Source: Chthonomonas sp. (GTDB lineage: Bacteria; Armatimonadota; Fimbriimonadia; Fimbriimonadales; Fimbriimonadaceae). From it: a stretch of 64,000 bases of DNA. A program made the position numbers and the translations under genes. Under the pieces are notes generated by a model. It saw only the letters and a program-made list of their open reading frames with translations, searched no databases and was not told the origin of the DNA. The stretch lies in contig JAEURQ010000001.1 in assembly GCA_016788425.1 (NCBI GenBank), positions 1 through 64,000 of the forward strand. The letters run 5' to 3'. This document shows, piece after piece, positions 1-64,000 of the stretch; position 1 is the first letter of the stretch, and each line of letters opens with the position of its first letter.

Positions 1-136
1 CAAGTCACCTGAATTGTCTTCACCCGAAGTCCGTGGCCTAACCGTAAGGAGGGAGCGGCCGAAGGTGAGGGGAGTAAGGGGGACTAAGTCGTAACAAGGT
101 ACCCGTACCGGAAGGTGTGGGTGGATCACCTCCTTT
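1..136 (+). rRNA. rrs: 16S ribosomal RNA, 3' end (partial)
   Basis: The segment carries the universal 16S 3' landmarks: the GTCGTAACAAGGTA helix-45 approach at about 88-101 and the anti-Shine-Dalgarno tail GGATCACCTCCTTT ending at about 136. Only the last ~136 bases of the gene are inside the window. The CCTCC core is intact, so Shine-Dalgarno initiation remains possible even though many genes in this window look leaderless. A terminator follows within 100 bases and no 23S, 5S or spacer tRNA is seen downstream. Confidence 0.97.
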
Positions 137-230
137 AAGGAAAAGAACTTGGAACCTGCACGTCAGGATCCAACATTTCCAGGTCGGTCACGATTGAAAC
201 GAGTGTTGAGCTTTTAAGCTTTTCGCAAGA

Positions 231-262
231 AGCCTCGAATGAGAAATCATTCGGGGCTTTTT
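231..262 (+). terminator. Intrinsic terminator after 16S rRNA
   Basis: A 12-bp stem (AGCCTCGAATGA / TCATTCGGGGCT, one G-T wobble) closes a GAAA tetraloop and is followed directly by a run of five T. This is a canonical rho-independent terminator about 95 bases after the 16S 3' end, which implies that the transcript stops before any 23S gene. Confidence 0.9.
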
Positions 263-304
263 GCATTTTGCTAGGTCAGGTATGTTGAAGTTGGTGCCTT
301 ACTG

Positions 305-715
305 GGAAACGGGCACTGTATCTCCGGCGTCCCACTGGATCTGGAATTCGCCGAGACGGCGAAGCTACTCGCTCCGTGTCTCCGGCGTCCCGGCGGTTCT
401 GGTATTCGCCGAGACGGCGAAGCTACTCGTTCCGTACCTCTGTCGTCTCGCCGGTTCTGAAGAATCGCCGGGACGGCGAAGATGCTCGTTCCTTCCTCTG
501 TCGACCCGCCGGTTCTGAAAAATCGCCGAGACGGCGACGCTACTCGCTGTGTATCTCCGGCGTCTCGCCGGTTCTAAGAATCGACGAGGTGGCCAAGATA
601 CCGGTTCCGTAAGCCCGGCGTCTCGCCAGTTCTGAAAATCGCCGAGACGGCGAAGATACTCGCTGTGTATCTCCGGCGTCCCGCCGGTTCGGTCATAGAA
701 GGAGGCGAAGATACC
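305..715. repeat. Left array of ~58-bp palindromic (REPIN-like) repeats
   Basis: The core CGCCGAGACGGCGA recurs at about 349, 407, 466, 524, 582 (degenerate) and 640, a spacing of 58-59 bp, with a seventh decayed copy near 697. Each unit has a GGCGTCTCGCC half, about 10 A/T-richer bases and a CGCCGAGACGGCG half. The inner parts CGTCTCG and CGAGACG are exact reverse complements, so each unit can fold as a hairpin. The variable stretch between cores is itself similar from unit to unit. The period is not a multiple of three, which argues against coding. The array fills the gap between the 16S terminator and the RAYT gene. Confidence 0.85.
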
Positions 716-748
716 GACGGTCGGTTAAACTTCATTCAGGAGGTAACG

Positions 749-1396
749 ATGAATCAATCGGATGATCATGGTACGGAGCCCGTCTTTGAGTTTGCCGATT
801 CGGCGATTACCAAAACTCAGGGATTCTATCTTCCGCACTGGACTCGGGAGAATGGGATTTACCATGTTGTTTTTCGTCTGGTCGATAGTCTCCCCAAGGA
901 TGTGGTGCTTCTGCTCCGCGACGAAAAGGCTCACCTATTAAGTCACCATTGTGACCAAGAACTCAACGACGTGCAGATTCGGCGACTAAACGAGTTGTCG
1001 AGCGCAAGGGTGTCCGATGCACTTGACCGTGGGATCGGTGAGTGCCTATTGAGAAACTCAGCGGCCGCCGAGATTATGGAGGCCGTTGTCCGGCACTTTG
1101 ACAAGCAGCGCTACCATCTTCACGCATGGTGCATCATGCCGAATCACGTTCATACTGTGCTTCAACCCATCGCTCCTTTCAAGCTTCCGGATATTACTCA
1201 TTCTTGGAAGTCATACTCTGCGCACGCCATCAACAAGGCGTTGGGAAGAACCGGTTCCCTTTGGCACAAGGAGTCATACGATCACCTAATTAGAACGGAG
1301 CAATCCTACAGGCGAATCATCCAGTACGTTTTGGACAATCCCGCGCGGGCTGGGCTTCGTAACTGGAAGTGGGTTGGGGCTGTCGAGATCGACTGA
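749..1396 (+). CDS. REP-associated tyrosine transposase (RAYT, Y1/IS200-like)
   Basis: This 215-residue protein belongs to the Y1 transposase family that RAYTs share with IS200/IS605 enzymes. RAYTs nick single-stranded REP palindromes and are usually single-copy domesticated genes. Visible are the histidine motif YHLHAWCIMPNHVH (residues 122-135) supplying the HxH metal ligands, SLWHKESYDHLIR (170-182) with Tyr177 as candidate nucleophile, and the family tail YVLDNPARAGL (193-203). The ATG at 749 was chosen over an upstream in-frame start because AGGAGG lies 7 bases before it. The gene is intact and is flanked on both sides by the 58-bp palindromic repeats, its likely substrates. No IS-type ends or target duplications are apparent. 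Confidence 0.9.
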   Translation: MNQSDDHGTEPVFEFADSAITKTQGFYLPHWTRENGIYHVVFRLVDSLPKDVVLLLRDEKAHLLSHHCDQELNDVQIRRLNELSSARVSDALDRGIGECLLRNSAAAEIMEAVVRHFDKQRYHLHAWCIMPNHVHTVLQPIAPFKLPDITHSWKSYSAHAINKALGRTGSLWHKESYDHLIRTEQSYRRIIQYVLDNPARAGLRNWKWVGAVEID

Positions 1397-1940
1397 CGAC
1401 GGCGAAGATATTCGTTCCGTACCTCTGGCGTCCCACCGGTTCTGAAAATCGCCGAGACGGCGAAGCTACTCGTTCCAACTCTCAGGTGTCCTGCCGGTTC
1501 TGAAAATCGCCGAGACGGCGAAGATACTCGCTCTGTATCTCCGGCGTCCCGCCGGTTCTGAAAATCGCCGAGGTGGCGAAGATACTCGCTCTGTATCTCC
1601 GGCGTTCCGCCGGTTCTGGAAATCGCCGCGACGGCGAAGATACTCGCTCCGTGTCTCCGGCCTCCTGCCGGTTCTGAAAATCGCCGAGACGGCGAAGATA
1701 CTCGGTTCCGTAACACCGGCGTCTCGCCGGTTCTGGAATTCGCCGAGACGGCGAAGATACCTCTTTCGTCTCGCTGGCGTCTCGCCTGCTCCGATTCGCC
1801 GAGACGGCGAAGATACTCGGTTCCGTAACACCGGCGTCTCGCCGGTTCTGGAAATCGCCGAGACGGCGAAGATACTCTTTTCCGACTCTCAGGTGTCTCG
1901 CCGGTTCTGAAAATCGCCGAGACGGCGAAGATGCTCAATC
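1397..1940. repeat. Right array of ~58-bp palindromic (REPIN-like) repeats
   Basis: Nine to ten units of the same repeat as the left array start immediately after the RAYT stop codon (CGACGGCGAAGAT at 1397) and end 5 bases before the stop codon of the convergent flippase gene. Cores read CGCCGAGACGGCGAAGATACTC with little variation, while the linkers fall into a few recurring types. Open reading frames that run through the array on the minus strand only reflect the absence of stops in the repeat. Copies in this array are better preserved than in the left one. Confidence 0.85.
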
Positions 1941-1944
1941 CGAA

Positions 1945-3426
1945 CTACCGTAGAAACGGAACGCGACGAGCAAGGAACTCTGGTGCCTTCGCGAGCTTCG
2001 TCTTCACCAGTACGAGCAGAGTCAGGCCGCTAAAGAGCGGCGCCGTGAGAAGCGAGACCCAACCGATTCCCTGCCCATAGGCATACCGAGCAAACTCAAA
2101 CGCACCCAGGCCGATGCCGGTGCCCACCCCGATCATGAGAGCGAAGGTCGTCAGCAGCGCTCGGCGCGGCAAGTCAGGGGCACAAGTGCGCAGGGTCATC
2201 CGCAACAACGGCACGAACTGTAGCACCATGATGCCCAAATTCATAATCACAATCCCCTCAAGGCCGCGCCACGTGACCGCCGGCAACGACAAAAAGAGCG
2301 TGGCGAAGCCGTTCCACAGCGTAAACGGAATGATCTTCTCGGGATTCCCGTTCGCATAGATAATCACGGCAACCGCCGAGTAGAGCGTCTCGAACATGCG
2401 GTACGCGCCGATCCCGGCCATCACCCACGGCAATGTAGCGTCAAAACTGCGGCCCAAAAGGTATGGCAGAAAGCCAAAACCGAAGGCGCACGGCACGAGG
2501 ATGCCGCAAATGCCCACGAGCAAGGCAGTCCGTAGCGAGCTATCAATCGCCCGACTGAACTGCTCCGGCCCCTTAGCATGTGCGCCGACCAACTCAGGGC
2601 TGATGATTTGATACAGCGGCAAAGCGTCCGCCGCCGCCTCGGGCGCGCGCGCGCTGACGTTATAAACGCCGATCGCGCCCTCGCCGAGCTGCTGGTGAAT
2701 AATAATCCGATCGGCTCCATTTCCAATCGCGCCGCTCAGCTTGTTGGCCAGAGCGCGAATGCCAAACCGTTTAGCTTCCTTAAACACGTCCGGGTCAAAG
2801 CTCGGCGTGGATCGGGAGGAAAGTTCCTGGCGACGCCGGCGATAGAGGCTCAGCAACCCGAGCGCGGCGCCGGTCGAGAACCCGATGAAATAGGCTTCCT
2901 GCGAGCGGAGCCACCACACGAGTCCCGCGCTCAACGTCGCGCCGCCAACGCTCATCCAAAGCGCCGCGGTGGCCACCGGACCAAACTGCCTCCGCGAGCT
3001 AAACCAGCTTCCGTATGTATAAATTCCGTAGGTTAAAGCGGTATAAATCCCGGCAAGAAGAAACAGGAGCACCTTGCGCGAGGTGCCCAGCTCCACCTGA
3101 TGGAGGGGATAGAACAGGCTGAGCAGGCCATAGATGACGACCATGAGGCTGCCCGCGACCAGCGCGATTCGCTTGTGCGTGTTCCACACTCGCAAGCCCT
3201 GCTGATCGTCGCCGCTCGCCCAGGCCGCCGCCATCTGCCGATTGGTGGATTCCGGCAAGCCCAGGTCGGCCAAAAGAACAAAGCGCTGCAAGTTGACCAA
3301 CGCACTGCAAACACCAAAACCGGTCTTGCCAAGGATGTCAAAGAACAGCCGGATCGTGAAAAACTGGACGGCAAGCCCCAGGAGCTTCGCCCCGCCGACC
3401 AAAAAAAGATTCTTGCTTTGACTCAC
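1945..3426 (-). CDS. Oligosaccharide flippase (Wzx-like, MOP superfamily)
   Basis: The 493-residue product has about 12-14 hydrophobic segments, opens with NLFLVGGAKLLGLAVQF typical of Wzx/PST flippases, and has few motifs otherwise. Such proteins move lipid-linked glycan units across the inner membrane for O-antigen, capsule or exopolysaccharide assembly. I chose the GTG start at 3426 because GAGGAG lies just upstream; an in-frame ATG at 3465 would add 13 residues. The adjacent divergent acyltransferase at 3719 fits a surface-glycan locus. The stop codon lies right at the edge of the repeat array. The exact substrate cannot be told from sequence. Confidence 0.82.
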   Translation of the reverse strand: MSQSKNLFLVGGAKLLGLAVQFFTIRLFFDILGKTGFGVCSALVNLQRFVLLADLGLPESTNRQMAAAWASGDDQQGLRVWNTHKRIALVAGSLMVVIYGLLSLFYPLHQVELGTSRKVLLFLLAGIYTALTYGIYTYGSWFSSRRQFGPVATAALWMSVGGATLSAGLVWWLRSQEAYFIGFSTGAALGLLSLYRRRRQELSSRSTPSFDPDVFKEAKRFGIRALANKLSGAIGNGADRIIIHQQLGEGAIGVYNVSARAPEAAADALPLYQIISPELVGAHAKGPEQFSRAIDSSLRTALLVGICGILVPCAFGFGFLPYLLGRSFDATLPWVMAGIGAYRMFETLYSAVAVIIYANGNPEKIIPFTLWNGFATLFLSLPAVTWRGLEGIVIMNLGIMVLQFVPLLRMTLRTCAPDLPRRALLTTFALMIGVGTGIGLGAFEFARYAYGQGIGWVSLLTAPLFSGLTLLVLVKTKLAKAPEFLARRVPFLR

Positions 3427-3498
3427 GCTGCTCCTCAAAATTACCAGGTTGCGCCTCGGCGGCATGCGAGAGCGGCTATAGTGTCACAAGAGGCAACA

Positions 3499-3603
3499 AT
3501 GAACCTCCACCACAGTTTAAATCGGATTGTTTGCTCGCTGGCCGTAGCCTTTGCGCCAATGTTCTCATCGGCCAGCGACCTGCCGATGTTCGACGGCTTT
3601 TGA
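3499..3603 (+). CDS. Possible 34-residue signal-peptide-like ORF
   Basis: An ATG preceded by AGAGG at a 5-base spacing opens a 34-codon frame with a signal-peptide-like N-terminus (a basic start followed by [16 protein letters not shown]-like hydrophobic residues) and ends at TGA. A TATAGT box at 3477-3482 could be its promoter. It is very short and overlaps the frame below, so it may be a decayed remnant or non-coding. I do not recognise it. Confidence 0.25.
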   Translation: MNLHHSLNRIVCSLAVAFAPMFSSASDLPMFDGF

Positions 3604-3722
3604 AGCGTCGGCTGGATGAGGAGTCGGTTGCCTTTAAAGAGAGCGCCGCACTTTGGCGAGCGTTCATCCTTTCGCACGTAGGCACGCCACCCGAGGTCCT
3701 GCGCGGTACCATCAGTGAGTGA
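3531..3722 (+). CDS. Hypothetical small ORF upstream of the acyltransferase
   Basis: A frame of 63 codons from a TTG at 3531 (open upstream to at least 3462 without ATG or GTG) ends in TGA that overlaps the GTG start of the acyltransferase as GTGA. The C-terminal half is rich in charged and aliphatic residues ([20 protein letters not shown]) and looks more like protein than noise. The stop-start overlap would suit translational coupling. No recognisable family; the start is unclear, and frame interruption of an older gene is an alternative. Confidence 0.3.
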
Positions 3723-4327
3723 GTTCGTTCGTCCATCCCACGGCCGTTGTAGATGAGGGCGCGAAGATCGGCGAGGGCACGAAGATTTGGCACTTCTGCC
3801 ACGTCCTGCCCCGCGCCGAAATCGGAACCAATTGCATCCTCGGGCAAAACGTGATGGTGGCCAACAACGTCACCATCGGCAACTTCGTCAAGATTCAAAA
3901 TAACGTCAGCCTCTACGAGGGCGTGGTGCTGGAGGACTATGTGTTTTGCGGGCCGAGCTGTGTGTTTACCAACGTGCTCACGCCGCGCTGCGAGTTTCCG
4001 CGCGCCACCAGCGAGCATTATCACACCACCATCGTCAAGCGAGGCGCGAGCATCGGGGCCAACGCCACCATTGTTTGCGGCGTCACGCTCCACGAGGGCG
4101 CATTTGTCGCGGCCGGCGCGGTCGTCACCAAAGACGTGCCCGCGTTCACCATGGTCGCCGGAGTACCGGCGACGCCCATCGGCCACATGAGCGCGTACGG
4201 CGACCGGCTTGACTTCAAAGCCGACCCCGGCCAGCCCTACCAAACCGCCACCGATTCGCAGGGCGAAGAGTATCGTTTGATGCCCGACGGTCAGGTGTTG
4301 CGCATGCAATCTCAGCCCGTGGTTTGA
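3719..4327 (+). CDS. Hexapeptide-repeat N-acetyltransferase, WbpD/WlbB-like
   Basis: The 202-residue protein is a left-handed parallel beta-helix acyltransferase. Imperfect hexads such as AKIGEG, AEIGTN, VTIGNF and ASIGAN run through residues 12-130, and the block [15 protein letters not shown] with [22 protein letters not shown] matches the WbpD/WlbB group, which acetylates the 3-amino group of UDP-2-acetamido-3-amino-uronic acids for surface polysaccharide. The start is GTG. Partner genes (dehydrogenase, oxidase, aminotransferase) are not in the window, so the precise sugar is inference. The ileS gene follows after 27 bases. Confidence 0.83.
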
Positions 4328-4354
4328 ACCCACGCCAGGTAAACTGGCAGGTTC

Positions 4355-7129
4355 ATGGAGTTCAAAAGTACCCTCAACCTCCCCGATCCTGAGTTCACGA
4401 TCGCGATGAAGGCCGACCTGGCCAATCGCGAACCGGAAATTCAGGCTCGTTGGGCAGAAATGGGGCTGTACCACCGCATTCTCGAATCGCGGGCGAACTC
4501 TCCGACGTTTGTGCTGCACGATGGGCCGCCGTACACCAACAGCCCGATTCACATCGGCACGGCCCTGAACAAAATCCTCAAAGACCTGGTCGTCAAGTCG
4601 CGCACGCTCATGGGCTATCAATGCCCCTACGTGCCCGGTTACGACAACCATGGCCTGCCCATCGAGCAGACCGTGATGAAGGCGTTTCACGAGCAAAAGC
4701 TCTCGCCCGACGTGCCGACCCTGCGCCAAGCTTGCCGCGAGCACGCGGCCAAGTATCTCGATATCCAAACGCAGCAGTTTCAGCGGCTCGGCATCTTCGG
4801 TCTTTGGGAAAAGCCGTACACCACGATGGCGTTCCGGTACGAAGCCGAGATCGTGCGCACCTTCCGGCGGCTGGTCGAAATCGGCCAGGTGTATCGCGGC
4901 ATGCGCCCTGTCATGTGGAGCCCAACCTCGCAGACGGCGCTCGCCGACACGGAGATCATCTACAAGGATGTCGTGAGCAAGGCGATCTATGTCGCGTTTC
5001 CGCTCCAGCCCGAAGAGCAGGACAAGTTCCCCGAGTTTCCGAACCTGCACTGCGTCATCTGGACGACGACGCCCTGGACGATTCCCGCGAATCTCGGCGT
5101 GGCGTTTCACCCCGAATACGAGTACGCGACGGTGCGCGCCGGCGATCGGCACTACCTGCTGCTCGAAGCCTTGGTCGAAAAGACCATGGCGGCCTGCGGC
5201 ATCGCCGACTACGAAATCGTCAACCGCACGCCGGGCGCCGAGTTCGAATTCCTGCGCTTTAAGCACCCGATTTTCGATCGTGATTCGGTGGGTCTGCTCG
5301 CCGATTACGTAACCACCGAGGACGGAACGGGCATCGTGCACACCGCGCCGGGTCATGGCCGCGAGGACTTTCAGACCGGCAAGAAGTACGGCCTGCCCGT
5401 GCTGTGCCCGGTCAATGGCCGCGGCGTCCTCACCGAGGAAGCGGGCGAATTCGCTGGCGTGTTCTACAAGGATTGCGATACGGTCGTGCTGCAACGTCTC
5501 CGCGAGGTTGGGCTTCTGCTCGCCGAAAGCGATTACGCGCACAGCTATCCCCACGCCGAGCGCGACGAAAAGCCGGTTATCTTCCGCACCACCGACCAGT
5601 GGTTCGTGTCGATTGACGCCAACGACCTCCGTCCGCGCCTGCTTGACCAAATCGAGCGCGTGCAATGGGTGCCCGCGACCGGCAAGACTCGCATCACGGC
5701 CATGGTGGCCAACCGCCCCGATTGGTGCGTGTCGCGTCAGCGACCTTGGGGCGTCGGAATCCCGATCTTCTACGGCGCCGAAACCGGCAAGCCAGTAATG
5801 GACCCCGTCGCCATCGAGGCGGTGGCTCAACTCATCGACCGCGAAGGTTCCGACGCCTGGTTTACGCGCTCGGCGGCGGAGATTTTGCCCGCCGGATACA
5901 TGCACCCGGACACTGGCGAAACGGAATTCACCAAGGAAACCGACGTATTCGACGTGTGGTTCGATAGCGGCGCGACCAACCTTTGCGTGCTGGAAGGTAA
6001 TGTCGAGCCCGAGTGGCCGGCTATCTGGCCCGCGGACATCTACTTCGAGGGCAGCGATCAGCACCGCGGCTGGTTCAACGTGTCGCTCATCATCGGCACC
6101 GCCATCAAGGGCGAGGCGCCGTTCCGCGCGGTAGGCACCCACGGCTTTGTCAACGACGAAAAGGGGCAGAAAATGTCCAAGCGCACGGGCAATGTGATTG
6201 ACCCGGTGCAGGTTTGCAACACGAATGGCGCGGACATTTTGCGCTACTGGGTGGCCAGCGTGGACTACGTGAACGACGTTCCCGTGAGTCAAGCGATTCT
6301 TAAGCAGTGCGGCGACCAGTATCGCACGGTGCGCAACCAGTTTCGGTTCCTGCTCGGCAACTTAAACGGCTACGATCCGCTCTCGCCGGTGGAGTATCAG
6401 CCGATTGACCAGTGGATCGTCGAGCAAACGGAGCTTTTGGTGGCCGACGTGATGGACGCTTACGAGGCATACGACTTTGGTCGGGCGATCACCGCCATTC
6501 ACAACTTCTGCGCGAAGGAAATCTCGGCCATCTACAACGACGCGATCAAGGACCGCATGTACTGCGACGGCGCCGATTGGCCATCCCGGAGCGCGGCTCA
6601 GCGCGCGTGCCACACCGTGATCGTGGCCTTGGTCAAGCTCATCGCGCCGATTCTGCCGCATACCGCGGAGGAAGTCTACGAGCGGATTCCTTTGGCCGAG
6701 CGCCAAGCGAGCGTGCACATGGAAGTCATGCCCCGGCCGATGGCCGAGCGACTCAGCGAGATTGAGGGCAATGCCCTGCAAACGCAGATCGCCATGGCGC
6801 TGGGAGTGCGCGAGCAAGTGTTTGCCGAATTCGAGCGATATAAGCAAGAAGGTGCAGTCAAAGATAGTCAAAAGGCGATCTGCGATCTGGTCTGCTCCGA
6901 AGCCGAAGCCCATGCGCTGACCGGCCTTGGCGCGTTCCTGGCGATCTTCTTTAAGATGAGCGAGGTGAACGTCACCAAGGGCGAATTCGCGGTCTCGTTC
7001 CGCCCGAGCCCGCACGCCGAATGCGCGCGCAGCCGCTTGCTCCGTCCGGATTGCCGCGAAGTGACGTACCAAGGCGAAACCGTGGTGCTGAGCAAACGCG
7101 ACCGCATGGTGTTGGGCGTAGAAGACTAA
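4355..7129 (+). CDS. ileS: Isoleucyl-tRNA synthetase
   Basis: The 924-residue class Ia synthetase charges tRNA-Ile. HIGH appears as HIGT (residues 66-69) within HDGPPYTNSPIHIGTALNK and the KMSKR loop is at 606-610. The CP1 editing domain shows WTTTPWTIPAN and the GTGIVHTAPGHG segment. The C-terminus normally carries a zinc site with two CxxC pairs; here only isolated cysteines remain (ECARSRLLRPDCREV), so the site is degenerate. A TAAACT box at 4340-4345 lies 9 bases before the ATG. lspA follows after 5 bases, as in many bacteria. Confidence 0.97.
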   Translation: MEFKSTLNLPDPEFTIAMKADLANREPEIQARWAEMGLYHRILESRANSPTFVLHDGPPYTNSPIHIGTALNKILKDLVVKSRTLMGYQCPYVPGYDNHGLPIEQTVMKAFHEQKLSPDVPTLRQACREHAAKYLDIQTQQFQRLGIFGLWEKPYTTMAFRYEAEIVRTFRRLVEIGQVYRGMRPVMWSPTSQTALADTEIIYKDVVSKAIYVAFPLQPEEQDKFPEFPNLHCVIWTTTPWTIPANLGVAFHPEYEYATVRAGDRHYLLLEALVEKTMAACGIADYEIVNRTPGAEFEFLRFKHPIFDRDSVGLLADYVTTEDGTGIVHTAPGHGREDFQTGKKYGLPVLCPVNGRGVLTEEAGEFAGVFYKDCDTVVLQRLREVGLLLAESDYAHSYPHAERDEKPVIFRTTDQWFVSIDANDLRPRLLDQIERVQWVPATGKTRITAMVANRPDWCVSRQRPWGVGIPIFYGAETGKPVMDPVAIEAVAQLIDREGSDAWFTRSAAEILPAGYMHPDTGETEFTKETDVFDVWFDSGATNLCVLEGNVEPEWPAIWPADIYFEGSDQHRGWFNVSLIIGTAIKGEAPFRAVGTHGFVNDEKGQKMSKRTGNVIDPVQVCNTNGADILRYWVASVDYVNDVPVSQAILKQCGDQYRTVRNQFRFLLGNLNGYDPLSPVEYQPIDQWIVEQTELLVADVMDAYEAYDFGRAITAIHNFCAKEISAIYNDAIKDRMYCDGADWPSRSAAQRACHTVIVALVKLIAPILPHTAEEVYERIPLAERQASVHMEVMPRPMAERLSEIEGNALQTQIAMALGVREQVFAEFERYKQEGAVKDSQKAICDLVCSEAEAHALTGLGAFLAIFFKMSEVNVTKGEFAVSFRPSPHAECARSRLLRPDCREVTYQGETVVLSKRDRMVLGVED

Positions 7130-7134
7130 CAACC

Positions 7135-7644
7135 ATGAAGCGCGCCCGCCTTTTTCTGGTGATCAGCCTCCTGTTCCTCGTGTTGGATCAGGTGGTGAAA
7201 GCGTGGGCGCGCGGACGGTTTCAGCTTCACGAGAGCCCGGGCTTCCCCTGGCCGGGCGTGTTCGAATTCACGCTGGTCTACAACCAGGGCATCGCCTTTG
7301 GGATGATGAAGGGCATGTCCATCTTGTTCACGCCGGTCGCCATTGCGATTGTGGTGATGGCTTACCGCTTTGTGGCGAACCATCCGGGCGAGCGCGTGTT
7401 TGTCCATGTCGCCGCGGGCCTGGTGGCCGCCGGGGCGGTCGGCAACATGATCGATCGCATTTGGCTTGGCAAAGTAACGGATATGTTTTGGGCGCGATTC
7501 ATTAACTTTCCGGTATTCAACGTCGCCGACGTATGCATCACCATCGGGGCCGTGCTCTTTGGCATCCGGTTCGTCTTCGAACGGGCGTTCGCGCCGACTC
7601 CGCTGGCAAATCCTGAAGTAGCCCCTAAGGTTTCAGCGGAATAA
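7135..7644 (+). CDS. lspA: Signal peptidase II (prolipoprotein signal peptidase)
   Basis: This 169-residue integral membrane aspartyl protease removes the signal peptide of lipoproteins after diacylglyceryl transfer. Four hydrophobic segments are visible and the conserved blocks NMIDRIWLGKVTDMF (residues 104-118) and FPVFNVADVCI (125-135) supply the catalytic Asp116 and Asp132. The ATG at 7135 gives the normal family length and follows ileS by 5 bases, the classic ileS-lspA pair. Several lipoproteins with lipobox cysteines in this window are its likely substrates. Confidence 0.95.
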   Translation: MKRARLFLVISLLFLVLDQVVKAWARGRFQLHESPGFPWPGVFEFTLVYNQGIAFGMMKGMSILFTPVAIAIVVMAYRFVANHPGERVFVHVAAGLVAAGAVGNMIDRIWLGKVTDMFWARFINFPVFNVADVCITIGAVLFGIRFVFERAFAPTPLANPEVAPKVSAE

Positions 7645-7690
7645 GCCAACACTTCCCTTGAGGGTTTTGTGCCCTCAGGACATGCGAACC

Positions 7691-8143
7691 ATGACGAAAG
7701 TAATGACCTCTCGCTTTGGCGAGATCGAGTACACCAAGGAGGATGTGCTGACGGTTCGCGAAGGATTGCTAGGCTTCGAGGGATTCACCAAATTCCTCTT
7801 GATTGAACACAAACCGGATAGCCCGTTTCGCTGGATGCAGTCGCTGCAACGGCCGGAACTCGCCTTTTTGGTCGTGGACCCATTCCAGTTTTTTGCCGAT
7901 TACGACGTGGTTTTGACCGACCAAGCGGCGGAAGATTTGGAATTAACGCCAACAACGGGGCAGGTGGTCTATACTATCGTCACGATTCCTCGTGGAAAAC
8001 CTGACGACATGACCGTGAACCTGGCCGGGCCCATTGTCATCAATGCAGATACCCGTGAGGCGCGTCAATTCGTTGTCGAGAACCCGGCGTTCTCGGTGAA
8101 GCAACGACTTGTGATCGAGTCTCCGGTGAAGACAGCCGCGTAG
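7691..8143 (+). CDS. fliW: Flagellar assembly factor FliW
   Basis: The 150-residue protein matches Fli[27 protein letters not shown] at the N-terminus and the [25 protein letters not shown] core (quoted here only as landmarks at about residues 99-125). FliW binds flagellin and, when free, sequesters CsrA, coupling flagellin synthesis to export. The ATG at 7691 was chosen for its CAGGA at 10-base spacing; upstream TTG and ATG starts are possible. It lies 32 bases before csrA, the conserved partner order. Confidence 0.93.
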
Positions 8144-8175
8144 CGCGGATAACGGAGCCAAGGAGGGCGAGAGAC

Positions 8176-8382
8176 ATGCTGGTTTTAACAAGGAAGCTCG
8201 GCCAGAGCATCATTATCAACGACGAGATCGAAATCGTCGTGCTGGAGGTTCGCGGCGAACAGGTCCGTATCGGGATCAAAGCGCCGCGAAACGTCCCGGT
8301 TCACCGCAAAGAAATCTTCGAGCAGATTCACGAAGAGAATGTGGCCGCCTCGGACGTGGACCCCGGCGACGTGCCGGGCTAG
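8176..8382 (+). CDS. csrA: Carbon storage regulator CsrA
   Basis: The 68-residue protein begins [16 protein letters not shown] and contains [18 protein letters not shown], the diagnostic CsrA RNA-binding blocks. CsrA dimers bind GGA in hairpin loops near ribosome-binding sites; in FliW-bearing bacteria the chief target is flagellin mRNA and FliW is the antagonist. A strong AGGAGG at 8161-8166 precedes the ATG, so this gene is clearly leadered. Its TAG stop shares CTAG with the convergent holB stop. The acidic 15-residue tail is poorly conserved in the family. Confidence 0.96.
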
Positions 8383-9239
8383 TTCTTCGCGAGCAAAATC
8401 TCGCAGAACAGCGGATCCAACTGCATCCCCGAGTGGCCCATCATGGTCACGCGCCGATGCGCCTCGGCGACTTTTAAGCCGATGGACGGCGCCAACTGAT
8501 GGTGCCGCACCCACGCCGCCACCATGCGCAATCCTTCCACATTCTTCTCGCGAGTCCCACTGCCGGGGAGTTTGTCGGCGAGCACCAAAAACTGCTCAGT
8601 CGCGCGGATCGCGTAGCTGGGTTTGCGCGAAAGCAGATCATTCAAAAAGCTGTGCAGGTCCTCGTAGGGACCCGGCTTCTCGCGCATTTTCGCGCGTCGG
8701 GCGAGGCTGCCTTCGCAGAAGAGTCGCTCCGCCGGCGACCAGTCGCCATCGTCTTCGCCGGGTTGGCAGGCAACCACGCAGCAGCGCGAGATAATCGTCT
8801 GCGCGATTCCGCTGAGCGACGACGAGGTGAGCACAAATCGCGCGTGAGCCGGGGGCTCTTCCAACATCTTGAGCAAGGCGTTGCTCGCGGCATCGTTCAT
8901 CCGCTCGGGCCGGTCAATCCACACCACCTTTGTTTGGTGAATCAGGGGCCGAGTGCGCAGAAACATCTGCACCGTGGTGCCTTCAAAGGTGGTCGGGTTT
9001 TTCGGCACGATCATTTGCACCGTGATGAACCCGCCCGAACCTTGCGCGGCCACCCGTAGCACGTCGATGTTGCGGTCCAGCGGTCGGTCGAGTTCGCAGC
9101 CCATCCACGTGTTGATCAGCTCGAGGGTCACGGCCTCGATCTCAGAATTCTCCGCGCCGACAAACAGCACCGCGTGGGTGGAGCCCGAGCCCTCGCGGAT
9201 GACGCTCAGCAAGCGCTGGGCGGGGCTAGAAGCGCTCAT
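8379..9239 (-). CDS. holB: DNA polymerase III delta-prime subunit (HolB)
   Basis: The 286-residue protein has the clamp-loader delta-prime signature: the [27 protein letters not shown] block (about residues 104-130), followed by [22 protein letters not shown] with an arginine-finger SRC motif. As in many delta-prime subunits the P-loop is absent ([13 protein letters not shown]), so it would be a non-ATP-binding stator. It overlaps the upstream darA stop by 14 bases and the order darA-holB matches the neighbourhood in Firmicutes (tmk-darA-yaaR-holB), which supports the call. Confidence 0.85.
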
Positions 9240-9549
9240 ACGACTCCACAGGAATAAAGAACAGCACCGCGCCGCCGACCGGCACCTTCATCGCGGTAGG
9301 TAGCATGCCCGCGCCGGATTCCACCGGGTTCACGCTCATGATCTGCTCGCGAGCGTGGCAGTTGCGGCCGATTACGGTCTTCAGCTCTTCCTTCTGATCG
9401 TCGTCCAGACCGATCATGAAGGTCGCGTTGCCCTCTCGCAGAAAGCCGCCGGTGCTGCTGAGGATGGTGAACTTAAATCCCGACGCAACCAGATCGTCCG
9501 ACAAGCGATTCTTGTCGCGGGAATGGACGATGCAAATGGCGAGCTTCAT
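9226..9549 (-). CDS. darA: Cyclic-di-AMP receptor, DarA/PstA (PII-like)
   Basis: The 107-residue protein is a PII-like trimer-forming family member: MKLAICIVHSRDKNRLSDDL then FKFTILSSTGGFLREGNATF, where the STGGFLR-GN block is the c-di-AMP site of DarA. In Firmicutes it reports c-di-AMP for osmotic and cell-wall control; targets are poorly known. The ATG at 9549 gives the family N-terminus; a longer frame to 9585 is not needed. It is followed by holB with a 14-base overlap, and preceded by the terminator of the sigma-GGDEF gene, so it probably has its own promoter. Confidence 0.88.
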   Translation of the reverse strand: MKLAICIVHSRDKNRLSDDLVASGFKFTILSSTGGFLREGNATFMIGLDDDQKEELKTVIGRNCHAREQIMSVNPVESGAGMLPTAMKVPVGGAVLFFIPVESYERF

Positions 9550-9589
9550 GCCGGAATCAGGAACCTCATTAAACCCGATCAGCATGCCC

Positions 9590-9630
9590 CAAAAACTCCC
9601 CCGCGGGAGTGAATCGCGGGGGAGTTCTTG
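9590..9630 (-). terminator. Intrinsic terminator of the sigma-GGDEF gene
   Basis: A perfect 11-bp stem (ACTCCCCCGCG at 9595-9605 with CGCGGGGGAGT at 9615-9625) is extended by CCCC/GGGG outside an A5/T-rich junction. Read on the minus strand it is followed by TTTTT, so it ends the transcript of the gene stopping at 9646. Confidence 0.88.
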
Positions 9631-9645
9631 GGGAAAGACCGTTCC

Positions 9646-10914
9646 CTAGGCGGCCTTCTTGTTGCCTTGCGGGCGAGCCGGAGCCGCCGCGTCGTACAGC
9701 TTGCGGGCCGCCTGACCATCCGTGGGGAACGTCGCCGAACCCAACACCACCTTGACCGGACCGCTCGGCGCTTGGCGCGTCGCCAGCCAGTCGTGCATCA
9801 ACTCGTTTAGGCGGAGCCCGATGACCTCGGCGGTGAGAGCGGTGCCGCAAAGCACTACGCCAAAGCCGGTCTTGCCGACCCGGCACACCACGTCAATGCG
9901 GCGGACATTTTCCTTAAAGAAGTCGGCGACGTCCATCAGAAAGTCTTCCACCGATGCTTGGCCGTAGTAGGAACCCAGCAAGTCGAGGCCGTCGAACTCA
10001 AAGCGCAGCAGGCCCATTTGACCTTCCATGCTCGAAGCGCGGTGACACTCTTCTTGCAGGCGAGTGAAGAAGTACGTTTCGCTGTAGGCACCGGTGAGCG
10101 GGTCCACGGTGTTATCATCCGGGAACGAGTCCACTTGCTTGCGCAGGCGCACTTCCTTATCGTTTTCGGCGGTAAGAATGCGGCGCAACTTGCCCAGCGA
10201 TTGGCGAAGAATGTGCGACACGTAGTTGCACGAAATGCCAAGTCGGTGCGCGATCTCGGTTTGATTCAGCGCGTCAAAGTGGAACAACGTCAGCACGTCG
10301 CGCTCGACGTCGCGCAGTTGTTGCATGGCCGATTCCAACAGCACGCGGTCTTCCACCGAAAGCTGCTCCTTGCAGAAGTCGCCGCTGTCCAGTTGATCAA
10401 CTTCGGCGCCGTTGTCGTCTTCGCCCTGCGATTGGTCGAGCGAGGCCAGCTTGAGCATGTCCTGCGTTTGGAACACTTCCTCCACCGCGCTAGCGGTGAT
10501 GCCCACGGCGGTCGCGATTTCCTCGACCGTCGGTTGCCGACCGTGTTCGGCTTGCAAAATGCCGACGGCTTTGTTGACCTTGTGGCGCAGCTCTTGCAGC
10601 CAGGCCGGTTGGCGAATGGTTTGCGAGCGGTCGCGCAGATAGTGCTTCATCTCGCCGGCTACCAGGTGCGTGGCGTAGGTGTTAAAGCGCACTCCGGCTT
10701 CCGGGTTGTATTTGCTCAGCGCGTTGAGCAGGCCAACAAAGCCCACTTGCACGAGGTCTTCTTGCGCTTCGAGACCCGAAAAGCGGCGAGCGATGCGCTC
10801 CACCAAAGGCGAATATTGAACCAAGATCAGGTCTTGGAGTTCGGGCCGGGGCCGCTCGAGATAGCGCAGTACGAGAGCATCTTGCTCTTCACGTTGCAAC
10901 GATTGTTCAGACAT
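9646..10914 (-). CDS. Sigma-70 factor fused to a degenerate GGDEF domain
   Basis: The 422-residue protein has sigma region 2 (about 28-100, with EDLVQVGFVGLLNAL and FNTYATHLVAGEMKHYLRD), region 3 (105-155) and region 4 with an HTH (205-247, LNQTEIAHRLGISCNYVSHI), in the SigB/SigF/FliA style. After a short linker comes a GGDEF fold (about 268-412): DPLTGAYSETYFF, then RRIDVVCRVGKTGFGVVL where GGDEF is replaced by GKTGF (347-351), and the usual LGSATFPTDGQAARKLYDAA tail. The catalytic motif is lost, but R338xxD341 sits exactly where the allosteric I-site RxxD lies. It is therefore predicted inactive as a cyclase but possibly c-di-GMP-binding. GGAG precedes the ATG at 10914. Upstream pilC is co-directional. 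Confidence 0.88.
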   Translation of the reverse strand: MSEQSLQREEQDALVLRYLERPRPELQDLILVQYSPLVERIARRFSGLEAQEDLVQVGFVGLLNALSKYNPEAGVRFNTYATHLVAGEMKHYLRDRSQTIRQPAWLQELRHKVNKAVGILQAEHGRQPTVEEIATAVGITASAVEEVFQTQDMLKLASLDQSQGEDDNGAEVDQLDSGDFCKEQLSVEDRVLLESAMQQLRDVERDVLTLFHFDALNQTEIAHRLGISCNYVSHILRQSLGKLRRILTAENDKEVRLRKQVDSFPDDNTVDPLTGAYSETYFFTRLQEECHRASSMEGQMGLLRFEFDGLDLLGSYYGQASVEDFLMDVADFFKENVRRIDVVCRVGKTGFGVVLCGTALTAEVIGLRLNELMHDWLATRQAPSGPVKVVLGSATFPTDGQAARKLYDAAAPARPQGNKKAA

Positions 10915-10939
10915 GTTTTTCACTCCGTTGATTTGCTTT

Positions 10940-11020
10940 GCCCACATCCATGCGGGCTGGCGGTGAACAAGCCGGGAAGCTTGTTCACAAGGGTTGGTCG
11001 GGGGGCCGCCAGTGCGGCCC
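10940..11020 (-). promoter_or_regulatory. Three tandem hairpins in the pilC/sigma-GGDEF gap
   Basis: The 113-base gap between pilC and the sigma-GGDEF gene holds three stems: GGGCCGC/GCGGCCC with CAGT loop (11003-11020), a perfect 10-bp GTGAACAAGC/GCTTGTTCAC (10963-10988) and GCCCRCA-type 7-bp stem (10940-10957). None has a T-tract on either strand. They could be processing or attenuation signals, mRNA stabilisers after pilC, or a ligand-responsive leader; the sequence matches no riboswitch I recognise. Confidence 0.55.
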
Positions 11021-11027
11021 AGAGAGA

Positions 11028-12236
11028 TTACGAAACGCTTTGGATGATCGAGAAGATCGGGCTCATGACGGCGATGGCGATGAAGCCAACGATCACACCC
11101 ATGAAGATGATGAGCAGCGGCTCGATCATCGAGGTAAGACCCTTCACGGTGGCTTCCACTTCGGTGTCGTAGAAGTCGCCAATCTTGACGAGCATTTCCG
11201 GCAGGCGACCAGATTCTTCGCCGATGTCAATCATCTGCGTGACCATCGCCGGGAAGAGGCCGCTGGCCATGAGCGGAGCCGAGAGCTTTTGACCCTCACG
11301 AATGCTCATGCGGGTGTTGTCAATCGCTTCCTGCAGAACTTTGTTCGCCAAGGTTTCGGAGACGATTTCGAGCGAGCGCATCATCGGAACACCCGAGTTG
11401 ATGAGCGTGCCGAACGTGCGGCAGAATCGAGCCACGCTCATCTTGAGCGAAAGCTCGCCGACGATCGGCGCATGCAACTTGATCCAGTCCAGCTTGTAGC
11501 GGCCATTGGTGGTTTTGCCCCACTGCTTCACCCCGATGAATCCACCGATGGCGAACAGAATGATCATCCACCAGCGAGCCTGCATGAAGTCACCCATGCC
11601 GAACAGCGCCTTGGTGATGGTCGGGAGTTCCACGTCCATGCCCTTGAAAATGTCCTTGAAGCGCGGCAACACAAAGGTGAAGAGCGCAAACAACATGAGC
11701 ACCGAGAACCCGAGCACCATGACCGGGTACATCATCGCGCCCTTGATCTTGGCGCGCACCTCGGCTTCGTATTCCAAGAACGTCGAAAGGCGCTCCAGGA
11801 TGATGTCGAGGATCCCGCCAACTTCGGCGGCGCGGATCATGTTGATGTAGAGCTTGCTGAAGATTTGCGGGTGCTTGGCCATCGCCTCGTTGAGCGGCGT
11901 CCCCGACTTCACGTCGACAAACACCTGCTCCAGCACTTCCTTCAGCGCAAGGTCCTTACACTGGTTGGTCAGAATTTCCAGACAGCGGAGAATGGGAATC
12001 CCCGCGTCGATCATCGTCGCAAATTGACGGGAGAAGACGACGAGCGCCTTCGGCTTCATTTTCTTCTTGCCGAAGCTCGATCCACCTGCGGACGCCTTCT
12101 TGGTCTCCGTGACCTCGATGACGTGCAGCGATTGCTCCCGCAGGCGGGCAACAATCGAGGCCTCGCTTTCGGCTTCGATCGTGGCTCGAACCTGTTTTCC
12201 GGATGCGTCGACTGCGGTGTAAGCGTAATACGGCAT
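11028..12236 (-). CDS. pilC: Type IV pilus/type II secretion inner-membrane protein PilC/GspF
   Basis: The 402-residue polytopic protein starts with the MPYYAYTAVDASGKQV beta-segment of the PilC/GspF family and contains two T2SSF domains (about 70-195 and 270-395). The motifs FSRQFATMIDAGIPIL and FCRTFGTLINSGVPMM are the paired conserved blocks, and GEESGRLPEML precedes the final membrane segment. PilC is the inner-membrane platform working with PilB/PilT ATPases. No other assembly gene is adjacent here, although a prepilin is encoded at 59517-60218. The gene is followed by the sigma-GGDEF gene on the same strand. Confidence 0.93.
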   Translation of the reverse strand: MPYYAYTAVDASGKQVRATIEAESEASIVARLREQSLHVIEVTETKKASAGGSSFGKKKMKPKALVVFSRQFATMIDAGIPILRCLEILTNQCKDLALKEVLEQVFVDVKSGTPLNEAMAKHPQIFSKLYINMIRAAEVGGILDIILERLSTFLEYEAEVRAKIKGAMMYPVMVLGFSVLMLFALFTFVLPRFKDIFKGMDVELPTITKALFGMGDFMQARWWMIILFAIGGFIGVKQWGKTTNGRYKLDWIKLHAPIVGELSLKMSVARFCRTFGTLINSGVPMMRSLEIVSETLANKVLQEAIDNTRMSIREGQKLSAPLMASGLFPAMVTQMIDIGEESGRLPEMLVKIGDFYDTEVEATVKGLTSMIEPLLIIFMGVIVGFIAIAVMSPIFSIIQSVS

Positions 12237-12396
12237 AGTGAACCTTGGACCAACCCTAGTTGTTGGCCTACTCCAAGAAGTTCTTTGCCATATTTCTTGC
12301 CTGGTTTAACTATGGAACCGCTAAACCTCAAGCAGAATGTCGTTTTGCCGGATGCCGCCCCGAAAATCTGGCAGTTTTGAAAGAAATTCCGACCGA

Positions 12397-12426
12397 GGGA
12401 ACTGCCTGGGCGAACGATATCGTACA
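12397..12426 (+). promoter_or_regulatory. Candidate autoregulated ECF promoter
   Basis: GGGAACT (12397-12403) is followed after 17 bases by CGTACA (12421-12426), which resembles the GGAACTT/CGT-like elements recognised by RpoE-type ECF sigma factors. It lies 17 bases before the ECF sigma start. A housekeeping-like TACACT overlaps at 12423-12428. Similar GGGAACT boxes precede htrA, a PPIase and a lipoprotein in this window. Confidence 0.5.
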
Positions 12427-12442
12427 CTAGGTTAAGATTCCT

Positions 12443-13033
12443 ATGGATGTTTTCGCCTCGGTCCGCAAGTCGGATAGCCAGAGCCAAGCTGACAACCGTC
12501 AGCACTTTGAAAAGCTCATGCGCGAAAGCTACCGTCAGGTGTTTAGCTTGGCGATTCGGTTGACCGGCAACGCCAGCGAAGCCGAAGACCTCGTTCAGGA
12601 ATCCTACGTCCGTGCCTTTCGGTTCTTCCACCGGTACGATCGCTCGCTCCAATTTACGAGCTGGCTGTACCGGATCATGACCAACGTCCACATCGACTCG
12701 ATTCGGCGAAAGTCCCGCCTGAAGGTCACGAGTTTGGATTCGGTTGGTCCGCAAGGGAACAAAGCGTGGGACGTGCCCGACCAAAGTTCAACGCCTGAGG
12801 AGACGATGGTCGAAAGCCACCTCGCCGAGCCGTTCCAGATTGCATTGCGCGCAATGACTCCGGAATTTCGCATGGCCGTGATGTTGGCTGACGTAGAAGG
12901 GCTGGCATACGAGGAAATTGCAGAAATGATGGACATCTCGGTTGGCACTGTTCGCAGCCGCATCCATCGTGGAAGAAAGCAATTGAAAGAACGCCTCGGC
13001 CCTAACTTCCTCAAGGAGATTTCGCTTCGATGA
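12443..13033 (+). CDS. ECF RNA polymerase sigma factor (RpoE/SigW-like)
   Basis: The 196-residue protein has region 2 (about 25-95: LTGNASEAEDLVQESYVRAF, FTSWLYRIMTNVHID) and region 4 (135-190: GLAYEEIAEMMDISVGTVRSR) without region 3, the ECF layout. Its ATGA stop-start overlap with a zinc anti-sigma gene, then an RseB/LolA-like protein and an HtrA protease, is the standard envelope-stress arrangement, so it probably directs transcription of periplasmic quality-control genes. A GGGAACT-type promoter candidate lies just upstream, suggesting autoregulation. Confidence 0.95.
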   Translation: MDVFASVRKSDSQSQADNRQHFEKLMRESYRQVFSLAIRLTGNASEAEDLVQESYVRAFRFFHRYDRSLQFTSWLYRIMTNVHIDSIRRKSRLKVTSLDSVGPQGNKAWDVPDQSSTPEETMVESHLAEPFQIALRAMTPEFRMAVMLADVEGLAYEEIAEMMDISVGTVRSRIHRGRKQLKERLGPNFLKEISLR

Positions 13034-13467
13034 ATTGCACCTGGACCACTGCCCGACTGTCCGCCTACGTAGATAACGAACTCGGTGGCGAAGACATGCT
13101 CCGCATCCGCGAGCACCTGCGACTCTGCCCGTGCTGCGCTCAAGAACTTGAGGCCCTGCGCACAATCAAGCTGAGCTTGGCCGAGCTCTCGACGTGCGGC
13201 CCCGATCCTGATTTTGAGAGTCGCCTCATTGCTCACGTAATGGGCGCCGACCTCTCCCCGGCCCGACGGAGCCCGAATCGCCTGGCGCTGGTCGCCGCGG
13301 CGGGTCTCGCCATCGCGGGTCTTTCCTATGTTGTGATACAACAAGTCGCCCCGCCAAAGGCCGCGCCCGCGCCGCAATTGGTGGAAGCCGATCCGGCCGC
13401 GGTGTGGGGCGCCGATCCCCTGTCTGGCCAAGTGCCGGTGGTTTCGGCCGCCAGCTACAATCGGTAA
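13030..13467 (+). CDS. Membrane anti-sigma factor with zinc-binding (ZAS) motif
   Basis: The 145-residue protein has an N-terminal zf-HC2/ZAS motif H29-LRL-C33-PC-C36 within LRIREHLRLCPCC, a linker, one transmembrane segment (about residues 85-104) and a periplasmic Pro/Ala-rich tail. It would hold the ECF sigma factor of the overlapping upstream gene at the membrane until released. ATGA overlap with the sigma gene indicates translational coupling. A site-1/site-2 protease is not encoded in the window. Confidence 0.88.
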   Translation: MNCTWTTARLSAYVDNELGGEDMLRIREHLRLCPCCAQELEALRTIKLSLAELSTCGPDPDFESRLIAHVMGADLSPARRSPNRLALVAAAGLAIAGLSYVVIQQVAPPKAAPAPQLVEADPAAVWGADPLSGQVPVVSAASYNR

Positions 13468-13476
13468 GCCTGTTTC

Positions 13477-14472
13477 ATGAAAGTTCGAGGTTTGAGTGGG
13501 GTTCTCCTCACCATTCTCCCCGCCATTTTGTGCGCGGAGAGTCCGCTGGAGTACCTGGATCGCGCCCTCCGCGCCGAGCGGATGACGCCCGGCGTGTTCA
13601 TTCAACAGCACCGCAATTTCGCGGGTCAGAAAACTCAAAAAGTGATGGTGATGCGCGACGGCGAGGGTCAGTCGCTGGTCACGATTCTTGAGCCCCTGAA
13701 CCTGCAGGGCGTGCAAAGCTTTGATACGGGCCGCGAGATGCACACCTACTACCCCGACAGCAAGCAGCTGATTATCCGTCCGTGGGGATCGCAGCAGGCA
13801 CGGGTCGATCCGAAGATGCGGATGCGCCTGATTGAGCGCAACTACAAGGTCAGCTCGGGCAAGGGCCCCAAGGTGGCGGGCCTGCTCACCACCAAGATCA
13901 CCGCTCAGCCGGTGGCCAAAGATGTCCCGCGCCGCACCATGTACTTCGCGCGCGGCTCCACCAACTTGCTCAAGATCGAGGTCTCGCTCGGCAAGCAGAA
14001 CAGCACGATTTTCGAAACGCTCAGTCAGAGCCCTTATAGCGGCACCCTGCAACCGCCCGCTTCCAACGGCTGGGATCGGGCGACCACGTGGGGACCCAAG
14101 CCGATGGGCACCGACCAGCAAACGCGCGTCCTCTTGCGGATCGCGCCGGTGATCCCCAAGACTCTGCCCAAGGGTTTTGAGGTGGTGGACTCGTTCTACA
14201 ACGGGCGCGATGCCGAGAGCGCATTCCTTATCACGCGGGTCACCGATGGCCTGACGCTGGTGACGATTCTGCAGGGCCAAACCAAGGTGATGCCGACCAT
14301 ACCCGGCACCGAACAAATCAAGGCGCGCGGAGTCAGTGTCATTGCCGACGGGCTCGCGCCGGCCCCGCTCCTCACCGAAATTTTAGAAGCGTTTTCGCCG
14401 ACCCGGGCCCAAAGCCCTCGCGGGGAACTCGCGACAACGGCCAATAGTTATTCTCAATACCCAAAGAAATGA
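13477..14472 (+). CDS. RseB/MucB- or LolA-like exported protein
   Basis: The 331-residue protein begins with a signal peptide (MKVRGLSGVLLTILPAILCA) and contains a LolA/RseB-type unclosed beta-barrel region (about 25-200: LVTILEPLNLQGVQSF, HTYYPDSKQLIIRP) followed by a second domain (about 215-310: GFEVVDSFYNGRDAESAFLITR) that resembles the RseB C-terminal part. RseB senses mislocalised lipoproteins and shields the anti-sigma factor from proteolysis. Its place between the anti-sigma gene and htrA supports that role. It overlaps htrA by four bases (ATGA). Confidence 0.75.
   Translation: MKVRGLSGVLLTILPAILCAESPLEYLDRALRAERMTPGVFIQQHRNFAGQKTQKVMVMRDGEGQSLVTILEPLNLQGVQSFDTGREMHTYYPDSKQLIIRPWGSQQARVDPKMRMRLIERNYKVSSGKGPKVAGLLTTKITAQPVAKDVPRRTMYFARGSTNLLKIEVSLGKQNSTIFETLSQSPYSGTLQPPASNGWDRATTWGPKPMGTDQQTRVLLRIAPVIPKTLPKGFEVVDSFYNGRDAESAFLITRVTDGLTLVTILQGQTKVMPTIPGTEQIKARGVSVIADGLAPAPLLTEILEAFSPTRAQSPRGELATTANSYSQYPKK
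14423..14451 (+). promoter_or_regulatory. Candidate internal ECF-type promoter before htrA
   Basis: GGGAACT at 14423-14429 inside the 3' end of the RseB-like gene is followed after 16 bases by AGTTAT (14446-14451), 17 bases before the htrA ATG. The -35 matches the box upstream of the ECF gene; the -10 match is weak (GT only). It could allow htrA to be expressed apart from the regulators. Confidence 0.35.
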
Positions 14473-16067
14473 AGCAAACAACTCCTTTCTGGATGAAACC
14501 CGCCCTCTGGATCGGCCTCGGCGTGTGCGCCGGCGTCGTCGCCACGGGCTCGTTCCTCACTGGCACCGGCTTCCGCCCGGCATTCGCCCAGCGCGTTCCG
14601 CAAACCTCGGTCGTTCGGAATGAGCCGAGCGGCTCGCCCATGGCCCTGCTTCGCCAAATGGACCAGGCGTTCGCCGACGTGAGCGAATCGGTCGCCCCGA
14701 GCGTCGTGCACATTAAGGTGGGCGGCCAAGCGAATGCCCCGACCACGGTCGGTCAACCCGACCCCACGCTGCGCGGTCAGGGGAGCGGCTTTATCTTCCG
14801 CGCGGACGGCTGGATTATCACCAACGACCACGTGGTGGAAGGCGCCAAGGAAGTGACCGTCGTGTTCAACGATGGCCGCGAGATGAAAGGCACGGTTCGC
14901 TCCTCGGGCGACTCGCGCAATGACATCGCGCTGGTGAAGGTGGAAGCGAAGGAACTTCCCGCCGCCAAACTTGCCGACAGCGGCACGATCCGCGTGGGCG
15001 AGTTTGCGCTTGCCTTTGGCGCGCCGTTTGGTCTCGAGAACTCCGTGACCGTCGGCCACATTTCCGCGCTCGGACGGACCAGTCTGGCGGGTGGCGGAGC
15101 CTCCCGCACCGTGCGATCGTACGCCGGGATGATCCAAACCGACGCGCCGATTAACCCGGGCAACTCGGGCGGCCCGCTCGTGAACATTTACGGCGAGGTC
15201 ATCGGCGTCAACACGAGCATCTACAACTCGGGCGGCGGCGGTCTCACCGAGCCGGGCAACGTCGGCATCGGCTTTGCCATTCCGAGCAACCAGGTTCGCC
15301 TGATCGCCGATCGTTTGATTAGCAAGGGCAAGCTGGAGCGCGGGTTCCTCGGCGTGGTGCCGGGCGACCTGACCCCGTACGAAAAATCGCAACGCAAGAT
15401 TGAGCAAGGCGCTGTGCTGCGCGACGTGCAGGAAGGCACACCCGCTTACGCCGGTGGCCTGCGCAAAGGCGACGTGGTGACCGAGATTCAGGGCGTACCC
15501 GTGCGCGGTCAACAGGACCTGCTCAACGCCATGCTCGACCTCGCGCCGGGCAACAAGGCCGAAGTGAAGTACGTCCGCAACGCGACCGAGCAAAGCACTA
15601 AGGTGACGATTGGCTCCTCGCCGATTGCTCAAGCCGAACCGCAACAATCCAGCCCGCTGCTGCCGCAATTCCCGCGGCTGTGGGGGCAGGAAGACAACCA
15701 GGACGACCCGAATCAACTGTTCCCGAATCAGGGCGAAAAGGCTCCCGCGCCGAACAAGGCAACCATCGGTAGCCCGGCCAAAATCGGCGTGATGGTGAAG
15801 GTGCTCGACGACGCCGATCGCAAGAACTTCAACATCCCAGCCGGCAAAAAGGGTGCGCTCATCACGAGCGTGTCGGCTCGATCGGTGGCCGAGCAGTTTG
15901 GCCTGAAGCCTGGGGACCTCATCGTCAAGCTCAACGGCCAGGATGTCGCTACGCCCGACGACGTGACGCGCGCCATGCAAGGCAAAAAGGTGGGCGACGA
16001 AGGCTCAATGGCGATTGAGAATTACGAAGACGGCCTGATTAGCCGCTCGTTTACGTTCACGTTCTAA
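14469..16067 (+). CDS. HtrA/DegP-family periplasmic serine protease
   Basis: The 532-residue protease has an N-terminal signal anchor (residues 8-40), a trypsin-like domain with the triad His121 (TNDHVV), Asp152 (RNDIALVKV) and Ser233 (NPGNSGGPLV), and two PDZ domains (about 300-385 and 435-525) separated by a Gln/Pro-rich linker. HtrA proteins degrade or refold damaged envelope proteins. It is the last gene of the ECF sigma operon, as mucD is in Pseudomonas. It ends 11 bases before the convergent fur stop codon. Confidence 0.96.
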   Translation: MKQTTPFWMKPALWIGLGVCAGVVATGSFLTGTGFRPAFAQRVPQTSVVRNEPSGSPMALLRQMDQAFADVSESVAPSVVHIKVGGQANAPTTVGQPDPTLRGQGSGFIFRADGWIITNDHVVEGAKEVTVVFNDGREMKGTVRSSGDSRNDIALVKVEAKELPAAKLADSGTIRVGEFALAFGAPFGLENSVTVGHISALGRTSLAGGGASRTVRSYAGMIQTDAPINPGNSGGPLVNIYGEVIGVNTSIYNSGGGGLTEPGNVGIGFAIPSNQVRLIADRLISKGKLERGFLGVVPGDLTPYEKSQRKIEQGAVLRDVQEGTPAYAGGLRKGDVVTEIQGVPVRGQQDLLNAMLDLAPGNKAEVKYVRNATEQSTKVTIGSSPIAQAEPQQSSPLLPQFPRLWGQEDNQDDPNQLFPNQGEKAPAPNKATIGSPAKIGVMVKVLDDADRKNFNIPAGKKGALITSVSARSVAEQFGLKPGDLIVKLNGQDVATPDDVTRAMQGKKVGDEGSMAIENYEDGLISRSFTFTF

Positions 16068-16078
16068 GGACCGAAAGC

Positions 16079-16525
16079 TCAGTGCGCGCGGACACACTGC
16101 GCGCACTGACCGCTGAGTTCGATGCGCATTTCGCTGAGGACGAAGCCGTCCTCCTTGACCTGCACCGCCAGATCGTTGCGGGCGCAGTTGGGAATCTCAA
16201 ACTCGGTGACCTTGCCGCACGTGCCGCACACAAAATGCTGCATGTCGTGGCTGTGTGAGCAATCGAGCTTGCACGCGCTATAGCCATCCACCATTCCCAA
16301 GTGGTGAATCAGCCCGATCTCGTTGAGCACCTGGAGCGTGCGGTAAACGCTCACCAGATCGATGCGATTGCCGCGCTCTTTGATCCGCTCGAAGATGGCT
16401 TGCGCATTGAGCGATCGCTCGCTGGTGGCGAGGACGCGGACGACTTCGATGCGCGGCATCGTTACCCGTAAATTTGCGGTACGAAAAGCCTCAATCGCCC
16501 GATTTTCGAACTCTTTCGCGTCCAT
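16079..16525 (-). CDS. fur: Fur-family metalloregulator
   Basis: The 148-residue protein has the Fur winged helix (about 10-85, with LRVTMPRIEVVRVL and RIDLVSVYRTLQVLNEIGLI) and the dimerisation/metal domain with HSHDMQHFVCGTCGKV and a C-terminal CAQC pair, giving a structural CxxC...CxxC zinc site. It could be Fur, Zur or PerR; the residues do not settle which metal is sensed. A TAGAAT box ends 8 bases before the ATG, suggesting a leaderless or near-leaderless transcript. Confidence 0.9.
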   Translation of the reverse strand: MDAKEFENRAIEAFRTANLRVTMPRIEVVRVLATSERSLNAQAIFERIKERGNRIDLVSVYRTLQVLNEIGLIHHLGMVDGYSACKLDCSHSHDMQHFVCGTCGKVTEFEIPNCARNDLAVQVKEDGFVLSEMRIELSGQCAQCVRAH

Positions 16526-16533
16526 TCCGCACT

Positions 16534-16539
16534 ATTCTA
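16534..16539 (-). promoter_or_regulatory. -10 box TAGAAT of fur
   Basis: TAGAAT on the minus strand ends 8 bases before the fur ATG. The expected transcription start falls at or within a base or two of the start codon. Confidence 0.5.
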
Positions 16540-16616
16540 CGCCTTTTTGCCCATATTCCCTTGACAACTCCTATTTTTGCGGTCAAACTCGAATCGAACA
16601 GTACGCTTGTTGCGTC

Positions 16617-16632
16617 AGGTTCAATTGAACCT
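16617..16632. promoter_or_regulatory. Perfect 16-bp palindrome between fur and the small-protein gene
   Basis: AGGTTCAATTGAACCT is its own reverse complement over all 16 bases. It sits 92 bases upstream of fur and 57 bases before the divergent 64-residue gene, so a dimeric regulator could control the latter. It does not look like a GATAATGATAATCATTATC Fur box. A TTGACA at 16561-16566 is the nearest -35-like element. Confidence 0.45.
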
Positions 16633-16689
16633 AGAGCGGTTGCCACTCGGCGAAGCTCCGGGGAACCGACATCGATAGGAAATAAACTC

Positions 16690-16884
16690 ATGAAGTTTTA
16701 CGATCTGAAGGCTCGCCAACATGTTGAAGTTGCTGATAGCAACATCACCAAGAAGAAGATGATTCGCAAGACCAAAGCCGGTGAGCAAGTGCGCTACGCC
16801 CTGATCGGCAAGCACGATGGTCGCGACCTCTACAAGTTCGTCAACGAAGCCACGTACAAGGAATCGGGCGGCAAGGAAGCCTAA
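16690..16884 (+). CDS. Small conserved hypothetical protein (64 residues)
   Basis: The product starts MKFYDLKARQHVEVADSNI and continues with alternating Lys-rich beta-like segments (KKKMIRKTKAGEQVRYALIG, DGRDLYKFV). It is basic, lacks cysteine and has no signal or membrane segment. AGGAAA precedes the ATG by 7 bases. It has its own strong terminator and a 16-bp palindrome upstream, both signs of a real, well-expressed single-gene unit. I recall similar short proteins as uncharacterised; no function is claimed. Confidence 0.8.
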   Translation: MKFYDLKARQHVEVADSNITKKKMIRKTKAGEQVRYALIGKHDGRDLYKFVNEATYKESGGKEA

Positions 16885-16909
16885 GGCTCCCTCCGACGAA
16901 CTTAGGCAC

Positions 16910-16945
16910 GGCCCGGGCTTGTTTCAAGCACGGGCCTTGCTTTTT
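16910..16945 (+). terminator. Intrinsic terminator after the small conserved gene
   Basis: GGCCCGGGCTTG (16910-16921) pairs with CAAGCACGGGCC (16925-16936) with one mismatch around a TTT loop, followed by TTGCTTTTT. It isolates the small gene from the DUF1800 gene. Confidence 0.88.
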
Positions 16946-16981
16946 CTCGAACAATCTACTGTGGCTAACGTCCCGAACTCT

Positions 16982-18346
16982 ATGACAGAAACTCAGAAGG
17001 TCGCCCATCTGCTGCGGCGGTTTGGCTTTGGCGCGAGCGAGCAGGAGATGGAGTACTACGGCAAGGATGGCCTGGCTGGCGCGATTGAGAAGCTGCTCAA
17101 CTTTGAGGGCGTCGAGGAGCTTGACATCGACCCGACCACCCTCGACAAGAACGGCGTCGCGAACATGCGGCACGTCCAAACCGCGTGGTTTCTGCGGATG
17201 ATCACCACCCGCCGCCCGCTAGAAGAAAAGGTCGCTTTGTTCTGGCATCACCACTTCGCCACGAGCGGCCAAAAGGTGACGCAAGCACCCATGATGCACC
17301 AGCAAGTGCAAACCTTGCGCGCAAAGGGTTTCGGCCGATTCGAGCATCTGCTGCTCGCGCTTGCGCAAGACCCGGCCATGATTTTTTGGCTTGACAACCA
17401 GGAGAATCTCAAGGGCAAACCGAACGAGAATTTCGCCCGCGAGGTCATGGAATTGTTCACTCTCGGCGTGGGGCATTACACGGAAAAGGATGTGCAAGAA
17501 GCCGCCCGCGCCTTCACCGGATGGCGCTTCCGAAGGGTCAAAGGCCAACGCCTGTACGAGTTTTATCTGGATCAGCGCCAGCACGATAACGACCTCAAAA
17601 CCGTGCTGGGGCAAACCTCCAAGCTCAGCGGGGATGACATTTGCGCGATCCTTGCTTCGATGCCCCAAACGTCGCGTCACGTTGCGCGCAAGATGTGGGA
17701 GTGGTTTGGCTACGACAACCCCGACGACGGCTTGATTGATCGCATGGCCGCCGCCTATCGCAAAGGGAAAATGGAGACCAAGGCGATATTGCGCGCGATG
17801 ATGGAAGCGCCCGAGTTCTACAGCGAGCAATCGCAGCGTGGGTTGGTCAAAAATCCTGTGGACTTCGTCATCGCGCCGCTGCGACAAATTGGCCTCGGCG
17901 AGGTGGTTCGCACCGCGCTGGCGGACACTCAGGATCGACGGATTGCGCAGCTTGCGACCTTCGCCCGGGTCTCGACCAAGGGCATGGGCATGGACCTCCT
18001 CTTTCCGCCCGACGTGAACGGGTGGGACCCGAGCGCAGCGGGATGGATCAGTAGCGCCACGATGATCGAGCGGATCAAGTTCGGTGCGAATCTGTTTCTC
18101 GGTCGAAACTTCGCGGGCTCAAACCCAGGGGTGCTTGCGGTGGGCGATGTCACCACCACGAAGGAACTCGCCAAGCGCATGAACGAAATTCTCGACGCCC
18201 GCATTCCCGAAGTCAAACTGATCAACGTGGAGAAGGCCGCCGACACGGTGCTGGCGGGCAAACCGCTGAACAGCAAGACTGCTCCTCCAGTCGCGGCGGC
18301 TGCCGCGCGGCTTATCTTCGGCGCGCCCGATTACCAGTTCAATTAG
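16982..18346 (+). CDS. DUF1800 domain protein
   Basis: The 454-residue protein is a typical DUF1800 member: VAHLLRRFGFGASEQEM at the start, LFWHHHFATSGQKV (about 83-96), NENFAREVMELFTLGVGHYTEKDVQEAARAFTGW-like core and the C-terminal DVNGWDPSAAGWIS block. The family is common in Planctomycetes and Armatimonadota, often beside DUF1501 genes, and its function is unknown. Here the DUF1501 partner is absent. I use ATG 16982; GTG 16961 is an alternative, and a longer frame would run through the terminator. Its TAG stop overlaps the convergent gene as TTAG. Confidence 0.9.
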   Translation: MTETQKVAHLLRRFGFGASEQEMEYYGKDGLAGAIEKLLNFEGVEELDIDPTTLDKNGVANMRHVQTAWFLRMITTRRPLEEKVALFWHHHFATSGQKVTQAPMMHQQVQTLRAKGFGRFEHLLLALAQDPAMIFWLDNQENLKGKPNENFAREVMELFTLGVGHYTEKDVQEAARAFTGWRFRRVKGQRLYEFYLDQRQHDNDLKTVLGQTSKLSGDDICAILASMPQTSRHVARKMWEWFGYDNPDDGLIDRMAAAYRKGKMETKAILRAMMEAPEFYSEQSQRGLVKNPVDFVIAPLRQIGLGEVVRTALADTQDRRIAQLATFARVSTKGMGMDLLFPPDVNGWDPSAAGWISSATMIERIKFGANLFLGRNFAGSNPGVLAVGDVTTTKELAKRMNEILDARIPEVKLINVEKAADTVLAGKPLNSKTAPPVAAAAARLIFGAPDYQFN

Positions 18347-19737
18347 AATCCGCCGCGCGGCCCTTCAATCGGGTTACGCACCGGCTGCCACGGGTAGCCG
18401 CGGACCACGTTCCACTTGAGCGTAATGGTGCGCGTCGGGAAGTCGGGATCATTGGTGGCCAGGGTCACGTTGCGTTGGAACCGACCAAGGACGTTGGTCT
18501 GCGGTCGCATCGTAAACAGCTTGTTCATGCCCGGGGTAATCGTGCGGGTGCCCGGCACAATCGTAATCTTGGGGTCGGCGGTCGGCGTTACCACCAGGTT
18601 TTGCAAACCGGCGGTCGTCCACTTGGCGATATCGCCCGCGTGCGTAAGGGTCACCGTGGCTTGAGGGCGTCCGAGATATTGCACGTTGCCCAGGTCAATC
18701 AGGCTGGCACTGAGGCCAATTTTCGCCGGCACCTTCATGTCAAGGAAAACCGGCAGGTGCCCGCCGCCGACGGCAGAATTCTGCAAGGCGGTGGCGATTG
18801 TGCTGCCGACCATGCTGTTGGTGCTGATGTTGAGCGCCGCGTTGAACGACGAGCCATCGTTGCCCCAGCACCGGTAGCTGTGGTTGGGATCGTTCCAGGT
18901 GGTCGTGCTGTAGGCCACGTTCGGGTTGCCGATATAGTCCAGACCAGTGCCATCCATCAGCCCCGAGCTCAGGAGCAAAAAGTCAAACCGACTGTCCATG
19001 GTCTTGCCCGGACCGGGGTCTTGCGTGTGGACGAATCGGAACGAACCGTTGTTCTCCCACGAGCCCGGCGTCTTAATCGGGTCGTTGAATTGGCGTGTGC
19101 CCCAAGTGCCGCTCACCAAGGCCTGATAGGCCGCTTGCGACGAATTCTGCATGTTCGTGTCGCCGCCGAAGAGGAAGTGATAACCCGCGGGCAAAGTCGC
19201 CACGTTGGTGAGAATCTTGTTCGCTTCCACGAGGCGCCGCGCCTGATCGCTGGTTCCCGAGCTGGCCTTCATGTGCGAGTTGTACATCGCGATGACGGTG
19301 CTGTTAGCGCTGTAGCCGGCCAGTCGAAAGTCATGGCGCATCGTGTGGCGGGGCTGGTCGTTCGGGTCGGTGCTTCCCGTCGCGGCGATCACCGTGCTCA
19401 GGTGCGTGACTCGGCTCGTGCGGTAGAACGCGGTCTGATCGGTATCCGGACCATTGACGAATGGCACTCGCGCCCAGTCGCCGGGGCTACCCGGCGCGGT
19501 GTTTAGGATCGTGAGAAAGTTTAGTGACGCGGCGTCCGAAAGGATTTCTTGGGCGAGGATCACGTCCGGCGCGAGGCTGCGGCCGGAGAACACTCCGTAG
19601 ATCGAAGTCTGAAATTCGCTCGTGCGGCCACTGGAATAGTTGGTGATGTTCCACGAACAGACGCGCAGTTGCGCAGGTGCCGAAACCGCGAGGAGGGCGG
19701 TCACAGCGAGGCCAAAGAAAGTGCGGGGGGATGCCAT
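18343..19737 (-). CDS. Secreted endonuclease/exonuclease/phosphatase-family protein
   Basis: The 464-residue protein has a signal peptide (FFGLAVTALLAVSAPAQ) and then an EEP fold: LRVCSWNITNY (start of the domain), ILAQEI with the metal-binding Glu, NSHMKASSG, FLFGGDTNMQ and GGGHLPVFLDM carrying the terminal Asp/His region. Substrate may be nucleic acid, phospholipid or another phosphodiester. A C-terminal beta domain of about 110 residues (from about 340) resembles Ig-like/ASPM-like modules with TVTLTHAGD and NVTLATNDPDFPTRTI. The start ATG 19737 gives the signal peptide directly. Confidence 0.8.
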   Translation of the reverse strand: MASPRTFFGLAVTALLAVSAPAQLRVCSWNITNYSSGRTSEFQTSIYGVFSGRSLAPDVILAQEILSDAASLNFLTILNTAPGSPGDWARVPFVNGPDTDQTAFYRTSRVTHLSTVIAATGSTDPNDQPRHTMRHDFRLAGYSANSTVIAMYNSHMKASSGTSDQARRLVEANKILTNVATLPAGYHFLFGGDTNMQNSSQAAYQALVSGTWGTRQFNDPIKTPGSWENNGSFRFVHTQDPGPGKTMDSRFDFLLLSSGLMDGTGLDYIGNPNVAYSTTTWNDPNHSYRCWGNDGSSFNAALNISTNSMVGSTIATALQNSAVGGGHLPVFLDMKVPAKIGLSASLIDLGNVQYLGRPQATVTLTHAGDIAKWTTAGLQNLVVTPTADPKITIVPGTRTITPGMNKLFTMRPQTNVLGRFQRNVTLATNDPDFPTRTITLKWNVVRGYPWQPVRNPIEGPRGGF

Positions 19738-19822
19738 AGACAGTACAACTATTGTGACAGAATCCTCGCGAATCAGGTTCATTTCTTCGGCAAAAAACGG
19801 TCCTTGTGCCAAAATCTAGTAT

Positions 19823-20926
19823 ATGTTGCCGATTCGCCCTCACCTCTCCGCGATGCGCCCCTACTCGCCTGGGAAACCGATTGAGGAAGTCCAGCGCGAG
19901 TTTGGCTTGACGCGCGTGATCAAGTTGGCGAGCAACGAAAATCCGCTTGGGCCGTCGCCGCTGGCCATCGCCGCGGTGGAGCAGGCGGCTCGGGAAATGC
20001 ACATCTACCCCGACGCCTCGTCGTATCGGCTGGTGCAGGCCATCGCCGAGCGTTACGCTGTGCCCGCCGACCAAGTGCTGTTTGGCAACGGCAGCGACGA
20101 GCTCATTCACTACCTCGGCCTGATCTTTTTGAACGGTCCGGAAGATGAGATGATCGTGGGCGATCCCTCGTTTGTGCGCTACGATGCCTCGGCGCAGGTG
20201 GTCGGCGCGAAGCTGGTCAAGGTTCCGCTTGATGCCGATTTGCGGCACGATCTTACGGCCATGGCGGCCGCGGTCACCGAGCGCACGCGCATGATCTGGA
20301 TCGCCAACCCCAACAATCCGACCGGCACCATCGTGACGCGGGCCGAGATTGACACGTTGCTGGCCAACACGCCCGCGCACGTCGTGGTGGTGCTCGACGA
20401 AGCCTACGCCGAGTATGCCGCCGACGAGCCGGACTACGCGACGAGCCTGGACTACTTGGCGACCGAGCGCGTCGTCGGCTTGCGGACCTTTAGCAAGGCG
20501 TACGGCCTGGCCGGAATCCGGGTGGGGTTTGGCTTTGCGCCGCCCGCCGTGGTGGACGCCTTCCAGCGGGTTCGCGAGCCGTTCAACGTGAACTCGTTGG
20601 CCCAGGCCGCGGCCATCGCCGCCCTTGGCGACCGTGAGCACTTAGCCGCGGGCGTCAAAATGAACCGCGAATCCGCCGCCGCCCTAATGGAGGCCTTTCG
20701 CGCGGTGGGCGCGAAGCCGGTGGCGAGTTTCGCCAACTTCGTTTGTGCCGACATGGGTCAGCCGGGTGAGCCGATTTTCCGCGAGCTGCTTAAGCGCGGC
20801 GTGATCGTGCGCTCAGGGCACGTACTCGGCTTGCCGAATTACTTGCGCGTGAGTTGCGGCACGCTGGCCGAGGTGCAAGAATTCGCCTCGGCCCTGCGCG
20901 AAGTGATGAGTCTGGCGACGGCTTAG
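19823..20926 (+). CDS. hisC: Histidinol-phosphate aminotransferase
   Basis: The 367-residue fold-type I PLP enzyme converts imidazole acetol-phosphate and glutamate to histidinol phosphate. It shows IKLASNENPLGPSP (33-46), FGNGSDELI (88-96), ANPNNPTGT (161-169), LDEAYAEY and the PLP lysine Lys225 in TFSKAYGLAGIR. Family length and order of motifs are normal. No other his gene is adjacent. A CAAAAT sequence ends 7 bases before the ATG and may be a weak leaderless -10. Its stop overlaps the convergent lipoprotein stop as TTAG. Confidence 0.95.
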   Translation: MLPIRPHLSAMRPYSPGKPIEEVQREFGLTRVIKLASNENPLGPSPLAIAAVEQAAREMHIYPDASSYRLVQAIAERYAVPADQVLFGNGSDELIHYLGLIFLNGPEDEMIVGDPSFVRYDASAQVVGAKLVKVPLDADLRHDLTAMAAAVTERTRMIWIANPNNPTGTIVTRAEIDTLLANTPAHVVVVLDEAYAEYAADEPDYATSLDYLATERVVGLRTFSKAYGLAGIRVGFGFAPPAVVDAFQRVREPFNVNSLAQAAAIAALGDREHLAAGVKMNRESAAALMEAFRAVGAKPVASFANFVCADMGQPGEPIFRELLKRGVIVRSGHVLGLPNYLRVSCGTLAEVQEFASALREVMSLATA

Positions 20927-21222
20927 TTGCCTTCGTCGGGCATCGGCGCGGTGGAACTGGAGCCCGAGGCCGCTCGTCGGGCCGCGCCCTTGGCCGCATC
21001 GGCCACGCCGCCGCCACTGCCTCCGCCGAGGCTTTCGGTGCCGCCCATGGGTGTAGCGCCGCCGACCGCGCCCGATCCCATTGGCGCGACTCCACCACCC
21101 GAGCCCGTGTCCATATTGGTCGCGGCGGGTTCAGCCGCCGGAGCCGCGGATTCCTCGGTCTTGGGGGCGCATCCGGCGCAAAGAATGCCGAGGGCAAGGG
21201 CGAGAAGGGCAAGGCGCTTCAT
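20923..21222 (-). CDS. Small Gly/Ala-rich lipoprotein
   Basis: The 99-residue product has a lipoprotein signal (MKRLALLALALGILCAGC, Cys18) and a low-complexity mature part rich in Gly, Ala, Ser and Met-Gly repeats. It probably anchors in the membrane with an unstructured tail; no function can be assigned. A TAGACT box ends exactly 6 bases before the ATG. It diverges from the TPR-like gene at 21264. Confidence 0.75.
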   Translation of the reverse strand: MKRLALLALALGILCAGCAPKTEESAAPAAEPAATNMDTGSGGGVAPMGSGAVGGATPMGGTESLGGGSGGGVADAAKGAARRAASGSSSTAPMPDEGN

Positions 21223-21228
21223 GTTCCC

Positions 21229-21234
21229 AGTCTA
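21229..21234 (-). promoter_or_regulatory. -10 box TAGACT, leaderless lipoprotein promoter
   Basis: TAGACT on the minus strand, 6 bases from the ATG at 21222, no Shine-Dalgarno between. Confidence 0.6.
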
Positions 21235-21247
21235 GCCGCATCGCGCG

Positions 21248-21253
21248 TATAAT
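21248..21253 (+). promoter_or_regulatory. -10 box TATAAT of the TPR-like gene
   Basis: A consensus TATAAT ends 10 bases before ATG 21264, giving a predicted leader of only a few bases. An in-frame ATG at 21252 overlaps the box and is therefore unlikely to be the start. Confidence 0.6.
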
Positions 21254-21263
21254 GGCAATAAGC

Positions 21264-21911
21264 ATGAGTAGATCTCCCGAACTTCTGGAGGCGTGGCAAG
21301 CGGAGGGCGTGGAAGCGGCGATATCCAAGGGACTGTCCGGTCCAAACCTCGCCGAAAACCTGAAATCGCTCAATGGCCTCGGCGTGGATTTATGGCGAGA
21401 TAAGGGCGCCCACGGCGACGCCCTCGTCGTGTTCCAACGCGTTCTCAAGTACGGCGAAGACCGCAACCTGCCGGACGAGGAAAAGGGCTGGGTCAAGGCG
21501 GCGGCGTTCAACGCCAGCGCCAACCTTTGGCGCGGCTGGGAGGATTCGCCCGAGATTTCCGATGAGCAAGCCGAGCTTGGCTACCGCCTGTCGGCCTTCC
21601 ATCTAGGTTTGGCATACGAACTGAAGAAGGGCGACCTCGCCCTCAGTCGCGCCGAGTGGCTTCAGGCCGCGCACCAACTTCAAAAAGGTCAATATGGCGT
21701 GGCGAAATCGGGCTTTGAGCGGGCCGCTGGCCTCGCCGAGCGCAACAAAGAAATGGCGGAGGTGCGCATGCATTTGGCCTACGCGGCGCTGGCTCAGCAA
21801 TTGGCCGACGGCGCGATTGATGAAGCCGCCCTGAGCGCTGGTTTTGAACCTGATGATGATCCGTTTTTCAGCGAACAAGTGATCACCGCCGCTCGCATTT
21901 TTGGCCCTTAA
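21264..21911 (+). CDS. TPR-like helical protein
   Basis: The 215-residue protein is all-helical in appearance with TPR-like spacing of small and aromatic residues (for example [37 protein letters not shown], about residues 128-165, here cited as a region). It is acidic and has no signal peptide, so it is likely cytosolic and a protein-protein interaction partner. No defined family is recognised. The next gene, sufB, lies about 50 bases downstream with its own TACAAT box. Confidence 0.65.
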
Positions 21912-21916
21912 AGGCG

Positions 21917-21922
21917 TACAAT
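21917..21922 (+). promoter_or_regulatory. -10 box TACAAT upstream of sufB
   Basis: TACAAT lies 16 bases before a 13-codon reading frame (21939-21980) and 39 before GTG 21962. It probably drives sufB with a short leader. Confidence 0.45.
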
Positions 21923-21938
21923 AAGGGTGCGACCCGCG

Positions 21939-21980
21939 ATGCTGGTGATGCCAGGTGGGCGGTGGCGCAATCCAAAATGA
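21939..21980 (+). CDS. Possible 13-residue leader ORF before sufB
   Basis: ATG at 21939 opens [13 protein letters not shown] and stops at TGA 21978-21980, overlapping the ATG at 21977 of sufB as ATGA. It would be the first start codon on a transcript from the TACAAT box. It may be a translated leader coupled to sufB, or chance. Confidence 0.25.
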
Positions 21981-23500
21981 ATAACGAAACTGCGACGACG
22001 CTCGAAGAAAAGAGCGAGCACGACGTTCTGCTGGAATCCTGGGCGGAACGTGAGTACAAGGAAGGGTTTGTTACCGAGATTGAGGCCGATGAGTTTGAGC
22101 CCGGTCTTAGCGAAGACATTGTTCGCCGCCTGAGCGCCAAGAAACAAGAACCGGAATGGATGCTCGAATGGCGACTGAAGGCCTACCGACATCTGCAAAC
22201 GATGACCGAGCCCGACTGGCCCAACGTCACCTACGACAAGCCGGACCTGCAGGACATCATTTACTACTCGGCGCCCAAGAAACTGCCGAGCCTCAGCAGC
22301 CTCGACGAGGCGGATCCTGAGCTTCTGCGCACGTTCGAAAAGCTGGGCATCCCCATTGCTGAGCAAGAGATTTTGCTTAACGTGCAGGGCAAGGCCGAGC
22401 TCGCGCCCGCCGAGGCCAAGGGCCAAAAGATCGCCGTGGACGCGGTGTTCGATTCGGTGAGCGTGGCAACCACGTTCAAGGAAGAACTCAAGAAGCACGG
22501 CATCATTTTCTGTAGCATCAGCGAAGCCATTCGCGAGCACCCGGAACTGATCCAAAAATATCTGGGCTCGGTGGTTCCGTACAGCGACAACTACTACGCG
22601 ACGCTCAACAGCGCGGTGTTTTCCGACGGCTCGTTTGTTTACATCCCCAAGGGCGTGCGATGCCCGATGGAGCTTTCCACGTATTTCCGCATCAACGCGG
22701 CCAAAACCGGTCAGTTTGAGCGCACGCTCATCGTGGCCGAAGAGGGTGCGTATGTCAGTTATTTGGAAGGATGCACGGCGCCCATGCGCGACGAGAATCA
22801 GCTTCACGCCGCGGTGGTGGAGCTCGTTGCCGAAGCCGGCTCGACGATCAAGTACAGCACGGTGCAGAACTGGTACCCCGGCGACAAGGATGGCAAGGGC
22901 GGGATTTTCAACTTCGTTACGAAGCGCGGCATCGCTCAGCGCGACGCCAAGATTACGTGGACGCAAGTAGAAACTGGTTCGGCGATTACCTGGAAGTACC
23001 CGAGCGTCATCCTAAAGGGCGACAACTCGATCGGGGAGTTCTATTCGGTGGCGCTGACGGCCAACAAGCAGCAGGCCGACACCGGCACGAAGATGATTCA
23101 CATCGGCAAGAACACGCGTTCGACGGTCGTGAGCAAGGGCATTTCGGCGGGCAACGGTCAGAACACGTATCGCGGTTTGGTGCGCGTGAATCCGGGTGCA
23201 GACAACGCCCGCAACTATTCGCAGTGCGACTCGATGCTCATGGGCGACCAGTGCGGCGCGCACACGTTCCCGTACATCGAGGTGAAAAACCCTACCGCGC
23301 AAGTGGAGCACGAGGCCTCGACTTCCAAGGTCGGCGAAGATCAAATCTTTTACTTCCGTCAGCGGGGCATTCCGATGGAGGAAGCGGTGAACATGATCGT
23401 CAGCGGGTTCTGCAAGGACGTGTTCCGCGAGCTTCCGATGGAGTTTGCGGTGGAAGCGCAGAAGCTGCTCGGCGTGAGCTTGGAAAGTTCGGTCGGCTAA
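21962..23500 (+). CDS. sufB: Fe-S cluster assembly scaffold SufB
   Basis: The 512-residue protein matches SufB throughout: YYSAPK, a long beta-helix core, [28 protein letters not shown] and the conserved [23 protein letters not shown] region with the C-terminal SRGI-type motif. SufB works with SufC (ATPase) and SufD as the scaffold of Fe-S cluster assembly. Neither sufC nor sufD is next to it, which is unusual. The start is uncertain: GTG 21962 has AGGTG in front, ATG 21977 overlaps a short leader frame. Confidence 0.93.
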
Positions 23501-23525
23501 AAGGCCGCTGCCAAAAAGTGAAATA

Positions 23526-23567
23526 CCCCGCGAAACAAAGTCGCGGGGCTCTCGTGGTGTCCACGAG
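23526..23567. other. Two tandem hairpins between sufB and proS
   Basis: CCCCGCGA/TCGCGGGG (23526-23548) is followed at once by CTCGTGG/CCACGAG (23551-23567) with a 3-base loop. Neither has a T-tract. They may act as a weak terminator or mRNA end for sufB, or a leader for proS. Confidence 0.45.
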
Positions 23568-23630
23568 GGTCGAACACTCACTATACCGCTACATAGTGCC
23601 AAGTGGGGCGAATGCGTCAAAATACTCTCC

Positions 23631-25199
23631 GTGAGTAGCAAAGACGGCATCACGCCCCGCAGCCAGAGTTTCCCCGACTGGTACAACGACCTCGTCCTTA
23701 AGGGCGGGCTCGCCGACTACGCGCCAGTTCGCGGTTGCATGGTGATCAAGCCGCACGGCTACGCCATTTGGGAGTTAATGCAGCGCGGCCTGGACGACAT
23801 GTTCAAGGCGACCGGGCACCAAAATGCCTGCTTCCCGCTCATGATCCCAAAGTCGTTTCTGAGTAAAGAGGCGCAGCACGTCGAGGGCTTCGCCAAGGAA
23901 TGCGCCATCGTCACTCACTACCGCCTGAAAAATGATCCGAACGGCGGAGGCGTGGTCGTGGATCCGGACGCCAAGCTCGAAGAGGAACTGATCCTACGGC
24001 CGACTTCGGAAACCGTCATTTGGGACGCGTACCGAAGCTGGATCGAGAGCTATCGCGACCTGCCGATTTTGGTCAACCAATGGGCCAACGTCATCCGCTG
24101 GGAGCGGCGCACGCGCCTGTTCCTGCGCACCACCGAGTTTCTGTGGCAAGAGGGTCACACCGCCCACGCCACGTACGACGAGGCCGAGGAGGAAACGCGC
24201 CGCATGCTCGAGGTCTACCGGGTGTTCGCCGAGGACTACATGGCCGTGCCCGTTCTGACCGGCATCAAAACGGAGAACGAGAAGTTCGCGGGCGCCCACC
24301 ACACCTATTGCATAGAAGCGTTGGTGCAAGATGGGCGCGCGATTCAAGCCGGAACATCCCACCACCTAGCGCAAAACTTTGCCAAGGCGTTCGACGTGCA
24401 GTTTACGACCAACGAAGGCAAGTTGGAGCATGTCTACGCGACGAGTTGGGGCGTTTCGACCCGCCTGATCGGGACGATGATCATGGCTCACTCGGACGAC
24501 AGCGGTCTGGTCGCGCCGCCTCGGCTCGCGCCGGTTCAGGTGGCGATTGTACCCATGGGCCGCGACGAGGAAACCCGTCGCCGCACCTACGCCGCGGCCG
24601 ACGACCTCGCCGTGGCTCTGCGCAAGATTCTATGGAGCGGTCCTGAGCTGACGACGCCGCAATTCGACGTACCCGAACTCACCGTGCCGCTTCCCACGCC
24701 GATCCGTGCGAAGGTGGACAAGCGCGAGAAGGAAAGCCCTGGCTTTAAGTTCAACGATTGGGAGCTCAAGGGCGCGTGTGTCCGCGTCGAGATTGGGCCG
24801 CGTGACCTAGAAGCTGGCACCTGTGTCCTGGCCCGCCGCGACACCCGCGAAAAGACGACGGTGAACTTGGCTGACGCCGCCGGAATCATCGCCGAGCAGC
24901 TGACTCACATGCAGTCCGACATGCTGCGGGCCGCGCGCGAGTGGCGCGAGGGTCAGGTGCAGCGGGTGAACACGAAGGCCGAGTTTGAAGCCGCGTTCGC
25001 CGGCGACGGCGGCGTCGGGTTTGTGGTCGCCCATTGGGATGGCACCGGCGAAACCGAGAACGAGATTAGCGAGGCCCTGCGCGCGACGATCCGGTGCATT
25101 CCGTTTGTCCCGCTGGACGGCAGCGATGGCGAACCCGGTGAGTGCGTTTGGACCGGACGGCCCAGCGCTCAGCGTGTGGTGTTTGCCCGGGCGTACTAA
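23631..25199 (+). CDS. proS: Prolyl-tRNA synthetase, short (type 3/archaeal-eukaryal) form
   Basis: The 522-residue class II synthetase charges tRNA-Pro. It has motif 2 and 3 regions ([59 protein letters not shown]), lacks the bacterial INS editing insertion and ends in a C-terminal tyrosine (VVFARAY), the hallmark of the archaeal/eukaryal-type ProRS found in scattered bacteria. The start is GTG. Its stop overlaps the convergent FliT-like gene by CTAA. Confidence 0.95.
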
Positions 25200-25570
25200 C
25201 CCGTTTGCTCAAGTCCGCTGAGGCCCACATTCGGGTCTCGGCGGTATTGCTTGGTCGAGCGGTCGCCGTGATAAATGGCGATTAATTCTTCGGCGACGCG
25301 GCCCTGCAGAGCGGCCAGTTCAGCGGTAAATCGGGCGTTCAGTTGTTGCGATTCGTTGAGCAACTTGATGGCAGCCTCGCCAAGGTTCGGGATGGCGGCG
25401 AGCTCGGTCATCACGACTTCGCGCTGGCCGAACAAGGCGTTCATTTCCGCCTCATCTTGGCGGTTCAGCGCTTCCAAAAGGGTGAGGGTCAGCAGTCGGT
25501 AGCGTCCGGCCAGCTTTACGTCGTAGGGTTCAGGCGGCTGCGGAAAGATCACTGCTTCCTCCGGTGTCAA
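25196..25570 (-). CDS. FliT-like/flagellar chaperone-like helical protein
   Basis: The 124-residue product is a helical, acidic protein ([31 protein letters not shown], cited as residues about 22-52) similar in size and heptad pattern to FliT/FlgN export chaperones. It directly follows fliS with a 41-base overlap, the usual fliD-fliS-fliT order, which is the main reason for the call. Sequence similarity alone would not suffice. Confidence 0.55.
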
Positions 25571-26003
25571 TTGCGCCGCGCTGCTGTTGTTCCAGCTGGG
25601 TCCAGCTTTCGCGAAGATCGGTGAGCACCTTTACGACGGCATCCAACTTCTTGGGCTGGTCTTCCACGTTCGCCGCAATGAGTTCGTTGTAGCAAAAGGT
25701 GTAGAGGCCAAACAGGTTCTTGGCGACTTCGCCGCCCCGGTGCATATCGAGCGAGCTGAGGAGTTCCACCACGATGCGCTGCGCGCGTTGCAAGGCTTCG
25801 TTCTGCTCAAACAGACGGCCTTCTTCCATCGCGGTTTGGCCCTGTTTGACGAACTTGATTGCTCCGTCGTAGAGCATCACCACCAACTGCAGGGGCGAGG
25901 CCCCCAAAATTGCGGCTTTCTCGTATTGATTAACTTGCCGACCGTAGCTCACCCTAGACGCACTCCCAACATTCACTAAGATTGTTGGCGCGCGTCCGGG
26001 CAA
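25530..26003 (-). CDS. fliS: Flagellin export chaperone FliS
   Basis: The protein contains the FliS core YEKAAILGASPLQLVVMLYDGAIKF and the helical bundle ending in DLRESW. FliS binds the C-terminus of flagellin to keep it unfolded for export. The start is unclear: ATG 26003 gives 157 residues, but GTG codons at about residues 10 and 18 would give the normal family N-terminus. fliD and flagellin are not in the window. Confidence 0.9.
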   Translation of the reverse strand: MPGRAPTILVNVGSASRVSYGRQVNQYEKAAILGASPLQLVVMLYDGAIKFVKQGQTAMEEGRLFEQNEALQRAQRIVVELLSSLDMHRGGEVAKNLFGLYTFCYNELIAANVEDQPKKLDAVVKVLTDLRESWTQLEQQQRGAIDTGGSSDLSAAA

Positions 26004-26013
26004 ACTGCAGTGC

Positions 26014-29000
26014 TTATCGAGTCAATTTTATGGTGATGATTTCGAACGGCTTGAAGTCGAAGGTGACGCGGCCATCGTGGACCTCCAACTCTTGGATTTC
26101 ACGTTCGTTTAAGTCCGTCAACCAGGCCTTGGTCACGCCGCCGTGTACGCTGAGCTCGGCCGAGCCGCGCGTGTTGTGGCATTCGTAGAGCCGCACGATC
26201 GTGGCGTCGTCATCCTCCGCCTTTTTCACCGCCTCGACGATGACATGGCGAGTGTCAACGGTCACCAACCGACGGGCCTCGGGCGCGTGCCCGGTGCGAC
26301 CCTTGGCCAGGTCGGCCGCCCGGAGGTCGGCGTTGAGCGCATAACTCGCGGCGATCACGTCGCTGTGCACCACTTGGTCGTAGTGCGGCATCAGCACGTA
26401 GCTAAAGCGGTGCGTGCCCATGTCGGCATTTTTGTCCGGCGCCTTGGGCGAGCGCAGCAGCGAAAGCCGCATCACGTTGCCCTGAATGTCGTGGCCGTAC
26501 TTGCCGTTGTTGAGCAGGGCCACGCCGTGCCCGCCTTCGCTGAGGTCGGCCCACTTTTGCGCGCACACCTCAAACCGGGCGATATCCCAGCTGGTGTTTT
26601 GGTGAGTCGGGCGCTCGACGTGCCCATACTGGATCTCGTAAGTGGCGCGCTGACTGTTCACGTTCACTGGGAAAGCGACCTTGAGCAGCTTGTGGTTTTC
26701 GTGCCACTCGACTTCGGTGTCGAACCGGATGCCCGGCGTTGGGCCAAGGCTGATAATCTGACGAATGGTGCTGTTGCCAAACTTCTTGACCACTTGCACG
26801 GCCACCCGCACAGGCCCCCGCTCGATCACCTCAAAGCTCTCCGAGCGCACGAGGTCGAGGCTGTTTTCAAAGGCGAAGGGGTCAATATCCCACGCATCCC
26901 AGAAGAGCGGGCGGTCATCGTGCAGTTGGAACAGGTTTGCCAGCTTGCCGCTCTGGATGAATTCGACCGGATGATCCTCGAGCGTGGCGATGCTCGTGAT
27001 GTTCCCGTACTGGTCAAACTTCACCGAGATTTCGTCGTTTTCCAATCGGCGGTTGCCGACCTTCAGGCGGGGACGACCCGGCGCGGGCGCACTGCTGAGG
27101 TCGGCCACGGTCACCGCTTCCAGGGCGTCGGCCGGAGTCGCAAAGATCAGCTTTTGCTCGCCGAATTCTTCGACTAGTTGCACGGGCAACCGTTCGTCGC
27201 CACAGGCAAGGCTCGCCGGGGCGGAGTCGCCCGACCACGGAATGCTCGCCTGCGTGCGCACCGCGGCGTTGGCAAAAATTGCGATCGGGTGCTCCATGGC
27301 GTTGGTCGCAAACTCGGCGGTCGCCGCCAACAGGCCCGCCTGAATCAGCCGCCGACTGCTCGCGCGGATGTCGTCATAGTCGCGCTCGCTGTCCACATAC
27401 ACTTCCGGCACCGATGAACCCGGGATGATGTCGTGGAACTGGTTGAGCAGGATGAGCTTCCAAATGCGCTCCAATTCGGCTTGCGGATACTCGCCGCCGG
27501 CAAAACTGTGGAGGAGCTCGGCGTCGCGAATGAGGAACTCGGCCTCGCGATTGCCCCGCTTGTTTTTGGCCTGGGTGGTGAGCGTGCCCCGGTGCATTTC
27601 CAAGTACAATTCGCCGCTCCAAGTCACCAAGTCGTTCGAGTTCTTCTTGGCTTCTTTGTAGAAGTCCAGCGCGGTGCGGCCCACCTGAATCTCGGGCAGC
27701 ATATTGCAATCGCGGGCGCGCTGGATCAGTTCGATGTGTTGCTCGGTCGGCCCGCCGCCACCATCACCCCAGCCAAACAGATACAGCGAGTGGTCGCTGC
27801 GGCTGTGGTCTTTGTGGTTCTTCACCGATTGCAGTAGCTGGCCGGGCGTGCAGTCGCCGATGTAGGTGTCGGCGGGCGGGAAGTGACTCCACACCTTCGT
27901 GCCATCAATGCCTTGCCACCAAAACGTGTTGTGCGGAAACTTATTGATCTGGTTCCAGCTGATTTTCTGCGTGAGGAAGTACTTGATGCCGAACTTCTCG
28001 AGGATTTGCGGCAGGCTGGCCGCATAGCCAAACACGTCGGGCAACCACATGTCGTCGGTGGTGGTGCCGAACTTGGCTTTGAAGTATCGCCGCCCGTAGA
28101 GGAACTGTCGCACCAGCGACTCGCCGCCGCTGAGGTTGCAATCGGCTTCCACCCACATGCTGCCGACGGGTTCCCACTGGCCGCGTTCGGCCGCCGCGAG
28201 CACGCGCTGAAAGAGCTCGGGGTACTCCTGTTCGAGCCACTCATACTGGCTCGCCTGCGAGTGGGCAAAAACAAACTTGGGATAGCGCTCCATGTTGTAG
28301 AGCTGGTTCGCGGTGGTGTGCGCCATCTTGAGGTGGGTCACCGCCAGCGGCCAAAGCCACGCCGTGTCGAGGTGGGCGTGCCCGACCGCGGTTACGGTGT
28401 GCTTGACTTCGCCGGGCAGTCCGCCCAGCGCATCCTTGATGATCTTGCGGGCGCGCGTGATGCGGTTGTCGCCGCCAAACTCCCACAGGTTGCAGACGTC
28501 GTTCATGGCGCGCACCAGCGCGGCCTGCGCCGGGTCGGTTTCGGGCAGCGCCTTCAGGAGGTCGAGCGTGAACATGAAGTCGTAGTACAGCGGCTCCAGA
28601 TCGGTGTTGATGAGCGCGAGATGCGCCTCTTTGAACTGCTGCGCGAGCGGGTCTTCTTCGGGCACTTCGCCATGCACGCGCACGTGGTAGCCCGCGCCGT
28701 AGGCCTGGATCAGCAGGTCATGCGCCTCACCGCCTTGTGCGGGGGCGACAAATCGGCAGACGGCGTGCGGCTCGTCAATGCCGCGCGCCGGACTGTTGCC
28801 AGCCCACAGGGTGCGCTCGCCGCCCAACTCGGCGATGAGGCCCATCGCGCGGCCCTCCCACGCAGCGGGGACTTCGGCTTGGACACGGAACCACACGACG
28901 CGGTAAGCCGGTCCCCACTTGAAGCCCGGTTCGACGGCCTCCCATGGCCCTTGCTTGCGGGCGGTGGTTTCGTCGGCGTGCGGCTCGGGGCAAAACTCCA

Positions 29001-29094
29001 CCAGCACCGGGGCCTTCTCGCCGATGAGTTGCGGCTTCAAATGCGCCAGAAAGCTGTCAAGGCGACGGATCGTCAGACTCGGGTGTTTTTGCAC
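26014..29094 (-). CDS. Alpha-mannosidase, glycoside hydrolase family 38
   Basis: The 1026-residue enzyme has the GH38 N-terminal beta-sandwich, the catalytic barrel with zinc-binding HLDTAWLWPL (241-250, Asp243) and the nucleophile Asp353 in MWLPDVFGYAASLPQIL, a middle three-helix domain (about 520-610) and C-terminal beta domains. GH38 enzymes hydrolyse alpha-mannosides by a retaining mechanism. No signal peptide is visible, so it is probably cytosolic and acts on imported or internal glycans. The GTG start follows a TAAACT box by exactly 6 bases. Confidence 0.94.
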   Translation of the reverse strand: MQKHPSLTIRRLDSFLAHLKPQLIGEKAPVLVEFCPEPHADETTARKQGPWEAVEPGFKWGPAYRVVWFRVQAEVPAAWEGRAMGLIAELGGERTLWAGNSPARGIDEPHAVCRFVAPAQGGEAHDLLIQAYGAGYHVRVHGEVPEEDPLAQQFKEAHLALINTDLEPLYYDFMFTLDLLKALPETDPAQAALVRAMNDVCNLWEFGGDNRITRARKIIKDALGGLPGEVKHTVTAVGHAHLDTAWLWPLAVTHLKMAHTTANQLYNMERYPKFVFAHSQASQYEWLEQEYPELFQRVLAAAERGQWEPVGSMWVEADCNLSGGESLVRQFLYGRRYFKAKFGTTTDDMWLPDVFGYAASLPQILEKFGIKYFLTQKISWNQINKFPHNTFWWQGIDGTKVWSHFPPADTYIGDCTPGQLLQSVKNHKDHSRSDHSLYLFGWGDGGGGPTEQHIELIQRARDCNMLPEIQVGRTALDFYKEAKKNSNDLVTWSGELYLEMHRGTLTTQAKNKRGNREAEFLIRDAELLHSFAGGEYPQAELERIWKLILLNQFHDIIPGSSVPEVYVDSERDYDDIRASSRRLIQAGLLAATAEFATNAMEHPIAIFANAAVRTQASIPWSGDSAPASLACGDERLPVQLVEEFGEQKLIFATPADALEAVTVADLSSAPAPGRPRLKVGNRRLENDEISVKFDQYGNITSIATLEDHPVEFIQSGKLANLFQLHDDRPLFWDAWDIDPFAFENSLDLVRSESFEVIERGPVRVAVQVVKKFGNSTIRQIISLGPTPGIRFDTEVEWHENHKLLKVAFPVNVNSQRATYEIQYGHVERPTHQNTSWDIARFEVCAQKWADLSEGGHGVALLNNGKYGHDIQGNVMRLSLLRSPKAPDKNADMGTHRFSYVLMPHYDQVVHSDVIAASYALNADLRAADLAKGRTGHAPEARRLVTVDTRHVIVEAVKKAEDDDATIVRLYECHNTRGSAELSVHGGVTKAWLTDLNEREIQELEVHDGRVTFDFKPFEIITIKLTR

Positions 29095-29100
29095 GAAACC

Positions 29101-29106
29101 AGTTTA
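29101..29106 (-). promoter_or_regulatory. -10 box TAAACT, leaderless GH38 promoter
   Basis: TAAACT on the minus strand ends 6 bases before the GTG start at 29094. No Shine-Dalgarno is possible in the gap. Confidence 0.6.
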
Positions 29107-29142
29107 CAGAAAAGATGGTTGCCAAATGGTGACCATTGTGTG

Positions 29143-29148
29143 TAAGAT
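29143..29148 (+). promoter_or_regulatory. -10 box TAAGAT of the DprA-like gene
   Basis: TAAGAT ends 8 bases before ATG 29157; the gap lacks a Shine-Dalgarno. Confidence 0.45.
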
Positions 29149-29156
29149 GAGTAAGT

Positions 29157-30116
29157 ATGGACGCTGACCTAGCCGCCGTCGAGGCCGCCTTAGCCTGGTT
29201 GTATCTGCCCGGCATGGCCGCGCATCGCGCGCCGGCGCCGCGTCATCGTTGGCTGGCGGTTGTGTCATCGTTGCGGGCGCACTTGCCGCCGTCGGTGTGG
29301 CCGCAGGCGTTGCGCCACGACAACCTCTGGGAGGAGGCTCTTTTGCTCGACTCCCTGCCGCCCGTGCCCGCCGCGCCGCCGTTTGGCGGGGCGTGGGCCC
29401 TCACCGGGGCTTCGCCGGTGTTTCCCGCCCGCTGGCTCCAGTATCTTGCGCATCGGTGTCCGCCCGCGTTTTGGGCGCAGGGCCCTGCCCTGGCCGCGGC
29501 GGCTCAGTGTGTGTCGGTGGTGGGTTCGCGTCAGTTGGGCCCGGCCGACATCGACCTCGCCACTTCGGTGGGCTGGGCTTTGGCCCGCGCGGGCTACGTG
29601 GTGGCCTCGGGCGGGGCGTTGGGCGCCGACACCGCCGCCGTGTTGGGCGTCGGCGCCCAGCGCGGCTCCACGGCCCAGGCCATCGAGGTTCTGCCCCATG
29701 GTTTGGCCCTCGGCGTCACCACTTGGTCGGGTTCGGTGCCGCGGCCCGGCGTGTTGCGGTTGTCGGCCAGTGCCCCCACCGCGCGCTTTACGGCCCCCAG
29801 CGCAATCGAGCGCAACACCCTGCTATACACCCTTGGCTTGGCTACGGTGGTGGTGCGGTGTCAGCACGACACCGGCGGCACCTGGAGCGGGGCCACTAGC
29901 GCCCTTCGCCGGCGGTTGGGGCCTGTGTTTGTGTTTCACGACGACGCCAACTTTGCCCGTTGCGGGGCCGACATGCGGGCCGCGGCGGCGGCGTTGGTCG
30001 CTCGCGGGGCCACCCCGGTGCGCGACATCGACACCCTGTTGGCGGGGTTATCCGCTTTGGCCGCGCAGCCCTATCATGGGTTGGGGCCGCAGCGTCAGGC
30101 GTCGCTGTTTGCTTAG
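29157..30116 (+). CDS. DprA-like DNA-processing protein
   Basis: The 319-residue protein contains a DprA-type Rossmann domain: CVSVVGSRQLGPADI (about 122-136), YVVASGGALGADTAAV (about 147-162) and RNTLLYTLGLATVVV (about 220-234). DprA loads RecA on incoming DNA in transformation. The match is weaker than usual: the classical ENxxLA-type and C-terminal winged-helix segments are not clear, so a LOG/SLOG-superfamily nucleotide-binding relative is possible. Codon usage differs from its neighbours, with heavy use of TTG, GTG and GCC and GC near 70 %, suggesting a recent transfer. Confidence 0.6.
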   Translation: MDADLAAVEAALAWLYLPGMAAHRAPAPRHRWLAVVSSLRAHLPPSVWPQALRHDNLWEEALLLDSLPPVPAAPPFGGAWALTGASPVFPARWLQYLAHRCPPAFWAQGPALAAAAQCVSVVGSRQLGPADIDLATSVGWALARAGYVVASGGALGADTAAVLGVGAQRGSTAQAIEVLPHGLALGVTTWSGSVPRPGVLRLSASAPTARFTAPSAIERNTLLYTLGLATVVVRCQHDTGGTWSGATSALRRRLGPVFVFHDDANFARCGADMRAAAAALVARGATPVRDIDTLLAGLSALAAQPYHGLGPQRQASLFA

Positions 30117-30135
30117 GTTCGACGGGTTCCGCAGG

Positions 30136-30141
30136 TACAAT
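30136..30141 (+). promoter_or_regulatory. -10 box TACAAT upstream of lepA
   Basis: TACAAT ends 11 bases before the lepA ATG, predicting a leader of about 5 bases that cannot hold a full Shine-Dalgarno. Confidence 0.5.
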
Positions 30142-30152
30142 AGAGGACCCGT

Positions 30153-31949
30153 ATGGACCAATCGCGGATCCGCAATTTCTGCATCATCGCTCACATCGAT
30201 CACGGCAAGTCAACCCTCGCTGACCGCTTGATCGAGCGTTGTGGCGCGATTCGTGGTCAGGCCCAAGAGCAGATGCTCGACAGCATGGAGCTCGAACGCG
30301 AGCGCGGGATCACTATCAAAATGGCCGCCGTGCGGTTGCTCTACACGGCCAAAGACGGCATCGAATACGAGCTGAACCTGATTGACACGCCCGGCCACGT
30401 GGACTTCACGTACGAAGTCAGCCGCGCCCTCGCCGCTTGCGAAGGCGCGCTTTTGGTGGTGGACGCCAGCCAAGGCGTGGAGGCCCAAACCATTGCCAAC
30501 GCCAACATGGCGATGAACCAAAACCTTGAGATCGTGCCGGTGATCAACAAGATTGACCTGCCGCACGCCGACGTCGAGCGCGCCAGGGAAGAAATTGAGA
30601 TGGCCGTGGCGGTGGACGCCACCGACGCCATTCCCTGCTCGGCCAAGGCGGGCATCGGAATTGACGAGATTTTGGAAGCGGTGGTCGAGCGCGTGCCGCC
30701 ACCCCGCGGCAACCCCAAGGCCCCGCTGCGCGCCCTGATTTACGACTCGCACTTTGACCCCTACCAAGGCGCCATTGCCTATGTGCGCGTGGTGGACGGC
30801 GCCATCGAAAAGGGCGAGAAAATCGCGATGATGGCCTCGGGAGTCAATTTTGATGTCGATTCCACGGGTCACTTCGGGCCGGGTCTCACCGTGAACGATG
30901 GCCTGAATTGCGGCGAGGTCGGCTTCATCACCGCCGCGATTAAGACCATCGGCGACGCGCAAGTCGGCGACACGATTACCCACCGCGAAAACCGCGCGAC
31001 CGAGGCCCTCGCCGGATATCGCAAAGCGCTGAGCATGGTGTTCTGCGGCCTATTTCCGGCCGACGGTGACCAGTACGTCGGTCTGCGCGACGCGATCGAG
31101 AAGTTGCAACTGAACGACGCCAGCCTGCAATTCGAGCCCGAATCGAGCGATGCGCTCGGCTTTGGATTCCGCTGCGGGTTCCTCGGCTTGCTCCACATGG
31201 ACATTGCCCGCGAGCGTCTGGAGCGCGAATTCAATCTCGATCTCATCTTGACCGCGCCGAGCGTGGACTATCAGGTGACGACCAAAAAGGGCGAGATCTC
31301 GCACATCAGCAACCCGAGCGAGTTTCCCGACCCGAACGAGATCATGCAGATTGAGGAGCCGGTGGTCAACGCGACCATCATGGTGCCCAACGAGTGGGTC
31401 GGCGCGGTCATGACTCTCTGCCAGGAGCGCCGCGGCACCTACAAAAAGACCGAGTATCCGACGCCGCAGCGCGCGATTTTGCACTACACTTTGCCGCTCG
31501 GCGAAATCTTGCTCGACTTCTTCGACAAGCTGAAATCCAACACCAAGGGCTACGCGTCGTTCGATTACGATCTTGCCGGCTACGAAGCCGGGGACCTGGT
31601 GAAGCTCGATATTCTGCTTAACGGCGACAAAGTTGACGCGCTGAGCTTTATCGTCCACCGCACGTTTGCCTATTCGCGGGGCCGGGCGATGGCCGAGCAA
31701 CTCCGCAAAGTCATTCCGCGCCAACAATTCGAAGTGCGCATCCAGGCCGCCATCGGCGCCAAGGTCATCGCCGCGGAGAGCGTCAAGCCGTTCCGCAAGG
31801 ACGTGTTGGCCAAGTGCTACGGCGGCGACGTGACCCGCAAACGAAAGCTGCTGGAAAAGCAAAAGGAAGGGAAGAAGCGGATGAAGCAGATGGGCAGCAT
31901 CGAGCTTCCGCAAGAAGCGTTCCTGAGCGTGCTGAAGGTCGCTGAGTAA
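30153..31949 (+). CDS. lepA: Elongation factor 4 (LepA)
   Basis: The 598-residue translational GTPase has G1 [10 protein letters not shown]3 DTPGHVDF, G4 NKID and G5 SAK, followed by domain II, EF-G-like domains and the LepA-specific C-terminal domain with [17 protein letters not shown]. LepA is proposed to back-translocate or help 30S assembly. Length matches the family. Its TAA stop forms part of the -10 box of the next gene. Confidence 0.97.
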
Positions 31950-31952
31950 ACT
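31947..31952 (+). promoter_or_regulatory. -10 box TAAACT overlapping the lepA stop codon
   Basis: The first three bases (TAA) are the lepA stop. The hexamer ends exactly 6 bases before the ATG of the LD-carboxypeptidase gene. Confidence 0.55.
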
Positions 31953-31958
31953 GGGCCG

Positions 31959-32879
31959 ATGAACAAACCCCGCGCGCTCCGACCGGGCGATACGATCGCG
32001 GTGATCTCGCCGAGCTCGCCGATTGATCAGGAGCGGCTGGAGCGAGGGCTGGATGTGGTGCGGAGTTGGGGTTACCACACCAAGCTGTTTCCCCATGTGC
32101 TGGACGAAGCCGGATTTCTGGCCGGGAGCGACGCCGACCGCGCGCACGACCTGACCGCCGCTTTTGAGGACCCCGACTGCGCGGCCGTCCTATGCGCCCG
32201 CGGCGGATATGGGGCGGCTCGGTTATTGCCCTATCTTGATTTTCCGCGCTTGGCCGCCACCGGCAAAATGTTCATGGGGTTCAGCGACATCACGACCCTG
32301 CACTTGGCGCTCAACCAGTGTGGCCTGGTGACATTCCACACGCCGATGGCGCTCACGCTAGCCTACGACCGCGTGCCGTGGGTCTATGAATCCATGCGCG
32401 CCATGCTGACCGGTGAAGCCAACCCTCCCGCCGCGGCGACGCTTGGCGAGTGCATCACTCCCGGTCTGGTCGAAGGCGATACGACCGGCGGCTGCGTGAT
32501 CTTGCTGACCGATTCGATCGGGACTGAATATCCGCTAGATGCCAAGGGCAAGATCCTTTTCCTGGAAGACGTCGGCGAAATGCCGCACCGCGTGGACGCG
32601 ATGTTCACCCAGCTGCTGAACATCGGCGCGCTGCAAAGCGCAGCCGGAATCGTCGTCGGCGAAATGACCGGCACCGACGAAAAAGAAGACCCGACGATGG
32701 GCGGCAAGCCGTGGCGCGACATCGTCGTCGAACGCTTGCAAACCGCCGGAGTTCCGGCCATCATCAACTATCCGTTTGGACACATGAAGACCATGCTGAG
32801 CGTCCCGATGGGCATTCGTGCTCGGCTCGACGCCGACGCCGGCACCGTGACTTACTTGGAATCCCCCGTTTCCTCATGA
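31959..32879 (+). CDS. LD-carboxypeptidase/MccF-like peptidase (S66)
   Basis: The 306-residue protein is an S66 serine peptidase with the nucleophile Ser109 in MGFSDITTLH, Glu203 in FLEDVGE and His275 in FGHMKT, and the N-terminal RPGDTIAVISPSSP. S66 members cleave the terminal D-Ala of murein tetrapeptides in recycling, or cleave microcin C-type compounds. The neighbouring secreted phosphodiester glycosidase, overlapping by ATGA, points to a cell-wall role, but this is inference. Confidence 0.9.
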   Translation: MNKPRALRPGDTIAVISPSSPIDQERLERGLDVVRSWGYHTKLFPHVLDEAGFLAGSDADRAHDLTAAFEDPDCAAVLCARGGYGAARLLPYLDFPRLAATGKMFMGFSDITTLHLALNQCGLVTFHTPMALTLAYDRVPWVYESMRAMLTGEANPPAAATLGECITPGLVEGDTTGGCVILLTDSIGTEYPLDAKGKILFLEDVGEMPHRVDAMFTQLLNIGALQSAAGIVVGEMTGTDEKEDPTMGGKPWRDIVVERLQTAGVPAIINYPFGHMKTMLSVPMGIRARLDADAGTVTYLESPVSS

Positions 32880-34297
32880 AAAAATCTCTCCTCCTTGTCG
32901 TTTCACTCGCCGCGAGTGTTGCCTTTGGCCAAAGCTGGGAAAAGCCCTTTGTGCCGGGCGTTACCTATCGCATGGAGATTGACAATGTCACGCCCCGTGT
33001 GACCCACATTTTGCGGATCAATCTCGATGCGCCGGACATTCGCGTGCGGGCCGAGGTCGCCGGCGGGCGGGTGTTTTCGCCGCTGGAGCAAAAGGGTCGC
33101 GAGACGCTGAGCAGCATGCTGGCGCGCACCGGCGCGGCCGCCGCGCTCAATGCCGATTTCTTCCCCTGGGCGGGCGACCCGCTGGGCGCGATGGTGAACG
33201 ACAGCCTGCTTTACAGCACGCCCGACCCGCGGCGAGCGGTGATCGGCTGGGGTTCAGGCGGCGTGCGCGTGGGCAAATTGCGTTGGAACGGCGCGCTGGA
33301 ATCGCCCGAACTCGGCTCGCTCCCGCTCAACGGAGTGAACGAGGAAGCCCCCGAAAACGGTGTTGTGGCGTTCACCGACGGCGCGTATCAGGCGGTTGCC
33401 AAGGGTCCGAGCCGCTACTTGGTTTGCGAGCCGCTCGCGGCAACCGCGTTTACTCCCGACCTCAGCGCCGAGTTTGCGGTGCGATCGGTGGTGACCGATC
33501 AAGAGGCGCTCGGCGTGGAGCGGGGAAGCCTTGTCATTGCCGCGCGTGGCACGGCGGCGGAAAAGCTGAAGAGCCTCGGCGTCGGCTCGTCCCTCAAGCT
33601 GAACTGGCGCACGCAAGGCTTTGACTGGAAGAAGATTAGCCACGTGATCGGCGGCGGCAACATGCTGGTGCGAGGCGGCAAGGTCGCGATCGACGCGAAG
33701 GACGCCGGGTTTGGCGCGGACTTCAGCGAGAAACGGCACCCCCGCTCGGCGGTGGGAATCACGGCCAGCGGCGACCTGATTTGGCTCGCCACCGACGGGC
33801 GCCAAAAGGTGAGCGACGGCGCGACCTTGTCCGAGCTCGCCCAACTGATGCTCGCGCAAGGCTGCACCGACGCGATCAATTTGGATGGTGGCGGCAGCAC
33901 CGCGCTGGCGCTGCGCGGTCTGGTCGCGAACCGTCCGAGCGATGGCAAGGAGCGCCCCGTGGCCAACGCGCTGCTGCTCTTTGGGCCGAAGGTGACGCCC
34001 GATCCGGAGGCCGCGACTTGGCGCGTGCTGGCTCCGCTCGACATGAAATTTGAAGAGGCAGTGAACCTCAGCATCGTGGACAAGACGGGGCTGATGATTC
34101 CGCCGCGCGAGATCCTCTGGACCGCCAGTGGCGCGGGTTGGATCGATCAGAGCGGGACTTTGCGCGGCCTGAGCGGTGGCGTCGCTTCGGTGCGCGCGTA
34201 TGTGCGCGGCACGGTGTTCTCGGTGGAGATCAATGTCGCCGGCCCTCCGGCGCCCGCGCCGCAGATTCCTCCGGCAGCGAAGCCCCCCAAGCAGTAG
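32876..34297 (+). CDS. Secreted phosphodiester glycosidase family (NAGPA/DUF2233)
   Basis: The 473-residue protein has a signal peptide (KSLLLVVSLAASVAFG), then the NAGPA domain: AAALNADFF, RSAVGITASGDLIWLATDG and the DAINLDGGGSTALALRG motif that marks the phosphodiester glycosidase family. It may cleave GlcNAc-1-phosphodiester bonds in teichoic-acid-like or exopolysaccharide material. A C-terminal Ig-like module follows (about 390-455, ending with GGVASVRAYVRGTVFSVEI) and a Pro-rich tail. The ATG overlaps the stop of the S66 peptidase (ATGA). Confidence 0.85.
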   Translation: MKKSLLLVVSLAASVAFGQSWEKPFVPGVTYRMEIDNVTPRVTHILRINLDAPDIRVRAEVAGGRVFSPLEQKGRETLSSMLARTGAAAALNADFFPWAGDPLGAMVNDSLLYSTPDPRRAVIGWGSGGVRVGKLRWNGALESPELGSLPLNGVNEEAPENGVVAFTDGAYQAVAKGPSRYLVCEPLAATAFTPDLSAEFAVRSVVTDQEALGVERGSLVIAARGTAAEKLKSLGVGSSLKLNWRTQGFDWKKISHVIGGGNMLVRGGKVAIDAKDAGFGADFSEKRHPRSAVGITASGDLIWLATDGRQKVSDGATLSELAQLMLAQGCTDAINLDGGGSTALALRGLVANRPSDGKERPVANALLLFGPKVTPDPEAATWRVLAPLDMKFEEAVNLSIVDKTGLMIPPREILWTASGAGWIDQSGTLRGLSGGVASVRAYVRGTVFSVEINVAGPPAPAPQIPPAAKPPKQ

Positions 34298-34341
34298 CTT
34301 AGTCAAGTGAAAATACTGGCCGAACGGAAGAAGATTCTTGC

Positions 34342-34347
34342 TAGAAT
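34342..34347 (+). promoter_or_regulatory. -10 box TAGAAT, leaderless PEP-CTERM promoter
   Basis: TAGAAT ends 5 bases before the ATG at 34353, without any Shine-Dalgarno. Confidence 0.6.
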
Positions 34348-34352
34348 CAAGT

Positions 34353-35264
34353 ATGCGTTCACTTTTGATTTGTGTCGGCGTGGTGGCATCGGGTGTCGCC
34401 CACGCATCGTTTGAACTGGTTCTGGCGTTGGACTCTTCTGGCCGCGTCATCCATCGCCTTGACGGTGATACCAATACGTATCTTGGCTCGTTTGGCCGGA
34501 CACGCCTCGTCAGCCCAGTGGCGATGGCTCTGCATCAATCCTCCAACCGCGTCTACGTGCACGACACCTCGATTCAATCCTTGATGGCGTTCGACTACAA
34601 CACTGGCGAGCAAGTCGCGGAGATCCCGGTTGCGACGAACTCTTTTTCGACTATGGCCATCATGAATAATGGCAATATTTTATTCGGAGATTTCTATAGT
34701 TCGACGATACGACAGTACACCAATACCGGCACGTTGGTGAATACCTTTACCGCGCCAGGTGGGGCGGGCGGGGTTCGGGCGATGGGGCAAGCTCCGGATG
34801 GCAACATTTTCGCGGTTTATAATGGGACAAACGCAGTCACCCGATACACCTCGGGCGGATCTTTGGTCGGGAACGTTGCGACCGGAGTAACGACGATTAG
34901 TGACTCGCGGCAAATGGTCTTTCAAGGCAACCAGGTTGTACTCAGTGGCGGTAATACGGGAAATTGGGTTCGATTCAACTACTCCGCCGGCAGCTGGACC
35001 AGCGCCACGCCGATCTCGACGGGGCAAACCTATGCCTACGGAGCCGCGGGAGGTCACTTTAGCTCTATTTATGCGGGCGGGTACACGGCGTCTGTCGGCT
35101 ATATTAACGCCTACGCGCGGACTTCCGGGGCGTTGCGATCAACATTCACTTTACCGGGCAACGCCACCATCATTAGTTTGGCGTGTGTAGTGGCACCCGA
35201 ACCATCTGGACTTGCGTTTATCGGAATCGCCACGGTGCTCCTCCTGCGCCGCAAGTCGCGATAG
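34353..35264 (+). CDS. PEP-CTERM protein, beta-propeller-like (paralogue 1)
   Basis: The 303-residue protein has a signal peptide (MRSLLICVGVVASGVAHA), a repetitive beta-rich body (FELVLALDSSGRVIHRLDGD, then blades with GNILFGDF and GNIFAVYN) and a PEP-CTERM tail (APEPSGLAFIGIATVLLLRRKSR region: Pro-Glu-Pro, hydrophobic helix, Arg/Lys end). PEP-CTERM proteins are processed by an exosortase and often belong to the exopolysaccharide matrix; no exosortase gene is in the window. It has the same length and layout as the minus-strand gene at 58249-59160. Confidence 0.85.
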   Translation: MRSLLICVGVVASGVAHASFELVLALDSSGRVIHRLDGDTNTYLGSFGRTRLVSPVAMALHQSSNRVYVHDTSIQSLMAFDYNTGEQVAEIPVATNSFSTMAIMNNGNILFGDFYSSTIRQYTNTGTLVNTFTAPGGAGGVRAMGQAPDGNIFAVYNGTNAVTRYTSGGSLVGNVATGVTTISDSRQMVFQGNQVVLSGGNTGNWVRFNYSAGSWTSATPISTGQTYAYGAAGGHFSSIYAGGYTASVGYINAYARTSGALRSTFTLPGNATIISLACVVAPEPSGLAFIGIATVLLLRRKSR

Positions 35265-35289
35265 GATCACTGAGGGATTAAAACAAGAA

Positions 35290-35328
35290 GCCGGTTCAAG
35301 CATCAGCTTGAACCGGCCCTCCATTTTT
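35290..35328. terminator. Bidirectional intrinsic terminator
   Basis: A perfect 12-bp stem GCCGGTTCAAGC/GCTTGAACCGGC around ATCA (35290-35317) is followed by CCATTTTT on plus and by TTCTTGTTTT on minus. It serves the convergent PEP-CTERM and jag genes. Confidence 0.9.
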
Positions 35329-35335
35329 GCCAGAT

Positions 35336-36181
35336 TTACAGCGGCGAGATCACGACGCGGCGGTTGGGCTCTTCGCCTTCGCTATACGTCGAAATGCCTT
35401 CGAGTTCGCTGAGGGCCTTGTGCACCACGCGGCGCTCAAACGCGGGCAGCGCGTCCAACACGGCTTCCATCTGGTTCTCGATGACCTGCTGCGCGATGTC
35501 CGTCGCGTGCTTGGTCAGGGCGTCTTCGCGGCGCTTGCGATAGTCGTTGCCATCGAGCGTGGCGCGGGCGTGCAGACCGAGCGTCTTCGAGCCGATGACA
35601 TTGAGCAGGTACTGCAGGCTGTTCAGCACTTCGCCGTGCTTGCCCACCAGGTGACCCGCGTCCTTGCCGTCAATCTTCAGGTTCACATAGCGACCCTTGA
35701 TCGAGGTCACTTCGACCACGGCCTTCACATCGCCGGCATCCAGAATGCCCTTAAGAGCGCCCAGCAGCTTTTCGCCATCCTCGTCGGTGGCGGTGTATTC
35801 GGCGCGCTCTTCTTCGTCATCGGAACCCGATTTTTCTTCGGCGGCGGGAGCTTCCTTGGCCGTGGCGGCCTTGCCTCGAGCGGGCTTGCGGGCCGGCTTT
35901 TCGGCGGCCGGAGCAGCTTCTTCTACCACCGGTTCTTCCACCGGAGTGGCTTCGGCCTTCTTGGCGCGGGGTGCCTTGGCGGCGGCGGCCGGCTTCTTTT
36001 CGGCCTTGGCGGGAGCGCCACTGCCGACGCTGGCCTTCACCTTGAGCGTGACTTTGCCGAACAGACCTTTGGTCTCTTCGAGCACTTCGACGGTGACGTC
36101 GCTGGCATCCACGCCAAACTTGGTGGCGGCGGTATTGCGAGCTTCGTCAAGAGACTTTGCGGAGAATTCGAGAACTTCCAT
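35336..36181 (-). CDS. jag: RNA-binding protein Jag/KhpB
   Basis: The 281-residue protein has a Jag-N domain (1-50: MEVLEFSAKSLDEARNTAATKFG), a long Ala/Pro/Lys/Glu-rich linker (about 55-130), a KH domain (about 150-205, GHLVGKHGEVLNSLQYLLN) and an R3H domain (about 215-281, LPAFERRVVHKALSE). KhpB binds RNA with KhpA and affects division and cell elongation. It follows yidC, the conserved spoIIIJ-jag order. Confidence 0.94.
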   Translation of the reverse strand: MEVLEFSAKSLDEARNTAATKFGVDASDVTVEVLEETKGLFGKVTLKVKASVGSGAPAKAEKKPAAAAKAPRAKKAEATPVEEPVVEEAAPAAEKPARKPARGKAATAKEAPAAEEKSGSDDEEERAEYTATDEDGEKLLGALKGILDAGDVKAVVEVTSIKGRYVNLKIDGKDAGHLVGKHGEVLNSLQYLLNVIGSKTLGLHARATLDGNDYRKRREDALTKHATDIAQQVIENQMEAVLDALPAFERRVVHKALSELEGISTYSEGEEPNRRVVISPL

Positions 36182-36187
36182 AGTTGC

Positions 36188-37504
36188 TTACTTTTTCTTC
36201 GGTTTTTGAGTCGCGGGACGGCCTGTGCTCTTAAAGAAACCACCCCCATTCAACTCGGTCGGGAACACGCCGCCGCCCGGAGCATTAACCTTTTGCAAGG
36301 GTTTAACGGGCTGCTTGTTGATCCAAAGCACATGAGCCGTGGCAAAGATGTTCAGGAAGATCCAGTACAGCACAAACGCACTGGGAAGCGGGAAGAAGAA
36401 CATCATGACCGAGACCATGAGCGAGACGAAAATACCCATCATGCGGTGTTGACGCGCATTGTTGGGGTCCGGCGCTGGTTGCATCATCTGCGAGACGAGC
36501 ATCGAAACGCCGTAAATCAAAACGAGGAGATAGTCGGTTTTGCCAAGGTTGGGGGCAAACCATGCGTTCAGGCTGTGACCTGCCTCGCTAATCCAAAGGA
36601 ACGTGCCCTTGGCAAACTCAAATCGGTAGTGCAACATGCACTGGTAGATCGCCCAGAAGAAGGGAATCTGAATGAGCATGGGCAGACAGCCCGCGACCGG
36701 GTTGATGCCGTACTCCTGATAAAGCGCCATGGAGCGCTTTTGCAGTTCGGGATTGCTGCGCCATCCGACCGGATCCTTCTTTTGGAATTCCTCTTGAATC
36801 TCCTTGACCAGCGGCTGCAGTTGCTGCATCTGCTTGCTCCAGCGGAGCTGCTTGGTCACCGGCACAAAGATCGCGGCGCGGACGATGATCGCCAAAAGCA
36901 ATGCGCTGAACGCATACGAAAAGGCGGGGATGCGACCGGTCAAGGCGACCAGTCCGTCCATGAGTTGCCAACCCGGAATGAAGCCAAACACCGGCTCCGT
37001 CTTGTAGCGCTTGTTCAGCTCAACCGTCGAGGTGTCCCATAGTTCCTTCATGGACATGGTCTCGTCGGGAAGACCGGCGGCGGGCGCGACCTTGAACTCC
37101 TTGGTCCACATCGCATCCTTTTGGGCTTTGCGCTCCTTGGGCTCAATGGATTGCCACACTTCCTGAATCTTGCCGAGATTGTTGATCTTCAGTCCCGCCG
37201 CAAGCCGTGTGTGGAGGTCGAGGACTTCGCTTTCGGCCTTAGCTTCGGCGGTTTGCTCGGCGGTCCACTTCTGTTCCGTGGCGAACGTTTCGATGCGCTG
37301 CTGGAAGAGCTGGTTGTCGGTGCGCGTCTTGTCGCCGTTGAGCTCTTTGTTCGCGGTGCGCAGCGAGGCCAAGATTTCGCTCGGGTCGCGATAATCGTTG
37401 CCGCCGGAGCGCGCGCCCTGGAACAACTGCATGCCAAGGAAGATGAACATCGCCAACAACACGAAGGTCATTAGGCTATTTTTTTGAGGGGCAGGGGCAC
37501 TCAT
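36188..37504 (-). CDS. yidC: Membrane protein insertase YidC
   Basis: The 438-residue protein has a first membrane segment (8-25), a periplasmic region (about 30-195) and the conserved five-helix insertase core (about 205-400) with FVPVTKQLRWSKQMQQLQPL and GWRSNPELQKRSMALYQEYGINPVAGCLPMLIQ blocks. The conserved Arg of the hydrophilic groove is in RAAIFVPVTKQLRWS. YidC inserts membrane proteins alone or with Sec. Gene order rnpA-yidD-yidC-jag is the standard one. Confidence 0.95.
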   Translation of the reverse strand: MSAPAPQKNSLMTFVLLAMFIFLGMQLFQGARSGGNDYRDPSEILASLRTANKELNGDKTRTDNQLFQQRIETFATEQKWTAEQTAEAKAESEVLDLHTRLAAGLKINNLGKIQEVWQSIEPKERKAQKDAMWTKEFKVAPAAGLPDETMSMKELWDTSTVELNKRYKTEPVFGFIPGWQLMDGLVALTGRIPAFSYAFSALLLAIIVRAAIFVPVTKQLRWSKQMQQLQPLVKEIQEEFQKKDPVGWRSNPELQKRSMALYQEYGINPVAGCLPMLIQIPFFWAIYQCMLHYRFEFAKGTFLWISEAGHSLNAWFAPNLGKTDYLLVLIYGVSMLVSQMMQPAPDPNNARQHRMMGIFVSLMVSVMMFFFPLPSAFVLYWIFLNIFATAHVLWINKQPVKPLQKVNAPGGGVFPTELNGGGFFKSTGRPATQKPKKK

Positions 37505-37510
37505 AAATCT

Positions 37511-37789
37511 TTAAGGAACGGGGTCATGTCCGCCGGGGCGACCGGGATGGCAGCGGCCAATGCGCTTGAGGCCCATCCACGAGCCCTTGAGCAGACCGTA
37601 TTTTTGGATCGCTTCGAGGGTGTATTGCGAGCAACTGGGCGTGTACCGGCACGTGGCCGGCTTCCACTTGGTGGATTTTTGGTACACGGTTACGAGCCCG
37701 GTTCCGATGGCAATGCCGAAGCGCCGGAGACCTTCGCGAATAGATCGGAAATCTCGGCGAGGAGTTCGGGCCAGGGCAAGTTTTTGCAT
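37511..37789 (-). CDS. yidD: Membrane protein insertion efficiency factor YidD
   Basis: The product contains the YidD signature [19 protein letters not shown] (about residues 46-64), [16 protein letters not shown] and the end PGGHDPVP. YidD assists YidC-dependent insertion. The ATG at 37789 gives 92 residues and overlaps rnpA by 100 bases; the family usually starts nearer to residue 20-25 of this version, so a non-standard later start cannot be ruled out. Confidence 0.93.
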
Positions 37790-38022
37790 TCGGTTTTGCC
37801 TACGAGAACGATGTCCCACTCGCTATACGCCGCCGGCGAACCGGCGTTGCGCCATGCCTCACGGATGCGGCGTTTGACCCGATTGCGGGCTGCGTGGCAT
37901 CCGATGGATCGCGAAGTGGCGATACCCAAATCACCGGTGCCAGGGGAAACAAGAGCACGGACTGCCTTTCCGCGGAGAGGCCGACCGTGCTGGAAAATCT
38001 CTTCAAACCTTGCTTTTGTCAG
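37690..38022 (-). CDS. rnpA: Ribonuclease P protein component, non-ATG start
   Basis: The frame encodes [19 protein letters not shown] at the start and the signature [24 protein letters not shown], the RNase P protein RNR motif, then [20 protein letters not shown]. RnpA helps the RNase P RNA mature tRNA 5' ends. The gene starts just after rpmH as expected. There is no ATG, GTG or TTG in frame between the stop at rpmH codon 9 and the conserved N-terminus; CTG at 38020-38022 gives 110 residues and is my best choice. Frame from TTG 37929 would delete essential sequence. Confidence 0.88.
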
Positions 38023-38027
38023 CTGGT

Positions 38028-38165
38028 TTAGATAACGGTGATCTTGTGTCGGCCACGGGTGCGTCGTCGCTTCAAAACGTTGCGACCGTTGCGGGAACGC
38101 ATGCGGACACGGAATCCGTGCGTGGTATGCGCGTGGCGATTATTCGGCTGGTACGTGCGCTTCAT
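38028..38165 (-). CDS. rpmH: 50S ribosomal protein L34
   Basis: The 45-residue protein reads [19 protein letters not shown] in its first part and ends [13 protein letters not shown], clearly L34, although the usual RKRAK segment is HAHTT here. An AGGA precedes the ATG (38163-38165) by 8 bases. rnpA follows 5 bases downstream. dnaA, which often lies on the other side, is absent; yraN and rnhB are found instead. Confidence 0.95.
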
Positions 38166-38211
38166 AGTTTGGTCCTAAAAAAAATAACTTCCGAAGAATA
38201 CCCGAAAGAAT

Positions 38212-38565
38212 TCAGTCCGTCCAGTCCCCAAACGCATCTTCGATGTGACGCACGTCCTCGCCCTGCACCGTCACGACATCGAATCGGCATGCGGCAGGCG
38301 GCAGATCAAAGCGCTCGAAAAACTCGTCGGCCGCCTGGCTGAGGCGTTGACGTTTGTCGCTGGTGAGGTGGGTGAGGGCCGTCTCGTGGCCGCGCTCGCT
38401 GGCCTTCACCTCGATAAACACCCACGTTTCGCCATCGCGGGCGACCAGGTCGATCTCGCCGCGCCGCGATTTAAACCGCCGAGTGACAATCGTGTAGCCG
38501 CGCGCGAGCAGCGCGTTGGCGGCCAAGACCTCGGCTTGGTTGCCCCTTAGTCGAGCATCAGACAT
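38212..38565 (-). CDS. yraN: UPF0102/YraN family putative endonuclease
   Basis: The 117-residue protein has the YraN nuclease-like core: LRGNQAEVLAANALLARGY, RRGEIDLVARDGETWVFIEVKA with the D...ExK triad (Asp, Glu and Lys of a PD-(D/E)xK fold). Its role is uncertain. ATG 38565 was chosen; it overlaps rnhB by 19 bases. Order rnhB-yraN is conserved in many bacteria. Confidence 0.9.
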   Translation of the reverse strand: MSDARLRGNQAEVLAANALLARGYTIVTRRFKSRRGEIDLVARDGETWVFIEVKASERGHETALTHLTSDKRQRLSQAADEFFERFDLPPAACRFDVVTVQGEDVRHIEDAFGDWTD

Positions 38566-39131
38566 GGCTGTAGCAGCATGGTTTGCACCGGCTCGAAGCT
38601 CCGGCGGTGGATGGCGCACGGCCCGTGCTCCATTAGCGCGGCGCGATGCTCCGGCGTGAAGTAGCCAAAGTGTTGGTCGAAGCCGTACGCGGGGAACTCG
38701 TCGTGGAGCCGAATCATGTGTTCGTCGCGATGCTCCTTGGCGAGAATGGAAGCCGCGGCGATGGCCGCCTCGTGGGCATCGCCCTTGACGACGGCGGTGC
38801 TGCGCCCGAGCAACCCCGGCGGAATCTGGTTCCCGTCAATCAGCACGGGGTTATCTAGCGCGAGTTGGGCCACGGCTCGCTCCATGCCGCGAAACGTGGC
38901 TTGCAAAATGTTGTGCCGATCAATCTCGGTGACCTCGACGAAGACCACCGCCCACTGCGCCTCGGATTCGATTTCGGTGCGCAGGGCGGCGCGTTGCGCC
39001 GGCGTGAGCTGCTTGCTATCGTTGAGTCCGGCGATCATGCGTGGCAGACGCACCGCGCCGACCACGACGGGTCCGGCGATGGGCCCGCGGCCCGCCTCGT
39101 CCACCCCAATCACGGTCGCGGAGAAGTTCAT
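38547..39131 (-). CDS. rnhB: Ribonuclease HII
   Basis: The 194-residue enzyme has VIGVDEAGRGPIAGPVVVGAV (Asp10, Glu11), LNDSKQLTPAQR and the KGDAHEAAIAAASILAKEHRDE block that supplies the third and fourth acidic residues. RNase HII removes single ribonucleotides from DNA. It overlaps the gpsA stop by four bases and is part of the tdh-gpsA-rnhB-yraN run. Confidence 0.95.
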   Translation of the reverse strand: MNFSATVIGVDEAGRGPIAGPVVVGAVRLPRMIAGLNDSKQLTPAQRAALRTEIESEAQWAVVFVEVTEIDRHNILQATFRGMERAVAQLALDNPVLIDGNQIPPGLLGRSTAVVKGDAHEAAIAAASILAKEHRDEHMIRLHDEFPAYGFDQHFGYFTPEHRAALMEHGPCAIHRRSFEPVQTMLLQPCLMLD

Positions 39132-40147
39132 TTGCCCTCGGCGATCTGCTGGATGAGGGCGCCCAGGCCTTCGCGCTTCGGCAACTTGTCCATGAGCAGC
39201 CCCACCCCGTCGCGAGGCGACATCGCCCCGGCGAGCACGGCATGGGTGCCCTCCATAATCGGCGCCTGAACCCCCGCCTGCCGCACGCGGCGAACCCCGA
39301 TCTCGGTCGTGGGGACGCCTTCGACCACCTGGCCAATCTCGTCCATCACGGTGCGCAGCGCGCGTCCTTGGCCCACGCCGTAGCCTGCCCGGTAATTGCG
39401 GCTGAGCTTGCTGACGCCGGTCGCGAAAAGATCGCCGAGCCCGGCGATTCCGAAAAACGTCTCCATGCGGCCGCCAAGCGCCACGCCGACTTTGGTCATT
39501 TCGTAGAGCGCGCGGGCGATGAGCGCGCCCTTGGTGTTGTCGCCAAAGCCGAGGCCGTCGCTGATTCCCGCCGTGATCGCGTACACGTTCTTCAGCGCGC
39601 CGCTCAGTTCAACGCCGGTGAGGTCGTCGCTCAGATACACGCGGAATTTGTTGGAGTTAAACAGGTGCGCCACCTCCTCGGCCAGCGCTTCGTCGTGGGC
39701 GGCAGCGACGGCGACGGTGGGGATGCCGCGCGCCAACTCGACGGCGAGGTTCGGGCCGCTCAGCGCGGCGACCTTGGCTTGCGGTCGCGATTCGGTGACA
39801 AAGTCCGTGAGAATTGCGCCCGTGCCGGGCAGCAAGCCCTTGCTCGCCACCACCCAGGTGGCGGGTTGCAAATGCTCTTGGCGCATCACATCCACGACCG
39901 CCGCCGAAGGGGTGACCAGCACGGCCAATTCGCAATCGCCGCCGCTTTCTTGCACGAGGCCGTACTCAACGCTGTCGGGAATGGCAAATCCAGGCAGGTA
40001 GGTGGCGTTTTCACGGGCGAGCCGCAGCATCGAAATCTCGTCTGGGTCTTTGCCAAGGAGCAGCACCGAGTGCCCGTTGCGCCCGAGAATCATGGCGAGC
40101 GCCGTGCCCCAACTTCCCGAACCAACTACCGCAATCCGCATCGTCAA
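39128..40147 (-). CDS. gpsA: Glycerol-3-phosphate dehydrogenase [NAD(P)+]
   Basis: The 339-residue protein opens with the NAD site IAVVGSGSWGTALAMIL and has KGLLPGTGAILTDFV, SGPNLAVELARGIPT and the catalytic lysine in ELSGALKNVYAI, with DGLGFGDNTKGALIARALYEM. It reduces DHAP to sn-glycerol-3-phosphate for phospholipids. It overlaps tdh (40144-40147) and rnhB (39128-39131) by four bases each, so these are co-translated. Confidence 0.96.
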   Translation of the reverse strand: MTMRIAVVGSGSWGTALAMILGRNGHSVLLLGKDPDEISMLRLARENATYLPGFAIPDSVEYGLVQESGGDCELAVLVTPSAAVVDVMRQEHLQPATWVVASKGLLPGTGAILTDFVTESRPQAKVAALSGPNLAVELARGIPTVAVAAAHDEALAEEVAHLFNSNKFRVYLSDDLTGVELSGALKNVYAITAGISDGLGFGDNTKGALIARALYEMTKVGVALGGRMETFFGIAGLGDLFATGVSKLSRNYRAGYGVGQGRALRTVMDEIGQVVEGVPTTEIGVRRVRQAGVQAPIMEGTHAVLAGAMSPRDGVGLLMDKLPKREGLGALIQQIAEGK

Positions 40148-41169
40148 AAGTCCAAGACGATCTTGCCAGCCTTTCCGGCCTTCATGATCGTCATCGCTTC
40201 CTCAAAGTCGGTGAACGGCATTTGGTGGGTCACCACCGGCAGCACGTTCAGCTTCTTTTCGGTGAGCAGCCACGCCATTTGGTGCCAGGTATCCCAGATT
40301 TTGCGACCCACGATGCCTTGCAGAACAATGCCCTTGAAGATCGCCGCGTTCAGGTCCACGTTCGGGAGCGGTCCCGGATACACCCCGAGCATGCTCACTC
40401 GTCCGCCGGGCCGAGTGGCCTCAATCGCCAGGGGCAGGGCGGTCGGGTGGCCCGACATTTCTAGCGTAAAGTCCACCCCTTTGGGCTCCAGTCGGCGAAG
40501 CTCCGCGGCGACATCCACCTTCATCGGGTTGAGTACCACGTCCACGCCCAACTCCTCGGCAATCTTGATTCGGTAGTCGCTGATCTCGGTAGCGTAAATT
40601 TTTCGGGCGCCAAGCGCTCGGCAAATCGCGACGCCGAACAGGCCGATCGGCCCAAGCCCAGTGATGAGGCCGACTCGGTCTTCAACCGGCCCTTCCATCG
40701 CGGTGTGCACGCCGTTGCCCAGCGCGTCGAGCATGCTGGCCACGTTGCGCGGCACTTCGCTTGGCACCAGGCGCGCGTTATCGGCGGGGATCACGGTTTC
40801 GGGCCGGAAGCCGCCATCCACGTCCACGCCCAAAATCACGGTGTTTTCGCAAATATGCCCCTGGCCTTCGAGGCACCGGGGGCACTTTCCGCAAACAATG
40901 TGCGATTCGCTCGCGACGTAGTCGCCGACCTTGCGTGTGCTCACGCCGGGGCCGACTTCGATGATTGTTCCGCAAAACTCGTGGCCGACAATCCGCACCG
41001 GCTTGATGCGGGCGCTGGACCACGCATCCCAGTTGTAAATGTGGAGATCGGTGCCGCACACCGAGCCGTGTTCGACCCGGAGACGCACTTCGCCCGGACC
41101 CAAGGGGGCCGGTTCAACTTCAATGAGATCGAGGCCCGCGGCACTGCGGGTCTTGGCTATCGCCTGCAC
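40144..41169 (-). CDS. tdh: L-threonine 3-dehydrogenase (zinc medium-chain)
   Basis: The 341-residue protein is a zinc MDR with catalytic Cys38 in SVCGTDLHIYNWD, GHEFCGTIIEVG, and structural-zinc cysteines CGKCPRCLEGQGHIC (about 93-107). CGTDLHIYNWD is the Tdh form, so threonine to 2-amino-3-ketobutyrate is the likely reaction; glycine C-acetyltransferase is not next to it. GTG start; TATTCT ends 7 bases upstream. Confidence 0.9.
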   Translation of the reverse strand: MQAIAKTRSAAGLDLIEVEPAPLGPGEVRLRVEHGSVCGTDLHIYNWDAWSSARIKPVRIVGHEFCGTIIEVGPGVSTRKVGDYVASESHIVCGKCPRCLEGQGHICENTVILGVDVDGGFRPETVIPADNARLVPSEVPRNVASMLDALGNGVHTAMEGPVEDRVGLITGLGPIGLFGVAICRALGARKIYATEISDYRIKIAEELGVDVVLNPMKVDVAAELRRLEPKGVDFTLEMSGHPTALPLAIEATRPGGRVSMLGVYPGPLPNVDLNAAIFKGIVLQGIVGRKIWDTWHQMAWLLTEKKLNVLPVVTHQMPFTDFEEAMTIMKAGKAGKIVLDF

Positions 41170-41176
41170 AACTCGG

Positions 41177-41182
41177 AGAATA
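41177..41182 (-). promoter_or_regulatory. -10 box TATTCT, leaderless tdh promoter
   Basis: TATTCT on the minus strand ends 7 bases before the GTG start of tdh. The divergent E2 gene promoter lies 29 bases away. Confidence 0.5.
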
Positions 41183-41210
41183 CCAAACGGCTCGCCGCGA
41201 GCGGGGGCAG

Positions 41211-41216
41211 TATAAT
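41211..41216 (+). promoter_or_regulatory. -10 box TATAAT of the E2 operon
   Basis: A consensus TATAAT lies 27 bases before ATG 41244, with GAGG at 41235-41238 as ribosome-binding site. This promoter is leadered, unlike most others here, and has no good -35. Confidence 0.6.
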
Positions 41217-41243
41217 TCTCAACAATCGTTCAACGAGGAACCT

Positions 41244-42737
41244 ATGGCCCAGCAACCGCTCAATATTCCTGCCATCGGCGAAGGCCTGCAAGAAGCCCGC
41301 ATCGTCGCTTTTCTCAAGCAGCCTGGCGACACCATTAAGCGCGACGAGCTCATCTATCAAATGGAAACCGACAAGGCGGTGATGGATGTCGAGTCGCCTG
41401 TCGAGGGGGTTCTCGTTTCGTGGAATGCCAAGGTGGACGACGTTTTGGCCATTGGCGCTCAAGTCGGCGTGATCGAAACCGTGGTCGCAGCGGCGGCTCC
41501 GGTGGCTTCGGTGCCCCCGGCTGCACCGGCTACTACGTCATCGAATTCGCTGGAACTGCAGATCCCCGCGATCGGCGAAGGGCTTCAAGAAGCCCGCATC
41601 GTAGCGTTCCTCAAGCAGCCCGGCGACAGCATTAAGCGCGACGAACTGATTTATCAAATGGAGACCGATAAGGCGGTGATGGACGTCGAATCGCCCTACG
41701 AAGGCGTGCTCGACGAGTGGTTCGCCAAGGTGGATGACGTGCTCGCGATTGGAGCTCCGGTCGGTCGCATGACCGGCGTTGGCGCGGCCTCCGCGCCTAG
41801 CCACGCACCGGCGGCACCCGCTGCCCCCAGCGCTCCCGCCGCCGTGGCAGCGCCCGTTGCGACGGGCGGTCCGCGACGGTTGGATATTCCGCCGCGCACC
41901 CGCGCCTACGCCAAGGAAAAGGGTCTCAGTGAAGAGACTCTGCAAACGATCCCGGCGAGTGGCAGCAAGCTGATGCCCGCCGACATTGACGCCTTTTTGA
42001 GCGGTGGCGCGGCTCCGGCGGCGACCGTCGCGGCCCCCGTGAGCAACGACCAATACAGCGAAGCCACGATCGGCGGCAAGCAGCGCGTGCTCAACTCGCG
42101 CATGGTTCGCGGAAACCAGCTCGTGGTGCCGGGCACGATCATGGTGCAGGTGCGATGGGAGGCCATCGAGGCGCGCCGCGCGGCTTACAAGGCCGGCGGC
42201 GGCGAGTTCCAGCCGAGCAGCTTTACAATGTTCGCCTACGCCGTGGTGAAGGCAGTCGCCGAGTTCCCCGGATTCCGCACGGCGATGGTCGGCGACGATA
42301 TTTTGCGCACGTATCACCACTGCAATCTCGGCGTGGCCGTCGGGTTGCCGGGCGATGAGCTGGTGACCGCGGTGGTGGACAACAGCACCAAGATGGGCTG
42401 GGAAGAATTTGCCGCCGCGATGCGACGGCAAATTGATATCGCCCGGAGCGGTCAGGACCAAGCGAACGCGTCCGTGACGATCAGCCTGACCAACATGCAG
42501 GCGTTCGGTCTCCGCGATGCGGTGCCGGTGGTGGTTCCGCCGAGCGTGGCGACGCTGTTCCTCGGCGAGACTTACAAAGGCATTGACCAAGACGCCGCCG
42601 ACGTGCGCTTAGCGACCTACGCCAACCTCGCGCTGACGTTTGATCACCGCGTGATCAATGGCGTGGGTGCCAGCTTGTTCATCCAAAAGATTAAGGAAAG
42701 CGTCGAAAACATAGACGTTACTCTCGGCATCGCATGA
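41244..42737 (+). CDS. 2-oxo acid dehydrogenase E2 (dihydrolipoyl acyltransferase) with two lipoyl domains
   Basis: The 497-residue protein has two nearly identical lipoyl domains (about 5-80 and 104-180, lipoyl lysines Lys44 and Lys143 in METDKAVMDVE), Ala/Pro-rich linkers, an E1/E3-binding domain (about 218-252, RTRAYAKEKGLSEETLQ) and the catalytic domain ending FDHRVINGVGASLFI with the active-site His/Asp. The substrate cannot be told from sequence; the operon with a biotin carrier and HMG-CoA lyase suggests branched-chain 2-oxoacids. E1 and E3 are elsewhere. ATGA overlap with the next gene. Confidence 0.93.
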   Translation: MAQQPLNIPAIGEGLQEARIVAFLKQPGDTIKRDELIYQMETDKAVMDVESPVEGVLVSWNAKVDDVLAIGAQVGVIETVVAAAAPVASVPPAAPATTSSNSLELQIPAIGEGLQEARIVAFLKQPGDSIKRDELIYQMETDKAVMDVESPYEGVLDEWFAKVDDVLAIGAPVGRMTGVGAASAPSHAPAAPAAPSAPAAVAAPVATGGPRRLDIPPRTRAYAKEKGLSEETLQTIPASGSKLMPADIDAFLSGGAAPAATVAAPVSNDQYSEATIGGKQRVLNSRMVRGNQLVVPGTIMVQVRWEAIEARRAAYKAGGGEFQPSSFTMFAYAVVKAVAEFPGFRTAMVGDDILRTYHHCNLGVAVGLPGDELVTAVVDNSTKMGWEEFAAAMRRQIDIARSGQDQANASVTISLTNMQAFGLRDAVPVVVPPSVATLFLGETYKGIDQDAADVRLATYANLALTFDHRVINGVGASLFIQKIKESVENIDVTLGIA

Positions 42738-43438
42738 GCAAACCCATCATCGGCATAACCGCAGATTCGGTGCACAAGCCGGACGTTCCGCGTACGCGCG
42801 GCCACATCAAAATCAACTGGAACTATCCGGAAGAGGTGGCCAAGGCGGGCGGCGTGCCCATCGTGATTCCGCCGACCGCCGACATGGCGGCCATCGCCCA
42901 ACTGATTGACGGTTGGTTGATCACGGGCGGTGAGGACATTCATGCGCGCTACTGGGGCGAGGACAACCACGAGCACGCCAAGCCGAACGACGACTCGCGC
43001 ACGAGCGCCGAGTTCAAGCTGTTTAAAGAAATCGCGCCGAATCTTCCCGTGCTCGGCATTTGCTACGGTTGCCAACTCATGAATGTGGCTCGCGGCGGGT
43101 CGTTGGTTCAGCACTTGCCCGACCACGTGGAGACGGTTCACACCGACGGCCCGCTCCAAACCGTGCCGCTGCAGAGCGGTTCTAATCTCGCGACGGCGAT
43201 GGCTAGTGAGGCGGTAACCGGCCAAAGCTGGCATCATCAGGCGGTGGGACGCGTCGGCGAGGGCCTAGAGGTGGTCGGTACCCACGCGGATGGCACGATC
43301 GAAGCGATTGAAGACCGATCGCACCCCTACTTTTTGGCGACCCAGTGGCACCCGGAGCGCACTCCGGATGACCCCGCGACCCAGGCACTTTTCCGCTCGT
43401 TTGTCCGCGCCGCCGCCGACTACCGGAGTCAGCGATGA
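42734..43438 (+). CDS. Peptidase C26/gamma-glutamyl-GABA hydrolase-like class I glutamine amidotransferase
   Basis: The 234-residue protein has the C26 fold: nucleophile Cys110 in LGICYGCQLMNV, His in ATQWHPERTPDD and an N-terminal IIGITAD. PuuD hydrolyses gamma-glutamyl-GABA in putrescine breakdown; other members act on gamma-glutamyl compounds. Its place inside a leucine-breakdown-like operon, overlapping both neighbours by four bases, does not clarify its substrate. Confidence 0.85.
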   Translation: MSKPIIGITADSVHKPDVPRTRGHIKINWNYPEEVAKAGGVPIVIPPTADMAAIAQLIDGWLITGGEDIHARYWGEDNHEHAKPNDDSRTSAEFKLFKEIAPNLPVLGICYGCQLMNVARGGSLVQHLPDHVETVHTDGPLQTVPLQSGSNLATAMASEAVTGQSWHHQAVGRVGEGLEVVGTHADGTIEAIEDRSHPYFLATQWHPERTPDDPATQALFRSFVRAAADYRSQR

Positions 43439-43872
43439 AGGTGTTGGTCAACGGCGTTGAGGCCGAACTCCTGCCTTCGGATTGGCAGGTCGAGCGCGTC
43501 GGCGAGGGATTGCGAGTGCGCACCCCCGAGGGCTCGTTTAGCGCGGTCGCAGTGACTCACCACGGCAAAACGCTGATCTCATTTCGGGGCCGGACGTTCA
43601 CCGTCGAGCCGTTCCGCAAGCAGCGCGGAGCCGGGCCGGGCGGAGCCGCCAGCGGCGAATCGCTGGCCCCGATGCCCGCCGTTGTGGTGGACGTTCTTGT
43701 GGCTGCGGGCGACACCGTGACCAAGGGTCAACGCCTGCTGGTGATTGAGGCGATGAAGACGCAGCAACCGATCAACGCCGCCTTCGACGGCGTAGTAGAA
43801 GTGTTGCCGGTTTCGGCTGGTCAACAGCTCGCCGAGGGGCAGTTGCTCGTGCGGGTCAAACCTCATGCCTGA
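43435..43872 (+). CDS. Biotin carboxyl carrier-like protein
   Basis: The 145-residue protein has a C-terminal biotinyl domain (about 75-145) with the target lysine Lys108 in EAMKTQ; the usual M-K-M is M-K-T here. The N-terminal half (GLRVRTPEGSFSAVAVTH, FRGRTFTVEP) resembles the BT-like linker of methylcrotonyl/propionyl-CoA carboxylase alpha subunits, so this may be a split carrier subunit of an acyl-CoA carboxylase. Overlaps mvaB by 8 bases and the C26 gene by 4. Confidence 0.85.
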   Translation: MKVLVNGVEAELLPSDWQVERVGEGLRVRTPEGSFSAVAVTHHGKTLISFRGRTFTVEPFRKQRGAGPGGAASGESLAPMPAVVVDVLVAAGDTVTKGQRLLVIEAMKTQQPINAAFDGVVEVLPVSAGQQLAEGQLLVRVKPHA

Positions 43873-44761
43873 GATCAAGATTGTCGAAGTGGGGCCGCGC
43901 GACGGCCTCCAAAACGAGAAAACCCCGGTTCCCACCGCCAACAAGCTGGCGTTTGTCCGCGACCTTCGCGACGCGGGTCTCGAGGATATCGAAGTCAGCA
44001 GTTTTGTTTCGCCCAAGTGGGTTCCGCAACTGGGTGACATCGCCGAGCTTTGGCCCGAGCTACCTGAGGGCGGACGATACAGCGCCCTGGTGCCCAACGA
44101 AAAGGGTTTGGAGCGCGCGATTGAGCTTGGTGTGGATCGCATTGCACTGTTCACCGCGGCGAGCGACGCGTTTACGCAAAAGAATGTGAACATGACCGTC
44201 GCCGAAACGCTTGACGCGTTCGCCCGGGTGATCGCGGGGCATCGCGCGCAGTTTCCAAACGGGCACATCCGCGGCTACGTGAGTACGATTTTCGAATGTC
44301 CGGTCGGCGGCCCGGTGAGCGAAGCCAAAGTGGCCGACGTCTCCGGACAGCTTGTCGAGTTGGGCGTGGACGAGATTTCTCTGGGCGACACGACGGGCGT
44401 GGGCTCGCCGCGCGACACCAAGCGCGTCTTGGCGGCGGTGCTCAGCGAAGTTCCGGTGAGCAAAGTAGCCGTTCACTTCCACGACACGCGAGGAACCGCG
44501 TTGGCCAATGTCGCGGCGGCCCTAGAGATGGGTGTGACGATTGTGGATGCAGCGGCGGGCGGCCTTGGTGGGTGCCCTTACGCGCCAGGCGCGGGTGGCA
44601 ACCTGGCCACCGACGACTTGGTTTACTTCTTGGAACGCGAAGGCGTCGCGACGGGCGTCGATCCCGATCGCCTCGCCCAGGCGAGTGAGCGCATTTTTGA
44701 GGTGCTGGGTCGGCGCAGCATCAGCCACGCGCAGATTGCGCGCGTGGCCATGCGAAGCTAG
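43865..44761 (+). CDS. mvaB: Hydroxymethylglutaryl-CoA lyase
   Basis: The 298-residue TIM-barrel enzyme splits HMG-CoA into acetyl-CoA and acetoacetate, the last step of leucine degradation. It shows VGPRDGLQNEKT (7-18), SSFVSPKWVPQ, the metal-binding HFHDTRG and the GGLGGCPYAPGAGGN active-site loop with its catalytic cysteine. With the biotin carrier and E2 genes upstream it forms a plausible leucine-catabolism operon. Its stop shares CTAG with the convergent DUF433 gene. Confidence 0.95.
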   Translation: MPEIKIVEVGPRDGLQNEKTPVPTANKLAFVRDLRDAGLEDIEVSSFVSPKWVPQLGDIAELWPELPEGGRYSALVPNEKGLERAIELGVDRIALFTAASDAFTQKNVNMTVAETLDAFARVIAGHRAQFPNGHIRGYVSTIFECPVGGPVSEAKVADVSGQLVELGVDEISLGDTTGVGSPRDTKRVLAAVLSEVPVSKVAVHFHDTRGTALANVAAALEMGVTIVDAAAGGLGGCPYAPGAGGNLATDDLVYFLEREGVATGVDPDRLAQASERIFEVLGRRSISHAQIARVAMRS

Positions 44762-45252
44762 TTGACGCTTTGCGCTAAGCGCTGCGCGCGGAACGATTCG
44801 TATTCGCGGATGCGCTCGTCAATCTCGTCGGTATGAGTCGCGGCGTACGCCTTGGCGGCCTCAAGTTCGTGAGGTAAAAGCCCGCTGAAAAAGCCCAAAG
44901 CGGCTTCGTCCGAGCCCAATTCGCGCAGCTTGCGCACGACTTCCCACACCGGCAAACGACTTTCCGGCAGCAGGGCGGCGCGGCCCGATTCGCATTCGAC
45001 AAGGGCCGTGCGGATGCCGCCTTCGGCTCCGCGCGCCATGCGGGCGATCTCGTCGGCGGCCAAGCCCAGGCACACCGCGGCTTCGCGCTTGCTAATGGTT
45101 TTGGCGGCCATGGCCCGCAGCGTCACTTCGCGGCGAAGGCCGGGGTAGTGATGCCAAAGAGTAGAGAGAGCGGCCTGCACGAGTTCGGGGTGATCCTCGG
45201 CAATGTCGCGAAGGCAGTCAAGCTGCCAAAGCGGTTCCGTTATATCCGGCAT
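44758..45252 (-). CDS. DUF433-like protein
   Basis: The 164-residue product has an N-terminal helical region, then an HTH-like TISKREAAVCLGLAADEIARMARG (about 52-75) of the UPF0175 style and a DUF433-like segment RLPVWEVVRKLRELGSDEAALGFFSGLLPHELEAAKAYAATHTDEIDERI (about 98-147). DUF433 proteins often behave as antitoxins; no toxin gene is adjacent, so a toxin-antitoxin role is not supported here. AAGGAA precedes the ATG. Confidence 0.6.
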   Translation of the reverse strand: MPDITEPLWQLDCLRDIAEDHPELVQAALSTLWHHYPGLRREVTLRAMAAKTISKREAAVCLGLAADEIARMARGAEGGIRTALVECESGRAALLPESRLPVWEVVRKLRELGSDEAALGFFSGLLPHELEAAKAYAATHTDEIDERIREYESFRAQRLAQSVN

Positions 45253-45370
45253 AAATTCCTTTTTTGAGTTCGTTCAGAGCGTCCTTGCCCTGTTCTCGTC
45301 GACGCCGTTGTCGTTCGATTACGTTACCCAAAGGTTAGACGAGGTTGCAACGGTTACGGTTCGCGATTGG

Positions 45371-45376
45371 TAAAGT
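45371..45376 (+). promoter_or_regulatory. -10 box TAAAGT of the AAA ATPase gene
   Basis: TAAAGT ends 8 bases before ATG 45385, with no Shine-Dalgarno in between. Confidence 0.4.
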
Positions 45377-45384
45377 GTTAGCGT

Positions 45385-46893
45385 ATGGCGGCAGTGGCAA
45401 GCGAAATCGAGGTGCTCATTCGAGCGAAGTACCCCATCCTCTACATTCAATCGTGGGAAGAAGAACGAGTCGAGTTGGCGCTCGGGGAAATTTGCAAGAA
45501 ACTTAATCGAAAATTGCACACATGGAGCGTCACGCAAGGGTTTCGCCCGGCGATGGTGAACACCAACATGAACAAGCCGGCGGGTCAACTCCCCAGTGAG
45601 TTGGAAGCCCTGGCGCAGGTTCACGAAGCGCCGGAATTCACGGTGATCATCCTCAAGGATTATCACGCGTATCTTCGCGACAACCGCGTGGTGCGGCTGT
45701 TGCGTGACCTCGCCGTGAAACTCCGTGGGAAAAGCCAAACGCTGATCCTGCTGTCGCCGAGCCTGACGCTGCCCACCGAACTTGAAAAGGACGTGACGGT
45801 CGTTGAGTTTCCGCTACCGAATCGGGACGAAATCTCGGCCCGCCTCGACGAGATATTGGCCGCCGTCAAGGGCAACGAAAACCTCGATTTGACCCTCACG
45901 CCGGAAGACCGCGAGATCATCGTTAAGTCCTCGCAGGGTCTTACCTTGGAGGAGGTGGAGTCCAGTTTCGCCCGCAGTTTTGTCGAGAAAAAGCGCTTGG
46001 ACGTCGAGACCGTCCTGGAAGAAAAGAAGCAGATCGTCCGCAAGTCGGGTCTGCTGGAGTACTACCCGCCCAACAACAGCATGAACGACGTCGGCGGCCA
46101 CGACCTGCTGAAGGACTGGCTGGAAAAGCGCAAGAGTAGCTTCACCGACAAGGCGAAAGAATTCGGGATTCCCGCGCCCAAGGGCGTGCTGCTGCTCGGG
46201 GTGCAAGGTTGCGGAAAGTCGCTGGTCGCCAAGGCCATCGCCACGAGTTGGAATCTGCCGATGCTCAAGCTCGATGTCGGGCGCATTTTCGGGAGCCTCG
46301 TAGGGCAGAGCGAAGAGAATATTCGCAAGGCGATCCGGGTCGCCGAGTCGGTCGCGCCCTGTATTTTGTGGGCGGATGAGCTCGAAAAGGGCTTTGCCGG
46401 TGTAGCCGGAAGCGGCTCGGGCGATAGCGGAACCACGGCGCGGGTGTTCAGCACCTTCCTGACATGGATGCAGGAGAAGACGAAGCCGGTGTTCCTCATC
46501 GCCACTGCCAACGACGTCAGCAAGTTGCCGCCGGAGCTCTTGCGCAAAGGCCGGTTTGACGAGATTTTCTTCATTGACCTTCCCGACGAAGCCGAGCGGC
46601 GCGAGATTTTGAGTATCCACCTCAAGAAGCGCAAGCGCGACGCCGCCAACTTTGATCTGGAGGCACTAGCGAAGCAGACGATCGGGTTCAGCGGGGCTGA
46701 GCTCGAGCAAGTGGTTATCGCCGCGCTGTTCACCGCGTTCGATGCGGGTCGGGAGTTGCAAACCGACGACTTGATGGCCGAGGGCCGGACGCAGGTGCCG
46801 CTCAGCCGCATGATGGCCGAGGACATCGCCGAACTGAGGCAATGGGCCAGCATGCGAACGCGCCCCAGCGCGAGCCGTAACGGCGCATCTTGA
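45385..46893 (+). CDS. AAA+ ATPase, Ycf46-like
   Basis: The 502-residue protein has an N-terminal Ycf46 region (LIRAKYPILYIQSWEEERVE, residues about 10-30) and a classical AAA+ module (about 235-470): Walker A GVQGCGKS, Walker B ILWADELEKGF, sensor and arginine-finger region RKGRFDEIFFIDLP, and a C-terminal lid. Ycf46 proteins are uncharacterised in most bacteria and linked with photosynthesis in algae and cyanobacteria. It may remodel proteins; the target is unknown. Confidence 0.9.
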   Translation: MAAVASEIEVLIRAKYPILYIQSWEEERVELALGEICKKLNRKLHTWSVTQGFRPAMVNTNMNKPAGQLPSELEALAQVHEAPEFTVIILKDYHAYLRDNRVVRLLRDLAVKLRGKSQTLILLSPSLTLPTELEKDVTVVEFPLPNRDEISARLDEILAAVKGNENLDLTLTPEDREIIVKSSQGLTLEEVESSFARSFVEKKRLDVETVLEEKKQIVRKSGLLEYYPPNNSMNDVGGHDLLKDWLEKRKSSFTDKAKEFGIPAPKGVLLLGVQGCGKSLVAKAIATSWNLPMLKLDVGRIFGSLVGQSEENIRKAIRVAESVAPCILWADELEKGFAGVAGSGSGDSGTTARVFSTFLTWMQEKTKPVFLIATANDVSKLPPELLRKGRFDEIFFIDLPDEAERREILSIHLKKRKRDAANFDLEALAKQTIGFSGAELEQVVIAALFTAFDAGRELQTDDLMAEGRTQVPLSRMMAEDIAELRQWASMRTRPSASRNGAS

Positions 46894-46940
46894 ACCCGGT
46901 AAGCCTGCTAGATTTGGACAGCATCCGACAGCTTTGCGAC

Positions 46941-46946
46941 TACAAT
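46941..46946 (+). promoter_or_regulatory. -10 box TACAAT, leaderless lipoprotein promoter
   Basis: TACAAT ends 6 bases before ATG 46953. It lies just after the AAA ATPase stop codon. Confidence 0.6.
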
Positions 46947-46952
46947 AAATCC

Positions 46953-47429
46953 ATGCAACGCCTGCCTTTCTTCGCCTCGCTCGTGGCTGCGGCCATGCTC
47001 ATTGGTTGCGCGACCAGCAAGCCCATGCCTGGGCCGAAGGCCAAGTTCGTGATCAAAAACAATTCCGGTCGCGACCTGATGGTGATGCCGGCGAGCCTGA
47101 CGAACTTGGCCGAACCCGCGGCGGCGAAGCCGGAAGAGATGGCCATGTTCTCGGACACCAGCCTCAACTTCGTACCGATGCCGTCGCTGATGGTGCTCGA
47201 AGGCGGCGCTGACGCCGACCAAAATCTCGTCGGCCTCATCCGGTTTAGCTCGGACGAAATGGCGAACGCTGAACTCGCCGGGCCGGTGAAAATCTCGCTG
47301 GAGCCGAACAAGATTTTCGTGAAATGGGGTTCGCGCGGCAAGGTGTACGACTACCTGGCGAAACCCAAGGTGGCCGGCGAACTCACCGTGCCCGAGGCAA
47401 AAGCCGCTGAAACTACGGAAAAGAAGTAG
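46953..47429 (+). CDS. Hypothetical lipoprotein
   Basis: The 158-residue product has a lipobox (SLVAAAMLIGC, Cys at about 19) and a beta-rich mature part beginning KFVIKNNSGRDLMVMP. There are no cysteines or catalytic motifs in the mature region. It is co-directional with ribH 21 bases downstream. I do not recognise its family. Confidence 0.8.
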   Translation: MQRLPFFASLVAAAMLIGCATSKPMPGPKAKFVIKNNSGRDLMVMPASLTNLAEPAAAKPEEMAMFSDTSLNFVPMPSLMVLEGGADADQNLVGLIRFSSDEMANAELAGPVKISLEPNKIFVKWGSRGKVYDYLAKPKVAGELTVPEAKAAETTEKK

Positions 47430-47436
47430 GTTTAAG

Positions 47437-47443
47437 CCACAAT
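47437..47443 (+). promoter_or_regulatory. Weak -10-like CACAAT before ribH
   Basis: CACAAT ends 7 bases before the ribH ATG, like the other leaderless promoters but without the first T. The gene may instead be read from the lipoprotein promoter. Confidence 0.3.
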
Positions 47444-47450
47444 AAGTGGT

Positions 47451-47954
47451 ATGCGAATCGCGATCATCGTTAGCCAGTGGAACGAGCTGGTCACCAAGGC
47501 GCTTCTCCAGGGCGCGCAGGAAACGCTCAACGAGCAAATGGTTGAGGTGTTTCAGGTTCCCGGAGCGTGGGAAATCCCGGTGCTCGCCTCGCGATTGATC
47601 TCGACCAACAACTTCCAGGGCATCGTCGCGCTCGGCTGCATCATGGAAGGCGAAACCATGCACGCCACCTTGCTCGCCAAGGACGTGAGTTCCGCGCTGA
47701 TGAACCTGCAAGTGAGCACGCAGATTCCGATTGGTTGGGGCATCATCACCGCGCAAAACGCCGAGCAGGCCCTGGATCGTGCCGGGATGAAGCTCGGCAA
47801 CAAGGGGCGCGAGGCGGCGGGTTCGGTCATGGAGATGGTTCGCCTGCTTAACGACATTGAGGTGGACGACGAGTTTGAACTGCCGACGTTCGGTGAACAC
47901 GACTTCAATTCGCTGATTGAGGACGAAGAGTACGACCCCTTTAAGGAAGAATAA
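47451..47954 (+). CDS. ribH: 6,7-dimethyl-8-ribityllumazine synthase with acidic C-terminal extension
   Basis: The 167-residue protein has VPGAWEIPVLAS, GCIMEGETMHATLLA (catalytic His region) and GIITAQNAEQALDRAG with GNKGREAAGSVMEM, the lumazine synthase signature. It joins the 5-amino-uracil intermediate and dihydroxybutanone phosphate in riboflavin synthesis. About 30 acidic residues beyond the family end (FELPTFGEHDFNSLIEDEEYDPFKEE region) are unusual. Other rib genes are absent. It overlaps the convergent ilvC end by 14 bases. Confidence 0.9.
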   Translation: MRIAIIVSQWNELVTKALLQGAQETLNEQMVEVFQVPGAWEIPVLASRLISTNNFQGIVALGCIMEGETMHATLLAKDVSSALMNLQVSTQIPIGWGIITAQNAEQALDRAGMKLGNKGREAAGSVMEMVRLLNDIEVDDEFELPTFGEHDFNSLIEDEEYDPFKEE

Positions 47955-48915
47955 TCTTCGCCCTTATGGATGCGGCGACCGCCTCGATGGGGTCGCTTGC
48001 GGCGGCTTGCTTGGCAGCGGCCAGGGTGGGCGCTCCGGCGGCGGCCTCGGCTAGCCAAGCCCGGGCGAACTCGCCCGATTGGATCTTGGCGAGCGTGTCT
48101 CGAACCGCTTCGGGCCGAATTACCTTGTCGCCGGTGATCTCTCCGCCATAAGCGGCGGTCTCGCTGATGGCCGCTTGCATCCCCGCCAAACCGCGCGTGT
48201 AGATCAGGTCAGTAATCAGCTTGAGCTCGTGCACGCACTCAAAGTACGCGAGCTCGGGCGAGTAACCCGCGTCCACAAGGGTTTGGTAAGCGCAGCGCAC
48301 CAGCGCCGGGACGCCGCCGCACAATACCGCCTGCTCGCCGAACAGATCGGTGACTGTTTCCTCGCGTACGGTGGTGAGGAGACTCTCGCCCCACGCCGCG
48401 CCTATCGCTTTGGCGTAGGCCAGCGCCTTGCTCTGCGCCATGCCCGATGCATCTTGATGGACGGCAACCAGCGAAGCGAGCCCGCGCCCGGCGAGCACCT
48501 CGGCACGGAGCGACGCGCCCGATCCCTTGGGCCCGACGAGCACCACGTCGAGGTCGGCGCGGGGTCGAATGCCGCCAAACTCCAGCCCAAAGCCGTGCAC
48601 GAAAATCACCGTCGAACCCGGCGCGAGACGCGGCTCGATGTCCGCATAGAGGGCGGCCATGTGCTGATCGGGAAGGGCCATCACGACCCAGTCGCTGGCC
48701 GCGGCGCAGTCACCGTACTCCATGGCCTTGAGCCCAGCAGCCTCAACCACTGGCCATTTGTCGCTTGACCGGCGCAACCCCACCGAAACCGACAAACCCG
48801 CCTCGTGCAGGTTCAGAGCGTGGGCGTGACCCTGGTTCCCGAACCCCAAAACGCCGATCCGAGCCGCTCGCGCGGGAGCGTCGTCAATGTCGGCGGCGGG
48901 GATGAAATGAGCCAT
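47941..48915 (-). CDS. ilvC: Ketol-acid reductoisomerase, class I
   Basis: The 324-residue enzyme has the NAD(P) motif GVLGFGNQGHAHALNL (22-37), VGPKGSGASLRAEV, EETVTDLFGEQAVLCGG with the metal Asp/Glu and the C-terminal ELKLITDLIYTRGLAGM block. It makes the branched-chain 2,3-dihydroxy acids. The length fits class I. ilvB/ilvH and ilvD are not adjacent. A TTTACT-like box ends 7 bases before the ATG. Confidence 0.95.
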   Translation of the reverse strand: MAHFIPAADIDDAPARAARIGVLGFGNQGHAHALNLHEAGLSVSVGLRRSSDKWPVVEAAGLKAMEYGDCAAASDWVVMALPDQHMAALYADIEPRLAPGSTVIFVHGFGLEFGGIRPRADLDVVLVGPKGSGASLRAEVLAGRGLASLVAVHQDASGMAQSKALAYAKAIGAAWGESLLTTVREETVTDLFGEQAVLCGGVPALVRCAYQTLVDAGYSPELAYFECVHELKLITDLIYTRGLAGMQAAISETAAYGGEITGDKVIRPEAVRDTLAKIQSGEFARAWLAEAAAGAPTLAAAKQAAASDPIEAVAASIRAKIILP

Positions 48916-49057
48916 ATCCCCCAGTAAACCAAAAAATGTCGCAGAAAACTTGAGATTTGCCCTGAGGAAAGCTCAAGGAGATTACGAAGATTCATTAATG
49001 TGGCGAGCGGCATTCGCAGGATGTTGCACGTCGTGTCTTGGTGGTGACTACGAATTC

Positions 49058-49291
49058 ATGCCTAAAGTGGTGGGAGGACTCATGGCAATTGCGGCCCTTG
49101 CGGCGAGCATTTTTGCTGGCGTCGGTCCCATCGACTGCCTGATTCGTGGACTCGTTGCTTTTGCCATAGGGGTGGTAGCCACGCAATGCTGGTACGTGTT
49201 TTTCACGATCCGGGTGCAACGCGGCGAAGCAGGACTCACCGAGAAAGAGGGTACGGGGGCCGTCCGCGCGACGGGTCAACCGGAGAGTTGA
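49058..49291 (+). CDS. Small two-TM membrane protein upstream of fliA
   Basis: The 77-residue frame from ATG 49058 has two hydrophobic segments (VVGGLMAIAALAASIFAGV and LIRGLVAFAIGVVATQCWYVFF) and a basic/acidic tail. It stops one base before the fliA start, so it is probably co-translated with the sigma factor. I do not recognise it; small inner-membrane proteins of unknown role are common in flagellar operons. Confidence 0.6.
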   Translation: MPKVVGGLMAIAALAASIFAGVGPIDCLIRGLVAFAIGVVATQCWYVFFTIRVQRGEAGLTEKEGTGAVRATGQPES

Positions 49292-49292
49292 A

Positions 49293-50069
49293 ATGGCGTT
49301 ATCGCAGGAACAATTGCAAAAGTCGTGGGTTGATTTTAAGGTCTATAAGGACCCCACATCCCGCGCCGACCTGATTAACCACTACAGCTATTTGGTGAAA
49401 ATCACCGCGGGACGATTGGTCACCAGTTTGCCCGGCGGCCTAGATCGCGAAGATCTCATCGGAAGCGGCGTCATCGGCTTGGTCAAGAGCGTTGACCAAT
49501 TTGACCCGACCCGCGATGTTAAGTTTGAAACCTACGCCATTGCCTTGATCCGCGGCGCAATTTTGGAAATGCTTCGCGATGAAGACTGGGTGCCGCGCAG
49601 CATCCGCGAGAAGCTGAAGGCTCTCGACAAGGCTTACCTGAACCTGGAAACCCAACTCGGCCGTTCGCCCAGCGAGCGCGAAATTGCCGAGCGCATGGGC
49701 ATCAGCGATGTGGAAGTGAGCGAACTGCTCGTCCGCATGGGTCGCACCAACGTTTACAGCCTCGATGACATTTTGGGTTCGCCGGGCGGTGACGACAGCG
49801 TGCCGTTCCGCGATTTGCTGGTGGACGACAAAGCCACGCCGGGTCATGAGACCGAGGGTCGCGAAATCCGCCGCATTCTCGGCGACGGCATCGACCGTCT
49901 TCCCGAACGCGAGCGCCTTGTTGTGGCGCTCTATTACTTTGAGGGGCTCACTTTCAAGGAAATCGGCAAGGTGCTGGGCGTCAGCGAATCGCGCGTTTAC
50001 CAGCTCCACACTCAGGCCATGAACCGCCTTCGCACGTTCATGAAGGACCAAACAACGGTCGGCGCTTAA
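49293..50069 (+). CDS. fliA: Sigma-28 family sigma factor (FliA/WhiG)
   Basis: The 258-residue protein has region 2 (about 30-95: EDLIGSGVIGLVKSVDQFDP, FETYAIALIRGAILEMLRDEDWVPRSI), region 3 (100-160) and region 4 (about 205-250: FEGLTFKEIGKVLGVSESRVYQLH). The DWVPRS motif is diagnostic of FliA/WhiG. It transcribes late flagellar genes such as flagellin. GGAGAG precedes the ATG. No flgM is seen next to it. fliW, csrA and fliS also occur in the window. Confidence 0.93.
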   Translation: MALSQEQLQKSWVDFKVYKDPTSRADLINHYSYLVKITAGRLVTSLPGGLDREDLIGSGVIGLVKSVDQFDPTRDVKFETYAIALIRGAILEMLRDEDWVPRSIREKLKALDKAYLNLETQLGRSPSEREIAERMGISDVEVSELLVRMGRTNVYSLDDILGSPGGDDSVPFRDLLVDDKATPGHETEGREIRRILGDGIDRLPERERLVVALYYFEGLTFKEIGKVLGVSESRVYQLHTQAMNRLRTFMKDQTTVGA

Positions 50070-50114
50070 GCAAAAATAACGGGGCTAAGAAGGTCCAACC
50101 TGGTATAACCGGGT

Positions 50115-50145
50115 GGGAACTTCTTTGGCACGATTCTTGTTCAAC
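50115..50145 (+). promoter_or_regulatory. Candidate ECF (or sigma-54) promoter of the PPIase lipoprotein
   Basis: GGGAACTT at 50115-50122 is followed after 15-16 bases by TGTTCA (50138-50143), like the ECF promoter at 12397. The same bases also hold TTGGCACGATTCTTGTT (50125-50141), close to the sigma-54 -24/-12 consensus but with TTGT in place of TTGC. The two readings exclude each other; the ECF reading fits the gene product better. Confidence 0.45.
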
Positions 50146-50163
50146 AATGATCGTGAATCATTG
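50145..50163. promoter_or_regulatory. Perfect 7-bp inverted repeat at the predicted transcription start
   Basis: CAATGAT-CGTGA-ATCATTG lies directly after the promoter candidate and 30 bases before the PPIase ATG. It can be an operator or a 5' hairpin. Confidence 0.4.
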
Positions 50164-50192
50164 GTCATTGCACCAAAGAAGGATTTGAATTC

Positions 50193-51218
50193 ATGAGCAA
50201 GTTTGGACAAGCAAAGTTTGGCGCGGTCGGCATTTTTGTCGCCGGATTGACGGTTGGGATCGGCGTGATTGGCCTCGGCGGCTGTGGCAAGGGTGGCGGC
50301 GGAGCCGTCGCCAGCATCAACGGCGAAGCAATCTCGACCGACGAATGGCACCGCTATATGGAGTTCAAGCCGCAAGTCAACGTCATTGACAACAGCGGCA
50401 ACCAAGTCGCGGCTCGCGTTGCCGAAACCATGGGCTTCCAAGCCTTCCAAGACCTGATGCGTAACAAGCTGATGCTTCAGTTGGCCAAGGACGAAGGCGT
50501 CGCTCCGACCGACAAGGACATCGAAGACGAAATCAAGTTCCGCAACAAGATGGACGGCAACTTCATTCCGAACCTCAATTCGCAAGGCCTGAAGCTGGAA
50601 GAAATCAAGGACCAACTCCGCATCGAACTGGCTCGCGAACGCATTCTCACCAAGGGGATCGAAGTCAAGGACATCGCCGTCAACCGCTTTATCGAAAAGA
50701 ACCCGGCTGCCTTTATCAAGCCGCCGACGGCCGACATGCAGTGGATTCTCGTGAAGACGGAAGAAGCCAAGGCTCTGGTGGACCGCGACCTCAAGGGTGG
50801 CCAAAGCTTCTCGAAGGTCTCTTCGCAATACTCCCAGCACCCGGGTGCTAAGACCAACACTCGCTTCTCACAGAATGTGATTACTTCGATGCCCGGCCCC
50901 GTGCGTGCCATCGCCGAAAAGCTCAACGAAGCTCAAACCAGCGACTGGCTGAAGCTTTCGGACGGCTTTGCCAAGTTCTATGTCGAAAAGAAGACCGCTC
51001 CGGAGAAGGTCGCCATTGACGATCTGATGAAGGAGAGTATCCGCCGCCGCCTGGCCGTGGAGCGCGGGATGATCGCCATTGACCTCGACACGCGCCTTCT
51101 CAACAAGATGAAGGAATCGAAGATTGAGGTCAAGCTCGAAACGCTCGAAGGTCGCTGGAAGACCGCACTTGAGCGACTCGAAGAAATCGAAGAAAACCGC
51201 TCGACCAACAAGAACTAA
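50193..51218 (+). CDS. SurA/PrsA-like peptidyl-prolyl isomerase lipoprotein (paralogue 1)
   Basis: The 341-residue protein has a lipoprotein signal (FVAGLTVGIGVIGLGGC), a SurA N-terminal-like helical part (about 35-150) and a parvulin-like region (about 165-260: WILVKTEEAKALVDRDLKGGQSFSKVSSQYSQHP). Such proteins help fold exported proteins. The parvulin signature is degenerate, so isomerase activity is uncertain. It may be a target of the envelope-stress ECF factor. AAGGA lies 14 bases upstream of the ATG, and a terminator follows. Confidence 0.82.
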   Translation: MSKFGQAKFGAVGIFVAGLTVGIGVIGLGGCGKGGGGAVASINGEAISTDEWHRYMEFKPQVNVIDNSGNQVAARVAETMGFQAFQDLMRNKLMLQLAKDEGVAPTDKDIEDEIKFRNKMDGNFIPNLNSQGLKLEEIKDQLRIELARERILTKGIEVKDIAVNRFIEKNPAAFIKPPTADMQWILVKTEEAKALVDRDLKGGQSFSKVSSQYSQHPGAKTNTRFSQNVITSMPGPVRAIAEKLNEAQTSDWLKLSDGFAKFYVEKKTAPEKVAIDDLMKESIRRRLAVERGMIAIDLDTRLLNKMKESKIEVKLETLEGRWKTALERLEEIEENRSTNKN

Positions 51219-51237
51219 GCTCGGTTCGGACAAAACC

Positions 51238-51273
51238 AGACGCGCTCGCCAATCGTGGTGGGCGCGTCTTTGT
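51238..51273 (+). terminator. Intrinsic terminator after the PPIase lipoprotein
   Basis: AGACGCGC (51238-51245) pairs exactly with GCGCGTCT (51262-51269), with a longer possible inner stem, followed by TTGTT. Confidence 0.75.
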
Positions 51274-51291
51274 TCGTCTCGCTGGTACCTT

Positions 51292-52194
51292 ATGAACTTG
51301 ATGCAGACTACTTTTGTTGCCAGTTGGCGAGAACCCGGCGAGGCGACCATTCGCGAGGCGTGGCGACAGTTCTCGGCGGGGGCCGACATGCTCACGGCCA
51401 TGGCCGAGGGGCTGGCCGTCGCGGAGTTGGATCCCAACCTTATCGCGATTGGCCGCGGTTCGGTGCCCAACACCGACGGCGACATTGAGCTGGACGCCAG
51501 CATCATGGATGGCCAGACCCTCAATTCGGGCGCGGTGTGCGCCGTTCGAGGCATCTGCCCGGTTATCCGGGTGGCCAAGCAGGTGATGGACCTCACCCCC
51601 TGCGTGATGCTCGCCGGCGATCAAGCGCGCCGCTTTGCGCTCGAAAACGGAGCCGAGCCCGTGGTGACGCACAGCGAGGATTCCATTCGGCGGCACCAAC
51701 TTTGGGCGGCCGCCGAGAACAAAGAAGCGCATTACGTGCACGTGATGAGCGACCCCACGTCGCAGATTCACGGCGACACGGTGACGATTTTGGGTCTGAA
51801 CCAGGGCCATGTGGCGGCGGCCTCCAGCACCAGTGGCTTGCCGTTTAAGCGTCCGGGGCGCGTGGGTGACTCGCCGATCATTGGCGCGGGCATCTACGCT
51901 GACGACGAGTTGGGTGCGGCCGGCGCGACGGGCAACGGGGAGGAACTCTGGCGAGCGGTGGCCTCGTTCCGGACTCTGGAGCACATGCGCGGCGGGATGA
52001 GCCCCACCCAGGCTTGCGAAGCCACGATCAAGTTTATGGCGCGGCGACGGCCCGTCACGCTGGAGCAGCCGTGTGTGGTGTTCGCGATGAGCCCCGAGGG
52101 CGAAGTCGGCGCGGCGACCACGCACAGCCCGTTTCCGATGTGGGTGTGCCGCGACGGCGCGATTGAACTCACCGAGATTCCGCCCATCGCCTGA
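51292..52194 (+). CDS. N(4)-(beta-N-acetylglucosaminyl)-L-asparaginase/isoaspartyl peptidase family
   Basis: The 300-residue Ntn-hydrolase has the autoprocessing threonine Thr163 in HGDTVTIL and the GLPFKRPGRVGDSPIIGAGIYAD block that marks glycosylasparaginases. It would cleave GlcNAc-Asn bonds or beta-aspartyl peptides after self-cleavage. There is no clear signal peptide. Starts at 51292 or 51301 are both possible. Its TGA stop overlaps selB by one base (TGATG). Confidence 0.88.
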   Translation: MNLMQTTFVASWREPGEATIREAWRQFSAGADMLTAMAEGLAVAELDPNLIAIGRGSVPNTDGDIELDASIMDGQTLNSGAVCAVRGICPVIRVAKQVMDLTPCVMLAGDQARRFALENGAEPVVTHSEDSIRRHQLWAAAENKEAHYVHVMSDPTSQIHGDTVTILGLNQGHVAAASSTSGLPFKRPGRVGDSPIIGAGIYADDELGAAGATGNGEELWRAVASFRTLEHMRGGMSPTQACEATIKFMARRRPVTLEQPCVVFAMSPEGEVGAATTHSPFPMWVCRDGAIELTEIPPIA

Positions 52195-53966
52195 TGGCTG
52201 GCATCATCGGAACCGCCGGTCATGTGGACCACGGGAAGTCGGCGCTCATCAAGGCGCTGACTTCGATTGACCCGGATCGTCTGCCCGAAGAAAAAGCGCG
52301 TGGCATGACGATTGATCTCGGGTTTGCGTTTCTGAATGATGCCCACGGCGCCCGAGTCAGCATGGTTGACGTGCCCGGCCACGAATCGCTGATCACCAAC
52401 ATGCTGGCCGGGGCGATGGGCGTGCAGGTTTGCCTGCTCTGCGTGGCCGCCGACGACGGCATCATGGCGCAAACCCGCGAGCACTTTGCTCTCATGGAGT
52501 TGCTGCCCGTCGAGCGCATGGTGGTCGCGATTACCAAGGCGGATCTGGCCGATGCCGAGCTATTGCGGCAGCGCCGCAAAGAAGTTCAATCGCTGTTCAG
52601 CGGAACCCGATTTGCCAGCTCCCCGATTGTCACCTGCAGCGTGGTTGATGGTCACGGCCTGGAGGACGTGCGCCGGCAGTTGCTAAGCGCGCATGCCAGT
52701 CTAGGCGAGCCGCGCCGTGGCGGTGCGGCACTGTGGGTGGACCGCGCGTTCGCCCAAAAAGGTCGCGGCAACGTGGTGACCGGCAGTTTGCTGCGCGGAG
52801 AACTTCGCGTTGGCGAAGACCTGGTCGCGTGGCCGCGCAATTGGCGGGTCAAGATTTTGGAATTGCAGGTGCACGGCCAAACGGTTGCCAGCGTGGAGGG
52901 GCCGGAGCGGGTTGCGATATTGCTGAGCAGCAAGGTGACGCTGGAGGAAATGCCGCGAGGCACCCTGCTCGCCGAGCCGCAACTGGGTTCGGCGGAGACC
53001 GAACTCCACGCTCAAGTTCGCTGGGTGTCCGACGAAAAACCGCCGCGCCGCGTGCGCGTCGGACTCGGAACCGAGGATGTGCTCGCCGACCTGCGCATGC
53101 AAGGCGAAACCGCCATTCTTAAGCTCGACCGTCCGGTCGGAGTGATCCCCGGCTCGCCGATTATTCTGCGTCGCCACAGCCCGATGGACCTGCTCGGCGG
53201 CGGCATGCTCGTGCCCGCCACCGCGACTGGCAACACGGTTCTGAGCCTTATCGAGCGGGCCGCCAACGGCGTGACCACCGAGGTCATCTGCCGCAAGCTG
53301 GGTCGTACGCCGCAGGAACTTGGCGACGAGTTTGAGCGGCTCAAGCGCGCCGGGACGATCGTCGGTTTGGCCGGCACGTGGCTCGCGGCCGACCACCTGC
53401 AGACCCTTGCTCGCGCTTGCCTGAGCGCCATGGAAACCTTCCACACGGCGCACCCGGCGTTGCCCGGCCCCAAGAGCGAGCAGGTGGAGATTGCGCTGAC
53501 CGGCAAGCCGCGCGAGCGCCTGTTGGCATTGCTGGCTCAACAGGGCCACTTGCGCGCGCAGGGCAACTGCTGGGCGCTCACCAGCTTTCGCATGCGCCTG
53601 AACGAGCGACAGGGCCAGCTTGTCGAGCGATTGGTGCAGGGCTTGGCCGGGCACGGATTCAATCCTCCCAACCCCTATGAGCTCGGCAAAGAGCTGAACA
53701 TTCCGTTGCCGACCATCGAAGAGGGGCTTCGGCTTGGCCAAACCGTCGGCGCGATTGTCCAAGTGGCGGCGGACGTGTACTTGGGGCAGGCGACGGTGGT
53801 CGCCAGCGCCCAGGCGTTGCGCGAAAAATTTGGCACCAACGGTTTTTGCGTGGGCGAGGCGCGGACCGTGCTCAACACCAGTCGGCGCGTGGCGGTGCCG
53901 CTGCTGGAGACCCTTGATCGTCTGGGACACACCCAGCGCGACGGCGACCAGCGTCGTTTCTTATAG
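52194..53966 (+). CDS. selB: Selenocysteine-specific elongation factor SelB
   Basis: The 590-residue protein has G1 TAGHVDHGKSALIKAL, G3 DVPGHE, G4 TKAD and the SelB-type GTPase domain, followed by two beta-barrel domains and a C-terminal winged-helix stretch (about 370-590) that reads the SECIS hairpin. The RGMTIDLGFA motif with Asp-Leu-Gly is typical of SelB. Together with tRNA-Sec at 57125-57219 it implies UGA-directed selenocysteine insertion. selA and selD lie outside the window. Confidence 0.94.
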   Translation: MAGIIGTAGHVDHGKSALIKALTSIDPDRLPEEKARGMTIDLGFAFLNDAHGARVSMVDVPGHESLITNMLAGAMGVQVCLLCVAADDGIMAQTREHFALMELLPVERMVVAITKADLADAELLRQRRKEVQSLFSGTRFASSPIVTCSVVDGHGLEDVRRQLLSAHASLGEPRRGGAALWVDRAFAQKGRGNVVTGSLLRGELRVGEDLVAWPRNWRVKILELQVHGQTVASVEGPERVAILLSSKVTLEEMPRGTLLAEPQLGSAETELHAQVRWVSDEKPPRRVRVGLGTEDVLADLRMQGETAILKLDRPVGVIPGSPIILRRHSPMDLLGGGMLVPATATGNTVLSLIERAANGVTTEVICRKLGRTPQELGDEFERLKRAGTIVGLAGTWLAADHLQTLARACLSAMETFHTAHPALPGPKSEQVEIALTGKPRERLLALLAQQGHLRAQGNCWALTSFRMRLNERQGQLVERLVQGLAGHGFNPPNPYELGKELNIPLPTIEEGLRLGQTVGAIVQVAADVYLGQATVVASAQALREKFGTNGFCVGEARTVLNTSRRVAVPLLETLDRLGHTQRDGDQRRFL

Positions 53967-53997
53967 TTTTCTGACGGGAAACGCCGGTTTGGTTTGG

Positions 53998-54003
53998 TAG
54001 AAT
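53998..54003 (+). promoter_or_regulatory. -10 box TAGAAT, leaderless tetR promoter
   Basis: TAGAAT ends 6 bases before the GTG start at 54010; the gap is TTTTGC-like and carries no Shine-Dalgarno. Confidence 0.6.
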
Positions 54004-54009
54004 TTTTGC

Positions 54010-54501
54010 GTGGCCGAACCCAAAACAACAACTCGAACGCGAATTTTGGACGGCGCTCTTGAACTCTTCGCGACGAGCGGCTTGCTCAACACCAGCGTGG
54101 ATCAGATTGCGCGGACGGTCGGCGTCCGCAAGGCCAACATTTTCTACTATTTCCCGACTCGCGACGACCTTGCCGTGGCCGCTCTTGAGCGCGTGGAGGC
54201 GATTACGTTGCGGCAACTCAGCGAAACCGAGGACCCCGTGGCGCTCCTGTTTGGCGACGAGGTGGGCGTCTCGCACGACATGTGTTGTTGGCTGCGTATC
54301 ATGGCGCAAACCCCGTTTTTGACCGACGGTCTGCAGGCGCGAGCGCAGGAAAGCATGGTCACGGTTCACAAGCTGCTGGCCCCCCGCCTGGGCGCGGACG
54401 CCGCGTGGGGTGTGCTCACGGCGGCCATGGGTCTGGGTTCGTTGCCGGATAATCAGAGTCGTCTGAACGCCCGAACCTGGCACATTTCGGCGCAAAAATA
54501 G
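54010..54501 (+). CDS. TetR-family transcriptional regulator
   Basis: The 163-residue protein has a TetR N-terminal HTH (about 10-55: RILDGALELFATSGLLNTSVDQIARTVGVRKANIFYYFPTRDDL as region) and a short C-terminal ligand domain, about 30 residues below the family norm. The start is GTG. It stands between selB and a small lipoprotein; its target is unknown, and no palindromic operator is evident. Confidence 0.85.
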   Translation: MAEPKTTTRTRILDGALELFATSGLLNTSVDQIARTVGVRKANIFYYFPTRDDLAVAALERVEAITLRQLSETEDPVALLFGDEVGVSHDMCCWLRIMAQTPFLTDGLQARAQESMVTVHKLLAPRLGADAAWGVLTAAMGLGSLPDNQSRLNARTWHISAQK

Positions 54502-54522
54502 GGCGAGAGTCGCCTCCCGCCC
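54494..54522 (-). terminator. Terminator of the small lipoprotein gene
   Basis: GGGCG...CGCCC hairpin (54501-54522) with an inner GAG/CTC pairing is followed on the minus strand by TATTTTT (54494-54500). On the plus strand it has only GTTGTT and is weaker. Confidence 0.6.
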
Positions 54523-54537
54523 CGTTGTTCGCCAGCG

Positions 54538-54732
54538 TTACTTGCCGGCTTCGGTGGCCTTCTTGGGCTCGGTTTCGTTGGTCGGAGCCGGTTCGCCAGT
54601 GCCCGGCGTCTTGTTGTCGCCACCAGTGGTGGTGACTTCGCCACCGTTGCTGGGGTCTTCGGCCTTGTTACAGCCGACGAGGGCGCCGGTGAACAGCGCT
54701 CCGATGAGGATAAGCGAGATTAACTTTTTCAT
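54538..54732 (-). CDS. Small lipoprotein (64 residues)
   Basis: The product has a lipobox (MKKLISLILIGALFTGALVGC, Cys21 as region) and a Thr/Gly/Glu-rich disordered tail. AGGAGG at 6-base spacing precedes the ATG, the strongest Shine-Dalgarno of the small genes here. It is similar in layout to the lipoprotein at 20923-21222. Its ribosome-binding site can be occluded by a long stem described in the next entry. Confidence 0.8.
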   Translation of the reverse strand: MKKLISLILIGALFTGALVGCNKAEDPSNGGEVTTTGGDNKTPGTGEPAPTNETEPKKATEAGK

Positions 54733-54801
54733 GTTGTTACCTCCTAACTTCGGGAAGCTTGGTCACGCAACCAAGGGTGCTTCCCACTGGAGGCAACAAC
54801 A
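54733..54801 (-). promoter_or_regulatory. RBS-sequestering leader hairpin of the small lipoprotein
   Basis: On the minus strand TGTTGTTGCCTCC (54801-54789) can pair with GGAGGTAACAACA (54745-54733) over 13 bp with one G-U, covering the Shine-Dalgarno and touching the ATG. Between them GGGAAG/CTTCCC and CTTGGT/ACCAAG form a nested hairpin. The structure is only in the mRNA if transcription starts upstream of 54801. Confidence 0.5.
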
Positions 54802-54814
54802 TCGGTTCCTGGCC

Positions 54815-54821
54815 AGTTCCC
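54815..54821 (-). promoter_or_regulatory. GGGAACT box upstream of the small lipoprotein
   Basis: GGGAACT on the minus strand is followed after 16 bases by TGTTGC (54798-54793), as in the other ECF candidates. A start near 54786 would leave a 54-base leader. In that case the upper arm of the RBS-sequestering stem would not be transcribed. Confidence 0.35.
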
Positions 54822-54969
54822 ACATTATGCGGGCTCGGGTACCGGTGACCAGATGGGTTGACCCGGTGTGGTTCTACCCCGTCAGTAGGGGCTCACGGTC
54901 GCCACTGCTATCACTCTAAGTCCTTTGAAGAAGCAGTTCTTTCTCGAGACACCCCATGCGGGCGACGTT
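54822..54969. other. Intergenic region with further stems, no gene
   Basis: The rest of the gap between the two minus-strand genes holds several short stems, such as CCCGCAT-AATGTGGG type (about 54819-54834) and CCCC-GTCAGTA-GGGG (about 54887-54901), but no open frame of note. The region may be the far leader of the lipoprotein or simply spacer. Confidence 0.35.
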
Positions 54970-55458
54970 TCAGTTCCCGGTCAACTCCGAAGGAATGTTA
55001 TCCGCCTGAATCTCGGTGACGCGCCACTTGGGGACGGGGATGATTAGCCATTCGCGACCGCTTTCCTTGGCCAGGCCAATGCGCGCGTCAATCGTCACCG
55101 CCGGCAGCTGCACCATCGCGATGCGGACGCTCACTTTCACGGGGGACGCAATCGTCGCCGTGTCGCCGGTGATCACCGGCTTCGGGTTGAGCACTTCGAT
55201 ATCGGGCTTGGCGTTGCGGATGTAATTGGCCACCTCGCCGCGGCCCGCCCCTTGCGCCTCCTCACTGTTCACCTTGAGGTTTCGGCTGACAAAGTCCAGC
55301 ACCGCGCCCGGGCGCCCCTCGCGGCTCGCCTGCAGAGCTTCCTTCAGGGCAGCCTGAATCGCTTCCTCGTCGGTCGGGCGCCCGAGCGCAAACTTGAGCC
55401 CGAACAACGCGACAAGCGCGATTCCGAAACCAATTCCAACCTTACTTGCAGTGGTCAT
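54970..55458 (-). CDS. Hypothetical membrane-anchored protein
   Basis: The 162-residue product has an N-terminal hydrophobic anchor (KVGIGFGIALVALFGLKFAL) and a mixed alpha/beta domain resembling NTF2/SnoaL-like folds (DEEAIQAALKEALQASREG, then five beta strands). It starts one base after the stop of the OppD-like gene, so it is probably co-transcribed. I do not assign a function. Confidence 0.7.
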   Translation of the reverse strand: MTTASKVGIGFGIALVALFGLKFALGRPTDEEAIQAALKEALQASREGRPGAVLDFVSRNLKVNSEEAQGAGRGEVANYIRNAKPDIEVLNPKPVITGDTATIASPVKVSVRIAMVQLPAVTIDARIGLAKESGREWLIIPVPKWRVTEIQADNIPSELTGN

Positions 55459-55459
55459 T

Positions 55460-56425
55460 TCACTTCTCCAATGGTGATGACGCCATTGGCGCGCCATTGA
55501 TTCGCAAACAGCGGACGGCGATGCCCTCGGCAAGCTGCCGCAAAGGCTGCGGCTGATCGCATTCCGGCACCTTGTAAGGGCAGCGCGGCGCAAAGGCACA
55601 CCCCGGCGGCAACGCATCAAATCGCGGTGGCTGCCCTGAAATGCTGGCCAAGCGGTCGCGCCCGGGCTGCGGAACCGCGCCGAGCAGAGCCTGCGTGTAG
55701 GGGTGTTGCGGCGCGCGCAGCATGGTCGGCGGACCTTGCTCCACCACCTGGCCGGCATAAAACACGGCGAGTTCGTCGCTCGTCTCGGCGATCACGCCGA
55801 TGTCGTGCGAGATTAGCAGTACCGCCGTGCCGCACTCGGTTTGCAAGTCCTTCAGCAATCTCAGCACCTGAGCTTGCAGGGTCACGTCCAGTGCGGTGGT
55901 CGGCTCGTCGGCCAGCAACACCTGCGGGCGACAGGCAAACCCAATGGCGATGACCACGCGCTGGCGCTGGCCGCCGCTCATTTGGTGCGGAAACTTGCGC
56001 GCACTGGCCGCCGGATCGGGAATGCCCACGCGGTCGAGCATGTCCACGGCTTGCGTCCAGGCTTGGCGGCGCGTGGAATTTTGGTGCAGCTCAAACACCT
56101 CGGCGATCTGCGAGCCAACGTTGAGCACCGGATTGAGGCTGGTGAAGGGATCCTGCATCACCATCGCAATCTGCTTGCCGCGAATCTGCTGCCAGGATTT
56201 CTCGGGCGAACTGACCAGTTCTTGACCGGCCAAGCGAATGCTGCCCGAGACCGCCGACCCAGGGGGCGCCATGCCGATAATCGCCTTGGCCGTCATGCTT
56301 TTACCGCACCCCGATTCGCCCACCACGCCGAGTGTTTGACCGGCTTCCACCTGGAAACTAACGCCCCGCAAAATCGGCATTCCGCCAATCGCGAGACTCA
56401 GGTTTTCGACTTCCAACACGGCCAT
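55460..56425 (-). CDS. OppD/DppD-type oligopeptide ABC transporter ATPase
   Basis: The 321-residue ATPase has Walker A GESGCGKS, the signature MSGGQRQRVVIA, Walker B VLLADEPTTALDV and the C-terminal oligopeptide extension with the cysteine motif CAFAPRCPYKVPECDQ, which in the family can hold an Fe-S cluster. Permease and binding-protein genes are not adjacent, so the transporter must be completed from elsewhere. TAAACT ends 7 bases before the ATG. Confidence 0.9.
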   Translation of the reverse strand: MAVLEVENLSLAIGGMPILRGVSFQVEAGQTLGVVGESGCGKSMTAKAIIGMAPPGSAVSGSIRLAGQELVSSPEKSWQQIRGKQIAMVMQDPFTSLNPVLNVGSQIAEVFELHQNSTRRQAWTQAVDMLDRVGIPDPAASARKFPHQMSGGQRQRVVIAIGFACRPQVLLADEPTTALDVTLQAQVLRLLKDLQTECGTAVLLISHDIGVIAETSDELAVFYAGQVVEQGPPTMLRAPQHPYTQALLGAVPQPGRDRLASISGQPPRFDALPPGCAFAPRCPYKVPECDQPQPLRQLAEGIAVRCLRINGAPMASSPLEK

Positions 56426-56432
56426 GGTCGCT

Positions 56433-56438
56433 AGTTTA
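56433..56438 (-). promoter_or_regulatory. -10 box TAAACT of the OppD-like gene
   Basis: TAAACT on the minus strand ends 7 bases before ATG 56425. It lies 8 bases from the divergent -10 box of the response regulator. Confidence 0.5.
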
Positions 56439-56446
56439 CAGCCTGC

Positions 56447-56452
56447 TATACT
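56447..56452 (+). promoter_or_regulatory. -10 box TATACT, leaderless response-regulator promoter
   Basis: TATACT ends 6 bases before ATG 56459 within a 33-base divergent gap. Confidence 0.6.
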
Positions 56453-56458
56453 GCACGT

Positions 56459-57118
56459 ATGTCCGAAAAAGTCCAGGTTGTTGTCGCGGAAGATGAAGCG
56501 GCCTATCGCCACGCCATCCAAAAGACGCTGGGCTTTATGACGGAATGCGAGATTCTTGCCGTGTGCAAGGACGGCATGGACGCGCTGGAAGCGTGCCTCG
56601 CCGAGTCGCCCGACGTACTTCTGACCGACATCAACATGCCGCGAATGGACGGCATCGAGCTCATTCGCAAGGTGCTGAAGAAGGATCGCAGCATCAATGT
56701 GGTGGTGCTGACGGTCAACGAGGACGACGATATCGTGTTCGAGGCGTTCCGCGCGGGCGCCCTGGGTTATCTGCTCAAGAGCAGCACGCCGCAGGATGTG
56801 ATTCTCGCCGTGCGCTCCGCCGCCAAGGGCGAGGCGGTCATCACGCCGCGTATCGCCAGCAAGGTCATTGCCGACTTCCGCCGCCTAAAGGAAGATGTGG
56901 ATACCGACGACACCGAGCTCTTTGCGCTTAGCGATCGCGAGTCCGAGATTCTCGATCTGGTCGCCGAGGGTCTGCGCAACAAGGAGATTGCCGACAAGCT
57001 GAGCATCGCCGAAAAGACCGTGAAAAACCACGTCAGCAACATCCTCAAGGCGCTGCAGGTGAACAGCCGCACCGAGGCGGCGATGAAGGCGATTAAGGCG
57101 AAAATGGCCGACCGATAA
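56459..57118 (+). CDS. NarL/FixJ-type response regulator
   Basis: The 219-residue protein has a receiver domain (3-120) with acidic pocket EDE, phospho-acceptor Asp57 in LLTDINMPRMDG, and Thr/Lys in VLTVNEDDD and LLKSSTP, then a LuxR-type HTH (about 150-212: LSDREILDLVAEGLRNKEIADKLSIAEKTVKNHV region). No histidine kinase is adjacent. tRNA-Sec follows after 6 bases. Confidence 0.93.
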   Translation: MSEKVQVVVAEDEAAYRHAIQKTLGFMTECEILAVCKDGMDALEACLAESPDVLLTDINMPRMDGIELIRKVLKKDRSINVVVLTVNEDDDIVFEAFRAGALGYLLKSSTPQDVILAVRSAAKGEAVITPRIASKVIADFRRLKEDVDTDDTELFALSDRESEILDLVAEGLRNKEIADKLSIAEKTVKNHVSNILKALQVNSRTEAAMKAIKAKMADR

Positions 57119-57124
57119 GATTTC

Positions 57125-57219
57125 GGGAGCGCATGGGTGCCGGTGTGCCCCGCGGTCTTCAAAACCGATTGTGACCTCGTTCGGGGTCAGGTGAGTTCGA
57201 CTCTTACACGCTCCCGCCA
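57125..57219 (+). tRNA. selC: tRNA-Sec (anticodon UCA)
   Basis: The 95-base RNA has acceptor GGGAGCG (57125-57131) pairing with CGCTCCC (57209-57215), discriminator G and encoded CCA (57217-57219), anticodon loop CTTCAAA with TCA at 57159-57161, a long variable arm GACCTC-GTTC-GGGGTC and a T arm GTGAG/CTTAC around TTCGACT. Large size, UCA anticodon and long extra arm identify selenocysteine tRNA. The eighth acceptor pair is C-A. Its 3' end overlaps the antisense cysteine synthase gene by 16 bases. Confidence 0.95.
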
Positions 57220-58244
57220 CAGGCTACGCGGCGGATCGCTTCCCAACCAATCAGCTCGACTTCCGGCGCGAGATAACCCTCGGCGACGGGTTCCGTGCGG
57301 AGCAGATCGGTGCTCAAGTACTTTTTGTTGTCGTCGCAGAAAATGGTCGTGACGACGGCGTTGCCGCCCATTTCGTTTTGAATTTTCAGCGCGGCCAGGA
57401 AGTTGGCGCCGCTACTGATTCCGACCGCCAATCCCATGCGCGTGGCCAGTTGCTGGGCCATGATAATCGCGTCGCCGTCATTGACATCCACGATGCTATC
57501 GAGCTGTTCGAGCTTGACGATCTCGGGAATGAACTCGTCAGAAATGCCCTGGATGCGGTGCTTGCCGATTTTGTGGCCGGTGCAAAGCGTCGGCGATTCG
57601 GCCGGCTCCATCGGGTGAATCTGTACGCCCGGCACCTTCTCCCGCAGGAATCGCCCGACGCCCATGATGGTGCCGCCGGTGCCCACCCCCGCGACAAACG
57701 CGTTTGGCTTTTTGCCGATGAGGCGGAGCTGCTCCAAAATCTCGGGGCCCGTCGTTTGTTCGTGGGCCTCGCAGTTCACGCAGTTGCTAAACTGGCACGG
57801 TAAAAAGACGTCGCCGCGCTGGGTGCGCAGGTCTTCGGTGGCGCGGATGCTCCCCAAAAATCCGCCCTGGGCCGGGCTGATCGGCACCACCTCAGCGCCA
57901 AAACTCTGAATGAGCTTCACCCGCTCGGTGGACATCCAATCCGGCATAAAGATCACCACGGGGTGGCCGAGCGCCCGCCCGAGCGCCGAGAATGAGATTC
58001 CGGTGTTGCCCGAGGTCGCCTCGGCGATTGTTTCGCCGGGCGCGATCGCGCCCTCGCAGTACGCCTTGCGCAGGATGGTGTAAGCCATCCGGTCTTTGAT
58101 GCTGCCGGTCAGGTTCAGATATTCGGCCTTGGCGTAGATGGTCCGCTCTTCGCCGCGAAATCGGAAGTGCACGGCGAGCAACGGCGTGTTGCCCACCATC
58201 TGCGAAAGGCCATGAAATCGTCGCTGAATATCCGCCTGAACCAC
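57204..58244 (-). CDS. Cysteine synthase family PLP enzyme
   Basis: The 346-residue fold-type II enzyme has [10 protein letters not shown] (16-25), PLP lysine Lys50 in [21 protein letters not shown], the phosphate-binding [12 protein letters not shown] and [11 protein letters not shown]. It should make cysteine from O-acetylserine or O-phosphoserine and sulfide, or be a cystathionine beta-synthase relative. GTG start, with TACACT 6 bases upstream. The last 5 codons and stop lie inside the antisense tRNA-Sec gene. A link of sulfur and selenium metabolism by position may be chance. Confidence 0.9.
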
Positions 58245-58248
58245 TCGC

Positions 58249-59160
58249 TTAGTGTACTGACTTTCGGCGGCGGCGAAGCAGTAAGGCTCCGGCGGCCATA
58301 GCAAACAGCGAACTCGGTTCGGGCGCGATGATCGTGGAGATCGCGACCGGGTCGCTGAGAATGCCAGCGCCAAAGGTGCCGAGCCCGTAGCCAATATTTG
58401 TATTCATCACCTGAACCAGGCCATTGCCCGCGGATACCGTGCCGCAGGTGTAGAAGGTGTCGCCGTGACCAAACGCCACACCTTTGACGACGGAGATATT
58501 TGGTATGTTGAACGTGCTCGAGAAGTTGCTGCTGGTCGACGCGGAGATCACTTGGTTGGTCGTGCCCGAAGCCGCCAGGTGGAGATTGCTCGTCTGACTC
58601 ATGGCGATTTGGCCAGTCGCGGGAGCTGCTAGCGTAACCGAGCGCGTTAAGGTTGCCGCGCCAAACAGGGCGGTGTAGCTATATTCGCGCCAGTTGGTGC
58701 CGCCATGGACCGTTGCCAGGACATTGTTACGAAATGCGGTCGCCGTGTAAGTGGCGGACAGCGGCAGGGATGGTGCTCCATACCAACCGTCAACATTAGG
58801 CACCACGGCGCCAAGGTAGTTCACATTAAAATTCGTGTTAAAGGTGTAGCTGCCGTGTGCTTTGGTGATGTGACCGCCCGCGTAGAAGCCCACTGCGTTG
58901 AGCAACGCGCCATTCCACAAATCGAACTGGAACGTGCCATTCTCCGCGGTCACGACCAACCTGCCGTTGCTGGCATCGGCATAGACTCCCGCCGGGTTGT
59001 TGAGCATGCCGCCCCCGCCGATTGAACCTAGGTATGCGCGGCTCCCGCCATCGAACCGATGGATCATATCGTTGCCGCGATCGGCCACATAGAGGAGGTC
59101 AAACGAGGCCGAGGCACTGGCCGCCGCGCTGGCGACCACGAACAGAGAAACAACTTTCAC
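58249..59160 (-). CDS. PEP-CTERM protein, beta-propeller-like (paralogue 2)
   Basis: The 303-residue protein has a signal peptide ([18 protein letters not shown]), the block [19 protein letters not shown] matching the start of the protein at 34353, further beta blades and the PEP-CTERM tail [20 protein letters not shown]. It is probably exported and sorted by an exosortase. Start GTG at 59160 fits both the signal peptide and a leaderless TACAAT box 6 bases upstream; a longer frame reads into the upstream gene. Confidence 0.85.
58251..58256 (-). promoter_or_regulatory. -10 box TACACT, leaderless cysteine synthase promoter
   Basis: TACACT on the minus strand ends 6 bases before GTG 58244 and lies within the last codons of the PEP-CTERM gene. 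Confidence 0.55.
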
Positions 59161-59166
59161 GCCCTT

Positions 59167-59172
59167 ATTGTA
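59167..59172 (-). promoter_or_regulatory. -10 box TACAAT, leaderless PEP-CTERM promoter
   Basis: TACAAT on the minus strand ends 6 bases before GTG 59160. Confidence 0.6.
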
Positions 59173-59213
59173 AGGCAGTTTCGTGCCATTTGGGCGAAAA
59201 AATTGCCAGAAAT

Positions 59214-59513
59214 CTACCGGGTGATGTTGCTCGCGAGTTCTCCCGCGACGGTGTTCCACTTGCGGACCGACCACTTGGTGATGAGTCCATCGCGGGTGTA
59301 CACGTCCTCGCGAGCGAATTCCTCCGCGGCCTCGGGGCCATCGCCGACGAACACGAGAATGGCCGAATCGGCGGGTTCCTCCAGGGCTCCGGCAAGCAAA
59401 ATCTCGCCGCGCTCGACGGCCGCCCAAATCTGGTCGAGGTGCTCCTGGCGGCAGGCTCCGCGCCGCGCCAGGAAGTCGTCCACGAATTCGTACAGCAACA
59501 CGTAGTGGGCCAC
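59214..59513 (-). CDS. YciI-family protein
   Basis: The 99-residue protein resembles the YciI/YCGL alpha-beta family: HYVLLYEFVDDFLARRGACRQEHLDQI, GEILLAGALEEPADSAILVF with the conserved Asp, and DVYTRDGLITKWSVRKWNTVAG at the end. Members are small dimers of unclear enzymatic function. It follows the prepilin gene by 3 bases. Confidence 0.85.
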   Translation of the reverse strand: MAHYVLLYEFVDDFLARRGACRQEHLDQIWAAVERGEILLAGALEEPADSAILVFVGDGPEAAEEFAREDVYTRDGLITKWSVRKWNTVAGELASNITR

Positions 59514-59516
59514 GCG

Positions 59517-60218
59517 CTAGTTTAGCTTGCCCACCACGCGATCCACATTGTGCTGCCCCGGCAGTTGGTTGTCCAGCCGTAAGGTGCGCTCCCACGCCGA
59601 GAACTTGCTGTGCCCGTCCGAGAAAGTGAAGTTGGTGCCGTTGCCAAACGCTCGTTGCGCCAAGCGGGTTTGGAACCACTCTTCGACTGGCGCGCCCGGT
59701 GCTTCCGACCCTTGGTAGGCGGCCAGTGTGTTCCAGTCGTTGGTGAACGGATCGGCAACCGCCGTCTCCGGCCAGGGGTGGTACTCGGCGTCAATGGCCT
59801 CGATGTCGCGCACGGAAACCAGAATCTGGTCGGCGGGCCGCGAGATGTTGCCCAGCACCTCGCCGTGGCTGTAAAGGCCGTTGATGCTGTAGTCGCTTTC
59901 CGGCGTCACGAGCGTGCCGTCCTCATCCAGGGGCTTGCGCTTGTAGGCGGGGGTCCGGAACGCGTCCTTGCTCTTTACGTACCCAAACAGCGGGTCAAAC
60001 CACCCGATGTCAAGCGTATGGTTGACCACCATCGTGCGGTCGTCGTTGTCGTTGGCGTAGAGCATGATCGCCTTGCCGATTTGGTTTAGGTTCGAAAGGT
60101 CCTGCGTTTTCTTGGCGGCCAGCTTGGCTTGCGTGAAAACGGGGAAGAGAATGGCCGCGAGGATTGCGATAATCGCGATGACTACGAGCAGTTCAATAAG
60201 AGTAAACGCCTTGCGCAT
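59517..60218 (-). CDS. Type II/IV prepilin-like protein (DUF1559-like)
   Basis: The 233-residue protein starts [19 protein letters not shown] with a prepilin peptidase site before Phe5 and Glu9, followed by [16 protein letters not shown] typical of Armatimonadota and Planctomycetes pseudopilins. The C-terminal [14 protein letters not shown] is the short HxxxW variant of the family's DG tail. It may form a pilus or secretion pseudopilus with PilC. TACAAT ends 6 bases before the ATG. Confidence 0.9.
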
Positions 60219-60224
60219 ATTCTT

Positions 60225-60230
60225 ATTGTA
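60225..60230 (-). promoter_or_regulatory. -10 box TACAAT, leaderless prepilin promoter
   Basis: TACAAT on the minus strand ends 6 bases before ATG 60218. Confidence 0.6.
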
Positions 60231-60242
60231 ACTAACTTGCAA

Positions 60243-60896
60243 TTACAATGTAGAGGCGATTGCAGGTTTTTCTAAAGAATTCTTCCAGTCGCGGTATCCA
60301 ATCACGGCTAGAACGAGGAAAACGAAGTAGAGAATTGCGAACAGGTAGTACTGGCGATAGGCAAACCACGGCACGTAAACCACGTCGAGCACAATCCAGA
60401 GCACCCAGTTTTCGATGCGCTTGCGGATGAGCCAGTACTGCGCGACGAGGCTGAACGAGGTCAGCACCGCGTCGAGCATGGGCGAGGCGCCGTTGTAGCG
60501 GATGAGCAGGAGCCGGGCGAAGTAGGTGCCGATGGCCCCCAGGGCTAGCCCAATTAACAGCTCGGTCCGGGAGCATCGGGTCACGGGGAGTTCGGTGCGA
60601 TTTGCACCGCCGTAGACCCAGCTCCACCAGCCCCAGATGCCGCACAGGAAGTACACGAGTTGCAGCCAGGCGTCGGCAAAAAGCTTGCCCTCAAACAACA
60701 CGATGCCAGTGAACACGGCGTTGACCAAACCAATGGGCCAGTTCCAAATGTTCTCTTTGGCGGCGAGCCACACGCACCAAGCGCCCGCCACGGCGCCCAC
60801 GCACTCTTGCCAAGAATTCGGGATTCGCCCGCTGACGCCAAGCCAAATGAGCACCGCCGAGGCGGCCAGGCTTAGGATCATGAGGGGCGATTTCAT
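60243..60896 (-). CDS. pnuC: Nicotinamide riboside transporter PnuC
   Basis: The 217-residue protein has about seven membrane helices and the PnuC motifs WVLWIVLDVVYVPWFAYR, YLFAILYFVFLVLAVIGYRDWK and the WGWWSW helix. It imports vitamin B3 derivatives for NAD synthesis. The ATG is 18 bases from the divergent HIT gene. A TAGAGT box lies 9 bases upstream. Confidence 0.93.
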   Translation of the reverse strand: MKSPLMILSLAASAVLIWLGVSGRIPNSWQECVGAVAGAWCVWLAAKENIWNWPIGLVNAVFTGIVLFEGKLFADAWLQLVYFLCGIWGWWSWVYGGANRTELPVTRCSRTELLIGLALGAIGTYFARLLLIRYNGASPMLDAVLTSFSLVAQYWLIRKRIENWVLWIVLDVVYVPWFAYRQYYLFAILYFVFLVLAVIGYRDWKNSLEKPAIASTL

Positions 60897-60902
60897 CTGG
60901 GA

Positions 60903-60908
60903 TAGACT
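60903..60908 (+). promoter_or_regulatory. -10 box TAGACT, leaderless HIT-gene promoter
   Basis: TAGACT ends 6 bases before ATG 60915 in an 18-base divergent gap, so the -35 lies inside pnuC. Confidence 0.55.
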
Positions 60909-60914
60909 CTACCC

Positions 60915-61244
60915 ATGGCCTCGATTTTCACGCGCATTCTCAACGGCGAAATCCCGGGCGAAGTCTTGTGGCAAGACGAGCACTGCTTCGCCATTCGCGA
61001 TATTCACCCGCAAGCGCCGACGCACGTGTTGGTGATTCCGAAGACCGAAGTGCAGGGCGTCGCCGCGACCGGCGACCAAGGCGACCACAACCACCTTCTT
61101 AACGCGGCTCGCAAGGTCGCCGAGCAACTCGGACTGACCACCTATCGCCTCGTGATCAACCAGGGGCCGGATGCCGGCCAAGTGGTGGATCATCTTCATG
61201 TCCACCTGTTGGCGGGCAAGAAGATGACCTCCGACTTTGCTTAG
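60915..61244 (+). CDS. HIT-family (HINT-like) hydrolase
   Basis: The 109-residue protein has ILNGEIPGEVLWQDEHCFAIRDI (region) and the HIT triad VDHLHVHLLAGKKM. It is expected to act as adenosine-5'-monophosphoramidase. Family length is normal. Its stop overlaps the lexA stop as TTAG. Confidence 0.94.
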   Translation: MASIFTRILNGEIPGEVLWQDEHCFAIRDIHPQAPTHVLVIPKTEVQGVAATGDQGDHNHLLNAARKVAEQLGLTTYRLVINQGPDAGQVVDHLHVHLLAGKKMTSDFA

Positions 61245-61873
61245 AACGCCATGCCCGCGTAGTCGCGTATGAGGCCGACCACGCGGCCAATGATCTTGGC
61301 GTCTTCGCGATCCACCGCAATCGGGCTGTAGTTGGGGTTGCTGGCGATGAGGAACGTGCCCTTCGGCTCGTAGCGAATGCGCTTGACGGTGGCTTCGTCG
61401 CCGAGGAGAACCGCGACCAAGTCGCCGTTCACCGCGGTTTGTTGGGGCTTGATTACCACCAGGTCGCGCGGCATGATGCCTTCGCCGTTCATCGAGTCGC
61501 CTCGCACCCGAAGCAGAAACGCGTTTTCGATGTTCTTCACCATTTGCGCGGGTACCGGAATCAGGTCTTCCACGTGCTGGTCGGCGGTGATGGGGATCCC
61601 GGCGGCAATTGTCCCGACGAGCGGGAGCATCGCGGTGCGGTTCGCCGAATTCTCGTAGGCCGGGTGCGTAATTCGGATGGAGCGGGGCGTGTTTGCCCGC
61701 GCGATAAAGCCTTTCTTGGCTAGCGCGTCCAGGTGAACCGTCACCCCGCGCAGCGAGCCGATCTCAAAGTGCGATCCGATTTCCCGAATCGAGGGCGGAT
61801 ACCCCTTTTCCTTGATGTACTCGTTGACAAAAACGAGAATTGCTTCCTGCCGTCGTGTTAGTCCCTTAGCCAT
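61241..61873 (-). CDS. lexA: LexA repressor
   Basis: The 210-residue protein has a winged helix (about 5-65: LTRRQEAILVFVNEYIKEKG, YPPSIREIGSHF), the Ala91-Gly92 self-cleavage site in GTIAAGIP, and Ser127 (RGDSMNGEG) and Lys164 of the protease domain. It represses DNA damage genes. Two copies of TGTCTACA lie just upstream and may be its operators. Confidence 0.95.
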   Translation of the reverse strand: MAKGLTRRQEAILVFVNEYIKEKGYPPSIREIGSHFEIGSLRGVTVHLDALAKKGFIARANTPRSIRITHPAYENSANRTAMLPLVGTIAAGIPITADQHVEDLIPVPAQMVKNIENAFLLRVRGDSMNGEGIMPRDLVVIKPQQTAVNGDLVAVLLGDEATVKRIRYEPKGTFLIASNPNYSPIAVDREDAKIIGRVVGLIRDYAGMAF

Positions 61874-61897
61874 GGCATCTCCACTTTACCCAGGCTT

Positions 61898-61926
61898 TGT
61901 CTACATAATGCAAGGGGGTGTCTACA
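61898..61926. promoter_or_regulatory. Direct repeat of TGTCTACA upstream of lexA
   Basis: TGTCTACA occurs at 61898-61905 and 61919-61926, 21 bases apart (two helical turns), within 55 bases of the lexA ATG. Each copy is itself weakly symmetric (TGT-ACA). The flanks also agree (TAAT/ATTAT). The site fits autoregulation by LexA but does not match the CGAAC-N4-GTTCG or CTGT-N8-ACAG boxes. Confidence 0.5.
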
Positions 61927-61981
61927 ATTATTTCGATAAAAATGAGTCACTGTTCGGTGCGGGAACCGACCGAGTGCCATA

Positions 61982-63739
61982 ATGGGTTTTCGTAATAGCG
62001 AATTTTGGCCCATGTCAATTAGTCAGGTTAAGAAACTTAGTGAGCACAAAGGGTGCTCGTGGACCATCGGGGTCCTGATGATCCTTGCGCTCGGCACGAG
62101 CATGTTCCAGTGTCAGGGCAACAGCACCGGCGGCGGGGCCGATCAGGCGAGTAAGGAGATTCCGCTCGGAATGGTGGGCTCCACGCCGATTTTGCTTTCG
62201 CAGGTCAGCGACCGCGTCCGCGCCATCGAAGAGCAGCAGCCGAACCAATCGCTGGCGGCCGAGATCGTGCCGGATGTTTATGGCAACATGCTCTTCAATT
62301 CGGTGGAAGCCGCCTACGCGCTCGAAACCGTAAAGCGCGCTGGGTTCAAGCCGACCGACGAAGAGATCATTAACCAGTTCAATGCGTCCATCAACTCGCA
62401 ACTTGAGCAGATGCGCATGCAAATGATCATCCAAAAGAAACTCAAGAGCGATGCGACCGACCAAGATTTCGCCGCCGCCTTTGAAAAGGAAGCCAAGCGT
62501 CCGCTGGAGCAAGCTCGCAAGGAGGCTCTGGATGGATTCCGCAAGGCGCTCGCTGACCCCACGAAGCGCGAAGCAATCATCGCCGAGGGCAGCCTTTCGC
62601 TGTACGGCGAGAAGCTGAAGGACGAACTTACGTTCGACGATGCCGACCTGAAGGTGTCGCGCGACATCCTCATGGTCAAGCGAATCTACAGCAAAGACCC
62701 GGCCAAGATCGAGTCCGCGCAAAAGGATCTGAAAGCGGGCCAGTCGTTCGAAGACGTGATGGAGAAGTACTCGGAGGACATGCCGGAAGAGGGCAAGCGG
62801 CTTCGAGACTCGACCCAAAATCTACCCGTGGGCATGGTGCTGGGCACGGCCAAGGCCGAGCTCAAGAGCGCCAAGCAAAGCTCCACCGTCGGCCCGCTGC
62901 CGACCGAAGAAGGGCAGGCGATCTACTTTATCGTCAAGCGCACGGTCAACCCGATTAAGGAATTCGACAAGATCAAGGCGTCTGTTCGCGACGAAGTGGT
63001 CGGCCAAGCCGCCAGCACCATTCGCACCGAAAAGATTGCCGCCGTCCGCAAGGAAGGCGTGACCTGGAAGAGCGACGGCGCGAAGAACCTGTTCACGGTT
63101 TACAGCGACAACTTCGACCCGAAGAATCCGGCAATGATCACCAAGTACGAAGGCATCCTGGAAAGTCCGCTCAGCGGAGAATCGGAAGCGGATCGACGCC
63201 TCACTATTTTCTCTCGACAGATTGCTCTTCAACGTTTGATGAAAGCGTGGACCCAAGAGCAAAAGACCAAGAACATTGAGCGCATTCTGGCCACCACCGA
63301 GGAGTATCTGGGGACGACCGAATCGGTCGGTCTTCGACTTGAACTCACCAAGAACCTCATTGCCGCCAAGCGGCCCGAAGCCGCAGGTCAACTCGTCAAG
63401 GCAATCCAAGCCAACTCCGGTTTTGAGCCGGTGAACGAAGCCAATTTCGGCAACCTGGGCGCGACCTTGCTCTCGCTGAAAAACGCGAAGCTCGGCACGC
63501 CGGAAGAAATTAAGGCCGCCGAAGACCTCCTCAAGCAGTGGCGACAAGACAAGCTCGCGACCGACAAGGAGCGCGCGGAGATTAAGAAGCAGGGCGAAAA
63601 GATCGCCGAAGACGAGCGTAAAGCCGCCGAGGCCGAGAAAAAGGCCGCCGAGGCTGAGAAAAAGGCCGCCGACGCCACAAAGGCCAAAGACAAGGCACCT
63701 AGCTCCAAGGACTTGACCGGCGAGAAAACCGGAAACTAA
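61982..63739 (+). CDS. SurA/PrsA-like PPIase protein (paralogue 2)
   Basis: The 585-residue protein has an N-terminal signal (GVLMILALGTSMFQC with lipobox-like Cys), a SurA-N-like helical part (about 60-200), a parvulin-like region (about 225-315: DILMVKRIYSKDPAKIESAQKDLKAGQSFEDVMEKYSED) and a helical C-terminal part with a Lys/Ala/Glu repeat tail (KKAAEAEKKAADATKA). It resembles the protein at 50193-51218 in layout. Function in outer-membrane or secreted protein folding is inferred. The start may be 61982 or 62012. Confidence 0.8.
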   Translation: MGFRNSEFWPMSISQVKKLSEHKGCSWTIGVLMILALGTSMFQCQGNSTGGGADQASKEIPLGMVGSTPILLSQVSDRVRAIEEQQPNQSLAAEIVPDVYGNMLFNSVEAAYALETVKRAGFKPTDEEIINQFNASINSQLEQMRMQMIIQKKLKSDATDQDFAAAFEKEAKRPLEQARKEALDGFRKALADPTKREAIIAEGSLSLYGEKLKDELTFDDADLKVSRDILMVKRIYSKDPAKIESAQKDLKAGQSFEDVMEKYSEDMPEEGKRLRDSTQNLPVGMVLGTAKAELKSAKQSSTVGPLPTEEGQAIYFIVKRTVNPIKEFDKIKASVRDEVVGQAASTIRTEKIAAVRKEGVTWKSDGAKNLFTVYSDNFDPKNPAMITKYEGILESPLSGESEADRRLTIFSRQIALQRLMKAWTQEQKTKNIERILATTEEYLGTTESVGLRLELTKNLIAAKRPEAAGQLVKAIQANSGFEPVNEANFGNLGATLLSLKNAKLGTPEEIKAAEDLLKQWRQDKLATDKERAEIKKQGEKIAEDERKAAEAEKKAAEAEKKAADATKAKDKAPSSKDLTGEKTGN

Positions 63740-63740
63740 C

Positions 63741-64000
63741 GTGGGCGGGCGACTGGTCGTTGTGGCGGGGCCGATTGGCAACCTCAGCGACCTTTCGCCG
63801 CGCGCCCGGGAAGAGCTCGCCAACGCCGACGGTTGGTTTGTGGAGGACACCCGAATCAGCGGCAAACTGCAAACCGTGCTCGGCGTGAAAAAGCCGATGC
63901 GCACGCTCAACGAGCACACCACGCCACGGGCCGTTCAAGCCTACGTGGACGAGGTGGCCAAAGATCAAACATGGGCCGTGCTCAGCGACGGCGGCGCCCC
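63741..64000 (+). CDS. rsmI: 16S rRNA 2'-O-ribose C1402 methyltransferase RsmI (partial)
   Basis: The frame from GTG 63741 encodes LVVVAGPIGNLSDLSPRARE, WFVEDTRISGKL and AVLSDGGAP, the RsmI SAM-binding signature. Only the first 86 codons are in the window. It follows the PPIase stop by one base. RsmI methylates C1402 in the decoding site. Confidence 0.92.
   Translation, partial: MGGRLVVVAGPIGNLSDLSPRAREELANADGWFVEDTRISGKLQTVLGVKKPMRTLNEHTTPRAVQAYVDEVAKDQTWAVLSDGGA

Follow-up and report, generated by a model that had tools for sequence, protein, structure and literature searches.

A sigma factor fused to a catalytically dead GGDEF domain with an intact I-site, conserved across the Armatimonadota

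Can a second messenger be read by a sigma factor itself? In Streptomyces, c-di-GMP controls the sigma factor WhiG through RsiG, which is a separate protein. A gene of Chthonomonas sp. (Armatimonadota; Fimbriimonadia; Fimbriimonadales; Fimbriimonadaceae) raises the question of a more direct route, as it encodes a sigma factor and a GGDEF domain in one polypeptide. The DNA analyzed, referred to here as the window, comprises positions 1–64,000 of contig JAEURQ010000001.1 (assembly GCA_016788425.1), 64,000 nucleotides in all. An earlier note on this DNA had the coordinates of the gene right; the plus frame contains a stop, and the coding strand is the minus strand. Its reading of sigma regions 2, 3 and 4 followed by a GGDEF domain in one uninterrupted frame was confirmed by Pfam, with all four domains exceeding the curated cut-offs, and GKTGF was found at residues 347–351 as claimed, with R338 and D341 placed so that five residues separate them from the GG position. 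The features of the gene are as follows.

9646..10914, minus strand: sigma–GGDEF fusion gene, 422 amino acids, a single open frame with its ATG at 10914 and its stop at 9646
10624..10818, minus strand: sigma-70 region 2, residues 33–97 (Pfam Sigma70_r2, E 8e-16)
10396..10593, minus strand: sigma-70 region 3, residues 108–173 (Pfam Sigma70_r3, E 1e-11)
10183..10329, minus strand: sigma-70 region 4, residues 196–244 (Pfam Sigma70_r4, E 2.5e-11)
10126..10230, minus strand: predicted long helix linking sigma region 4 with the GGDEF domain, residues 229–263 (AlphaFold2 model)
9682..10110, minus strand: degenerate GGDEF domain, residues 269–411 (Pfam GGDEF, E 4.5e-17)
10039..10041, minus strand: R292, aligned to PleD R313, the inter-subunit I-site arginine (alignment; PleD roles from PMC7288161)
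9892..9903, minus strand: R338-R-I-D341, the RxxD I-site motif, corresponding to PleD R359 and D362 (alignment)
9862..9876, minus strand: GKTGF in place of GG[DE]EF, residues 347–351 (sequence)
9811..9813, minus strand: R368, aligned to PleD R390 (alignment)
9649..9654, minus strand: C-terminal Ala-Ala, a candidate ClpXP-type degron, in a low-confidence and probably disordered tail (416–422)

The architecture and its conservation are established observations. The fusion was uninterrupted in all but a few of 61 genomes, namely its own and 60 relatives of the same order, with identities of 37–72% across the relatives, and profile searches with matches strong enough to require both halves placed it in about 35 of the 45 sampled Armatimonadota families. 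The latter figure is our own reading of the match table, and match strength is part of the basis for the counts across the phylum; both halves were present in the full-length members of the phylum that were examined individually. A sequencing or frame-joining error, which would have refuted the earlier note, is ruled out by the uninterrupted fusion in most Fimbriimonadales and throughout the phylum. In a tree of the sigma halves, all 94 aligned fusions (a few of them near-duplicates) formed a single clade with support of 100/98, and the stand-alone sigma factors of the phylum fell outside it. The fusion is real and not a chance event, and from this single clade one ancient origin is inferred as the most likely history. 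A scan of 85,000 species, which detects only close relatives and makes for a weak search beyond the phylum, returned fusions from Armatimonadota only, barring one contig labelled as a Methanoregulaceae archaeon (JADZEW010000016.1, locus L022). That contig carries both the fusion gene and pilC, and is probably a mis-binned Armatimonadota contig.

It could still be held that a chance fusion is slowly decaying, with the GGDEF half being lost and no regulatory role to explain. One sigma factor inside the fusion clade (L159, genome G121, family f17) has no GGDEF half, and some Fimbriimonas-like genomes have no fusion at all. Retention across the phylum from one old origin, together with four invariant I-site positions in the GGDEF half, is nonetheless incompatible with neutral decay, and this explanation is barely credible. 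The profile search did not find the fusion in about half of the sampled genomes of genus g19, so it is dispensable there, which counts against the regulatory role favored below.

The sigma half is related to the SigB/SigF/SigG group and not to FliA/WhiG, as judged from profile scores. Its best NCBIfam model was SigB/SigF/SigG (TIGR02980), at 179.7 bits under a cut-off of 234, and the FliA/WhiG model gave 130.6 bits and did not meet its cut-off of 189.6; a WhiG-like sigma factor was not supported by these scores. The nearest solved structures were S. aureus SigB (8x6g) and 1l0o, followed by WhiG from the RsiG–WhiG complex. The presence of Sigma70_r3 excludes the protein from the ECF type without region 3, to which ECF41, ECF42, ECF238 and ECF243 belong. 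The architecture does satisfy the description of a sigma factor with an on-board sensor, an extension fused to a complete sigma factor, with the regulatory effect itself being inferred. No small anti-sigma factor of the RsbW/SpoIIAB type was found in the genome, where the HATPase_c_2 matches listed were all in frames of at least 400 amino acids. For a SigB/F-related sigma factor, this absence was counted in favor of built-in control.

The earlier note had described the GGDEF domain as catalytically dead with its I-site kept, and the alignment of the 94 fusions bears this out. GG[DE]EF occurs in none of them, and in six of the seven catalytic columns the commonest residue accounts for only 22–45%. 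At the columns of the PleD metal site, the substrate asparagine, D344 and G369-E370-E371, the commonest residue reaches 22–28%, or 45% (a glycine) at the catalytic glutamate; the sole column of the catalytic motif that is partly kept is the first glycine of GGDEF (62%). A diguanylate cyclase would need an intact GG[DE]EF, the catalytic Glu and the metal-binding Asp, and the fusions do not qualify. The I-site columns gave R338 in 94/94, D341 in 93/94, R292 in 93/94 and R368 in 89/94, with R338 the most conserved position of the whole GGDEF half and D341 joint second, and the loss of RxxD from orthologues that would have spoken against the earlier note was not seen. In a profile alignment to PleD (residue numbers counted by hand), R338, D341, R368 and R292 fall on R359, D362, R390 and R313, respectively; the PleD I-site is built by R359, D362 and R390, plus R313 of the neighboring subunit (PMC7288161). 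The sequence and fold features of an I-site receptor of the degenerate GGDEF type are present, namely the GGDEF fold, the lost catalytic residues, and RxxD with the R390-type and R313-type arginines, with c-di-GMP binding itself being inferred.

What this conservation means depends on how other GGDEF proteins behave. In 31 canonical cyclases of the order, used as a control, the active site was complete, and the RxxD arginine (29/31), its aspartate (28/31) and the arginine at the R368 position (29/31) were kept as well, so RxxD and R368 alone would indicate retention and not a new function, a point against the favored explanation. At the R292 position, an arginine occurs in only 7/31 of the canonical cyclases as compared to 93/94 fusions, so it is in the fusions specifically that this residue is invariant. 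In a separate, paralogous GGDEF family of the order whose active site is intact, the RxxD arginine is present in 2/20 members and missing from 18/20; the GGDEF fold can thus do without this arginine, and a structural requirement is ruled out as the cause of RxxD conservation. This second conserved family (L190–L209; G000:C3 about 397222–397557) probably consists, from its sequences, of cyclases without product inhibition at an I-site. In the least degraded fusions (L142 and L189), the D, N and GD motifs are still visible and the signature reads GGGTF, and these intermediates suggest that the active site was lost stepwise while the I-site remained. As read from the alignment, selection maintains a complete PleD-type I-site in a domain whose active site has drifted. 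Besides the fusion, the genome of the window codes for GGDEF proteins whose motifs are intact and for four PilZ proteins, which means that a c-di-GMP network exists in it.

Structural modelling of the C-terminal domain, which had been put forward as a check, recovered the GGDEF fold. Modelled alone with AlphaFold2, this half had a mean pLDDT of 83.6 and a pTM of 0.75, and it matched GGDEF structures of T. maritima, PleD, WspR and DgcB with TM values up to 0.79. Several of these are c-di-GMP complexes, including those of PleD, WspR and T. maritima. There are no binding data, and that the fusion binds c-di-GMP is an inference, which we consider very likely. Another way to account for the domain would be as a ligand-free dimerization or docking module that pairs with a GGDEF protein or an anti-sigma-like partner, with the conserved Arg and Asp residues forming the interface. 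The catalytic residues are gone, the helix that enters the domain in the AlphaFold2 model resembles the coiled stalks of GGDEF dimers, and some ECF sigma factors do make protein contacts through C-terminal extensions (ECF42, PMC8999054). Such an interface should, however, keep hydrophobic residues as well, and the four conserved polar residues are known c-di-GMP contacts that face away from the active site, a signature expected of ligand binding; docking without a ligand is improbable on these grounds.

The explanation we favor, and hold to be probable, is that the sigma factor is itself the receptor and that bound c-di-GMP gates its activity, its turnover or both, with a link to type IV pili; the binding, the direction of control, the regulon and the proteolysis are all inferred. 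The C-terminal domain would be a cyclase fold that no longer makes c-di-GMP and has kept the whole product-inhibition site. As c-di-GMP rises, intercalated c-di-GMP dimers would bridge two subunits, held by R338, D341 and R368 in the first and by R292 in the second, and the pair of GGDEF domains would be locked as it is in inhibited PleD. The locking, itself inferred, would change the availability of region 4 to the promoter and RNA polymerase via the long connecting helix, and at low c-di-GMP the sigma factor would be freed. In the known RsiG–WhiG system, c-di-GMP arms the inhibitor RsiG, and the Rubrobacter version of this switch governs type IV pilus genes (PMC8325347). By analogy with RsiG carrying c-di-GMP on WhiG, where the ligand arms the inhibitor, the locked sigma factor would most likely be inactive, and we lean only slightly toward the bound state being the off state. 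An effect of c-di-GMP on sigma activity or stability, one direction or the other, is likely, in the absence of transcription data. The full-length AlphaFold2 model (mean pLDDT 76, pTM 0.38) predicted the parts well and showed residues 229–263 as a single helix leading out of sigma region 4 and into the linker. The arrangement of the domains was not confidently predicted, which leaves open how region 4 would be blocked and tells against the favored explanation.

The protein ends in a feature that the earlier description, correct about the architecture, had overlooked. A C-terminal Ala-Ala was observed in 71/94 fusions as against 7/433 (1.6%) of the other open reading frames of the same DNA, and the residues ahead of it vary freely. 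It is nearly universal in Fimbriimonadales and a neighboring clade and mostly missing from deeper lineages, a point against the favored explanation. The tmRNA tag of the genome is ANNNYAYAA, all 13 tags examined in the order end in AA, and within the ssrA tag ClpXP depends mainly on the terminal Ala-Ala (PMC7652416). A ClpXP substrate would be expected to carry a terminal Ala-Ala in a flexible tail, and both are found here, with residues 416–422 below a pLDDT of 50 in the full-length model. Because of the enrichment and the likeness to the ssrA tag of the same genomes, the tail is likely to be a ClpXP-type degron; the degradation itself is inferred, there being no half-life data. The Ala-Ala end would probably make the sigma factor a ClpXP substrate, and so the ligand state may also set its lifetime.

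Lifetime might even be the main output, with c-di-GMP exposing or hiding the Ala-Ala and ClpXP degrading the sigma factor in place of any blocking of region 4. This overlaps with the favored explanation, as the receptor is the same and only the output differs. The excess of Ala-Ala over background in an otherwise variable tail and the endings of the tmRNA tags are what would be expected of it, and PopA provides a precedent in tying c-di-GMP to the proteolysis of CtrA by ClpXP (PMC10212136). About 20 of the 37 fusions from outside Fimbriimonadales are without the tail, however, which makes it unlikely to be the ancestral mechanism, and as the principal mode of control it seems rather unlikely to us.

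The neighboring genes and signals are as follows.

11028..12236, minus strand: pilC (T2SSF), the conserved upstream neighbor (Pfam)
10963..10988, minus strand: perfect inverted repeat GTGAACAAGC-N6-GCTTGTTCAC in the pilC–sigma spacer, without a T-run, a possible operator or RNA hairpin (sequence reading)
9592..9626, minus strand: terminator-like GC-rich hairpin followed by a T-run, 3' of the sigma gene (sequence reading)
9226..9585, minus strand: DarA-type c-di-AMP receptor (CdAMP_rec), downstream of the sigma gene (Pfam)
8379..9239, minus strand: holB (DNA polymerase III delta' subunit), also downstream of the sigma gene
8178..8382: csrA
7691..8143: fliW

Degenerate GGDEF folds occur in other nucleotide systems, and with a c-di-AMP receptor gene just downstream on the same strand, the domain might bind a different nucleotide, such as c-di-AMP, cGAMP, pppGpp or GTP. 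The darA/holB neighborhood is not conserved with the sigma gene, though, the terminator-like hairpin lies between the sigma gene and darA, and the four residues kept coincide precisely with the c-di-GMP contacts of the PleD I-site (PMC7288161), all of which makes another ligand quite improbable. As their adjacency is not conserved, darA, holB, fliW and csrA were set aside as partners of the sigma gene. A riboswitch in the pilC–sigma spacer was also ruled out, an Rfam search of the window having returned only 16S and tRNA-Sec.

The earlier note had pointed to pilC just upstream and to a possible connection with pili, and the neighborhood proved to be conserved, with the regulon itself unshown. 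In 54 of 56 Fimbriimonadales loci, the gene immediately 5' of the fusion, in the same orientation, is pilC; so it is in at least 18 of the 37 loci from other families, many of which end early at contig or locus ends. The pilus link is a conserved pilC–sigma neighborhood and not a coincidence of one genome, and the targets of the sigma factor would probably include type IV pilus genes. Several other families have the gene order pilB–pilT–pilC–sigma, in which pilB carries an MshEN domain, a known c-di-GMP receptor (PMC5013675). At one locus (L188), the gene after the sigma gene is pseudopilin-like.

Ahead of pilC and of the sigma gene, promoters of the SigF/SigB or flagellar type showed no convincing excess over shuffled sequences. 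In 17 of 49 Fimbriimonadales loci, L013, L057 and L062 among them, pilC is preceded by a promoter-like motif, GGAA-N14-CCGACAAT, whose −10 resembles the flagellar/WhiG GCCGATAA. In the form GGAA-N14-[TG]CCGACAAT, it lies 26–71 bp before pilC, precedes HD-GYP, HDOD and PAS genes as well (L245, L235 and L234), and has 28 matches in 17 genomes, compared with 3 when the pattern is reversed; a longer form was too strict. The motif is absent from the window and cannot be tied to the fusion sigma factor. That no target promoter could be assigned counts against the favored explanation, and in its fullest form, with c-di-GMP on the sigma subunit setting the promoter choice of RNA polymerase, ligand-dependent ClpXP turnover via Ala-Ala, and control of type IV pili throughout the phylum, the proposal is tentative and somewhat less likely than not.

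The elements of such a switch are already known separately: sigma factors with on-board sensors, c-di-GMP control via a separate anti-sigma factor, and degenerate GGDEF receptors. In the open-access literature searched, no description was found of a sigma factor carrying a receptor domain for c-di-GMP or another second messenger. The RsiG–WhiG system resembles the fusion in placing an alternative sigma factor under c-di-GMP control, with type IV pilus genes among the targets in Rubrobacter, but its receptor is a separate coiled-coil anti-sigma factor with an ExxxSxxRxxxQxxxD motif and its sigma factor is of the flagellar/WhiG type, whereas the putative receptor of the fusion is a GGDEF domain inside a SigB/F/G-related sigma polypeptide. 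PopA and PelD are likewise GGDEF folds without catalysis whose retained I-site serves as the receptor, and the coupling of c-di-GMP to ClpXP proteolysis, inferred for the fusion, is known for PopA. Unlike the fusion, neither has sigma domains: PopA works as an adaptor for a protease, and PelD is a receptor in the membrane that acts in exopolysaccharide synthesis. Among ECF sigma factors with on-board sensors, CorE responds to metal and OrbS to iron, and ECF41 is presumed to respond to a small ligand that it binds (PMC8999054, PMC9023288). In CorE/CorE2, OrbS and ECF41, a C-terminal extension likewise regulates in cis and no anti-sigma factor was found, yet these lack region 3 and respond to metals or to small ligands not yet identified, while the fusion has regions 2, 3 and 4 and a second-messenger receptor fold. 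SigB, SigF and SigG, with their RsbW/SpoIIAB anti-sigma factors, are the closest families by profile (TIGR02980) and structure; the fusion differs in scoring under the curated cut-off, in the lack of a small RsbW-like protein in the genome and in having its control module fused. If the favored explanation is true, no separate regulator protein would stand between c-di-GMP and the sigma factor, and a sigma factor with its own receptor would be the shortest known route from c-di-GMP to promoter choice. It would also show a cyclase domain turned into a transcription switch, with less degraded GGGTF intermediates (L142 and L189) still alive, and would open the little-studied phylum Armatimonadota to testable regulatory biology.

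Other sigma-related genes occur in the window. The FliA/WhiG-type sigma factor is a different gene, at 49293–50069 on the plus strand, and no flagellar genes were found among its Pfam-scanned neighbors at 42.7–54 kb and 56.5–57.1 kb. Divergent from pilC, at 12443–16067 on the plus strand, is an RpoE-like cluster of an ECF sigma factor, a zf-HC2 protein that is a probable anti-sigma factor, and two more frames, which by eye and not by Pfam read as MucB/RseB-like and DegP-like. The window also holds selenocysteine machinery, with tRNA-Sec at 57125–57219 and a SelB-like factor at 52194–53966, both on the plus strand.
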